A DNA stretch of 40,214 nucleotides from Sphingomonadales bacterium (GTDB lineage Bacteria; Pseudomonadota; Alphaproteobacteria; Sphingomonadales; Sphingomonadaceae), in contig JAIXOE010000046.1 in assembly GCA_027486895.1 (NCBI GenBank), forward strand, positions 1 to 40,214. Direction: 5' to 3'. The position numbers and the translations under genes were made by a program. How positions within the stretch are numbered: the stretch's first letter is position 1; each line of letters opens with the position of its first letter. A model generated the notes under the pieces. That model was not told the DNA's origin. It did no database searches and saw only the letters and a list, made by a program, of their open reading frames with translations. Shown piece after piece: positions 1 to 40,214 of the stretch.

Positions 1-192
1 CCATCGGGCAAGCTTACGTCGGTGCGTTTTGACAAGCAGATCGGCGTGACCGATAGCAACCAACCGCAGTCTGGACCGTTAAAAGATTGCATCTTGCAGG
101 CCGTGCGCGCTGCATCCCCCTATGACGGGCTTGACCCCGAATATCATGACGTCTGGAAAACCCATGCGCTTCGTTTGCGCGCCACGGGATAA
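1..192 (+). CDS. tolA: TolA C-terminal domain, 5'-truncated by the window edge
   Basis: An open frame runs in from the left edge and stops with TAA at 190-192, giving the last 63 residues of a protein. They contain the TolA/TonB C-terminal pattern in which a Cys-containing helix (KDCILQAVRAASPYDGL) is followed by a Trp and a final beta strand (HALRLRA). In the Tol-Pal system, TolA is the inner-membrane protein that spans the periplasm and contacts TolB, Pal and porins. The stop lies 13 nt before the tolB start, as expected for the tolQRAB-pal operon. The TolA call rests on this order plus the residue pattern. A TonB-family protein is the alternative. Confidence 0.75.
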   Translation, partial: PSGKLTSVRFDKQIGVTDSNQPQSGPLKDCILQAVRAASPYDGLDPEYHDVWKTHALRLRATG

Positions 193-205
193 AGGAATGA
201 ACCAT

Positions 206-1567
206 ATGACCTCCTTCTCATTTTACCGGAAGCTCGCTTCTCTCTTGCTTCTGATTGTCGGCGGTCAAAGCGTGATGGCGCAAACGCCCCCACCGGTCCC
301 TGCCACAGATGAGCCTGAGCTGGTCGAATTCGACACATCCAAGACGCGTTCCATTGCGGTGCCCGCTTTGGTCGCCCCTGCCCCTGCCGATACGCCGGCC
401 GGGAACAGTGCAGCGCTTGGCCGTCAAATCGCTGAGGTCATCTCGTCCGACTTGCGCGCTTCGGGTGTGTTTGAAACGCAAGGCCCCAATGGCTTGCGTG
501 CCATCACGCTGCCAGAAGTCACTGCGCCGCAATTTGATTATTGGAAGGGCCGCACCGTCGAACAACTCGTTCAGGGCTTCGTCCGTGTTGGCGGCGACGG
601 CAATCTGACGGTTGGTTGCTATTTGTATGACGTCGGCTTCGGCAATGAAACGACGCGGCTTGGGTTCAACGTGCCCCCGCGCGAATGGCGGCGGGCCGCG
701 CATAAGTGCGCCGATGCGATCTATTCGAAGCTGACGGGTGAGCTGCCCTTCTTTGACAGCCGCATTGCTTACATTGCCGAGACTGGCCCCAAGGGCAAAC
801 GCGTCAAGCGGCTGGCGATTATGGACTCGGATGGCGCAAACCACCGCTTCATTACCAATGGCCAGTCGACCGCGCTCACGCCGCGTTTCTCGCCAAACTA
901 TAAATCGATCCTATATCTGTCCTATGTCGACGGCAATCCGCGCATTTACGTCTATGACATCGACGCCGGGCGTCAGCGGTTGATTACGCAATCGCGCAAC
1001 CCGACCTTTGCCCCGCGCTGGTCCCCCGACGGGCAGACCATTTTATATTCCATGGCGGTTGCCGGTAACACTGACATCTACAAGATTTCGGCAAGCGGTA
1101 GCGGCACGCCCGTCAAGCTGACCACATCACCCAGCATTGACGTTGGCGGAAGCTTCTCACCCGATGGCCGGCAAGTCGTTTTCGAAAGCGACCGGTCGGG
1201 TAGCCAGCAGATCTATGTGATGAACGCAGATGGGTCCAACCAACGGCGGATAAGCTTTGGTTCGGGGCGTTACGCGACCCCCGAGTGGAGCCCGCGCGCT
1301 GACCTCATTGCCTATACCCGCATTGCTGGCGACTTCCGCGTTGGCACGATGCGTCCCGATGGTTCAGGCGAGCGGCTGTTGACTGACAGCTGGCAGGACG
1401 AAGCTCCAACCTGGGCGCCAAACGGGCGAGTCATCCAGTTTTTCCGAACCGCCAAGGGCAGCGGCAAGACCAGCATCTGGCAAGTCGACCTGACCGGTTC
1501 AAACGAACGGCAGTTGCCAACGCCGGTCGACGGATCAGATCCCGCATGGGGACCTGTATTGCCGTGA
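206..1567 (+). CDS. tolB: Tol-Pal system periplasmic beta-propeller TolB
   Basis: This 453-residue protein begins with a signal peptide (hydrophobic core LLLLIVGG, cleavage after VMAQ). An N-terminal TolB domain with an Rx2G..FE segment follows, then repeated PD40 propeller blades of the form SPDGRQVVFESDRSGSQQIY and NADGSNQRRI. TolB is the soluble periplasmic partner of Pal and TolA and helps outer-membrane constriction during division. I chose the ATG at 206 because AAGGA at 192-196 is correctly spaced for it and too close to the in-frame ATG at 197. The gene sits directly between tolA and pal. Length and domain order are normal for the family. Confidence 0.95.
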   Translation: MTSFSFYRKLASLLLLIVGGQSVMAQTPPPVPATDEPELVEFDTSKTRSIAVPALVAPAPADTPAGNSAALGRQIAEVISSDLRASGVFETQGPNGLRAITLPEVTAPQFDYWKGRTVEQLVQGFVRVGGDGNLTVGCYLYDVGFGNETTRLGFNVPPREWRRAAHKCADAIYSKLTGELPFFDSRIAYIAETGPKGKRVKRLAIMDSDGANHRFITNGQSTALTPRFSPNYKSILYLSYVDGNPRIYVYDIDAGRQRLITQSRNPTFAPRWSPDGQTILYSMAVAGNTDIYKISASGSGTPVKLTTSPSIDVGGSFSPDGRQVVFESDRSGSQQIYVMNADGSNQRRISFGSGRYATPEWSPRADLIAYTRIAGDFRVGTMRPDGSGERLLTDSWQDEAPTWAPNGRVIQFFRTAKGSGKTSIWQVDLTGSNERQLPTPVDGSDPAWGPVLP

Positions 1568-1636
1568 GTGCGTTTAAATCACATTTCTGATATAATTTCC
1601 GCGAAGCCAATGCGGGGCAAGTCGAAGGAGAAGACC

Positions 1637-2167
1637 ATGAAGACGAACAGTATCAAGATGGCCGCCATATTGCTGGCATCGACCGCGCTCGTTGCAGGCT
1701 GCGGCAAGAAAAAGGTCGATGTGTTGCCGCCAGCAGCAGACGGCACCGATTATGGCCAGACCCAGACCGACCCGAATGCCGGTGCAGGTCAGATCGTACC
1801 CGGTAGCCAGGAAGACTTCCTTCAGCAGGTCGGGCAATTTGGCGACCGCATCTTGTTTGACACCGACCGCTACAATGTGGATGCCGAAGATCAGGCAACC
1901 TTGCAGCGTCAGGCGCAATGGCTCGCCCGCTATCCCAACGCCCGCATCACTGTTGAAGGTCATGCCGACGAGCGCGGAACGCGCGACTACAACCTCGCGC
2001 TCGGCGAACGCCGCGCCAATTCTGCGAAAAACTATCTGACCTCAGTCGGTGTCGACGCAAGCCGCATCGAGACCGTAAGCTATGGCAAGGAACGCCCATC
2101 GGCTTTGGGTTCGGACGAACAGGCCTGGGCGCAAAATCGCCGTGCGGTAACGGTTACTGTCCAGTAA
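1637..2167 (+). CDS. pal: Peptidoglycan-associated lipoprotein Pal
   Basis: This 176-residue lipoprotein has a signal sequence ending in the lipobox LVAGC (Cys at residue 24). A low-complexity linker follows, then an OmpA-like peptidoglycan-binding domain with ILFDTDRYNVD, TVEGHADERGTRDYN and the closing QNRRAVTV motif. Pal anchors the outer membrane to peptidoglycan and is recycled by TolB/TolA. GAAGGAG at 1624-1630 is well spaced for the ATG at 1637. The 69-nt stretch from tolB to this ATG is open in the same frame but shows no Pal-like content. The gene is cotranscribed with tolB by position, and a strong hairpin follows its stop. Confidence 0.95.
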   Translation: MKTNSIKMAAILLASTALVAGCGKKKVDVLPPAADGTDYGQTQTDPNAGAGQIVPGSQEDFLQQVGQFGDRILFDTDRYNVDAEDQATLQRQAQWLARYPNARITVEGHADERGTRDYNLALGERRANSAKNYLTSVGVDASRIETVSYGKERPSALGSDEQAWAQNRRAVTVTVQ

Positions 2168-2176
2168 ATACCAACG

Positions 2177-2203
2177 CCTCCCTATCGCCTTGCGATGGGG
2201 AGG
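2177..2203 (+). terminator. Hairpin after pal, probable end of the tol-pal operon
   Basis: The arms CCTCCC-T-ATCGC and GCGAT-G-GGGAGG pair around a CTT loop, making a 12-bp stem with one T-G wobble, 9 nt after the pal stop. No clear T run follows, so it is either a weak intrinsic terminator or an mRNA 3'-end stabiliser. Confidence 0.55.
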
Positions 2204-2301
2204 ATAGTTTCATCGAAGCGCATCGCTCGTTTACATCGCTTTTCTTGACAAGGCTTTTCACTATCGCACATGTTGTGTGAAATTTTGGGGGCCGCAATTC
2301 A

Positions 2302-3390
2302 ATGAACGACGACGTATCTCAGCGGCATAGCGCATTCCGTTTCCATGGCAGTTGGCAGGAATTTGCCCGCATCGCGTTTCCCAACCTGCTGCTGACGATT
2401 GTCACGCTGGGGATTTACCGGTTTTGGGCAACCACGCGCGAACGCGAATATCTGTGGAGCAAGACCGACTTCATTGACGAACGTCTGGAATGGACGGGCA
2501 AAGGCATGGAGCTGTTTATCGGTTTCATTATGGTTTTCCTGCTGATCGGCCTGCCCTTCATCGTCATTCAGCTGATATCGCAGGGCCTGATCTTCCGCGG
2601 CGAGACAATAATTGCTGCAGTCGTGACGCTGATGATGTTCCTGCTGCTGTTTTACCTGACGGGCGTCGCATATTTCCGTGCGCTCCGGTATCGGCTGAGC
2701 CGGACATATTGGCGCGGCATCAGAGGCGGCAGCGACGATCCCGGCTTTCAATATGGCCTCGCTTATATGTGGAAAAGCGTAGTGGGTTGGCTCCCTATTT
2801 TCCTGCTCGTGCCATGGTCGATGATTTCGCTTTGGAATGATCGCTGGAATGCCATGAGCTTCGGGCCGCATCGCTTTTCAGCAACGGCCGAGTGGAAGCC
2901 GCTGATGAAGCGCTATCTTTTGTTCTATCTCGTACCATTTCTGGTCTTCGTCGGCGGAATAGTTTTTGGCATCAGCATGGCGGCATCGGGTGGGGCACCC
3001 AACGCACTTGGCAGCACAGGCATTGCGATTGGCGCGATATTGGCCATCATCGCCGTCCTCTCATTGTACATCGTGCTGCCGCTGGCGGCGCTTGCGTTTT
3101 ACAGCAAATATTTCCGCCTCGCGGTAGGCGGCTTGCGTCTACAAAATCTGGAATTTGACTTCCGCGCGCGGGCACCAGACTGGATCCTGTTCTTTCTTGC
3201 GAACATGGCGATCATCGTGTGCACATTGGGCATTGGTTATATCTTCATGCCGTACCGCAACTGGAAATTCTTCATCGACCATATGGAAGCCTATGGCGAG
3301 ATCAATGTCGATGAGCTTACCCAGTCGGAAACCGTGGTTGCAAAGCATGGCGAAGGCTTGCTCGACGCATTTGATGTGGGAGCAATTTAA
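2302..3390 (+). CDS. DUF898 (YjgN-like) polytopic membrane protein
   Basis: This 362-residue membrane protein carries the DUF898/YjgN N-terminal signature: FHGSWQEFARIAFPNLLLTIVTLGIYRFWATTREREYLW. Related lines recur later (ILFFLANMAIIVCTLGIGYIFMPYRNWKFF), showing the duplicated architecture of the family. About six to eight hydrophobic segments can be seen. The function is unknown. The next gene starts 3 nt after the stop and encodes a membrane-anchored M48 metallopeptidase, a common pairing for this family. The two therefore probably act together in envelope protein quality control or maturation (inference from context). Confidence 0.85.
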   Translation: MNDDVSQRHSAFRFHGSWQEFARIAFPNLLLTIVTLGIYRFWATTREREYLWSKTDFIDERLEWTGKGMELFIGFIMVFLLIGLPFIVIQLISQGLIFRGETIIAAVVTLMMFLLLFYLTGVAYFRALRYRLSRTYWRGIRGGSDDPGFQYGLAYMWKSVVGWLPIFLLVPWSMISLWNDRWNAMSFGPHRFSATAEWKPLMKRYLLFYLVPFLVFVGGIVFGISMAASGGAPNALGSTGIAIGAILAIIAVLSLYIVLPLAALAFYSKYFRLAVGGLRLQNLEFDFRARAPDWILFFLANMAIIVCTLGIGYIFMPYRNWKFFIDHMEAYGEINVDELTQSETVVAKHGEGLLDAFDVGAI

Positions 3391-3393
3391 CCG

Positions 3394-4482
3394 ATGTCTG
3401 CCTTTTTTGACGCGTGGCACTACGACGGCAAAAGTGCCGTGCGCCGCAAGGTCGAAGTGCAGATCATTGGTCCGCAATTCTTCTTGCTTGAAACCGAACG
3501 GCGGCATGGCCCGTTCGCCTTTTCCGATATCGAATATGTCACGCACAAGGATGATGCCGACGTCTACGGACTGAAAGAGATGGACGGATGGCGGTTAATG
3601 CTTTCCGGTCCAGTGCCGACGGATCTCAATGCCATGCTGCCTGCGCGGCGTAATTATGGCGGCTGGGTCGACAGGCTTGGCTTTGGCAAGGCCGCAGTTG
3701 CTTTCACCTTGGTCAGCGCAGCAGCGGTCGCGGTCGTTCTTTTGAGCCCGCAATGGCTGGCGCCGCTTATCCCCGACAGCATTGATGAAAAGCTGGGCGA
3801 TGCACTTGTCGGTGATTTTGGCGGCCGGTTCTGCAGCACACCTGCGGGAGACGCAGCGTTGAAAAAGCTGGTCGCGTCGCTTGACGCCAATCCAGCTGAC
3901 TTGCAGGTGGAGGTCGCAAAAATTGACATGATAAATGCCGTGGCTCTGCCCGGAGGTAATGTCATTTTGTTCGACGGCCTAGTCAAACAGGCGCGATCGC
4001 CTGACGAGGTTGCTGGCGTATTGGCGCATGAAATCGGCCATGTGCGTGAAAAGCATGTCATGCAGGCGTTGCTTCGGCAAATGGGCCTTGCGGTCGTCTT
4101 GGGCGGCATTGATGGCAATAGCGGGGCGCTGGTCAATAACATGCTGGCTATGAGCTACAGCCGCGAGTCCGAAGCCGAAGCAGATGCCCATTCGATGAAG
4201 GCGCTTGGTGGAGCCAATATCTCACCCATCGGCACCGCGTCATTCTTTGACAGGCTTTCTGAAATGGATGGCAGCGCAGGCTCCAGCAAATCGGAGACCG
4301 GTATAACCGGATATATGTCGAGCCACCCGCTGTCGCGGTCACGCAAAGAGGCGTTTGAGAAGAGCATCGTCAAAGGCAAAAACTACAAACCAGCCCTAAC
4401 ACAGGCCGAGTGGACTGAGTTAAAAACGATGTGCACGCAGGATCGCAAAGCGAAATCTGGCTTCGGCTTTGATTTTAACTGA
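3394..4482 (+). CDS. Membrane-anchored M48-family zinc metallopeptidase
   Basis: This is a 362-residue protein. Residues 1-95 form a soluble N-terminal region without a signal peptide. One membrane helix lies near 99-118 (AVAFTLVSAAAVAVVLL). A periplasmic M48 peptidase domain follows, with the zinc motif HEIGH at 212-216 and the third ligand in the downstream SYSRESEAEADAHSM segment (E of EAEAD). The layout resembles BepA/YcaL/LoiP-type envelope proteases that process or degrade misassembled outer-membrane proteins. The start is 3 nt after the DUF898 stop, so the two are likely translationally coupled. The substrate is unknown. Confidence 0.88.
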   Translation: MSAFFDAWHYDGKSAVRRKVEVQIIGPQFFLLETERRHGPFAFSDIEYVTHKDDADVYGLKEMDGWRLMLSGPVPTDLNAMLPARRNYGGWVDRLGFGKAAVAFTLVSAAAVAVVLLSPQWLAPLIPDSIDEKLGDALVGDFGGRFCSTPAGDAALKKLVASLDANPADLQVEVAKIDMINAVALPGGNVILFDGLVKQARSPDEVAGVLAHEIGHVREKHVMQALLRQMGLAVVLGGIDGNSGALVNNMLAMSYSRESEAEADAHSMKALGGANISPIGTASFFDRLSEMDGSAGSSKSETGITGYMSSHPLSRSRKEAFEKSIVKGKNYKPALTQAEWTELKTMCTQDRKAKSGFGFDFN

Positions 4483-4508
4483 GTGATTGTCTAAGCTCCC
4501 ATGACCCA

Positions 4509-4575
4509 CCGTAGCCCTGAGCCTGTCGAAGGGCGCTTGCCGGCTAGGCGCGCTTCGACAGGCTCAGCACTACGG
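4509..4575 (+). repeat. REP-like palindromic repeat
   Basis: Two nearly perfect inverted arms of about 26 nt begin CCGTAG and contain CTGAGCCTGTCGAAG, the second as its reverse complement. They flank a short spacer (ttgccggctag). This type of dispersed palindrome is common between genes in sphingomonad and other proteobacterial genomes. It lies between the M48 gene and the DUF6356 gene and can form a long stem-loop, possibly acting as an mRNA 3' end. Confidence 0.85.
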
Positions 4576-4598
4576 TATCTTTTGAAGGAAAGGCTCAT

Positions 4599-4853
4599 AT
4601 GTTCAACCGCCTCTTTGTCGAACACCCCAAAAGCGTCGATGAAAATTATGTCGAACATTTTGGCGTCGCCAGCCGCTTTGGCTTTGCGATGATCTGGGGC
4701 GGCTTAAAGGCGCTGGTTCATGCGTTCGTTCCCGGTCTCTGCATCACGTCCGGCAGCGACACCGTAAAGCGGTTGAACCACATCATGGTCGAACAGCGCC
4801 GCGCCAAGGGTCAGGATGTTACGCAAATGCTGACCGTTGATTGGGTCATCTGA
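4599..4853 (+). CDS. DUF6356 family small protein
   Basis: An 84-residue protein with the sphingomonad-type DUF6356 pattern: MFNRLFVEHPKSVDENYVEH at the N-terminus, then FGFAMIWGGLKALVHAFVPGLC, then a polar C-terminal helix. The central stretch is moderately hydrophobic, suggesting membrane contact. No function is established for this family as far as I know. GAAGGAAAGG at 4583-4592 is a good ribosome binding site. Its end nearly abuts the alpha/beta hydrolase gene, suggesting cotranscription. Confidence 0.8.
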   Translation: MFNRLFVEHPKSVDENYVEHFGVASRFGFAMIWGGLKALVHAFVPGLCITSGSDTVKRLNHIMVEQRRAKGQDVTQMLTVDWVI

Positions 4854-4870
4854 CCCTGCCAGACCCAGTT

Positions 4871-5608
4871 TTGACTGAGACACCTCCACATTTCGCCATT
4901 CGCCATGACGGCATAAAGCTAGCCTATCGCCTGACCGAAGGGCGCGGCCCAACGCTTGTTTTCCTGCCGGGTTATATGTCCGATATGCAAGGTGGCAAGG
5001 CGACTGCGCTTTGCGCTTGGGCACAGGCTCAGGGTATCGGCATGCTCCGGCTGGACTATTCAGGTTGCGGCGAAAGCGATGGCGCGTTTGAGCATGGCAC
5101 TTTGGATATCTGGCGCGATGACGTTTTAACGGCCATTGCCCATGCACAGGTGGGGCCATTGATATTGGTTGGTTCATCCATGGGTGGGTGGCTCATGCTG
5201 CTCGTTGCAGAAGCACTTGGCGCACAGGTGACAGCGACGGTCGGCATTGCCGCAGCCCCCGATTTCACCGACTGGGATTTCAACGATACCGACCGCGCGA
5301 CGATGGTCGCCGACGGACGCATCGAGCGTCCCAGTGACTATGGCTATGACCCCATGGTCATCACCCGCGATTTTTGGCAATCGGGCCAGGATAATCTGAG
5401 GCTGAATGGCGAAATCGGCATCGACTGCCCGGTGCGCCTGATCCATGGGCAGCGCGATCCTGACGTGCCATGGGAGACTTCAATGAAGCTGGCTGCCCGG
5501 CTTCGTTCATCCGACGTGCAGACCATCTTGGTAAAGGACGGCGACCACCGGCTTTCGCGTGATGAGGACATTGCCTTGTTGATCGACACCGTAGCAAAGC
5601 TGGTCTGA
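4871..5608 (+). CDS. Alpha/beta hydrolase
   Basis: An alpha/beta-hydrolase-fold protein of about 245 residues. The oxyanion strand reads LVFLPGYMSDM, the nucleophile elbow is GSSMGG, and the acid and histidine probably lie in HGQRDPDVPW and KDGDHRLS. Such proteins are cytosolic esterases or acyl hydrolases, and the substrate cannot be told. The start is uncertain. No ATG is available, and in-frame TTG codons lie at 4841 (overlapping DUF6356 by 13 nt) and 4871. I chose 4871 because the residues before it are not hydrolase-like. Neither has a convincing Shine-Dalgarno sequence, so translation may be coupled to the upstream gene. Confidence 0.85.
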   Translation: MTETPPHFAIRHDGIKLAYRLTEGRGPTLVFLPGYMSDMQGGKATALCAWAQAQGIGMLRLDYSGCGESDGAFEHGTLDIWRDDVLTAIAHAQVGPLILVGSSMGGWLMLLVAEALGAQVTATVGIAAAPDFTDWDFNDTDRATMVADGRIERPSDYGYDPMVITRDFWQSGQDNLRLNGEIGIDCPVRLIHGQRDPDVPWETSMKLAARLRSSDVQTILVKDGDHRLSRDEDIALLIDTVAKLV

Positions 5609-5627
5609 CCTTATTTACGGAGCGCCC

Positions 5628-6410
5628 GTGCGAAACCTGTTATCCACTTTGCTGCTCGTCGCTGCCCCTGCTTCGGCGCAACCATTGCCGACGCTGAACG
5701 AAGTGCAGTTTGATGAATGCCTGAAGCTCGCTGGCACTGACCCTGCATCTGCTGTCACAGAGGCAAGCTTATGGGCGCAACAAGGGGGTGGTTATCTTGC
5801 GCGCGCCTGTCATGGCTATGCGCTTGCGACCGACTTTAAATTCGACCTTGCGATACCGATGCTGACTGAGGCTGCAAAATTAGCCGAGGAGAAGGGTGAT
5901 ACCCGCGCCGCACGTTTCTGGGCGCAGGCAGGCAATGCCGCGATCGCAGCGGACCAGCCAGACGCTGCGCTCGACGCCTTAAACAAGGCGCTGGCGTCGC
6001 AAAATCTGGAAAGTGCCGAGCGCGCCGATAGCGAAGTCGATCGTGCGCGCGCTTTGGTTGCGCTGGGAAGACCGGCAGATGCTGAAGCCGCGCTGACGAG
6101 CGCGCGGCAGTTATCTCCGGAAAATGGAACGGCATGGTTGTTATCGGCGACATTGGCGCGGCGGATGAACAAGCTGCCCGACGCCTTAACCTTTATCCAG
6201 ACGTCAGCGGCGCTTCTGCCGCGCGATGCAGCCGTCGCATTGGAGGCAGGCAATATCGCCGTCGCCGCGGGTGACGAGGGCGCTGCCCGCAAACAATGGG
6301 AGCAGACCATCGCTATCGCGCCCAACAGCCGTCAGGCAGCGACCGCGACGGCGCAACTGGCAGCATTGGCCGCCAGTGCACCGCCGTCTACCGAGCCTCA
6401 ATCAAGATAA
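5628..6410 (+). CDS. Secreted or periplasmic tetratricopeptide-repeat protein
   Basis: A 260-residue protein starting at GTG 5628, with CGGAG at 5618-5622 as its ribosome binding site. The N-terminus is a signal peptide (LLSTLLLVAAPASAQP). The rest is alpha-helical, Ala-rich and built of TPR-type helix pairs, for example NAAIAADQPDAALDALNKAL and AGNIAVAAGDEGAARKQWEQTIAIAPNSRQA. TPR proteins are scaffolds, and no partner can be named. Its 3' end overlaps the convergent SIMPL gene by 13 nt, so the two transcripts are antisense at their ends. Confidence 0.8.
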   Translation: MRNLLSTLLLVAAPASAQPLPTLNEVQFDECLKLAGTDPASAVTEASLWAQQGGGYLARACHGYALATDFKFDLAIPMLTEAAKLAEEKGDTRAARFWAQAGNAAIAADQPDAALDALNKALASQNLESAERADSEVDRARALVALGRPADAEAALTSARQLSPENGTAWLLSATLARRMNKLPDALTFIQTSAALLPRDAAVALEAGNIAVAAGDEGAARKQWEQTIAIAPNSRQAATATAQLAALAASAPPSTEPQSR

Positions 6411-7156
6411 TATTCGACCGTCGTGACAACGCGGACTTTCTTGTAAGGCGAGTCCGACACGCCCCAGCCGCCAGCACTGTCACCATCACGCGCGGTAACC
6501 TCAAAATAGCCCTGTGTTGCGGATTTGATGCTGCCCACATCCGTGCCGCTGTCTTGCGCAAATTGCTCAGCGGACTTGCGCGCGTCCCTGGTCGCCAGCG
6601 CAATCATCTCGGGCTTGATCGCGTTCAGCTTGGTGAAGGTGTAGGACATGCCTGACCCTTCTTCCAATTCGACGCCGCTTTTGACGAGGTCAAACTGACG
6701 TTTCACGGCAGCTTCGGCCTTTTTGATGTCGGTCGTACGCAGGCTAAGCCGCTGCTTGACGGTATAAGTCGGAATGCCGTTTTCATTATATTGCGACACA
6801 TTGGCGCCGGTGGGCTGCAACGCATCAGCATCAAAGCCTAGCGTATTGAAAAAGCTCCGGATCGCCTTGGTATCGCTGTCCACCTTCGACTGTGCCGACT
6901 GCAGGTCACCCGCCTTTGCCGAATAGGCGATCGTCCAAGTTGCAAGGTCAGCGGTGACATCGCGCTCGGCAAGGCCGCGCACTGTGACAGCGCGGTCCGC
7001 CTGCTTCATGCGCACCAGACCGTCACCCATGAGGTAACCGCCAACAACCAGACCCGCCGCCAGCAGGCCAGTTCCTGCCAACCATGCCCGCCCCTGATTT
7101 GCGGTGAGCCTGCCGAGCCAGCCGCGTTTGCCGTCATCCGAAATGTCATTATCCAT
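6398..7156 (-). CDS. SIMPL (DUF541) domain protein, membrane-anchored
   Basis: A 252-residue protein with one N-terminal membrane helix (AWLAGTGLLAAGLVVGGYLM) followed by a periplasmic SIMPL/DUF541 domain beginning AVTVRGLAERDVTADLATWTI. Family members include the oxidative-stress protein YggE and mammalian SIMPL, but the molecular role is poorly known. Starts at TTG 7162 and GTG 7159 are possible. ATG at 7156 is preferred although its Shine-Dalgarno (GGGAAA) is weak. The gene faces the TPR gene and diverges from gloA. Confidence 0.85.
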   Translation of the reverse strand: MDNDISDDGKRGWLGRLTANQGRAWLAGTGLLAAGLVVGGYLMGDGLVRMKQADRAVTVRGLAERDVTADLATWTIAYSAKAGDLQSAQSKVDSDTKAIRSFFNTLGFDADALQPTGANVSQYNENGIPTYTVKQRLSLRTTDIKKAEAAVKRQFDLVKSGVELEEGSGMSYTFTKLNAIKPEMIALATRDARKSAEQFAQDSGTDVGSIKSATQGYFEVTARDGDSAGGWGVSDSPYKKVRVVTTVEYYLD

Positions 7157-7305
7157 CACCAATTTCCCGAAAAATACAGTCCCGCAGCCCCTGTACGCCC
7201 CTTGCGCCTGTAGCTGTCAGGGTCCATTGTCTGCGCCAACCCACAGTGATGACGGTTACAGATGCCGCGATGAACTGTGCATTAATGTAGACGAACGGAG
7301 CCACT

Positions 7306-7746
7306 ATGCCGACCAAATATCTCCACACGATGATCCGGGTGACCGATCCGGACGCAACGGTTGCGTTCTTCAAGCTGATTGGTCTTGAAGAAGTCCGCCG
7401 TTTCGACAGCGAAGCCGGCCGCTTTACGCTCATTTTCCTCGCGGCACCCGGGCAGGACGGCGTGGCTGAGGTTGAACTGACGCATAATTGGCCGCCCGCC
7501 GATGGCAGCGCGCCCGAAGCCTATGATGGCGGACGAAATTTTGGCCATCTCGCGTACCGAGTCGATGATATTTACGCGACCTGTCAGACATTGATGGATG
7601 CAGGCATCACGATCAACCGGCCACCACGCGACGGTCATATGGCGTTTGTGCGTACCCCCGACGGCATTTCGATTGAGCTGCTACAAGAGGGGAATCTTCC
7701 ACCCGCAGAGCCATGGGTCAGCATGCCCAATATCGGGGCGTGGTAA
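7306..7746 (+). CDS. gloA: Lactoylglutathione lyase (glyoxalase I)
   Basis: A 146-residue glyoxalase I with the four metal ligands in place: His7 (YLHTMIRV), Glu57 (EVELTHNW), His81 (NFGHLAY) and Glu124 (ISIELLQ). It isomerises the hemithioacetal of methylglyoxal and glutathione to S-lactoylglutathione in the cytosol. The insert before the second half (NWPPADGSAPEAYDGG) is short, as in Ni-dependent bacterial enzymes. CGGAG is spaced for the ATG. The stop TAA overlaps the ATG of gloB, so the two enzymes of the pathway are translationally coupled. Confidence 0.93.
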   Translation: MPTKYLHTMIRVTDPDATVAFFKLIGLEEVRRFDSEAGRFTLIFLAAPGQDGVAEVELTHNWPPADGSAPEAYDGGRNFGHLAYRVDDIYATCQTLMDAGITINRPPRDGHMAFVRTPDGISIELLQEGNLPPAEPWVSMPNIGAW

Positions 7747-8471
7747 TGGCACTCGACATCGTCCGCATTCCGGTTCTGTCCGATAATTATGTCTGGCTGG
7801 TCCATGAACCGGTGAGCGGCGAGACGATGGTTGTCGACCCGGCCGTGGCGGCACCTGTGCTGGATGCGGCGCACGAACGCGGCTGGACGATAACGCAAAT
7901 ATGGAACACGCATTGGCACCCCGATCACACGGGCGGAAATGCGGAAATCAAGGCAGCGACCAGCTGCACGATCACTGGGCCAGCAGATGAAGCGGGCAGA
8001 ATTCCGACGCTTGATGTGCATGTTCGCGGCGGCGATACTGTCCGATTGGGTTCGGTGAAGGCAACGGTCATGGATGTGCCTGCGCATACCGCCGGGCACA
8101 TTGCCTATCATTTCGAAACCGAGCACGCAGCTTTTGTTGGCGACACATTGTTCGCGATGGGCTGTGGCCGCTTGTTCGAAGGAACCGCAGCGCAGATGTT
8201 CGACAATATGCGCAAGCTTGAGGCGTTGGGCGATGATACTGCGATATACTGTGCGCATGAATATACACTCAGCAACGCACGCTTTGCGGTGACGGTAGAG
8301 CCGGACAATGTCGCGCTTAAGCAGCGTATGTCTGATGTTGTCGCAGCGCGCGAACGCGGCGAGGCGACGGTACCAACGACGATTGCACTGGAGCGGGCGA
8401 CCAATCCGTTCATGCGGGCAACATCAGTCGATGAATTGGCGGCACGCAGGGCAGCCAAGGACGCTGCCTGA
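7746..8471 (+). CDS. gloB: Hydroxyacylglutathione hydrolase (glyoxalase II)
   Basis: A 241-residue metallo-beta-lactamase-fold enzyme. The di-metal motif THWHPDHTGG is at 55-64, the second-shell HTAGH segment follows, and FVGDTLFAMGCGRLFEG is the glyoxalase II signature. YCAHEYT supplies another ligand. It hydrolyses S-D-lactoylglutathione to lactate and glutathione, completing the pathway started by gloA. The ATG overlaps the gloA stop by 1 nt (TAATG). The C-terminal region that binds glutathione (ERATNPFMRA) is present, so the protein is full length. It ends 3 nt before the convergent dnaE2 stop. Confidence 0.94.
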   Translation: MALDIVRIPVLSDNYVWLVHEPVSGETMVVDPAVAAPVLDAAHERGWTITQIWNTHWHPDHTGGNAEIKAATSCTITGPADEAGRIPTLDVHVRGGDTVRLGSVKATVMDVPAHTAGHIAYHFETEHAAFVGDTLFAMGCGRLFEGTAAQMFDNMRKLEALGDDTAIYCAHEYTLSNARFAVTVEPDNVALKQRMSDVVAARERGEATVPTTIALERATNPFMRATSVDELAARRAAKDAA

Positions 8472-8474
8472 CCA

Positions 8475-11400
8475 TCAATGAAAGTCGCGGGACTTGGGTA
8501 AAATCCGCACGTCGCGTGGGTGGCTGCCGCGCGGGGCGTGTGGCCGCGCAAACTCGTCGATCTTCGGCTTCCCGACATTGGCCTGATGCGTTTCTGACAG
8601 CTGCGCTAGCTCATCGGTACGGTCGATAATATTGGTCGCCATCAGGTGCACCACGCCTTCCTTGCTGCGCTGGATTTCACCTTCGGCAATGATCAGCCGT
8701 GACGCCATCACCGCGCGTCGCTGCCGGTCGAACAACCGCGCCCACAACAAGATATTGGTGACGCCACTTTCGTCCTCAATTGTGATGAAAATCGCATTGC
8801 CTTTGCCAGGGCGCTGCCGGACCAGCACGACACCTGCCACCCGCACCTGCTTGCCGTTCTTGACCGCATTGGCCTCAACGCAACTCAGCACGCCCTCGCT
8901 TGCGAACATCCCGCGCAGGAACTGCATAGGGTGCCCCTTTAACGACAGCCGAGTCATCTGATAGTCCGCCGCGACATGTTCACTTAAAGGCATCACAGGC
9001 AGCATCGCATTGGCTTCCGCGCCAAGCTCGCGCGCGTTGGCCGCAGCGAACAACGGCAGTTCGTCCGAAGGCGTCCGCCGTGCTTCCCACGCGCCTTCTC
9101 GCCGGTCGAAGCCAAGCGATCGGACGGCGTCGGCGTCGGCCAATAAATGTATGGCCGGCGATGGCAAAGACGCACGGCGCGCCATATCCTCAATCGATGC
9201 AAAAGGCCGATGCAGGACAATGGCGTGCGCCCACACTTCGCGAAAGCCATCAATCTGCCGCATTCCCAGCCGCAGTGTGCTTTGCTCGATTGCGTTATCC
9301 CAACCGCTCGAATTGACATCTATCGGCCTGACCTCGACGCCATTTTCCTGTGCATCGCGGACGATCTGCGCTGGTGCGTAGAAACCCATGGGCTGCGAAT
9401 TGAGCAAGGCGGCCGCAAAAATCGCCGGATGATAATGTTTGATCCACGACGACACATAGACCAGCCGCGCAAAAGACAGCGCATGGCTTTCGGGAAAGCC
9501 ATAGGATCCGAAACCCTGAATCTGGCCAAAGCAGCGCTGGGCAAAATCACGCTCGTAGCCACGCCGCACCATGCCTTCGACCATCATTGTCTCGAAATGC
9601 TCCATCCCGCCGACGTTGCGAAAGGTCGCCATCGCCTTGCGCAAGCGGTTGGCATCGGCCTCGCTAAATTCGGCAGCGGTGATCGCTAGATTCATCGCCT
9701 GCTCCTGAAACAATGGCACACCCAAGGTTTTGCCCAGCACATTTTTCAGCTCGTCCTGTGGATATGGCGCGGCCGGCGACGGATATTCGACCTTCTCCTC
9801 CCCATTACGTCGCCGCAAATAGGGATGCACCATATCGCCCTGGATCGGGCCGGGTCGGACAATCGCGACTTGAATGGTGAGATCATATAGGCTGCGCGGT
9901 TTCATCCGCGGCAGCATGTTCATTTGCGCCCGGCTTTCGACCTGAAACACACCCAGGCTCTCGCCCCTGCACAACATGTCATAGACATTGGGATCGTCAG
10001 AATCGATGTCGACCTTCAGGTCATAATCGCCAATTCCCTGTTCGCGCATCATGTCATAGGCCTTGCGTATGCAGGTCAGCATACCAAGCGCCAGCACATC
10101 GACCTTCATCAGCCCCAATGCGTCGATATCGTCCTTGTCCCACTCAATGAAATTGCGGTCCTTCATCGCGCCATTGTGGATGGGCACGGTTTCATCCAGC
10201 CGGTTTTCTGTCAGGATAAACCCGCCGACATGCTGCGACAAATGCCGCGGAAATTTTAGCAATTGTTCGGACAGCGATTTCAATCGCGCGATTTCGGGAT
10301 TGTCGGGATCGAACCCTGCCTCCACCAACCGCCGCTCGTCGGGGCCACTGCCGAAACTGCCCCAGACGGTGCTGACCATGCGCGTTGTGACATCCTCGGT
10401 CAGCCCCAGGGCCTTACCAACCTCACGCACCGCGCTGCGCGGGCGGTAATGGATGATTGTCCCGGCAATCGCAGCCCGATGGCGGCCATAGCGTTGGTAG
10501 ACATATTGAATGACTTCCTCACGCCGCTCATGTTCGAAATCAACGTCGATATCGGGGGGCTCTTTTCGATCCGAAGATATGAAACGCGAGAATAAAAGCG
10601 TGTTTACAAGCGGGTCGACCGAGGTCACGCCGAGCAAAAAGCACACCGTCGAGTTTGCCGCCGATCCCCGCCCCTGACACAATATCGGCGGGCTTTGGTC
10701 GCGCGCGAATTTGACGAGATCGTGGACGGTGAGGAAATAATAGGCAAATTGCTCGCCCCGGATAAACGCAAGTTCGGTTGTAATGGACTTGCGGATTTTC
10801 TCCGGAAGTTCCGTCCCATAGCGTTCACGCGCTGCTTCCCACACCAGATGCGCCAGCCAGTCGTCAGGCGTCCAGCCGTCGGGCACCGGTTCGTGCGGAT
10901 ATTCATATTTCAACTGTTCAAGATCGAAGCTGATCCGTGCGGCAAAGCCTTCTGTTTCCACCAAGGCTTCGGGGCAGGCATGGAACAGCCGCTCCATTTC
11001 ATCCGCCGATTTGATATAGCGCTCGGCATTGGCCTTCAAGGCAAAGCCTGCTTTCTGGATGGTCGTACCCATGCGAATGCAGGTGACAATATCGTGGAGC
11101 GGGCGCTGATCGCGGGTTGCATATAGCGGATCGTTCGTCGCGAGCAGGGGCACGCCTAAGTCTTGCGTAACCGTGCGGTAGTGGGCCAATTGTCTTTTGT
11201 CCTTACCCTGATGATGCGTCGATATGCCAAGCCAGACATTGGCCGCATGCACAGAAGTTAGGCGGCGAAGCGCACTCTCCCAATCCTGCGGTGCGGTAGA
11301 CACCAGCTTCAGATGGGATGTTGTAGCTGCGGGCTTAGGACTTTCCTTAAACTGATAGAAAGGCGGGTTTTTGTGCACCTCCTCTGCATCAGCGGTTGAA

Positions 11401-11870
11401 TATGGCAGGACCACCAACAGCAGGTCACCGAGATGGTCGAGCAGATCGTCGAACTTCAATATGCAGCTACCTTTGGTGGCACGCATATTGCCGACGGTCA
11501 GCAACCGCGTGAGATTGCCCCACCCCTGCCGCGTTGCGGGGTAAGCAATGATGTCCGGCGCACCATCCGAAAACACCAGCCGCGCCCCGGCCAGAAAACG
11601 GATATGCGTTTCGCAAGCGGCGTCTTCGGCTGCGGTCAGTCTTTCTGGTTCGCCTGCGTCACGTTTTGCTGTCAGCAAGACACTGCGGGCGTCGTCGGGC
11701 GCATCACGCAGTGCCTTCCATGCACGCACGACACCCGAAACGCTATTGCGATCCGCGATGCCAATGGCGGTCAGCCCAAGCCGGATTCCCTCTGCCACAT
11801 AATCAGATGGCGGGGATGCGCCGCGCAGGAACGAATAGCTAGTGGTGCAGGCAAGCTCTGCATAGCTCAT
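8475..11870 (-). CDS. dnaE2: Error-prone DNA polymerase III alpha subunit DnaE2 (ImuC)
   Basis: A 1131-residue C-family polymerase. The N-terminal PHP domain begins YAELACTTSYSFLRGAS and lacks the HxH metal pair of proofreading PHP domains, as is usual in DnaE2. The catalytic PDIDVDF motif is at 439-445. The finger/thumb region and a C-terminal OB fold (VRVAGVVLVRQRPGKG...FITIEDESG) follow. DnaE2 performs translesion synthesis with ImuA and ImuB after DNA damage. Its ATG overlaps the imuB stop (ATGA, 11867-11870). The downstream helix-hairpin-helix region is intact and the length is typical. The operon is SOS-regulated through the box upstream of imuA. Confidence 0.95.
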   Translation of the reverse strand: MSYAELACTTSYSFLRGASPPSDYVAEGIRLGLTAIGIADRNSVSGVVRAWKALRDAPDDARSVLLTAKRDAGEPERLTAAEDAACETHIRFLAGARLVFSDGAPDIIAYPATRQGWGNLTRLLTVGNMRATKGSCILKFDDLLDHLGDLLLVVLPYSTADAEEVHKNPPFYQFKESPKPAATTSHLKLVSTAPQDWESALRRLTSVHAANVWLGISTHHQGKDKRQLAHYRTVTQDLGVPLLATNDPLYATRDQRPLHDIVTCIRMGTTIQKAGFALKANAERYIKSADEMERLFHACPEALVETEGFAARISFDLEQLKYEYPHEPVPDGWTPDDWLAHLVWEAARERYGTELPEKIRKSITTELAFIRGEQFAYYFLTVHDLVKFARDQSPPILCQGRGSAANSTVCFLLGVTSVDPLVNTLLFSRFISSDRKEPPDIDVDFEHERREEVIQYVYQRYGRHRAAIAGTIIHYRPRSAVREVGKALGLTEDVTTRMVSTVWGSFGSGPDERRLVEAGFDPDNPEIARLKSLSEQLLKFPRHLSQHVGGFILTENRLDETVPIHNGAMKDRNFIEWDKDDIDALGLMKVDVLALGMLTCIRKAYDMMREQGIGDYDLKVDIDSDDPNVYDMLCRGESLGVFQVESRAQMNMLPRMKPRSLYDLTIQVAIVRPGPIQGDMVHPYLRRRNGEEKVEYPSPAAPYPQDELKNVLGKTLGVPLFQEQAMNLAITAAEFSEADANRLRKAMATFRNVGGMEHFETMMVEGMVRRGYERDFAQRCFGQIQGFGSYGFPESHALSFARLVYVSSWIKHYHPAIFAAALLNSQPMGFYAPAQIVRDAQENGVEVRPIDVNSSGWDNAIEQSTLRLGMRQIDGFREVWAHAIVLHRPFASIEDMARRASLPSPAIHLLADADAVRSLGFDRREGAWEARRTPSDELPLFAAANARELGAEANAMLPVMPLSEHVAADYQMTRLSLKGHPMQFLRGMFASEGVLSCVEANAVKNGKQVRVAGVVLVRQRPGKGNAIFITIEDESGVTNILLWARLFDRQRRAVMASRLIIAEGEIQRSKEGVVHLMATNIIDRTDELAQLSETHQANVGKPKIDEFARPHAPRGSHPRDVRILPKSRDFH

Positions 11871-13399
11871 GCGAAGATGCCGTGCAGATACCAGAGTGGC
11901 CGTTCGGTTTCATCATATAGCCCGCGCCGGAACAGCCAGAAGCGGCGACCTTCATTGTCCTCGACGCGGTAATAATCCCGTGTCAGGCCGCCATTGCCCG
12001 GCTCGTACCCGCGCGCATGCCGCCACCATTCGGGGCTTATACGTTCAGGCCCTTCGACCCGGGCAACGCGGTGCACTTGGCGCCGCCAGCGAAAGCTGCG
12101 CGGTTCGCCTTCGGGAAATCCGGCGGTGACCTCGACCGGCTGCGGCGTTTCGAACAGACGGAAAGGACGCATTGCCGGTTCGCCAGGTTCAGGCTTTGGC
12201 CAGTCGGCCTTAGGCGCGCCCGCCTGTGCCGCGCGTTCAAGCACAGCCCGTTCGGGAATATGGCTTTGCCGCGCGTGGAATTGCCGCACGCGCTGTGCCC
12301 CCAACCGAACGCTTAACCGGTCGATAAGCGCGGCGGTTGCAGCATCTGTATCAACCTTTGTTTCAAGCCCGACTTGCACATTTTCCAGCACTTCGGCGTG
12401 CGGCACCTCCAGCCGGATAAGATCATAACCAAAGCCGGGATCGAGCGGGTCGGCGAGTGCGTCAATGCGCTCTCGTATCAAGCGCATGAGCAAGACCGCA
12501 TCCCGCGTCGGCGTACCGGTATCGACGGCCAGCCGCGCGACATGACCGTCGCTGCGAAACAGGCTGATCTCAAATCGCCGCCCGCCTTGTCCGCGCTCCT
12601 GTAACTGCAGTGCCGCGCCCCCTGCCAGCATCTCGATGGTTGCCAGCACATCATTGGTCCGTGAAATCGGCTCGGCGAAATTCTGCGCGGTTTGAATGAT
12701 GGGTGGGCTACGGCGCGGGATGATGCGCGGGTCTTCCTCTTCAAGGAGGCGCGCCAGCCGCATCACAACTGTCTTGCCGAAGCGTGCTGCCAGCGGCTTA
12801 CGCGGGCGGATAGCCAGATCGCCAATGCTTCTAAGGCCGGCCCGACGCAGCGCCTTGTGCACCTTGTCACCGCCATCCAGCGCCTCGACCGGCAGGGCGG
12901 AAATCGTGCGTGCCGCAAATCTTGCTTTGGCCTGCGCGCTGTCCGGGGTGGCACCCAAGGCGACACGGGACGTAAGGCCATGACGCTGCAGCCGCGCCTG
13001 CATATCCTGCGCCAGTCGGACCTCATCGCCGAACAGATGTTCGCATCCGGTAATGTCGAGCAGTAGTCCCTGCGGCGGGTCTAACATACAGGCGGGCGTA
13101 TAACGTTCGCAACCATCGGCCAGCCAGCCAAGCAGTTTAAGATCGGCCGCAGGATCATGGTCGAACACCGCAAGTTCGGGCACACGCGCCCGCGCATCGG
13201 CGAGCGCTGTTCCCGGCGTCAAGCCAAGCGCAAGCGCCGCTGGGTCACACGCGACCAGCCGCATCGCGCCGCGTTCTTTTTCCACCAGCGCAAAAGGCGT
13301 ATCAGGCGCGCTGCCGCGATGCCGGATCAGCCTCTCCGCCGGTAACAATGGCAGAAAGACCGCCAGATAGCGGCGCGTCGTAAAAGCTTCGTGTTGCAT
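11867..13399 (-). CDS. imuB: ImuB, catalytically inactive Y-family polymerase-like protein
   Basis: A 510-residue Y-family-like protein of the ImuB group. It opens with TRRYLAVFLPLLPAERLIR, where true Y polymerases carry the catalytic Asp after the first strand. Palm and little-finger-like domains follow, then a long C-terminal region ending in RRFWLFRRGLYDE...WYLHGIFA. ImuB links DnaE2 to the sliding clamp during SOS mutagenesis. The start at 13399 is required because RRYLAVFLP is the conserved first strand, so the gene overlaps imuA by 98 nt in another frame. It is coupled to dnaE2 through an ATGA overlap. Confidence 0.93.
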   Translation of the reverse strand: MQHEAFTTRRYLAVFLPLLPAERLIRHRGSAPDTPFALVEKERGAMRLVACDPAALALGLTPGTALADARARVPELAVFDHDPAADLKLLGWLADGCERYTPACMLDPPQGLLLDITGCEHLFGDEVRLAQDMQARLQRHGLTSRVALGATPDSAQAKARFAARTISALPVEALDGGDKVHKALRRAGLRSIGDLAIRPRKPLAARFGKTVVMRLARLLEEEDPRIIPRRSPPIIQTAQNFAEPISRTNDVLATIEMLAGGAALQLQERGQGGRRFEISLFRSDGHVARLAVDTGTPTRDAVLLMRLIRERIDALADPLDPGFGYDLIRLEVPHAEVLENVQVGLETKVDTDAATAALIDRLSVRLGAQRVRQFHARQSHIPERAVLERAAQAGAPKADWPKPEPGEPAMRPFRLFETPQPVEVTAGFPEGEPRSFRWRRQVHRVARVEGPERISPEWWRHARGYEPGNGGLTRDYYRVEDNEGRRFWLFRRGLYDETERPLWYLHGIFA

Positions 13400-14087
13400 G
13401 ATCCCAAGTCACTTTCGCCGCAAAGGGCGCGGTGCCGCCACGATGGCGCAGCAGGCTGATGTCGAATGTTGCAAAACCCGGCGCATTACCGGGCAAAGGA
13501 ACCGATGGCGCTGACTTCACTTGCCAACGGGTGGACGCCGCGCTTGGCATCGGTACGGCATCACCACGCACCAGCAACGCCAGCACCCCGGCTTCCGCCG
13601 CCGCCAGCGCCAGTCGCCGCGTTGATGTTAAATCGATAAGCCGTGCATTGCCCTGGGCTTCCAATATGACTGCCGCGGCTGCTTTTGACCGAATGCCATC
13701 GGCCGCCGCTCGCAAGGCGTCGCGCAAATCAGCAACCTGAACCAGTAATATTTTCGACGGGTCACCGCCCATCGCAGACAATCCATGCGGATAAAGACGC
13801 CCGGATGCCTGTCTTTCCTTGTCACTTGTTATCCAGAATATGCCCGCATCGCTTTCGGGCAATCGCCATGCAAGCAATAAAGCAAAAGCGACTGCAGCAT
13901 GGCTGTCCACCTTGGTCGGACCAAAAAATTCATGAAGCCCGTGCCGCGCGATGCCGCCGCGCAAGCGGGTATCGACATTGGGTGCGCCAATGGGCAATAA
14001 TGATGACTGGCCATCCGGCTGATATTGTTTCCACGTCCCTTGTCCGGACGGAAAGACAGTGCCTAAAGGATTATGCCTTATGTTCAT
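13302..14087 (-). CDS. imuA: ImuA, RecA-like SOS mutagenesis protein
   Basis: A 261-residue protein of the ImuA/SulA-like group, with a RecA-related core: LRGGIARHGLHEFFGP in place of a full Walker A, then ALLLAWRLPESDAGIFWITSD and KILLVQVADLRDALRAAADGI. It works with ImuB and DnaE2 in damage-induced mutagenesis. The only ATG is at 14087, but the LexA site covers it, so the true start may be the TTG at 13997 (residue 31) or the mRNA may be leaderless. The last 32 codons overlap the start of imuB. Residues 1-30 look unstructured, which fits either choice. Confidence 0.88.
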   Translation of the reverse strand: MNIRHNPLGTVFPSGQGTWKQYQPDGQSSLLPIGAPNVDTRLRGGIARHGLHEFFGPTKVDSHAAVAFALLLAWRLPESDAGIFWITSDKERQASGRLYPHGLSAMGGDPSKILLVQVADLRDALRAAADGIRSKAAAAVILEAQGNARLIDLTSTRRLALAAAEAGVLALLVRGDAVPMPSAASTRWQVKSAPSVPLPGNAPGFATFDISLLRHRGGTAPFAAKVTWDHATRSFYDAPLSGGLSAIVTGGEADPASRQRA

Positions 14088-14096
14088 GTTTTGTTC
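14082..14096 (-). promoter_or_regulatory. LexA/SOS box of the imuA-imuB-dnaE2 operon
   Basis: An exact alphaproteobacterial SOS direct repeat: GTTC-N7-GTTC on the plus strand at 14082-14085 and 14093-14096, which is GAAC-N7-GAAC reading toward imuA. It overlaps the first codons of the longest imuA frame. Known LexA targets in alphaproteobacteria include this cassette. Regulation by LexA is inference from motif and context. Confidence 0.85.
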
Positions 14097-14178
14097 TATA
14101 TCTGATTTTTCACGAATGTGGAGTCAGCTTTTGCCCTAATTTGGTTTAGCCGAGTTATACACGCGCAATGGAGGGTCT

Positions 14179-15642
14179 ATGGACACGGATGTATCGGAAA
14201 CTGCCAGTATTTGGCGTCATGTAAAAGCAAGCCGTGCCCACCCTGTTATAGATGCCGCCCCTTATTTTGAAATCATCCAAGCCGCGATGATGAACGCAAA
14301 ACATCGAATCATGCTCATCGGATGGGATTTCGACACCCGAATCGATCTGAGTCGCAGCCGTCGCAAAAAAGGCGACCCGCCAAAGCGGCTGGGCGATTTT
14401 ATTCTGTGGCTCGCCGACCGGACTCCCGGCCTCGAAATCAAACTGCTCAAATGGAATTTCGGCGCTCTCAAAATGATTGGCCGCGGCTCGACTATGGTCG
14501 ATGTCGCCAAATGGGCCCTGCACAAGCAAATCCAGTTCAAGCTGGATGGCGCGCACCCCATCGGATGCAGCCATCATCAGAAAATCGTGATCATTGACGA
14601 CAAAATGGCGGCCTGTGGCGGGATTGATATGACCGCCGATCGCTGGGACACACCAGACCATGTCGACCATGACCCCAAACGCAGGCGTCCCAATGGCAAA
14701 TTATACGGGCCATGGCACGACACCACGATGTTGGTCGAGGGCGAGGCCGCGGCAGCGCTTGCAGAACTCAGCCGCGCCCGTTGGATGTTGGCTGGGGGGG
14801 ATCCGCTTGAGCCCTGCCCTGCAGACGCCCCTTCCCCATGGCCCGAATTTTTACAGTCTGAATATCAGTTTGTGGAAATGGGCATCTCGCGCACCCGTGC
14901 TGCTTACAAGGATGTGGGCGAAATACGCGAAATCCAGCAATTGTTTCTGGAGCAAATTGCGCGTGCGAAGCATTTTATCTATGCCGAAAACCAATATTTC
15001 GCGTCGCCCAAAATAGCAGACGCAATTGCACACCGCATGGCGGAGGATAATCCACCAGAAATCATCATCGTCAATCCGGCGACCGCCGATGGCTGGCTGG
15101 AACAAAAGGCCATGGACAGCGCACGCGTTCAGTTGGTCCGCGCTATCGGCAAGCATGACAAAAAGAACCGCTTCTCGATCTACATTCCGCATACAAAAAT
15201 GGGCGAACCCATTTATGTTCACGCCAAGCTGTTGATTGTTGACGACGAAATCTTGCGCATTGGCTCAGCCAATATGAACAACCGCTCGCTTGGCCTTGAT
15301 AGCGAATGCGATATCTTCATCGACGCAAAACGTCCGGGCAATGAAAGCGCAGCTTCTGGAATTCAGTCGATGCGCGCAACCTTGTTGGCCGAACATTGCG
15401 GCCTTTCGGTTGAAAAAGTAACTGAGCTTTTGAGTAGCGGCACGCAGATGCGGCACATCATTGAAGATGTGCCGGGCAGTGGCCGAACACTCCGCCGTTT
15501 CGAACTGCCCGAGCTCACCGAGGCAGAAAAGGTGCTGGCGGAAAACGCCGTGCTTGACCCTGAAAGCCCCGATGAGATGTTTGAACCTTTTGCCAGCCCG
15601 GGCCTATTTGCCCGGGCCAGAAAATTGCGTTCACCAGGCTAA
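14179..15642 (+). CDS. Phospholipase D family protein (cardiolipin synthase-like)
   Basis: A 487-residue protein with two HKD motifs, HxKxxxxD at His133/Lys135/Asp140 (SHHQKIVIIDD) and at His348/Lys350/Asp355 (VHAKLLIVDD), each followed by a G-S/G-N type segment (GSANMNNRSLG in the second). This is the catalytic pair of the PLD superfamily. There is no N-terminal membrane helix, unlike ClsA, so it may be a ClsB-like synthase or a phospholipase. GGAGGGT precedes the ATG. It diverges from imuA and ends 2 nt before the convergent amidohydrolase gene. Confidence 0.9.
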   Translation: MDTDVSETASIWRHVKASRAHPVIDAAPYFEIIQAAMMNAKHRIMLIGWDFDTRIDLSRSRRKKGDPPKRLGDFILWLADRTPGLEIKLLKWNFGALKMIGRGSTMVDVAKWALHKQIQFKLDGAHPIGCSHHQKIVIIDDKMAACGGIDMTADRWDTPDHVDHDPKRRRPNGKLYGPWHDTTMLVEGEAAAALAELSRARWMLAGGDPLEPCPADAPSPWPEFLQSEYQFVEMGISRTRAAYKDVGEIREIQQLFLEQIARAKHFIYAENQYFASPKIADAIAHRMAEDNPPEIIIVNPATADGWLEQKAMDSARVQLVRAIGKHDKKNRFSIYIPHTKMGEPIYVHAKLLIVDDEILRIGSANMNNRSLGLDSECDIFIDAKRPGNESAASGIQSMRATLLAEHCGLSVEKVTELLSSGTQMRHIIEDVPGSGRTLRRFELPELTEAEKVLAENAVLDPESPDEMFEPFASPGLFARARKLRSPG

Positions 15643-15644
15643 AC

Positions 15645-18600
15645 TCATTCCCAATAATAAGGCATGCGTTTGCGTGTGCCGGTAACTTCTTCATTCAAGG
15701 TTGCGGCATCATATAAACGCCCGCCAATCATGACCTTCGCCACCTTATCCGAATTGCGGATGTCGACACTTGGGTCAGCATCCAGAACGACAAGGTCGGC
15801 CAATTTGCCGGCAGCGATGGAGCCAACATCCTTGTCATAACCAAGCGAACGGGCTGACTCGATGGTGCCTGCGGCCAATGCCTCGATGGGCGACATGCCA
15901 CCACGCACGAATGACCACAGTTCCCAGTGCGCTGCGATGCCGGCTTCCTGACCATGCGCACCAATCGACACAGGCACGCCCAGCTTGGCAAGCTTGTGGG
16001 CCTCACGCGCGCTGTTGTCGTCGACATAGTCTTCCTCAGGCGCGATTTCACGACGCGCATTGTTGGCCGCAAGCTCGGTCGGCGGATAATGCTTGGCCAT
16101 CAACGGATGACGGAACACATCGGTATGTGCACGCCAATAGGGATCACCAGCGGGGCCGCCATAGGTCACAACAAGAGTCGGAGTATAACCAACCTTCGAT
16201 TTTGAAAAGAACTGCAGCACGTCATCATAGAAGATGTCGAGCGGGACATTGTGCTCAACTGTGGTGTTGCCATCCGCAATCAGGTTCATGTCCATGCCGA
16301 ACAGCGAACCGCCTTCAGCGACCGAACGCATATTTTCCTGAAGCGCAGCAGCAACAACTTGCTGACGCTGTTCACGGCGCGGCTGGTTGTAGTTCTTGAC
16401 GCTGTGCGCTCCTTGCGCCTTCAACCGCCGGACATGCGCGAGAGCATCATCGAGGCCATTGATTTCGGCATACACATCAGCGGCTTTTGCGCCGTACACA
16501 ATCTCGCCAGTGGAGAAAGAACGTGGCCCAATGATCAGGCCAGCCCGCTGCATTTCAAGCGCCGGGAAAACCGTCGCCGCACTGCTCGATGGATCATGCC
16601 GCGTGGTGATGCCCATCGCCAGATTGAGCATATTCACCCAATTTTGCTGCGGCGTCATTTCATCGACGCCATGTGGACCATGGGCGTGCGCGTCAACCAA
16701 GCCGGGGATGATGGTCTTGCCGGTCACATCGACCGTTTTGGCACCCGCTGGTATCGCAAGTTCACCCGCTTTGCCAACCGCCTTGATCCGGTCATTTTCG
16801 ACCAGAACGACCGCATTGTCGATGATCCCGCCATTTTTGTCAGTCATGGTAACAACGCGCGCGCCGGTGAAGGCGACGACGCCAGTTGGTCGGTCTGACT
16901 TCATCGTCATCGAAAGCGAAATGCCGTCTGTGGGTGGCGCGAATTTGACCGGCTTGGCGTCTTTCGCAAGTGGGCCATTAGGGTAAAATGCGTTGGTCTG
17001 CGCAGTATACAGCGTCGGCCCAAGCGCCCAATGCAATGCATCGCCATTGCGGCTCCAATGCATATAATCAGCACCGCCCTTGCTGACCTTCACCACGGGA
17101 AGCGCGCTGCCCGACGACGACGCGGTTACTTCCTGCGTGCCCGGCATCAGTGGCATCACAAAGGCTTCATAGTTCTGACGGAAAGCAAAGTTGTTCCCGT
17201 CTGGCGACACTTCATAAATGGTCGTCAGCTCGCCGCTTGCATGATTGCGCTTGGCTTCGCCGTTCAAATCCACACTCACCAGCAAGCGCTTATTGGCGCC
17301 CGATTCAGTATAGAAAATCCGGTCATTGCTGGCGGCAAAATGCGGCGTGGTTCCACTTGAGGTAACGCGGACAGTATTTGCGCCTGTCGTAGCTATCCGG
17401 TAAATCCCCGGCTGGTCGGAACGCGAAGGCGAAGTCAGGCCGCCGCCCTCCTGCTTTTCAAACACAATCGTCTTGCCGTCTGGCGAGAAACGCGGACGCG
17501 CATAATGGCCAGGTTGCGCCGTCACGTTTTTGGCCATGCCGCCCGATGCACCAACAGTCTGGATATGGCCCAGCCCCTTGTCGGTCCAGTTGACAAATGC
17601 GATGGTCTTCCCGTCGCGCGACCATGTCGGATATGCTTCCATCGCGGCGTCAGATGACGTCAGGCGACGCGCTGCGCCCCCTGCTGCAGGCTTGAGCCAC
17701 AATTTACCCATCGTTTCGAACAAGACAGTCCGGCCATCGGGCGAGGTAACCACACCGCGCGGCATGTGCGTCTGGAACTCGGCCGGCGCGACTTCAATCG
17801 GCGGGCGTGGCGGGTCAATGACATCGCGTGTGTCGGAGATGCGGAATGGGATTTCGCTCGATGCGCCGCTCGGCCAATCGACCTTGCGCATCTTGCCGCC
17901 AGCCCAGAAGTAAATGGTCTTGCTGTCGCGCGACCAATCCATGTTCGGATAGACGCCAGTCACGGCCCAGGTTTCCTGCACATCCTGATCAAGCGCATCG
18001 TAAATCTTGCGCTCTTCGCCGGTGTCCAAATCTTTCACATATAGTTTTGACTTGGTCCGTTCGCGGCGAACGAAGGCGATTTTCTTCCCATCGGGTGATG
18101 GCGTTGGGCGCACCGATCCACCGACACCGGAAACAGCGGTTTCGGTTTTGCCGGTTTCGATCTCATAGCTTTCAATGTCGAAAAGCTGGCCGTTGGAATC
18201 CTGCGCATATTGGAAGATTGGTCCGGGTGTGATGTTGCGCGTGTAGTAGATATGCTTGCCATCAGGCGCGAAGATCGGTTCGCCCAATTCCTTCTGATGT
18301 TGCTCATTGGGCTTCTTGACCAACTGAACGCCTGCACCGCCCGACACATGGTAGAGCCAGACTTCACCGGTGCCCAGTGAACGGCCCGTGGTGAAATGCT
18401 TCTTGGCAGCGATGAAGCGGCCATCGGGGCTCCAGCTTGGCTGATTGAGCAAGCGGAAATCCTCTTTGCTCATCTGCCGTTTGTCGGAACCGTCGCGGTT
18501 CATGATCCAGATATTGTCGCCGCCCCCACGATCAGAGGTAAAGGCAATGCGGGTTCCATCTGGGGAAAAGCGCGGCTGGGTTTCGAAGGGCAAGCCTTCG

Positions 18601-18887
18601 GCAATACGGGTTGGCGTGCCGCCCGTGACGGGAATGGTGTAGATGTCGCCAAGCAAATCGAACGCGATGGTCCGGCCATCAGGGCTGACGTCGAGGTTCA
18701 TCCACGAACCCTCATCAGTGTCGATCGCGATCTGGCGGACGGTCAATCCGGGAGGGGCCGCGACATCCCATTTGGGCGCCTTCTCTTCAGCGGCTGCGGC
18801 AGCGGGCGGGGCAGCCGTCTGGGCGAATGCCGATGCAGGAATGGTCGCTGCGCTGAGCAGCAAGATGGTCTTCAGATAATATGTCAT
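15645..18887 (-). CDS. Secreted PD40 beta-propeller plus amidohydrolase fusion
   Basis: A 1080-residue exported protein. A signal peptide (MTYYLKTILLLSAATIPASAFAQ) leads into about 600 residues of TolB-like PD40 blades (SPDGRTIAFDLLGD, SPDGTRIAFTSDRGGGDNIW). A metal-dependent amidohydrolase domain follows, with the HxH motif in GLVDAHAHGPHG near residue 730, then EHNVPLD, SIGAHGQEAG and the C-terminal IAAGKLADLVVLDADP. The propeller may gate or present a peptide-like substrate, as in prolyl oligopeptidases. The substrate is unknown. Start at 18887 is chosen because AGGGGAG is correctly spaced and the 12 codons upstream only add a basic tail before the signal peptide. Confidence 0.9.
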   Translation of the reverse strand: MTYYLKTILLLSAATIPASAFAQTAAPPAAAAAEEKAPKWDVAAPPGLTVRQIAIDTDEGSWMNLDVSPDGRTIAFDLLGDIYTIPVTGGTPTRIAEGLPFETQPRFSPDGTRIAFTSDRGGGDNIWIMNRDGSDKRQMSKEDFRLLNQPSWSPDGRFIAAKKHFTTGRSLGTGEVWLYHVSGGAGVQLVKKPNEQHQKELGEPIFAPDGKHIYYTRNITPGPIFQYAQDSNGQLFDIESYEIETGKTETAVSGVGGSVRPTPSPDGKKIAFVRRERTKSKLYVKDLDTGEERKIYDALDQDVQETWAVTGVYPNMDWSRDSKTIYFWAGGKMRKVDWPSGASSEIPFRISDTRDVIDPPRPPIEVAPAEFQTHMPRGVVTSPDGRTVLFETMGKLWLKPAAGGAARRLTSSDAAMEAYPTWSRDGKTIAFVNWTDKGLGHIQTVGASGGMAKNVTAQPGHYARPRFSPDGKTIVFEKQEGGGLTSPSRSDQPGIYRIATTGANTVRVTSSGTTPHFAASNDRIFYTESGANKRLLVSVDLNGEAKRNHASGELTTIYEVSPDGNNFAFRQNYEAFVMPLMPGTQEVTASSSGSALPVVKVSKGGADYMHWSRNGDALHWALGPTLYTAQTNAFYPNGPLAKDAKPVKFAPPTDGISLSMTMKSDRPTGVVAFTGARVVTMTDKNGGIIDNAVVLVENDRIKAVGKAGELAIPAGAKTVDVTGKTIIPGLVDAHAHGPHGVDEMTPQQNWVNMLNLAMGITTRHDPSSSAATVFPALEMQRAGLIIGPRSFSTGEIVYGAKAADVYAEINGLDDALAHVRRLKAQGAHSVKNYNQPRREQRQQVVAAALQENMRSVAEGGSLFGMDMNLIADGNTTVEHNVPLDIFYDDVLQFFSKSKVGYTPTLVVTYGGPAGDPYWRAHTDVFRHPLMAKHYPPTELAANNARREIAPEEDYVDDNSAREAHKLAKLGVPVSIGAHGQEAGIAAHWELWSFVRGGMSPIEALAAGTIESARSLGYDKDVGSIAAGKLADLVVLDADPSVDIRNSDKVAKVMIGGRLYDAATLNEEVTGTRKRMPYYWE

Positions 18888-19187
18888 TTTTGGGCTCCCC
18901 TGCCGTTTTTTCCTTGCTGTCATGACTAGCGGGCAAGGGCAAGCGGGAAGCCGTGGCTTCGATGGGGAATGGGTTATTTTCTACGAACGACGAGGCCATT
19001 TCCGTCAAGGCACGCCGCTAAAGCGACAAAAGATACCGGCAGCGCCGAAAACACTGTCTCCTTTGTCGCCTTATCGCAAATGCGATTTCGGCTGACGAGC
19101 GCCAAACTGACAGGCCAAATCCTACATTGCAAGCCACTGCGGGTGGAGCGGCGGCAGGGGCGGACACCAGCCCACCCCTTGCGCGTG
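18888..19187. other. Intergenic gap, no gene seen
   Basis: Some 300 nt between the amidohydrolase start and the stop of the OmpA-family gene. It must hold the amidohydrolase promoter on the minus strand. I see no RNA gene, repeat or convincing terminator; the short open frames here have neither ribosome binding sites nor recognisable content. Confidence 0.5.
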
Positions 19188-20078
19188 TTAAAATCCGTCG
19201 ACGCTCTTGCTGACGAGGATGTTGATTGCAACCCGGCGGTTCTGCGCCTTGCCTTGCACGGTTTCATTGTCCGCCATCGGGTCGGCCTCGGCCATGCCCG
19301 TCGGCGTTAGCATACGATAGGGCTTCCACCCACAGGCTTGCTGCAAATGGTTGACCACCTTGGACGCACGCTTCTCGCTCAATGTCTGGTTATAGTCATA
19401 ATCGCCGGTGGAGTCGGTGTAGCCAACGACAAGCATCAGCGCATTCTCAGTCGCTCCCGCCTGCGTTGCGGCATTACAAAGATCGGCCTGCGCCTGTTGC
19501 GAAAGCTGCCACTTGCCGGTGTCGAAATAGACGTTGGTCGTGCCCTTCACATTATATTGGTCAATATCGGCCACGCGGCTGCGCAAGGCTTCGGTCGCGG
19601 CGGTCTGTTCGGAAAAGCCCTGTTCGGTACCAGTGCGGATCATGCTTGCGGTTTTCAGGTCCTTGTTCTGCACCTTGATCTGCGTCGCGATGAGGCCGCC
19701 ACCCCATTGCACCGTCTTTGCGGTCATAGGCAGGCCGTTCAACAGCGAGTCCGCCGCCAGCTTGCTTCGGCCAAGGCCAAACAGGCCCGAGCTGGAACGC
19801 ACCTCGGTTGCCTCGGTAATGAATAAGGGGGTTTTGACACCGTCCGGCCCGGTGACCAAGATCCGGTCGTCCTTACGTGCGGAAATCATGCCCTTAATGT
19901 CGGGTCCGGCGGCAAGGCCAGTGATGTCCGCAGGCGGCGTTCCGGTGACGACAGTGCCTGCCTCAACCGGTTCTTGCTGCGCGTCCATCGGTTGCGCGGA
20001 CAGGCCGCTATATGCTGGCGCGGCAATTAGCCCAAGCACAGCGAGCGTGGTTTTCGGATAACGGGAAAGTAAACGCAT
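19188..20078 (-). CDS. OmpA family outer-membrane/peptidoglycan-associated protein
   Basis: A 296-residue exported protein. A signal peptide (LLSRYPKTTLAVLGLIAAPAYSGLSAQP) is followed by a region of about 150 residues without a recognisable fold and a C-terminal OmpA domain: NVYFDTGKWQLSQQAQADL, VVGYTDSTGDYDYNQTLSEKRASKVVNHL, AQNRRVAINI. The domain binds peptidoglycan, and the N-terminal part is not an obvious eight-strand barrel. GGAGGA upstream of ATG 20078 decides the start over the in-frame codon at 20096. It stands alone between two gaps. Confidence 0.88.
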   Translation of the reverse strand: MRLLSRYPKTTLAVLGLIAAPAYSGLSAQPMDAQQEPVEAGTVVTGTPPADITGLAAGPDIKGMISARKDDRILVTGPDGVKTPLFITEATEVRSSSGLFGLGRSKLAADSLLNGLPMTAKTVQWGGGLIATQIKVQNKDLKTASMIRTGTEQGFSEQTAATEALRSRVADIDQYNVKGTTNVYFDTGKWQLSQQAQADLCNAATQAGATENALMLVVGYTDSTGDYDYNQTLSEKRASKVVNHLQQACGWKPYRMLTPTGMAEADPMADNETVQGKAQNRRVAINILVSKSVDGF

Positions 20079-20476
20079 TTGGTCCTCCATCTTCAAATAT
20101 CAGCCAACGCGTACATCTGTATGATCCCGTCTGGATCACCCCCAAAGATGTGCATGCCGGTTGGTCGGAAGCCCCCAAATTTTCTATATTCTGTAGCGCA
20201 GCACACAAGCCACGCCTGAACGCTACGTTTGACGGGGATGGTCGGAAGAACCTTTCGGATGGATGAACGGCGCTATTTGGGCGGAGCCGTTGCCGTTGGC
20301 TCGAGCCTATTCCAAGACAAACGGTTGCAGTTGGCGGGTTTCGCGCCGGTATTTTATGCGGACAGCGGCTTTTCCATCAATGCGCGTTTGAAATCTTGAT
20401 CGCCAATTTGGACGACCTGATGTTCGACAACCGAAAAGCCGACGGTGCTGTTGGGATGCCTAAGCAAAGATTTGGC
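20079..20476. other. Intergenic gap with a possible gene remnant
   Basis: Some 400 nt between the OmpA-family start and the stop of the next minus-strand gene. It contains the OmpA promoter region and, on the plus strand, a short frame that looks like the end of a barrel protein (20259-20399, listed separately). No RNA gene or terminator was recognised. Confidence 0.45.
20259..20399 (+). pseudogene. Possible 3' remnant of an outer-membrane barrel gene
   Basis: A 46-codon frame reads MDERRYLGGAVAVGS, then LQLAGFAPVFYADSGFSI and ends with TGA. Alternating hydrophobic residues, aromatic residues and small turns resemble the last strands of an outer-membrane barrel, faintly like surface-lipoprotein-assembly (DUF560) C-termini. 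A stop lies 14 codons upstream in the same frame and there is no signal sequence. It is either a gene relic or a chance frame. Confidence 0.2.
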
Positions 20477-21211
20477 CTAAAAATCCATGCCCAGTGCCAG
20501 AAAGACATGGAAACCAGCTGCCCCACCGCCGTCCTCAAAGGTGGGACCGCCCGACGCAAGCAGGCGGAACGGTGCTTTTAACTGATAGATTGTGCCAACG
20601 CCAAGGCTCGTCGAACCCTTGCCTCCAATGGAGTCTGCACCTTGCCTATTTGCCTCGATACCGAGAAGTAGCTTTGGCGTCACTTGGTGCGATACAGCAA
20701 GGCCACCCGTCCAATAGTCGTTATTGCCGACGCCTGGATTGATCGCATAACCGCCCCCACCAAATATGGACCAAGGACCCAAATCTTTTTGCACCCAAAC
20801 CGGTAAAAGCGCAGTCACCTTGCTTGCGGCCATGCCATTACTGGCGGTGGGCAAGGTCAGGCCGGGAAAGACTGCGACCGATAATCCGGCATCCTGATCA
20901 TGATAGAAACGGTACTTTGCCGAAATAGCAACATCACCGCCGCCCCATTTCATACCCGAAGCATCATGCGAATAGCTAAGCGGCACCTCTAATGTGAGTT
21001 GCACGTCGGGTGCCGCGCCATAGTTTAATTCCGCAGCGACCACGCCTTCATAGTCTTCTCCCTTGCCCTCTATTTCAAACAAAGGGCCATATACTTCCCA
21101 TTGGCCGACCTCAGTGGGTTCCGGATCGTCGGTCATGAACGGTGGGCCGGCCCAAGCGAGTGTCGGCGCAAAAAGGACCGATAGGGCAATAGAGTGGAGC
21201 GGGAACCTCAT
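20477..21211 (-). CDS. Predicted outer-membrane beta-barrel (transporter-like) protein
   Basis: A 244-residue protein with a signal peptide (MRFPLHSIALSVLFAPTLAWAG), then GPPFMTDDPEPTEVGQWEVY, a motif seen at the N-terminus of MetA-type putative outer-membrane transporters (PF13557-like). The rest alternates polar and hydrophobic residues, with many Gly and aromatic residues, and ends in MDF, a typical barrel C-terminal Phe. The cargo is unknown. Its start lies 1 nt after the stop of the COG4705 gene, so they form a two-gene operon running away from the LuxR-type regulator. Confidence 0.75.
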   Translation of the reverse strand: MRFPLHSIALSVLFAPTLAWAGPPFMTDDPEPTEVGQWEVYGPLFEIEGKGEDYEGVVAAELNYGAAPDVQLTLEVPLSYSHDASGMKWGGGDVAISAKYRFYHDQDAGLSVAVFPGLTLPTASNGMAASKVTALLPVWVQKDLGPWSIFGGGGYAINPGVGNNDYWTGGLAVSHQVTPKLLLGIEANRQGADSIGGKGSTSLGVGTIYQLKAPFRLLASGGPTFEDGGGAAGFHVFLALGMDF

Positions 21212-21212
21212 G

Positions 21213-22019
21213 TCAGCGCGCTTCAGTTGTGCTGGACGAAGCAGCCTGCTGACGAAAGAGTGTTATGAGTGTCGCAATTGCTATGCCAAGCACAAGCGAT
21301 GCACCGACGCGGCTCAACTCCAGCCCGCCTTTCGCGAGAGGCTTGTCAAGGAAATCTCCGACAACAGCACCTAGCGGACGTGTCAGGATGAAGGCGGCCC
21401 AGAATAATGCTACATGGTTGATAGCTGAGCGGTAATAGGCAAGTGCAATGATCGCCAGAAGCCCACCAAAAATCACAGCCGACCCCAAATAGCCGAGCGG
21501 CCCGTCCGCAATCCAGTCACCCAGCGTCGTCCCTAGCGTTTGCGAAAAGGTGATGGTCAGCCAGTAATATAGTTCCGCCTTCGGCTCATGCACAGAATTG
21601 ACCGAAATCGTACCCAACGCCCGGTGCCACACGACCAAAGATAATAACACGAACGCAAGCAACAAGATCGATCCGCCAGGATAACCGATACCGATCGAGC
21701 GTGTTGCAAAGTCGGCCATGGTTGTACCCGCTGTTGTCGAAGCGATGATAGTCGTCCAGTAAAGCCATGGATTGAAACGCTTTGCCCGAATTTGCAGGAA
21801 CACCATCACCGCCAATAGGCTGAGAAAAATGGCGGTGCCGATTAGATAACCGCCTTGCCAGAACGAAGTTGGCGCGTCTGACGTGGTCTCGCCCAACCAT
21901 GACATGGACACCGCGTCGCCTGCGGTTTCACCAAAGGTCGTTGCCAGAATTTTGATAGCCCAGAATAACAAAGTTACCGCCGGAACTTTGGCCAATGCCG
22001 CCTTGTAGTCGTCTGTCAT
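21213..22019 (-). CDS. COG4705-type polytopic membrane protein with a four-fold internal repeat
   Basis: A 268-residue membrane protein with about eight hydrophobic helices. Four related motifs recur at regular spacing, each with a small-residue helix and an acidic residue: TFGETAGDAVS, TAGTTMADFA, TLGTTLGDWIAD and PLGAVVGDFLDK. This matches the COG4705 group of uncharacterised membrane proteins. The repeated Asp inside helices suggests a cation path or metal site (inference). It is first in an operon with the outer-membrane barrel gene and is transcribed divergently from a membrane-bound LuxR-type regulator 105 nt away. Confidence 0.8.
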   Translation of the reverse strand: MTDDYKAALAKVPAVTLLFWAIKILATTFGETAGDAVSMSWLGETTSDAPTSFWQGGYLIGTAIFLSLLAVMVFLQIRAKRFNPWLYWTTIIASTTAGTTMADFATRSIGIGYPGGSILLLAFVLLSLVVWHRALGTISVNSVHEPKAELYYWLTITFSQTLGTTLGDWIADGPLGYLGSAVIFGGLLAIIALAYYRSAINHVALFWAAFILTRPLGAVVGDFLDKPLAKGGLELSRVGASLVLGIAIATLITLFRQQAASSSTTEAR

Positions 22020-22124
22020 CGCTTTTCGCTCGCCTCAAAACTTATTGGAAGTCTTCGGCTAGGCGTTGGGAGGCGATGTGCCTATAAGCAGGCGCTTATA
22101 TCAATCCCAATTGCTGGACACCCG

Positions 22125-22679
22125 ATGCAGCAGCCTGAAACAAGCAACGCCAAACATATGCTAAACCTGGCCAATAGGCAGATCGCCTTTCCCGTTGCAG
22201 TCATATTTTTACAAATGGTCGCTGCCGTGTTTTTCGTGGTGGACGGTATCGAGGACCAGATCTTCGAGGCACGGCAAGGCTTCAGTCTGGATGCGGCGAT
22301 GGAAGGCTTGATTGCCTTTGCAATGTTATGCGGGATCATCCTCAATTCGCGTTATATAGTCCGGTTGAGGCGTGAATTACGCTGGAAGGAACATTCGCTT
22401 GCCAAAGCAAAAGGGGCGCTCGCGGAACATATCGCGCTGCGCTTCGGCGAATGGGGTTTGACGCCGGGCGAAGGCGACGTGGCGCTGTTCGCCCTGAAGG
22501 GCTGTGATGTCTCGGAAATTGCCCGTTTACGTGGCGCTGCCACTGGAACGGTACGTTCGCAATTGAGCCAAGTTTACACAAAGGCCGGGGTGACAAGCCA
22601 GGCAATGCTGGTCTCGCTCTTCATTGATGACCTGCTCGACACTGTGCCACTCGAATTGGCTTTAAGGCCTCAGCATTAG
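22125..22679 (+). CDS. Membrane-anchored LuxR-type HTH regulator
   Basis: A 184-residue protein with two membrane helices (about residues 20-40 and 56-75) and a C-terminal LuxR/GerE helix-turn-helix: LTPGEGDVALFALKGCDVSEIARLRGAATGTVRSQLSQVYTKAGV at about 112-156. There is no receiver or ligand-binding domain, so any signal must be sensed through the membrane segment. Its likely target is the divergent COG4705/barrel operon, judged from position. A perfect 6-bp hairpin (ACGGCC/GGCCGT, 22690-22707) follows the stop and may end the transcript. It is the last recognisable host gene before the tRNA junction. Confidence 0.82.
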   Translation: MQQPETSNAKHMLNLANRQIAFPVAVIFLQMVAAVFFVVDGIEDQIFEARQGFSLDAAMEGLIAFAMLCGIILNSRYIVRLRRELRWKEHSLAKAKGALAEHIALRFGEWGLTPGEGDVALFALKGCDVSEIARLRGAATGTVRSQLSQVYTKAGVTSQAMLVSLFIDDLLDTVPLELALRPQH

Positions 22680-22780
22680 AGATTTTTCTACGGCCTCTGT
22701 TGGCCGTTTGCTGTCTTGGTCTCCGCTGCTTCGCGGCTCCGGCTGAACGCGCTTTCACTCCATCGCTCACCCCATCCAAC

Positions 22781-22803
22781 AAAAAACCCCGCGCGAGGCG
22801 GGG
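22781..22803 (-). terminator. Intrinsic terminator of the initiator tRNA-Met gene
   Basis: On the minus strand, CCCCGC and GCGGGG pair around a 5-nt loop and are followed by six T. It begins 10 nt after the tRNA CCA end, in the right orientation, so it is the original tRNA terminator left on the chromosome side of the insertion. Confidence 0.85.
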
Positions 22804-22813
22804 TGTTGTGCGT

Positions 22814-22858
22814 TGGTTGCGGGAGTAGGATTTGAACCTACGACCTTCAGGTTATGAG
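22814..22858 (-). tRNA. 3' fragment of initiator tRNA-Met (CAU); left attachment site of the island
   Basis: Reading the minus strand, these 45 nt are the 3' half of an initiator tRNA: anticodon loop CTCATAA, stem arm CCTGA, T-arm GTAGG-TTCAAAT-CCTAC, acceptor strand TCCCGCA and ACCA. A at position 72 fits the C1-A72 mismatch unique to initiator tRNAs. Similarity stops exactly at the 5' edge of the anticodon loop; the sequence before it (acagca) cannot pair as an anticodon stem. That is the usual crossover zone of tyrosine recombinases in tRNA genes. No 5' half is present, so the fragment is not functional. Confidence 0.85.
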
Positions 22859-23267
22859 TGCTGTTTCAAGGGGGTTCGACAGGGCTCGATTAACCCCTCA
22901 AATGCCCCCAAAATCCGACTTTTCGGGGACATTCTTGCAAACTGCTACCCCGCTTCTTTTCGCCCGATTTAGCTGCGACTTTATCCCTCTTGCTTCCACA
23001 GTGCTGACACAAATTGGCCGGCTGATTCGAGTAAATTCTCGGGAAGTCTTCGATCGCGACCTTCTGATGATAGAGGCGCCTACGATCTTTCACGATAGAT
23101 CACGATTAAATCTTTAATTTCAACATTTTAGTTGACTTACCTTCCACCTATTTGCACGTCCGGTGTCGACGAAGGCAAAGCCAATCGCACCTTTTTGGGC
23201 CGCCAACCATGAAGATCGCGGGAGGTCAGCTGGAGCCACAAATCCGAGCCATGAAAACGACGTTCAA
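22859..23267. other. Island left end between attachment site and integrase
   Basis: About 410 nt with no convincing gene. Two short inverted repeats lie near the junction: AGGGG-GTT with AACCCCT (22869-22898), and CCCC-AAAA with TTTT-C-GGGG (22906-22928). They could be recombinase arm or excisionase sites. An AT-rich tract follows and probably holds the integrase promoter. An in-frame GTG at 23163 could extend the integrase but has no ribosome binding site. Confidence 0.5.
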
Positions 23268-24425
23268 ATGCCCAAACTAATCAAACGCACAGTGGAAGCT
23301 GCTGGCCCGAGGCCAAAGGAATATTATCTGTGGGACGAGGATATTCCAGGCTTAGGGCTTCGAGTTCTGCCGTCCGGCCGAAAGCAATACATCATCCAAT
23401 ATCGTGCCGGCCGCAGGTCGCGCCGCCTATCCCTTGGCCCAAGCACAATCCTGACGCCTGAACAGGCAAGAACACGGGCCCTTGCAGTTCTAGCAGATGC
23501 CCTAGGAGGCAAAGACCCGGCCGCTGATCGCGACGCGTTACGTAAGGCTCCGAATGTCAGAGACTTGGCAAAGCGATTTGACGAGCAACACATTAGTCTC
23601 AGGATCAAAGCGAGCACCGCAAAAGAGTATCGACGTTCCTTGGAAAAATTCATTTCGCCCAAACTTGGTGCAATGTTGGTTACGCAAGTTACGCGCGCGG
23701 ACATCGCCAATTTTCATCATGACCTGAGACACGTCCCCTACCAAGCCAATCGCTGCCTCGAAATCATCTCCAAGATGTTCAACCTTGCTGAGCTCTGGGG
23801 GCTCCGACCGGACGGCAGCAACCCGCGTAGGCTGATCCAGAAATATCCTGAAGTGAAGCGGGAGCGGTTCCTCAGCCTTGATGAAATCAAGCGGCTGGGA
23901 AGTGTTCTGCGTGAGATTGAAACGGAAGGTAGGGAGATGCCCTCCGCGATCCTTGCCATTAGGCTACTGCTTTATACCGGCTGCCGCTTGAACGAGATCA
24001 TGACCCTGAAATGGGAATATGTCGATCTGGAGGCCGCCATACTCCACCTTCCAGATTCAAAAACCGGCGCGAAAAAGGTTTATCTGGGCAAGCCCGCTGT
24101 CAAACTCTTAGAGGAGGCACCTGCCATTGTCGGCAATCCTTGGGTCATAACGGGCGCTCTGCCCGGCGCGCGGCTTACAGACCTTCAGCCCTTCTGGCAG
24201 CGGGTTCGAGCAAGAGCTGGACTTGAGGGGGTTCGCATTCACGATCTGCGCCACACATTCGCGTCGACCGCAGTTGCGGCAGGTCACTCGCTTCCGATCA
24301 TCGGCAAGCTTCTGGGGCACACACAAGTGCAGACGACAGCGCGTTACGCGCATCTTGCGGCTAGCCCGGCAATGATCGCTGCGGATTCAATTACGAGCGT
24401 ACTGGATCAGGCTTTGGCAAGTTGA
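23268..24425 (+). CDS. Tyrosine recombinase (P4-type integrase)
   Basis: A 385-residue integrase. It has an N-terminal DUF4102-like arm-binding domain (PKLIKRTVEAA, DIPGLGLRVLPSGRKQYIIQYR), a SAM-like core-binding domain, and a catalytic domain with the full set Arg240 (YTGCRLNE), His325-x-x-Arg328 (HDLRH), His351 (LLGHT) and nucleophile Tyr360 (ARYAHL). It inserts and excises DNA at a tRNA attachment site, here the adjacent tRNA-fMet fragment. ATG 23268 is chosen because MPKL...KRTV is the common start of the family. No ribosome binding site is obvious. All active-site residues are present, so the gene looks functional. Confidence 0.93.
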   Translation: MPKLIKRTVEAAGPRPKEYYLWDEDIPGLGLRVLPSGRKQYIIQYRAGRRSRRLSLGPSTILTPEQARTRALAVLADALGGKDPAADRDALRKAPNVRDLAKRFDEQHISLRIKASTAKEYRRSLEKFISPKLGAMLVTQVTRADIANFHHDLRHVPYQANRCLEIISKMFNLAELWGLRPDGSNPRRLIQKYPEVKRERFLSLDEIKRLGSVLREIETEGREMPSAILAIRLLLYTGCRLNEIMTLKWEYVDLEAAILHLPDSKTGAKKVYLGKPAVKLLEEAPAIVGNPWVITGALPGARLTDLQPFWQRVRARAGLEGVRIHDLRHTFASTAVAAGHSLPIIGKLLGHTQVQTTARYAHLAASPAMIAADSITSVLDQALAS

Positions 24426-24476
24426 CGGTGGGTGAGAATCTAGAAGCAAACAGTCTCGTAAATTACATCCATGCCC

Positions 24477-26087
24477 TTATTTGATCGAGCTCCGATAGAG
24501 GTCGATTATCCCGTTAAAGAACTGCAATCCTTCTTCAGCTATGCCTTCAGCTTCTTCTCGCAATTGGAAAGACAACCGACACTCTTCATCTCCGCAAATG
24601 CTATTCCTCAAAAGCGAAGCTGCAAGAGAGTTTGCTCGGCAAGGAACAGGGGCTCCAGCCGCTTCGGGTAGTAGCGAGACGAACTGCATCCCTGGGGTCC
24701 CCACAAGTATGCCCGCGGTTTCTCCGTCGGCCATCTCTGAAAGCGTAATTTCATTGGGAGGATAGGGAGTTTCGTAGCCTTCTGGAAAGTAAACTACTCC
24801 AAGTAAGTTACCGGGATGGATGCGTTCCGAAAGATCGAATATCTCCCGAGTGTGAGGATCTCGAGCCCAGAAAGTAAAATCTCTCTCAAGGTCTTCAGGG
24901 AAGTAATGTTTGTAAAATCCTTCGAAAATCCAATTATCAATGTATGTTTTGCTGTTTTTATTTGCGGACTCTTCTAAATATTTTCGGAGAGCTTTTTTCT
25001 GTTTTAAGTGATCAATGCAATCCGATGGAAGCATGAGCTTTCGATACTCATCGTCGGCGCAATCCTCAAAAGTTAGTGTAATTTTGATGCCGTCCACATC
25101 GTCCGGGATTGCCTGCGCATAAACGCCGTAGACGACGTCAAATTCTGCCTGAGTCCAACCATGACCCAAGACTCTATCGAAGTAGTGAGATGGCAAATTC
25201 CCCTTTTTTACGTCGGAACCTTCATCAGCCCAATCTTCGCGCCAGGCCTCTAACATTTTGATGTCAGGATCGTCGGGATTTTCGTCATGATCTGCCCGCA
25301 GTCTGAAGGTCTCCGGTAGCACCAGAAGATCCACGGCAAACCTTTTGAGAAGCCACCCTATGAAAATCTTGGGCCGCGACCATTGAGAATGAAGAATATA
25401 GTGCTCTCTAAATTCCTGAGCATTGTGAAAATTGAGGATCTCACCGTCGGATCCTATTATGGGGATAAGATCCTCACCAAAAGACATATTCTCGATAGCA
25501 GATTCGACATTAATTCTTCGGAAAGGCGCGACCTGCAGTGTTTCCCATAGCTTTAGAATGCCCGTACTCGACACTTGAGCTTCTATGCTAGAGGCAAGTT
25601 GAACCATTAAATTTCTGGCATCTACGGTGGTCTCGTCGGCCAAGGACGCCCCTGGCCTAAAGCTCGTTCCCCAAAGCAACTCTGCTACACGCCGTTCCTG
25701 CTCAGACTTAAGTGTCCCTTCTTTTTCAGAGGGCGACGAGAGCCTTGCGATGGCGTGGGCAAGATGCAAATAAGGAGCGCCGGCTGCCTCGTAGCTTCCG
25801 TAATCCTCAGGGTTACCTAATCCCTCCCCCGGAATGCGAACTAGGCGTTTCCTCTTGGACCACTTTGTGCTGTCTCCTGGCCATGCGATGTCAAAGATCG
25901 ATTTGACGGCGGAAAGTGCGTTTTCTTCATTAAAGCGCGCCGCCATTTTACCTAGGTTCAAAGCCATTATCGGGCGGTCAGATTTGGGCAGGCGTGTTGT
26001 TTCACGCAATTGCTCCGCAAGCGTTTCGCGCTGCTCTCCCAACCGCACATTGTGACGTAAAGGTAGATGAAACATATTGTCCGTCAT
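24477..26087 (-). CDS. Unknown 536-residue protein paired with a DUF4258 gene
   Basis: I do not recognise this protein. It is soluble, acidic and without signal peptide or membrane helices. Features include an N-terminal ALNLGKMAARFNEENA helix, YLHLAHAIARL, a central WSRPKIFIGWLLKRFAVDLLVLPE segment, and a C-terminal Cys pair in LRNSICGDEECRLSF. ATG 26087 is chosen over the in-frame TTG at 26105 because GAGGA sits just upstream. It follows the DUF4258 stop by 8 nt, so the two are one transcript. The AT-rich composition differs from the core genes and suggests acquisition. Confidence 0.7.
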   Translation of the reverse strand: MTDNMFHLPLRHNVRLGEQRETLAEQLRETTRLPKSDRPIMALNLGKMAARFNEENALSAVKSIFDIAWPGDSTKWSKRKRLVRIPGEGLGNPEDYGSYEAAGAPYLHLAHAIARLSSPSEKEGTLKSEQERRVAELLWGTSFRPGASLADETTVDARNLMVQLASSIEAQVSSTGILKLWETLQVAPFRRINVESAIENMSFGEDLIPIIGSDGEILNFHNAQEFREHYILHSQWSRPKIFIGWLLKRFAVDLLVLPETFRLRADHDENPDDPDIKMLEAWREDWADEGSDVKKGNLPSHYFDRVLGHGWTQAEFDVVYGVYAQAIPDDVDGIKITLTFEDCADDEYRKLMLPSDCIDHLKQKKALRKYLEESANKNSKTYIDNWIFEGFYKHYFPEDLERDFTFWARDPHTREIFDLSERIHPGNLLGVVYFPEGYETPYPPNEITLSEMADGETAGILVGTPGMQFVSLLPEAAGAPVPCRANSLAASLLRNSICGDEECRLSFQLREEAEGIAEEGLQFFNGIIDLYRSSIK

Positions 26088-26095
26088 GGTTATCC

Positions 26096-26386
26096 TCAAT
26101 GGCAATATGCAACAGTGATAATTGTGCCGTCATCCGCAACAACAACATAGCAGGTGCGATACCGCTCAAAATATTTAGCTTTTAGGCCAAGATACTTCGA
26201 CGCGCTCTTCCAACCTTTTTTGCGGAACGAGAACCTCGAAACGCCGCTTCCAAGATGGGCTTCGTCGCCGAAGTCCAACAGTAGATCAATCACGGTCTCC
26301 GGTATGGACCGCTGCTGGCTACGTTTTTTCGCGTGCTCGCTCAGCGTTAACGTGGACTGCTGCGTTTCATAGTTTTCGGTGAACAT
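26096..26386 (-). CDS. DUF4258 domain small protein
   Basis: A 96-residue protein with the DUF4258 pattern: LSEHAKKRSQQRSIPETVIDLLLDFGDE near the N-terminus, then a basic middle (SFRKKGWKSASKYLG) and a final strand TCYVVVADDGTIITVAY. The fold is thought to resemble RelE/BrnT-like small ribonuclease toxins, but activity is not established. AGGA lies before ATG 26386; the frame could extend to a TTG at 26416. It is the first gene of a two-gene unit with the 536-residue protein. Confidence 0.7.
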   Translation of the reverse strand: MFTENYETQQSTLTLSEHAKKRSQQRSIPETVIDLLLDFGDEAHLGSGVSRFSFRKKGWKSASKYLGLKAKYFERYRTCYVVVADDGTIITVAYCH

Positions 26387-26454
26387 ATTTAGATCCTGTT
26401 GGCATTGGTTACCCAAGCTTTATGTCAGTCCAAATATGCTCCCGCACGACCTAA

Positions 26455-26509
26455 TTGGCATTATTTTTGGTAATAAAAAACTGTATATTTGGCAATATAG
26501 TTGGTATTT
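26455..26509. promoter_or_regulatory. Tandem TTGG direct repeats, possible operator
   Basis: Four TTGG(T/C)A boxes lie at 26455, 26467, 26489 and 26501. They form two 21-nt direct repeats with 16 of 21 matches, 34 nt apart, each holding two boxes 12 nt apart. They lie in an AT-rich gap between the divergent DUF4258 gene (start 26386) and the gene at 26654. A regulator binding site is likely but unproven. Confidence 0.45.
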
Positions 26510-26653
26510 ATTCATAGGCGGCGCCTTTGAACCTAAAAACCGCGCCCGATAGCGAAGCAACATGCTCAGCCATCAGACCGAGTCTCCAGGCCATAGAGCT
26601 ATCTGGGGTCGCCTTGAAGAATTGCTATCGCTGCAGCCAAGATGGGATAATAG

Positions 26654-27028
26654 ATGTCCATGGAGACTAACGATCCAGACATGCCTGACGCTGCTGTTAC
26701 ACACATCAGCCAGATGCTGATCCTTGCCAAAAGCAAGCATCAAGAGGCCATCACGTTGCTAGGCATACCTGATCGCAATGCTTTGCCTCGACTGCGAGAA
26801 GTTCTCAGATTGCTTAATGAGGTTGAGCTTCTGGCGGATGACGCAGCTACCTACGTTGAGGCTGGAATGATTAAGGCGGCCATTAAGGACCTGCATTTTC
26901 AGCAGGCAGCCGTTCAAGCAGCTATTATCCGGCTAGAAAACGTTAAGGCGCAAGCGCCATGGAAAACGCCGTGGCCATGGATAACCCTATTTTTTCTGTG
27001 CATGATGATCATGCAGGTCTGGGCCTAG
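26654..27028 (+). CDS. Unknown tail-anchored small protein
   Basis: A 124-residue protein that I do not recognise. It is mostly helical (LREVLRLLNEVELLADDAATYVEAGMIKAAIKDLHFQQAAVQAAIIRLENVKA reads as two long amphipathic helices) and ends with one membrane helix, WPWITLFFLCMMIMQVWA, so it is probably tail-anchored with a cytosolic coiled-coil-like part. A second ATG lies at 26660. GGGATAA precedes the start. It stands alone; the 258 nt that follow hold no gene that I can support. Confidence 0.55.
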   Translation: MSMETNDPDMPDAAVTHISQMLILAKSKHQEAITLLGIPDRNALPRLREVLRLLNEVELLADDAATYVEAGMIKAAIKDLHFQQAAVQAAIIRLENVKAQAPWKTPWPWITLFFLCMMIMQVWA

Positions 27029-27286
27029 CAGCACAAAAGAACTTCTAAAAAGCAAAAGCGCTTTAGTTAAGCGCGAGGCGTTGAGGCCATTGATGGAAGG
27101 CCCCGCCGCATAAAATTTGATAAGTCAAAGCATCCTGCAAGCACTGCGCTGCCTACAATTAGGCCAGCATCCGCGCTATTTTCGGGGCTTCTCCAGGGCA
27201 ATCAAATTTCTTTTGACAAGGTTATTGATAAAAGAGCTTGACTCTTGCTGCTTCTTTTAACAATATATTTGTCGAAAGGAACGCTA

Positions 27287-27661
27287 GTGCTACTCAAGGA
27301 GCTTATAGAACGGACGGGAACGGCAGAACGCCAGATCCGGTACCTTATCTCGGAGGGTTTCGTGTCGCCACCTCGCGGTGGCCGTGCGAATGCCGATTAC
27401 GGCGAAGACCATGTTGAGGCGGTAAACCGTTACGCGCGCCTCAAGGAGCTTGGTTTTCCCCCGGCAGCTATTCGTCTGCTGCTGCATGCCACAGCAGGAA
27501 TTCCATTCCCAATCTCCAAGGGCATCACCCTAGTGGTCGACACATCACAGTTGGCGTCCGGCGCGAACGTTGAACCAATGGTCGCCAAGGCACGTGAAGT
27601 CCTTTCCCACATACTTAGCAACCACGAGAATAAAAACTCGCCAGGAGATATTGATGCTTGA
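27287..27661 (+). CDS. MerR-family-like HTH regulator
   Basis: A 124-residue protein with a winged helix of the MerR type at its N-terminus: LLKELIERTGTAERQIRYLISEGFVSPPRGGRANADYGEDHVEAVNRYARLKELGFPPAAIRLLL. The usual R-Y-Y after helix 2 is R-Y-L here. The C-terminal 50 residues are short and lack the metal-binding Cys of metal sensors. The GTG start at 27287 is set by GAAAGGA. Its last 8 nt overlap the ATG of the VIT/vWA gene, so the two proteins form a tight unit and this is probably its regulator. Confidence 0.78.
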   Translation: MLLKELIERTGTAERQIRYLISEGFVSPPRGGRANADYGEDHVEAVNRYARLKELGFPPAAIRLLLHATAGIPFPISKGITLVVDTSQLASGANVEPMVAKAREVLSHILSNHENKNSPGDIDA

Positions 27662-29843
27662 TCCACTCGCCGTTTTCCTTCGCAATACATTCGACGAGAG
27701 AGGTCTCACACCGGCACCACTGATTTCAACTGATCACGACGTTGCGATTGCCTCAGGCTTAGCGGTAGTTACCACGCATCGTTTGTTCAAAAATGTTGAA
27801 TCCAAGAACATCGAAGCGGTCCTGACCTTTCCGCTTCCCGTACTTGCTGTCCTTTTTGAACTGACCGCAGAGGTCGAGGGTCGCAAACTCCGGGCAAGCG
27901 CTCAAGCGCGCGCAGAAGCGCGTCGGACTTATGAGGACGCGATTGATCGCGGGAAGTCTGCAGTGTTGCATGAAGAACTCCTGCGAGGCGTTCACATGAT
28001 TTCTGTGGCGAACATTCAGTCTGGAGGCGAAATAAAAGTCACAACCAAGTGGGCTTTGCCGCTTTCCGTCATCGGCGGACGCGCTTCGCTTCGTATCCCT
28101 CAGACAGTAGGCGACATCTACGGGCGTTCAAGCCTTGCGGAGGCTGACGCCATTTTGACAGGTGGGCAGAAGCAGCCGGTGCTGCTCTCTGTGCACTCCG
28201 ACGGCAACGTTGCAGTTGTTGGTGCAGATCTGGTGGGCGGCCACGCTAAGCTTACCAATTCACGGCCAATCGATATAGTCACTGACATCTGGGATCCCCG
28301 GCCCATCATTGGCAACCCGGCCAGCGGCGGCTCCGTCGCCCTAACATTGTCGCCCCAGCCGGCTGGTGAACGATCCTTGAGCCTTGCCATTCTTGTTGAC
28401 CACTCGGGTTCGATGGCCGACAGCTTTAGCAGCCAAAATGCAATTTCGGCTCACGATGCGGCCAAGAACGGGGTCATTTCTCTTGCCAAGAACATAAGCG
28501 GCCGCGACCTCATCGACCTATGGGAGTTTGATACCAGTCCCATGCACGTCGGCTCTGTTGCCGATGGTTCGAAAGCTAAGCTCCTTAGGATTGCAGCTAA
28601 TCTGAGTCCACCGCGCGGGGGAACGGAAATAGGACGTGCCATAGACGCAGTTTTGAAAAAATCGACAGCTAGGGACGTATTGCTGCTGACTGATGGCCTA
28701 AGCGAAGAGTTGGACGTCGAAAAGCTGTCTCAGTCTGGACGACGCATAAGCGTCATCCTGATCGGTGAAAGTAGCCTCGAGGCAAAAATTGGCCATCTGG
28801 CAGCACTGACAGGTGGGGATATCTTCATAGCGACAGCGAATGATCTCAATGAGGTGATGGCGGCAGCAATTGAAGGTTTGCGTCGGGCGCATACCCCGCT
28901 CTCAAGGATCAAAGACGCACCCGAACAACTGGAATGCGCCCGTAACAACGTCCAGATACTAGCCGAATGGACATCAGATAGCTCAGATCTAGTCACGTTG
29001 GGGCTTGATAGAGCCGCCGTTGCGGTCGCCACTTCGCTAATGGTTAGTTGCGCAACGGTTGAACTTGCAAGCAAGATTGCTGCCTCGGAGGGCATTGTGT
29101 CACACCTGACCAGCCTCGTGTTGGTTGATGAAGCCAGCAGCACCCAAGAGGCGCTTCCCACATTGCGGAAAGTGGCACTTCCAGACCCTGAAGTCTCGTA
29201 TTCTGCTTGCTACGATAGCATTGATGGCAGCTTTGAATACTCAAGGTCCACGTCATCAGAAATGGCGTCAGAGCCGCTTTTCGAACGCGCTGTCCGATAC
29301 CAGCAGCCAGTGACTGTGCTCTCAGCCAGCAGAGCTGCTGCCTCACCTGCCCCACAAGCACGCATGACGTCACCGGACCGAACATTCAAGTCCCTGGCGA
29401 TCAGTAAGAAGCCTTCCGCCAAACTGACCGATAGCGATCGACGTTCGGCTGCGAACCGATTGCTTGACCGCGTCAGTCGGGGGCTCGGTCGCACCACGCT
29501 AAGGGAATTACGCGATATCCTAAATAATGACATTCGCACGCTGGCATCTGAACTGGGCGTTGATTGGGCGGGGCACGCACCCCAACTAGCAAGCGGGGAT
29601 GCCTCATGCCTGCCGCCTTTCGTCCAAGTAATTATGTCAAGCATTTCCGAGAAACGTCCGATCCTGGAGCTAGCGCGGGCACTGGGGATAGACGAGTTCG
29701 CCGCTGTGCTTGGCCTAACGCTTCTCAGTTTATCAAAGAGCGATCGTCACGCAAAACGGATCGCAAAGCGGTTGCTTGGCGATTGGCAAAGCCAACTACC
29801 CAAGCGCAAAGTCGAGCTAATTTGCGAAATCCTAGAGTTGTAG
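27654..29843 (+). CDS. VIT and von Willebrand factor A domain protein
   Basis: A 729-residue cytosolic protein without signal peptide. Residues about 20-150 form a VIT domain (AEVEGRKLRASAQARAEARRTYEDAIDRGKSAVLHEE). A vWA domain at about 240-420 has a complete MIDAS: DHSGS at 249-253, Thr324 and Asp347 in LLLTDG. The remaining 300 residues are of unknown fold, with a Ser-rich linker and a helical C-terminus. vWA domains bind protein partners through a metal ion. AGGAGA is well placed for ATG 27654, overlapping the MerR-like gene. No MoxR ATPase is nearby. The role is unknown. Confidence 0.85.
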   Translation: MLDPLAVFLRNTFDERGLTPAPLISTDHDVAIASGLAVVTTHRLFKNVESKNIEAVLTFPLPVLAVLFELTAEVEGRKLRASAQARAEARRTYEDAIDRGKSAVLHEELLRGVHMISVANIQSGGEIKVTTKWALPLSVIGGRASLRIPQTVGDIYGRSSLAEADAILTGGQKQPVLLSVHSDGNVAVVGADLVGGHAKLTNSRPIDIVTDIWDPRPIIGNPASGGSVALTLSPQPAGERSLSLAILVDHSGSMADSFSSQNAISAHDAAKNGVISLAKNISGRDLIDLWEFDTSPMHVGSVADGSKAKLLRIAANLSPPRGGTEIGRAIDAVLKKSTARDVLLLTDGLSEELDVEKLSQSGRRISVILIGESSLEAKIGHLAALTGGDIFIATANDLNEVMAAAIEGLRRAHTPLSRIKDAPEQLECARNNVQILAEWTSDSSDLVTLGLDRAAVAVATSLMVSCATVELASKIAASEGIVSHLTSLVLVDEASSTQEALPTLRKVALPDPEVSYSACYDSIDGSFEYSRSTSSEMASEPLFERAVRYQQPVTVLSASRAAASPAPQARMTSPDRTFKSLAISKKPSAKLTDSDRRSAANRLLDRVSRGLGRTTLRELRDILNNDIRTLASELGVDWAGHAPQLASGDASCLPPFVQVIMSSISEKRPILELARALGIDEFAAVLGLTLLSLSKSDRHAKRIAKRLLGDWQSQLPKRKVELICEILEL

Positions 29844-29991
29844 ATGTTCTCTCGTGCCGAAGATCCGGCAGGCAAAACTTTTGAGCTACCCTACTTCCGG
29901 CACCAAGGCTCAAAAGGCGTAACTTGCTTGTACCTGATGTTAACAGGCCCAGATCCAGAGCAGTTGATATCGACGTAAGGGAGAAACCAGA

Positions 29992-30534
29992 ATGTGGCTT
30001 GAAGTATCGAAATCTGAATTGTCCGATGTTCTCGACCTCTTACCTGATATTTCGCCCCTTTTGGCATCTGGGCAGGCCCAGTTGTTTTTCGATGGGGTCC
30101 AACTCACCGCGAAAGGTCTCTTCTCTTCTTTTGAAGTTAACGCGACCGGCGAGTGGTGGCAGGTAGGGCTCGTGTCTATGCAATTTTTTTATGGGTTGAG
30201 GGGTCGATTGCCCGACACAGAAAAAATAATAATTCGGGCGGACAAAGATAAAATCTGGTTCAACAATACCTCCATCACCGCTTCATTCCAGAGCGGGATT
30301 TACGAAGACTATCCGTTCACTCTTGACGCAAAAATGATAGATGTCCTCAAAGCGAGAAAGCTCCTAACCGAAGAACAACTAAAGCGGTCTGGAATTGCGC
30401 CGATGGTGCTTGCAGCCGTCTCCGAAGTTCAGAATATAGCTGACGACACTTGGGATGAAATCGCCCAGGAAATTGAGAAAATCGGTATTTCAAAACGCGA
30501 GTTTTGGTCTGCATTTCTCAATGGTATCAACTGA
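29992..30534 (+). CDS. Unknown 180-residue protein
   Basis: Not recognised. It has a beta-rich first part (LASGQAQLFFDGVQLTAKGLFSSFEVNATGEWWQVGL, then EKIIIRADKDKIWFNNTSITASF) whose alternating pattern faintly recalls sliding-clamp-like strands, and a helical C-terminus (PMVLAAVSEVQNIADDTWDEIAQEIEKIG). No signal or membrane segment is seen. AAGGGAG precedes the ATG. It follows the VIT/vWA gene by 148 nt on the same strand and may belong to the same transcript. Confidence 0.6.
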   Translation: MWLEVSKSELSDVLDLLPDISPLLASGQAQLFFDGVQLTAKGLFSSFEVNATGEWWQVGLVSMQFFYGLRGRLPDTEKIIIRADKDKIWFNNTSITASFQSGIYEDYPFTLDAKMIDVLKARKLLTEEQLKRSGIAPMVLAAVSEVQNIADDTWDEIAQEIEKIGISKREFWSAFLNGIN

Positions 30535-30563
30535 CACTTGAGAACAAATAAGGGGCGCGTGAG

Positions 30564-30761
30564 ATGTCTAATAAATCAATCGCTCTGGTTCTGTCCATTT
30601 TTTCGGCTAGCTGTCAGAAATCCGACGTTGAAAATTGTGTCGATGCCCACCTCGAAGCTTTTGACAAAAACAAAAGCGAATATTCCGAGGAAAACGAGGA
30701 TAGATCAACTTTTAAAGCGCGAATTTATATGGCGTGCGGACAGGCAATGGTTCGTCAATAG
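30564..30761 (+). CDS. Putative small lipoprotein
   Basis: A 65-residue protein starting MSNKSIALVLSIFSASCQKS. This reads as a short signal peptide with Cys17 in a weak lipobox (SASC; a Leu is usual three residues before Cys). The mature part is polar, with two further Cys (ENCVDAH and YMACGQAM) that could form a disulfide. The function is unknown. GAG at 30560 and GGGGCG further up give a modest ribosome binding site. It lies 29 nt after the 180-residue gene. Confidence 0.5.
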   Translation: MSNKSIALVLSIFSASCQKSDVENCVDAHLEAFDKNKSEYSEENEDRSTFKARIYMACGQAMVRQ

Positions 30762-30873
30762 AGGCTTTTCCACGGCACGCATCTTGGTGAACCAACTGAT
30801 TACTCAAGGCTGCGTGTGAACCGCGCTTTGTAAATCAGGCGTCCCATATGCAAGCCGCACAGGTATCGCGCAG

Positions 30874-31308
30874 TCATTTGGATTTGCTAAGTTTAATTTT
30901 GAGAATTTCAAAATCTTCATCGAGAGCATTTCGCAAGGCCTGCGCCTCGCCTTTTGCCTGCGTTAAAGCAGAACCTTCATTGAGCAAAAATATGTATCCT
31001 GAACCACTCCCCGGCCCTTGATTTGGCGGGCAGTCATAGAAGGATGCTACACATGGTATACAAGATATAATCTCTTGGATTGAATGGGCTTCAAAACTGA
31101 TGTTTGAGGGCCCCGACCCAAAATCAACTAAGATGTAGCGCTTTAGAACATCAAGTTCATCAGCCATCCTTCCGTAAAGACAAAAGTCAAAGCCAATTAG
31201 AGGCATAAGACCTTCGGAAAACTCGATCAGGTCGTCGAACACGATCCCAACATATCCGGGGATATCCTCTAGCGGTGTTTCCCAATCCCAATTTTCATCA
31301 CCATACAT
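30874..31308 (-). CDS. Unknown 144-residue acidic protein, copy 1
   Basis: A small acidic protein whose close relative is encoded at 34595-35026 in the same island. Shared features include TPxExxPGYxG, PLxGFDF, ADELDxL, DFGxGPxxISF, YDCPPxQGPxxGSGxIF and ALRxxLxxD. I do not recognise a named family. Size, acidity and local duplication resemble immunity proteins, but no cognate toxin is visible. GGAGG is ideally placed for the ATG. It follows the 198-residue gene by 18 nt on the same transcript. Confidence 0.65.
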   Translation of the reverse strand: MYGDENWDWETPLEDIPGYVGIVFDDLIEFSEGLMPLIGFDFCLYGRMADELDVLKRYILVDFGSGPSNISFEAHSIQEIISCIPCVASFYDCPPNQGPGSGSGYIFLLNEGSALTQAKGEAQALRNALDEDFEILKIKLSKSK

Positions 31309-31326
31309 AGAGCTACCTCCAGATCC

Positions 31327-31923
31327 CTATTCGACGGGCTCCCAAGCACTCAGCAGGATCCGTGGGTCTACGTTTTCCGGAGCCGTATTAACAATAAATC
31401 CAGATCGCTCAAGGTGCTCGATGAGGCCTTCTCTATCCCGAAAAAATTCGCACCATTCAGGAACATGGAGAGCCCCAGAACCTTGGAAGCGCGTTAAAAT
31501 TCCAGTGACGATGAATTTTTCATCACACCCAACTAACTGACCAACGTGAACCATAGGCCAGCACCAACTGGCAAACCCCCCACTTAATTCACCGTCATAT
31601 GCCGAATTAAGAGCTTCGACAGTAGATTCTATGCGCATCTCATCGGTTATAGGTTCGTCATCATCTAAATCCATTTCCGATCGCAGCGCCTCGTCGGAGA
31701 GCTCAAGGTGTTCCAACTGTGACGGGTCGAGACAAATGATGTCATCAGCCATCATTATCTCTGACTTCTCGCTTACCCCTGCCCAGCCTTCATCGAGTAG
31801 CCATTCGCGGAGCTCATCGAGCCCAGCAGGCTTTGGGCCGTCTGAATGTAGATGACTGACAAGGGCATCTCGAATTTGCGCGAGATCATTTGGCAATTCA
31901 ATCTGATTGACTTCGCAAACCAT
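31327..31923 (-). CDS. Unknown 198-residue acidic protein
   Basis: Not recognised. It is strongly acidic, for example SEMDLDDDEPITDEM, with an N-terminal helical half and a mixed C-terminal half containing FIVTGILTRFQGSGALHVPEWCEFF and LIEHLERSGFIVNTAP. No signal or membrane segment is seen. ATG 31923 is chosen because GGAG is correctly spaced, although the frame extends upstream to a TTG at 31962. It is the first gene of a pair with the 144-residue copy 1. Confidence 0.6.
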   Translation of the reverse strand: MVCEVNQIELPNDLAQIRDALVSHLHSDGPKPAGLDELREWLLDEGWAGVSEKSEIMMADDIICLDPSQLEHLELSDEALRSEMDLDDDEPITDEMRIESTVEALNSAYDGELSGGFASWCWPMVHVGQLVGCDEKFIVTGILTRFQGSGALHVPEWCEFFRDREGLIEHLERSGFIVNTAPENVDPRILLSAWEPVE

Positions 31924-32089
31924 CACAATCTCCAACCTGTTGAAAAATACACGCGGCTTCAATGCATTGGGTCAACCTAAATCCACTGCCGCCCGGCAGC
32001 CGATATGTCCCTTTTTGCCGATGAAGCCAAAGAATTCGAAATGATCGACAGTCATCAAGAGTTGAGCGAATTTTTATTAATCGAGAGAT

Positions 32090-32641
32090 TTAAGAGAGCC
32101 AACGATCTAGCAGGGCATTCACATAACCGTGATCCAACATGTGTCCCGCATCAGGAACTATGTTGACGCTGATTCCTGTCAAACGACCGAACTCAGACAG
32201 TCGTTCTGACGGGCATTGCCAATCGTTCGCGCCAACATGGATTTCGCAGTGCTCGGGAACAACCAACTCCCTCAATCTTGCGAGAGCCATTAGGCTGTCG
32301 GCGTAAGGCGGAGCAAAACCCAACTTACCGAGCGACGACTGCTTAACTTCGCCGATCACTGGGGACAGCAAGAGCACTTTGCCTAGCAAGGGAGGCATCA
32401 GCGCTTGGGCAAATAGGAATAAATATGCCCCGTATGAATTTGCGACCACAAGCGCATCCTTTTCACAAAATTCAGCTTGTAAGTCATTGGCAATGGCCTG
32501 AGCCTGAAAAGGGAGAGACAGTTTTGCGAAATCGCCAAGTGTCTCTCGGCCACTCAAACGATAACCTCTAGCTTTGAGTTCTAGGCCAAGGCCGGCATTC
32601 AAACGCCCCCCTCGGCCTGGCAATAAATAGATAGACCTCAA
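32090..32641 (-). CDS. Small alpha/beta-hydrolase-like protein
   Basis: A 183-residue protein resembling the RBBP9/YdeN type of small serine hydrolases. The first strand is IYLLPGRGG and the nucleophile elbow is ANSYG (Ser69, with Ala replacing the first Gly of GxSxG). Asp140 lies in HVGANDWQCP and His167 in PDAGHMLDHG, so a triad is possible. Activity is uncertain. No ATG exists at the start; TTG 32641 is used because GGAG lies 8 nt upstream. The gene stands apart from its neighbours by 130-190 nt. Confidence 0.65.
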   Translation of the reverse strand: MRSIYLLPGRGGRLNAGLGLELKARGYRLSGRETLGDFAKLSLPFQAQAIANDLQAEFCEKDALVVANSYGAYLFLFAQALMPPLLGKVLLLSPVIGEVKQSSLGKLGFAPPYADSLMALARLRELVVPEHCEIHVGANDWQCPSERLSEFGRLTGISVNIVPDAGHMLDHGYVNALLDRWLS

Positions 32642-32827
32642 AATAGGAACTCCAAACAGTTTATTGACTTCCGTATCCCACTAACTTGCATGTCTACAGC
32701 GGTGCCTGGGCGCGTGCTTTTCTCTCTTGAATCGACCACCATCAGAGTTCGGTAAACGATTGTTTTCGATACCCCCATTCTTGATAGCAATAGGGGCTGC
32801 ACTCAGATTTGTAGAGGCTTTAGCGGT

Positions 32828-34456
32828 TCAGTTGGATCCATCTTCCGGGATAAACTGATCCATCAAGTCAGCCCTTGGCTGCAATCCCCACGCCCTGAGG
32901 ACGGCTGAGAATACCTTTGGAGCATCCTCAGTAGCTTCGAGGCGGTAAAGCCGGTCCGCGATGTCATTTGCGTAAGTCGCGCGGTCCCAGCTCTGAATTA
33001 CAACCACCGTGTCCTCGACCCCGTATGCCGGAAAACGGCGTTCGACGTCTTTGATGAGATCATACGGGTTATTCTTTCCGAGCAAGCCCACCGCAGAAGC
33101 TAGCAAACCAAAAATACTCTCAGAAAGGGGGTCGCGCTGGTTAACTAGTTCGTCTGCCCAATTGAGCCAGAACTCGATCTCACCGTGAGTTATGAAAGGC
33201 GTGCGGCAGTTTGTGGCGGCACGGATGTCGTCTTTGGTTAGGTGCAACTTCCACTCATGTAGCTTGGAGTGAAACCGCCGATCACCCGAGGTGATAAGTC
33301 CACCAAGTGCGCCACCTGGGCTTGCGAAGGTTCTCTGACGAAAAAGGTTGTCGAGTTCTAAAAATTCCCACGGCAGCCCATTTGGTTCTGCATGGCTAAG
33401 TGCAATGTAATCAAGCATTGCTGTTGATACGACCCAGGGGTCGTCATCGCACACAAGTGGCGGGAGCAACGCGCAAGCAGCAAGATTATACTTCTCGGCT
33501 GCAAGGGAAATTTGCTGCAACTCCAATTTGCGATGCTCCGGATCAATTTGGTTCCTGACTTGGTCGTATAGAGCCGAAAGATGGGGTATGAGTGCGGTGT
33601 CTACGTCACGCCCGTACAGCAACATGCACCGCGCCATAAACTGTAAAAGGTTGTCGCCTCGGAGAACGGCCCAACTGCTGTAATCAAATAATGATTGTCT
33701 GACTTCGTCAAGGCTTTGCGGCGCAGGAAGAGGGCGCTGGGACTCCACCTTTGGAGCTACAGGCTCCTCCTTGGTGGGCTCTGGCATCCATACCGACGCC
33801 ATCATCGGGACCAGGATCGACTTCATCCGTTCAGTCTGCAGGGCCCCATGTTTCATATGGTCTGGAATGAGAGTTTTATTAATCGAGCCATCCCAAGCCA
33901 CCATAAACGCCCTCAGCTCGGGCCAGATGTGTCGAGTATCGGAGACGACCTCATTCCATTCCGCCTGGTGGATCTCAGGGGGTAGTGCCTTTGGAGCAGG
34001 GACGTCTACGCCCATGGAATGGCTCACGCGGTTCATGGGATCACCAAAGAAATCCCTTACGTTCTCGATGGTGTCTTCTGCATCGTCAAAGTGAGCGAAC
34101 AGATTCTCGGTCACTCGAGAGCGGGTTTCAGCATCCAGAGATTTGCTCATCAAAACAAGGGTTGGGCAGGAACCGGATAAATACTGGAACAGCGCGGCAA
34201 ACGCCTCATCCGGAAACCATGTATCGCCGTCAGTAAACGTCCCTATCTGCTTAACTTCACACCGGAACGGATTAAGCATCGCATAAACTAGTGGGCGCTC
34301 GGGCGCTTTGCCGGCAGTAGCCAAAAAGGTAAGCGTGGGCCCCATGGGGTTTACGATACCAGTGACCACGAATGATTCGAGATGCGCGCTCTCGATATCA
34401 TCCACTGAGAATTCTACAGGCGTTTGAAGAAACTTAAATTCGGCGCTGCTTGCCAC
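32828..34456 (-). CDS. Unknown 542-residue protein
   Basis: Not recognised. It is a soluble protein with a beta-rich N-terminal third (ESFVVTGIVNPMGPTLTFLATAG, RPLVYAMLNPFRCEVKQIG), a Pro-rich linker near residue 235 (PEPTKEEPVAPKVESQRPLPAP) and a long helical C-terminal half (LRGDNLLQFMARCMLLYGR, AACALLPPLVCDDDPWVV). Start GTG 34456 follows an AGGGGGG ribosome binding site; an in-frame TTG lies at 34474. It lies downstream of 144-residue copy 2 after a 138-nt gap. Confidence 0.65.
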   Translation of the reverse strand: MASSAEFKFLQTPVEFSVDDIESAHLESFVVTGIVNPMGPTLTFLATAGKAPERPLVYAMLNPFRCEVKQIGTFTDGDTWFPDEAFAALFQYLSGSCPTLVLMSKSLDAETRSRVTENLFAHFDDAEDTIENVRDFFGDPMNRVSHSMGVDVPAPKALPPEIHQAEWNEVVSDTRHIWPELRAFMVAWDGSINKTLIPDHMKHGALQTERMKSILVPMMASVWMPEPTKEEPVAPKVESQRPLPAPQSLDEVRQSLFDYSSWAVLRGDNLLQFMARCMLLYGRDVDTALIPHLSALYDQVRNQIDPEHRKLELQQISLAAEKYNLAACALLPPLVCDDDPWVVSTAMLDYIALSHAEPNGLPWEFLELDNLFRQRTFASPGGALGGLITSGDRRFHSKLHEWKLHLTKDDIRAATNCRTPFITHGEIEFWLNWADELVNQRDPLSESIFGLLASAVGLLGKNNPYDLIKDVERRFPAYGVEDTVVVIQSWDRATYANDIADRLYRLEATEDAPKVFSAVLRAWGLQPRADLMDQFIPEDGSN

Positions 34457-34594
34457 TTTGCCCCCCCTGTTCAAAGCGATCGAATAGTCGCTTTAATTAA
34501 CAAATATCTAGTAAGTTACCCAGTCAAAGCTGTCGACTGGCCGAAGGTCGAATGTTCCATCAAGCTGAATTACCAAACTGTCCATCATTTGGAT

Positions 34595-35026
34595 TTAACC
34601 TGCATCACATTCAGCCCGCAAAGCGGTCAAGTCGCTATTGAGCCCTGAACGCAGTGCCTTTGCAGCAACGGTTACTTCGACAAGCGTCTGCACACCATTG
34701 AACACGAAGATGTGTCCCGATCCTCCAGCCGGACCTTGATCAGGAGGACAATCGTATATCGCGTCTACCGAGGGAATTGATGCAACGATCTCGTGAATTG
34801 CATAAGCGTCAAAGCTGATTACCTTCGGGCCATCGCCAAAATCAATTTCGAGCCGCCTCTGCAGTGCATCCAACTCGTCCGCTAAACTTGCGTATTCAGG
34901 AAAGTCGAAACCCGCAAGCGGCCACAGCACTTCATCAAATACGATGAACTCATCAAAACGATGACCAAGGTATCCAGGCGTCTCTTCAACCGGGGTATCA
35001 TAGTCATAATCTTCATTATTGTGCAT
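34595..35026 (-). CDS. Unknown 144-residue-type acidic protein, copy 2
   Basis: Second member of the island's duplicated family (see 30874-31308). About half of the residues are identical by hand alignment, including PGYxG, PLAGFDF, ADELDAL, IDFGDGPKVISF and YDCPPDQGPAGGSGHIF. Two ATGs lie side by side at 35029 and 35026; the second is better spaced from GGAGG. It follows the Sir2 gene by 26 nt and is probably cotranscribed with Sel1 and Sir2. The function is unknown; an immunity or adaptor role is possible. Confidence 0.65.
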   Translation of the reverse strand: MHNNEDYDYDTPVEETPGYLGHRFDEFIVFDEVLWPLAGFDFPEYASLADELDALQRRLEIDFGDGPKVISFDAYAIHEIVASIPSVDAIYDCPPDQGPAGGSGHIFVFNGVQTLVEVTVAAKALRSGLNSDLTALRAECDAG

Positions 35027-35052
35027 CATGGCCTCCGGAAATCCTTAGCAGT

Positions 35053-35751
35053 TTAAATCATCATTCCTGCGGCCCATCGCGGAACGACGTCCGTGGCATT
35101 GCCAATCTGGCAGTCGTCGAAAACCGCGCCGCCACCGTGCAATTCCAAGTTTACTAGAACTGTTCTGGCGCCGAAAGAATTAGCCATTTGCACAAAATCC
35201 GCAGCTGGATAAACTTGGCCTGATGTTCCTATGGCAACGAACACGTCGCAAGCTCTCAGCGCTTCATAGATTTTCGGCAGGCTGCGGGGGGTCTCACCAA
35301 AAAACACAATGTCAGGGCGTAGCATGTCCCGTCCACACGACGGACACTCTCGGTCATCTTCCAGCGCATTAAATCTCGGCCCATGATAGCCACAGTCAAT
35401 GCAGTAGGTTGAATTCAGCGCGCCATGCATGTGTATAAGATTATGTGATCCAGCGCGCTCGTGAAGATCGTCGACGTTCTGCGTGACAAGAAGAAAGTCG
35501 CCTCGTCTATGCTCCTGCCAGAAGCCTTCAAGGTCCGCCAGCGCCAGATGGGCCGCATTCGGCTGAGCCTGGGTAGCAAGCAATTTTCGCTCATCGTAAA
35601 ATTGGCAAACACGGTCGGGTGCCCGAGCAAACGCCCCAGGCGTGCATACATCTTCGATCTGGTAGCCGTCCCAAAGCCCCGCTTCAGCCCGAAAAGTTTC
35701 CAGTCCACTCTCGGCCGATATTCCCGCTCCTGTCAGGATCACAATGTTCAT
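35053..35751 (-). CDS. Sir2 family NAD-dependent protein deacylase (CobB type)
   Basis: A 232-residue sirtuin with all key features: NAD motif GAGISAESG from residue 8, TQNVDDLHERAG at 90-101, catalytic His109 (HMHGAL), four zinc Cys (117, 120, 136, 139) and GTSG at 175-178. Tyr52-x-x-Arg55 (FYDER) matches the pair that gives CobB/SIRT5 desuccinylase preference. It is a free-standing enzyme and lacks the effector fusions of known Sir2 defence systems. It starts 6 nt after the Sel1 stop, so the two are coupled. Its place in the island suggests regulation of or by its neighbours. Confidence 0.92.
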   Translation of the reverse strand: MNIVILTGAGISAESGLETFRAEAGLWDGYQIEDVCTPGAFARAPDRVCQFYDERKLLATQAQPNAAHLALADLEGFWQEHRRGDFLLVTQNVDDLHERAGSHNLIHMHGALNSTYCIDCGYHGPRFNALEDDRECPSCGRDMLRPDIVFFGETPRSLPKIYEALRACDVFVAIGTSGQVYPAADFVQMANSFGARTVLVNLELHGGGAVFDDCQIGNATDVVPRWAAGMMI

Positions 35752-35757
35752 GACACC

Positions 35758-38100
35758 TCATTCACCAGCTAGCTCGGCGTCAGCTTGCTGCTGGGCTTCA
35801 TTGAGATCTTCATCGCTCAATCTGGAACAGACATTTTGCCATTCTTGATTGATGAATGCGCTTAGCTGATCATCAAGGTTATCGGTTTGATTAAACGCCA
35901 AAATGAGCCACTTGGCTGCTTCAACAAGGTTGTCTCGGTGTGCATGTTCATCACCGATGAGTGAGTAAGCAAGCATGCATTGTGCTCGCGGGTGCCCTCG
36001 TTTGGCAGCTTGACGATTCCAGTATTCGGCCTGCTCAGCATCCGCTGCTACACCACGACCGGTCATGTACCTAAAGCCGACTTCGTCTTGTGCTTCAACC
36101 ATACCCTTTTCAGCGGCTCGCAGCATCCAAGCAAACCCGGCAGCCTCATCAACGGGCGTTCCCTCTTGTCCGAGCAGAAGCGCCTGTCCGACTAGCAATT
36201 GGCACTGCGCATGCCCTAACTCCGCCGCCTTGAGATACAATTTTAGGGCCTGGGCGAAATCAGGTGCTACACCCATCCCGAATTGAAAAAAACGGCCCAA
36301 GTTAAAGAAGGCCGAGGACTCGCCATGCTCGGCCGCAAACTCGTAGCATTTGCGAGCAGCATCGAAGTCTTGAGCGACTCCCTCGCCATGCTCATAAAGA
36401 GTGCCAAGTGAAAATGATGCGCGCCAGACTCCTTTACTGGCTGCTTCAGCATAATGCGATGCGGCTTCACTAAGATCTTTCTCGACCCCGATGCCATATT
36501 CGTAGCAGTATCCAATTTGCGCAATTGCGGAGGCGGAACCGTTTTCAGCGGCCTTTTTTGACCAATACACTGCTCCCTCTGGATCCCGCAAATCCGGATC
36601 ATGTTGGTCTTGTTTTAGCCTACCTAACTCGCATTGGGCATCAACGTAGCCCATCTTGGCAGCCTGCTCATGCCAAAAGACTGCTTTGACAGAATCTTGC
36701 TCGGTTCCCTGACCCCGTAGAAACATTTTGCCGAGACGGAATTGCGCCATTGGAAAGTGCTGCAAAGCAGCGGCATAGAACCAGTGGGCTGCCTGTTCTA
36801 GATCGCGTTCCAGCCCAATTCCATCTTGGTACATTATGCCCAAGTCGCACTGGGACGCAGCCCAACCTTGCGCTGCAGCCCTCATGTGGAAATCTGCCGC
36901 AGCATCATAATTTTGTGGTACTTGCTCGCCGACCAGGTAAAAATACGCCAACCTTCCCAGCGCGGGGGGATGATCCAGATCCGCAGCCTGAACATAAAGC
37001 TTAAAGGATTTGTTGAAGTCTGCTTCAACACCATTGCCTTCTTCATACATCTCCCCGAGATGGAAAAATGCAGCAGGATTATCTGATCTGCTCCCAGCCT
37101 CAAAAGCGTCAATGGCAGCCTGGTATCTCATCTCATTGAGCGCCTTCAGGCCATTAAGAACCCAGACATCGGACAAATCACCATTTTGGGCGCGGGCTCC
37201 AAGCAATGGGTCTTGTGTATTTTCTGCCAAGTTTTTCCAATGTGCAGATTTCGCCTGATCCACCTCAACACCCTGACCGCTGGCATAGATATTAGATAGG
37301 CTTTGCATTGCCAGCTTGGATCCATTCTCTGCAGCCTGCTGAAACCAGTAGGCTGATTTTTCCAAATCAGAACGGCTAGCGGCATTATTTGCGAGGAGCG
37401 CTGCCAGGTTCTGCTGCGCAGCGACATGCCCCTTTTCTGCTGCGATCGTATAATAGTGCTTAGCGCGCCCTAGGTCACCCGTCATTGCCTCGCCGCGTGT
37501 AATCATCAATGCCAGATTATGCGCAGCAAATTTATCACCTCGGTCTGCGGCCTCCTTATAAAGTCCGGCAGCAAGTTCAATATCGCGAACGGCGTCAGGT
37601 CCAGAGTCGTAATAATAACCTAATCTTTGCTGTGCTTGTGGAACGCCAGCCTCTGCCGCTTGCCAAAACGCAGGAAGAGCCATCTTCATATTAGGATCGC
37701 CCAGCCGACCGTCAGTCAAAAGCTCTCCGACCATTAGAGCGCAATCAGGATCATTCAGATCCTTGCCTTTCATGAAGAACTCCATCGCATTCGAAGGAGA
37801 TTTCGGACAACCGACCCCGTTGAGCTCTATCAACCCGAGCAAATGGTAAGATGCCGCAATTCCGCTGGCTGCCCCTGCCGTTAGCCACTTTCTGGCAAGC
37901 TCAGGGTCATGCTCGACACCTTCTGCCTGAAGATAGATGGAACCCAAGACGTGTTGGGCCAACGGCAAGCCTTCTTCAGCAAGTTCAGTTGTAAGCTGAA
38001 TAGCTTTGTCCGTTTCGCCATCGATAAAGGCTGCACGCGCCGTTTGGTAGCGGTCTATGACTTCCGGCGGATAGTCTTCTGGCTTCAATTGGTCATTCAT
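35758..38100 (-). CDS. Large Sel1-like repeat (TPR-type) protein
   Basis: A 780-residue protein built from about twenty 36-residue Sel1 repeats, each like AxxxYxxAAExGxxxAxxxLGxxYxxGxGVxxD (for example GIGVEKDLSEAASHYAEAAS). There is no signal peptide, so it is predicted to be cytosolic, unlike many Sel1 proteins. Such solenoids are scaffolds for protein partners. ATG 38100 is chosen because GGAGGGG is placed for it; the frame could run 5 codons further. It is the first gene of a unit with Sir2 and the 144-residue copy 2, and diverges from the gene at 38265. Confidence 0.9.
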   Translation of the reverse strand: MNDQLKPEDYPPEVIDRYQTARAAFIDGETDKAIQLTTELAEEGLPLAQHVLGSIYLQAEGVEHDPELARKWLTAGAASGIAASYHLLGLIELNGVGCPKSPSNAMEFFMKGKDLNDPDCALMVGELLTDGRLGDPNMKMALPAFWQAAEAGVPQAQQRLGYYYDSGPDAVRDIELAAGLYKEAADRGDKFAAHNLALMITRGEAMTGDLGRAKHYYTIAAEKGHVAAQQNLAALLANNAASRSDLEKSAYWFQQAAENGSKLAMQSLSNIYASGQGVEVDQAKSAHWKNLAENTQDPLLGARAQNGDLSDVWVLNGLKALNEMRYQAAIDAFEAGSRSDNPAAFFHLGEMYEEGNGVEADFNKSFKLYVQAADLDHPPALGRLAYFYLVGEQVPQNYDAAADFHMRAAAQGWAASQCDLGIMYQDGIGLERDLEQAAHWFYAAALQHFPMAQFRLGKMFLRGQGTEQDSVKAVFWHEQAAKMGYVDAQCELGRLKQDQHDPDLRDPEGAVYWSKKAAENGSASAIAQIGYCYEYGIGVEKDLSEAASHYAEAASKGVWRASFSLGTLYEHGEGVAQDFDAARKCYEFAAEHGESSAFFNLGRFFQFGMGVAPDFAQALKLYLKAAELGHAQCQLLVGQALLLGQEGTPVDEAAGFAWMLRAAEKGMVEAQDEVGFRYMTGRGVAADAEQAEYWNRQAAKRGHPRAQCMLAYSLIGDEHAHRDNLVEAAKWLILAFNQTDNLDDQLSAFINQEWQNVCSRLSDEDLNEAQQQADAELAGE

Positions 38101-38264
38101 AGGGCCCCTCCACACCCTATAATCTCTGGGCGACTTAAAGGCCCAGTGTCAACCGCGACGACGAGAAAAGCATGTCCTAAATTGGCATATCTAATCGATC
38201 GAAACCTTGCGAGAAATTAAGAGAGCCTTAGGCAAGTATTCTGGCAAAAAAAACAGGAGTCCAT

Positions 38265-38810
38265 ATGGCCCTTGAACTACACCACCCTCTATCGCTTTGG
38301 AGGGCACGAGACGCAGCGATTGGTGGCCTGCAAAGCGGTGTAACGGACACCGCAGCCGAACGGGAAATAGAGACCTGGGTGGTCGAACATGGCGAGGCTG
38401 CGTTTTACGAGTTTGGTGACGCCGCGCTAGGAACGATGCATTACTTGGAAGCCGAAGAATCAGAAGTTAGAGATCGACTCGAAATCAACCCAGAAACAGC
38501 GGTCACCGACGAGGATCGTGCGGCCTATTTGCGCCTGAAAGTCGAAGATGCCCGGGCAGAGTTTTATGGACCTTTCCTCGAGGGTTACCCGATCTCAGAT
38601 TGTCTTGGAAACATTGCAGTCTTGGCTGCAAAGTCATACTGTTGCGGCCAAGGCGGCTGGGAGTTCGAATGGTTTGGCTTATTCCCAACGCGAGAAGCCG
38701 CCATCAAAAGAGCGGTTGATCAAGGCTTCTTCATTAACAGCTGGGTGACGGAGGGCAAGCGGATGGATGAGCACACAGATCAGGAGTTAATCGCGTTTAT
38801 CATTGGCTAG
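38265..38810 (+). CDS. Unknown 181-residue protein
   Basis: Not recognised. The N-terminal half is helical and acidic (EREIETWVVEHGEAAFYEFGDAALG, AEESEVRDRLEINPETAVTDEDRAAYLRLKVEDARAEF). The C-terminal half has a Cys pair in KSYCCGQGGWEFEWFGLFPTREAAIKRAVDQGFFINSW. No signal or membrane segment is seen. CAGGAG precedes the ATG. It is transcribed divergently from the Sel1 gene, with 164 nt between them. Confidence 0.65.
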   Translation: MALELHHPLSLWRARDAAIGGLQSGVTDTAAEREIETWVVEHGEAAFYEFGDAALGTMHYLEAEESEVRDRLEINPETAVTDEDRAAYLRLKVEDARAEFYGPFLEGYPISDCLGNIAVLAAKSYCCGQGGWEFEWFGLFPTREAAIKRAVDQGFFINSWVTEGKRMDEHTDQELIAFIIG

Positions 38811-38893
38811 AGATTTTACAGGCGCTGACCCGTATTCACAATCTATTGCGTACGCCATCGAAAAAACGTAAGTGTCGAACGTCATCAAGAGTT

Positions 38894-39009
38894 GGGTCGA
38901 CACCCACGCCGACCTGCCGAACCGGGCAAGGTGGTTTTGCGAAAGCAGATGTGGCTCTTCGGAGCAACGAAGCGGAAGTCGTGTCGACCCTCCGTATGGA
39001 GGTTTTTTT
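38894..39009 (+). ncRNA. Structured leader RNA ahead of the DUF3293 gene
   Basis: GGGTCGACAC (38894-38903) pairs perfectly with GTGTCGACCC (38981-38990). Within the 77 enclosed nt lie three hairpins: ACCTGCC with GGC-A-AGGT, a GC-GAAA-GC tetraloop, and GCTC-TTCG-GAGC. The long stem runs straight into a terminator (38989-39009) that shares 2 nt with it. The layout is that of a riboswitch or attenuated leader, or a small RNA ending at the terminator. I cannot match it to a named class. Confidence 0.6.
38989..39009 (+). terminator. Terminator whose 3' arm is the ribosome binding site of the next gene
   Basis: CCTCC and GGAGG pair around a GTAT loop and are followed by seven T, directly before ATG 39010. 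GGAGG is also the Shine-Dalgarno of the DUF3293 gene, so forming the hairpin would block both transcription and translation. Confidence 0.7.
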
Positions 39010-39438
39010 ATGCCTGTTTCTGAAGTGCCGGCAGAACTGATCGAGGCCTACAAGCGAACGCATTATCTGGTGCACACCAAAGACGGGATCCTCGCACTTC
39101 GTGTCGGCCAGCCGTCCAAGGAATTGGCTAATCTGATCCATGCAGCACGAGCAGTCGGCGGTGCATTCATAACGGCTGAAAATCCTTTCAGCGAGGCTCT
39201 TGCCGCAGACGAGAACAAGGCGCGACAGGCTCTCCTTCGCGAAGATTTGGTTGGCCTTGGGGCGGTGGTTATCGACGGGGCTGGTCAGGGCGATGATCCC
39301 AGTTGGCCCGCCGAGGCCAGCTATGCGGCGATTGGCATCAGCCGGGAGCAGGCGTGTGACCTGGGCCGCAAATATCAGCAAAACGCGATCGTCTGGTTCG
39401 TTGCTGGCGGAACGCCCGAGTTAATCGTGCTCCGCTGA
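39010..39438 (+). CDS. DUF3293 domain protein
   Basis: A 142-residue protein with the DUF3293 pattern: LIEAYKRTHYLVHTKDGILALRVGQPS, then GGAFITAENPFSEALAADENKARQALLREDL, SYAAIGISREQACDLGRKYQQNAIVWF and a final TPELIVLR. The function of the family is unknown. ATG 39010 is set by GGAGG at 38998-39002. The frame stays open further upstream, but that part overlaps the folded RNA and has no family similarity. Expression is probably controlled by the leader and terminator. Confidence 0.75.
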   Translation: MPVSEVPAELIEAYKRTHYLVHTKDGILALRVGQPSKELANLIHAARAVGGAFITAENPFSEALAADENKARQALLREDLVGLGAVVIDGAGQGDDPSWPAEASYAAIGISREQACDLGRKYQQNAIVWFVAGGTPELIVLR

Positions 39439-39461
39439 TTTTCTTAGATAAGGATTAAGAG

Positions 39462-40034
39462 ATGAAAAAAATTTCGCTGATGTCCTGGTCTGACTCCAAC
39501 ATGGCCGGAGACGACTGGACCTGGTTTATCAACCTTACCGTTCGCAAAAACGGTACTTACTCAATCGGCGCCATGCAAACCGCTGTGGATGGTCCGACAT
39601 TCAGGCCGCCGTCCATTTATCCATTGCGCAAAGGCCGGCAAGTTAGAGAGGCTATTGAGCAATTGTTTCTTGATGACCCTCTGTCCGTCGAAGAAATTGA
39701 TTGGTCAGAAATCATTGATGTTCTCACAAATCATTTACCCAAACTGGCGCATGAGATAGAGCAGTCGTTCATTGAGGACTCAATCGCCGATGAGGCGAGC
39801 GAGCGTGAATACGAGGCGCAGAAAAAGCTCGACGCCCCCATCAACGACTGCGTCGATCAAGCCCGATGGCCTTTAAGCCCCATGAGCCATCACATCGGAA
39901 ACCAAATGGATAATGCCAAACGCCGCAAAAGGGTCTTTGACTATGTACGCGACTATTATGCAAAACATAGCCGGTTCCCAGCTGGTAGTCATACCTTGCA
40001 CCAAGACTTCAGGGTCCAATTTCCTGAGGATTGA
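39462..40034 (+). CDS. Unknown 190-residue protein at the island's right end
   Basis: Not recognised. It begins MKKISLMSWSDSNMAGDDW and continues with a small beta-rich part (WFINLTVRKNGTYSIGAMQ), an acidic helical middle (EIEQSFIEDSIADEASEREYEAQKKLD) and a basic C-terminus (DNAKRRKRVFDYVRDYYAKHSRFPAG) that could bind nucleic acid or be a linker. Its ribosome binding site, AAGGATTAAGAG, lies just before the ATG. It starts 23 nt after the DUF3293 gene and may share its transcript. Confidence 0.6.
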   Translation: MKKISLMSWSDSNMAGDDWTWFINLTVRKNGTYSIGAMQTAVDGPTFRPPSIYPLRKGRQVREAIEQLFLDDPLSVEEIDWSEIIDVLTNHLPKLAHEIEQSFIEDSIADEASEREYEAQKKLDAPINDCVDQARWPLSPMSHHIGNQMDNAKRRKRVFDYVRDYYAKHSRFPAGSHTLHQDFRVQFPED

Positions 40035-40093
40035 GTAGAAAAAAGGTTTCCAACAAACCAGTGATCTTTTGATGGTCTGGCCCACCCTACGGG

Positions 40094-40152
40094 CTGGGGG
40101 GATTTGTTCCTGATTGCCACCCCCGACGTCGTCGAAATGGCTAAAACCGGAG
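40094..40152 (+). promoter_or_regulatory. SAM-II-type riboswitch ahead of metK
   Basis: An H-type pseudoknot pattern. P1 is GGGGG (40096-40100) with CCCCC (40120-40124). The loop begins GATTTG and contains ATTGC, and the 3' part holds GGCTAAAA; these are the conserved SAM-II elements. The second helix can form from GCC (40116-40118) with GGC (40139-40141) and TTCC (40107-40110) with GGAG (40149-40152). GGAG is the metK ribosome binding site, so bound S-adenosylmethionine would block translation. This class is typical of alphaproteobacterial methionine/SAM genes. The call is from motif matching by eye. Confidence 0.75.
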
Positions 40153-40158
40153 ACTACC

Positions 40159-40214
40159 ATGTCTGTTTTCAATGGCCTGTTCACCTCGGAATCCGTATCT
40201 GCTGGACACCCCGA
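40159..40214 (+). CDS. metK: S-adenosylmethionine synthetase, N-terminus only
   Basis: The first 18 codons read MSVFNGLFTSESVSAGHP, which is the MetK N-terminus (FTSESVSAGHPDK) carrying the His of the ATP site. MetK makes S-adenosylmethionine from methionine and ATP. GGAG at 40149-40152 is its ribosome binding site and part of the SAM-II-type riboswitch. The gene runs off the window. It is a core gene, so the island should end upstream of it. Confidence 0.93.
   Translation, partial: MSVFNGLFTSESVSAGHP

Follow-up and report, generated by a model that had tools for sequence, protein, structure and literature searches.

The DUF3293 gene in this 40,214-nucleotide stretch of Sphingomonadales DNA (the whole stretch is called the window here) is probably controlled by a SAM-I/IV riboswitch that acts as an OFF switch when bound to SAM, within a mobile cassette of the order DUF3293, (ORF), metK. 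We give this reading, which is drawn from sequence comparison and folding, a probability of about 80%.

The aptamer was identified with cmscan against Rfam 15 at gathering thresholds. The RF01725 match scores 61.6 bits against a cut-off of 41.1 and covers positions 1-99 of the 99-position model (E 5.8e-8 for the whole window). It is the single Rfam match in the window at these thresholds, and between 38700 and 39100 no other Rfam family appeared at E values up to 10. A sequence-only reading of the same DNA had described an unassigned structured RNA of no named class, with the architecture of a riboswitch, attenuator or small RNA. The elements that it listed all lie where it placed them, and the riboswitch architecture is supported by the SAM-I/IV match. 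The statement that no named class fits is contradicted by this full-length match above threshold, and the Infernal search of Rfam, which that reading had itself proposed as a check, returned a known family, which removes the label 'unassigned'. The conserved element begins at 38877, 17 nt before the start given there. Judged by its alignment, the structured RNA is an ordinary member of the SAM-I/IV riboswitch class. Like the class (RF01725; PMC2864571), the window has a full-length aptamer over the gathering score with P1, P2, P3, P5 and the 3′ tail; it differs in its DUF3293 target and in a G at one core position.

The window's own genome holds one RF01725 match, that of the window. Under stricter filters, which lose weak matches, RF01725 was found in 2 of 41 genomes (own and relatives), 35 of 385 from the class and 53 of 397 from the family. 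Genes after the other copies include metA-, metF- and OmpW-like genes and small unknown proteins (names by eye). In a genus-mate (L002) the SAM-I/IV element is followed by a different ORF, not DUF3293; positions 1-1248 of that locus carry ORFs resembling the SIR2, hydrolase-like and 124-aa ORFs of the window (26654-27028, 32090-32641, 35053-35751), and by eye the two sets are related island pieces. DNA that is 74% similar to the SAM-I/IV leader of the window was also seen on the conjugative Acidiphilium plasmid pACRY04 (L106, 1501-1598), just 5′ of a GNAT acetyltransferase gene.

Of the SAM-I/IV matches, 67 sequences with their flanks were compared, namely those listed as loci together with three from plasmids. 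The core of the window reads CGACC (38910-38914) against CAACC in 66 of 67, the window alone deviating; the remaining core motifs are present in its alignment to the consensus. We take the position of G38911 to be A45 by SAM-I numbering. Residues 44-47 of SAM-I lie within 5 Å of SAM, according to the available text of PMC6890682. From the sequence, the A-to-G change may weaken or alter binding, or may be a sequence error. It is unlikely, in our view, that the window copy has lost or changed its ligand specificity, with the change in the P3 internal loop blocking normal SAM binding and DUF3293 being constitutive or answering to another ligand. Such a shift has a precedent in the available part of PMC10853860, in which SAM-I variants had become spermidine sensors through changes to J1/2 and to the internal loop of P3, and CGACC is unique to the window (1 of 67). 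However, this is a single sequence that could contain an error, its bit score is well above the cut-off, and L003 and L007 retain the A.

The elements of the leader and its surroundings are collected in Table 1. The two arms of the alternative stem pair perfectly over 10 bp and enclose 77 nt, and C38989 and C38990 are common to the 3′ end of this stem and the start of the CCTCC anti-Shine-Dalgarno. The T7 run (39003-39009) directly abuts the ATG at 39010, and the GGAGG Shine-Dalgarno stands 7 nt 5′ of it. In relatives the distal hairpin occurs with other loops, and its stem is altered in L005. By analogy with the riboswitch class, the 3′ tail could pair with the P3 loop, and by eye the P3-loop CCG of the window is complementary to CGG at 38973-38975 (PK-2).

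Folding of 38894-39009 gives -48.0 kcal/mol (z -2.64; 3 of 200 shuffles do at least as well), and the longer 38877-39009 a z of only -1.98, with 7 of 200 shuffles at least as stable. Among 2000 dinucleotide shuffles of these 116 nt, 11 contain a perfect Watson-Crick stem of at least 10 bp. Terminator-like sites in 38600-40214 number four, against 1.9 ± 1.4 in shuffles, a scan that is weak by itself. The leader elements exceed chance, though not hugely.

Table 1. Features of the leader, the cassette and the surrounding mobile region, in window coordinates
Feature	Position	Strand	Remarks
Tyrosine integrase	23163-24425	+	PF00589, 1.6e-21; sign of mobile region
SAM-I/IV aptamer (RF01725)	38877-38981	+	cmscan
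Aptamer P1	38883-38886 / 38948-38951		CATC / GATG
Aptamer P2	within 38894-38905
Aptamer P3	38907-38934		bulged hairpin
Core variant G38911	38911	+	A in the other 66 of 67 SAM-I/IV sequences compared
P4-like stem	38935-38947		contains GCGAAAGC
P5	38954-38965		GCTC-TTCG-GAGC
Aptamer 3′ tail	38972-38978		GCGGAAG
Alternative (ligand-free) stem, 5′ arm	38894-38903	+	GGGTCGACAC; overlaps aptamer P2
Alternative stem, 3′ arm	38981-38990	+	GTGTCGACCC
Terminator-like, Shine-Dalgarno-sequestering hairpin and T7	38989-39009	+	CCTCC 38989-38993, GTAT, GGAGG 38998-39002
DUF3293 gene, 142 aa	39010-39438	+	PF11697, 6.4e-20
190-aa ORF between DUF3293 and metK	39462-40034	+
SAM-II/SAM-V-like metK leader	40077-40158	+
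metK leader P1	G-run from 40096 with 40120-40124
metK leader pseudoknot	40116-40118 with 40139-40141
metK leader small hairpin	40125-40127 / 40131-40133
metK leader Shine-Dalgarno	40149-40152		GGAG
Second metK (SAM synthetase), first 18 codons	40159-40214	+	contig ends within

The 10-bp stem excludes P1 and P2, since it takes the P2 arm and a strand 3′ of the aptamer. The sequence-only reading had made this stem the frame of the structured RNA. The stem itself is present, but the consensus alignment and folding rule it out as P1 and as the scaffold of the aptamer, and it resembles the alternative fold of the ligand-free state. The competition proposed there between the long stem and the terminator/Shine-Dalgarno hairpin is supported, with two C's shared between them. 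In the window the alternative stem has an energy of -50.1 kcal/mol and the aptamer with hairpin -43.5 kcal/mol, a gap that ligand binding could bridge. A compromise fold, with an 8-bp stem and the full hairpin, reaches -47.4 kcal/mol at a cost of 2.7, and in the ligand-free ensemble the inner pair of the hairpin has a probability of 0.04. When growing prefixes of the leader were folded, P2 and P3 were kept up to 38985 and the alternative stem appeared from 38988; prefixes ending at 38970-38985 had a P1-like helix in another register and that ending at 38960 a different outer helix, the exact P1 not being formed.

Minimum-energy structures were computed for six relatives. Those of L003, L005 and L007 contain P2, P3 and an intact hairpin, that of L004 the alternative stem and a hairpin of 4 bp, and those of L072 and L074 a shortened alternative stem beside the hairpin. 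These folds suggest that the two states lie close, as in a switch, the stem excluding the hairpin only in part. The contrast between ON and OFF may be small, because only 2 of the 5 hairpin pairs are lost to the stem, the compromise fold is cheap, and L072 and L074 combine both elements.

The alternative stem was compared across 32 loci in which a CCTCC-like anchor separates aptamer and gene, leaving out 35 without one, and the arms were set by the anchor and not by pairing. Own arms form 6.53 Watson-Crick pairs on average against 5.05 when swapped, which 0 of 20000 permutations reach. Over the 32 rows (27 distinct) 80.7% of the stem cells pair (0 of 500 shuffles); 29 cells carry two-sided changes where 11.4 ± 3.6 would be expected (0 of 500), covariation is 0.314 against 0.168 (0 of 500) and further pair types number 23 against 16.4 (1 of 500), counts in which aligner gaps in some arms favour rows such as L014 and related rows are not independent. 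The weak one of the five measures is the number of pairs with two-sided change, 7 against 4.6, reached in 24 of 500 shuffles. Sliding the stem by 1-3 columns lowers pairing to 33-47%. For L076-L104 the aptamer ends come from a motif rule and in several loci miss the true end by some nucleotides; the 32-locus comparison contains at least one misplaced arm, that of L076, which biases against the stem. Among the nine DUF3293-linked loci, pairs 4 (T-A, C-G, one T-G), 5 (C-G, T-A) and 9 (A-T, G-C, G-T) vary with compensation, and two cells are unpaired (pair 4 in L004 and pair 10 in L070). A cruder duplex comparison of 35 loci, which was weak, gave a mean of -20.2 kcal/mol with the own partner against -16.8 with swapped ones; own partners ranked anywhere from 1 to 35, many loci having no preference for theirs. 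On these alignments the evidence for the alternative stem appears good but not independent. The sequence-only reading had staked its proposal on homologous leaders with compensated stem changes: the alternative stem covaries over the 32 loci, and relatives do carry such leaders (below).

The predicted expression platform, in which the P2 arm pairs with a distal strand overlapping a Shine-Dalgarno/terminator hairpin and which is backed here by covariation, sets the window apart from the SAM-I/IV class, and no description of such a platform was found in the available parts of the literature searched. In several metA-like leaders from the family (L081-L104) the P2 loop GACGC seems by eye to be paired with a distal GCGTC before the Shine-Dalgarno region, which may be a less strict form of this platform.

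Both the downstream gene named in the sequence-only reading, DUF3293, and its placing of the leader in a mobile region agree with the protein domain matches (Table 1), the integrase lying on the same contig. A SAM-I/IV element over the cut-off stands directly upstream of DUF3293 in 4 of 7 genome-contig relatives (L003, L004, L005, L007), from Novosphingobium percolationis, Brevundimonas pishanensis, a betaproteobacterial MAG and an Erythrobacteraceae MAG. It does so too at 3 of the 7 plasmid DUF3293 loci examined among 11 matches (L070, L072, L074), on Polaromonas pPNAP04 and two Paraburkholderia megaplasmids, and in L011 a DUF3293-like gene follows SAM-I/IV. Rfam gave no SAM-I/IV in the DUF3293 loci L006, L008, L009, L069, L071, L073 and L075. 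By eye, the Paraburkholderia loci L073 and L071 hold an internally deleted and a decayed SAM-I/IV copy, respectively, with the distal hairpin kept. A 398-genome sample of the phylum contained 35 other DUF3293 matches, and 0 of the 29 listed among them as loci carry SAM-I/IV, so the link between DUF3293 and SAM-I/IV holds for a subset only. A constant association of the two is ruled out by these loci and by the seven relatives and plasmid loci without the element.

Across 61 genomes (own and relatives) DUF3293 occurs only in that of the window, as expected of an island. The gene directly after DUF3293 is metK in L003, L004 and L005, an order that thus recurs in Novosphingobium, Brevundimonas and the betaproteobacterial MAG. 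The 190-aa ORF has no Pfam, NCBIfam or PADLOC match and is absent at this place in L003, L004, L005 and L007. In L003, metK encodes all three S-AdoMet_synt domains, and the genomes of L003, L004 and L005 have two metK N-domain matches each. Queried against the window's own genome, the L003 MetK matched only the metK of contig C27, so the remainder of the cassette metK is taken to be absent from the assembly. The window (at 40214) and L007 (at 3587) end at the same metK base, with 119 identical final bases, and the two contigs carry different DUF3293 genes. This shared end looks like an assembly branch at a common stretch and suggests several cassette copies in one sample or assembly.

Near the Brevundimonas cassette, a sul1 RNA (RF03058, 59.5 bits; L004 694-755) precedes a sulfate-transporter-like ORF (by eye), and L004 also has an IS240-type transposase (5737-6387). 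The phage collection held no match to the DUF3293 gene or leader of the window (E 0.01) and IMG/VR no DUF3293 match, and a phage source of either is not supported. The fold search did, however, bring up a DUF3293 protein of an uncultured phage (A0A6J7WWE9), and many metK relatives are in IMG/VR among the matches listed. Searches of the PDB by sequence, PHROGs and NCBIfam gave no lead; a Sel1 protein had a PADLOC match to PtuA (27.1 bits, no single stretch passing).

The metK of the cassette has a candidate SAM sensor of its own. The 82 nt 5′ of it have a mean column identity of 86% over five cassette loci. This leader shares with SAM-II (RF00521, RF01726) and SAM-V (RF01826) the sequences GATTTG, TGATTGC and GCTAAA, a P1 with pseudoknot and a Shine-Dalgarno just after, which we presume to be general SAM-II/SAM-V motifs. 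It differs in an extra small covarying hairpin and in lying below every cut-off in the copies tested. The leader of the window scores 18.2 bits with RF01726 (cut-off 44) and 9.4 with RF00521 (cut-off 36); for those of L003, L004, L005, L007, L109 and L110 neither SAM-II nor SAM-V appeared at E values up to 5, and L014 and L012, at 38.6 and 35.3 bits to RF01826, do not reach its cut-off of 41. A model built from the five loci (R1), run against 36 sources, also found L014 (47.1 bits), L074 (33.3) and L020 (29.0), with L012 marginal (19.7 bits, E 0.03). Of 337 genomes from the class, three match R1: the window's own, G347 (the genome of L014) and G223, in which the match (63.9 bits) lies directly before a metK-like gene (by eye). 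Single-sequence folding is not better than in shuffles (z 0.54, 0.50 and -0.47), as may happen with a pseudoknot. Across 10 sequences, 96.9% of the cells in P1, the pseudoknot and the small hairpin are paired and 5 of 10 pairs have two-sided changes (0 of 500 shuffles), in a register chosen on the same 10 sequences.

A SAM-V/II-like motif, searched with an expression written after examples had been seen, occurs within 1300 nt after 14 of the 67 SAM-I/IV aptamers, against 1 of 67 upstream and none on the opposite strand; an ORF lies between the two motifs in 10 of the 14. In L017, L021, L025 and L027 a SAM-V-like motif lies 42-50 nt after SAM-I/IV and before an OmpW-like gene (by eye), and by sequence these appear to be adjacent tandem SAM switches. 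Tandem SAM-II/SAM-V riboswitches and two cases of SAM-II after SAM-I/IV have been reported in the accessible portion of PMC9481103, so that the pairing of SAM-I/IV with SAM-II is already known. The loci described here resemble those tandems in having two structurally different sensors, probably on one message. They differ from the cases in that portion of the paper in the ORF between the motifs in the 10 loci and in the short spacing in the four.

DUF3293 is not mentioned by name in any of 5.39 million papers. An AlphaFold model made from 8 sequences (mean pLDDT 87, pTM 0.80) has a core of strand-helix-strand-strand-helix-strand. The top two of its 347 fold matches in the PDB are both phage T3 SAM lyase complexed with SAM synthetase (7ock_K: E 0.049, probability 0.99, TM 0.46; 8bb1_E: E 0.086, probability 1.00, TM 0.47), with none of the 347 at E <= 0.001. 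Among viral predicted structures the best match is a phage DUF3293 protein, and further matches at probability 1.00 include proteins named as SAM hydrolases, X2KU68 and A0A2R2V0T3 (E 0.0018 and 0.003). At the level of sequence profiles the similarity to SAM lyases is not significant (hhalign probability 3.2%, E 0.014), the score of 20.6 standing against 20.1 for the best of 40 column-shuffled controls.

Residues N27, E68 and Q94 of the phage lyase are invariant in six phage proteins, one of them partial. In a weak alignment the T3 residues fall on N69, E102 and Q124 of DUF3293, which are conserved in 45, 43 and 45 of 45 loci, respectively. The lyase Svi3-3 holds its substrate with Glu69 and Gln104, as given in the available text of PMC7877911, and we infer that these are E68 and Q94 of T3. 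The active-site tyrosine, T3 Y57 (Tyr58 of Svi3-3), falls on I88 of the window protein in a loose part of the alignment. The SAMase of T3 binds and inactivates MetK, according to the accessible text of PMC8406200, which fits a pairing of DUF3293 with metK. DUF3293 is like the T3 lyase/MAT complex (7ock, 8bb1), as far as that text describes it, in its best fold matches and its collinear Asn, Glu and Gln, and it is encoded beside the protein that T3 SAMase binds. Unlike the lyase, it has neither significant sequence similarity nor a clear counterpart of the catalytic Tyr, and its gene is bacterial, either mobile or chromosomal, and in the window follows a SAM switch. The predicted structure and the aligned conserved residues suggest that DUF3293 is probably a SAM-binding protein of SAM-lyase/PII-like fold.

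The OFF switch would work as follows. On transcription of the leader, P2 and P3 would form first, as prefix folding predicts. With SAM bound, P1 and P2 would hold and leave 38981-38990 free, and CCTCC would pair with GGAGG; the hairpin with its T7 would then terminate transcription just 5′ of the ATG and/or hide the Shine-Dalgarno, and DUF3293 would be off. When SAM is scarce, the stem between 38894-38903 and 38981-38990 would form and break P1 and P2. Folding and covariation predict that it takes the first two C's of the anti-Shine-Dalgarno, which would reduce the hairpin to 3 bp and allow DUF3293 to be made. The metK gene has its own SAM-II/SAM-V-like element adjoining its Shine-Dalgarno, so that both genes would be derepressed as SAM falls. 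Expression at low SAM suits metK, and does not suit a DUF3293 that simply destroys SAM. Because expression is predicted at low SAM, a SAM- or MetK-binding role for DUF3293 seems likelier than that of a plain lyase, unless positive feedback is the point.

The opposite sign of control, in which the SAM-stabilised aptamer prevents the hairpin and DUF3293 is made at high SAM, would be homeostatic for a SAM-degrading enzyme, and DUF3293 may resemble SAM lyases. We consider this quite improbable: P1 and P2 cannot coexist with the covarying competitor of the hairpin, which means that SAM should promote the hairpin, the companion metK is expected to be off at high SAM, and many SAM-I riboswitches are OFF switches (PMC10853860, in its available text). 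An intrinsic terminator with chance structure upstream and no ligand, to which the modest fold z-scores (-1.98 to -2.64) and weak terminator scan would lend themselves, can practically be dismissed, being contradicted by the full-length Rfam match, by its repeat at the same place in 4 of 7 relatives and by the covariation.

Beyond the OFF switch itself, the cassette might be a mobile response to SAM depletion, a reading that we hold tentatively and consider rather doubtful. Loss of SAM, for example to a phage SAM lyase, would turn on a spare SAM synthetase and DUF3293 through two unrelated sensors, and DUF3293 would be a domesticated relative of phage SAM lyase, binding SAM or MetK and modulating or protecting the SAM supply. 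If this were true, DUF3293 would represent a branch of the SAM lyase fold that is bacterial and under riboswitch control.

The unusual part of these findings is the mobile SAM cassette and the structural lead for DUF3293, not the class of the RNA. An ordinary riboswitch here gives a functional handle on DUF3293, as the riboswitch, the adjoining metK and the modelled fold all lead to SAM. Such SAM-I/IV switches also gain an expression platform that can be tested, and G38911 provides a natural core variant for testing ligand choice. Should DUF3293 bind or cleave SAM, or bind MetK, this would be a mobile element equipped with a SAM-control module of its own that includes two SAM sensors.
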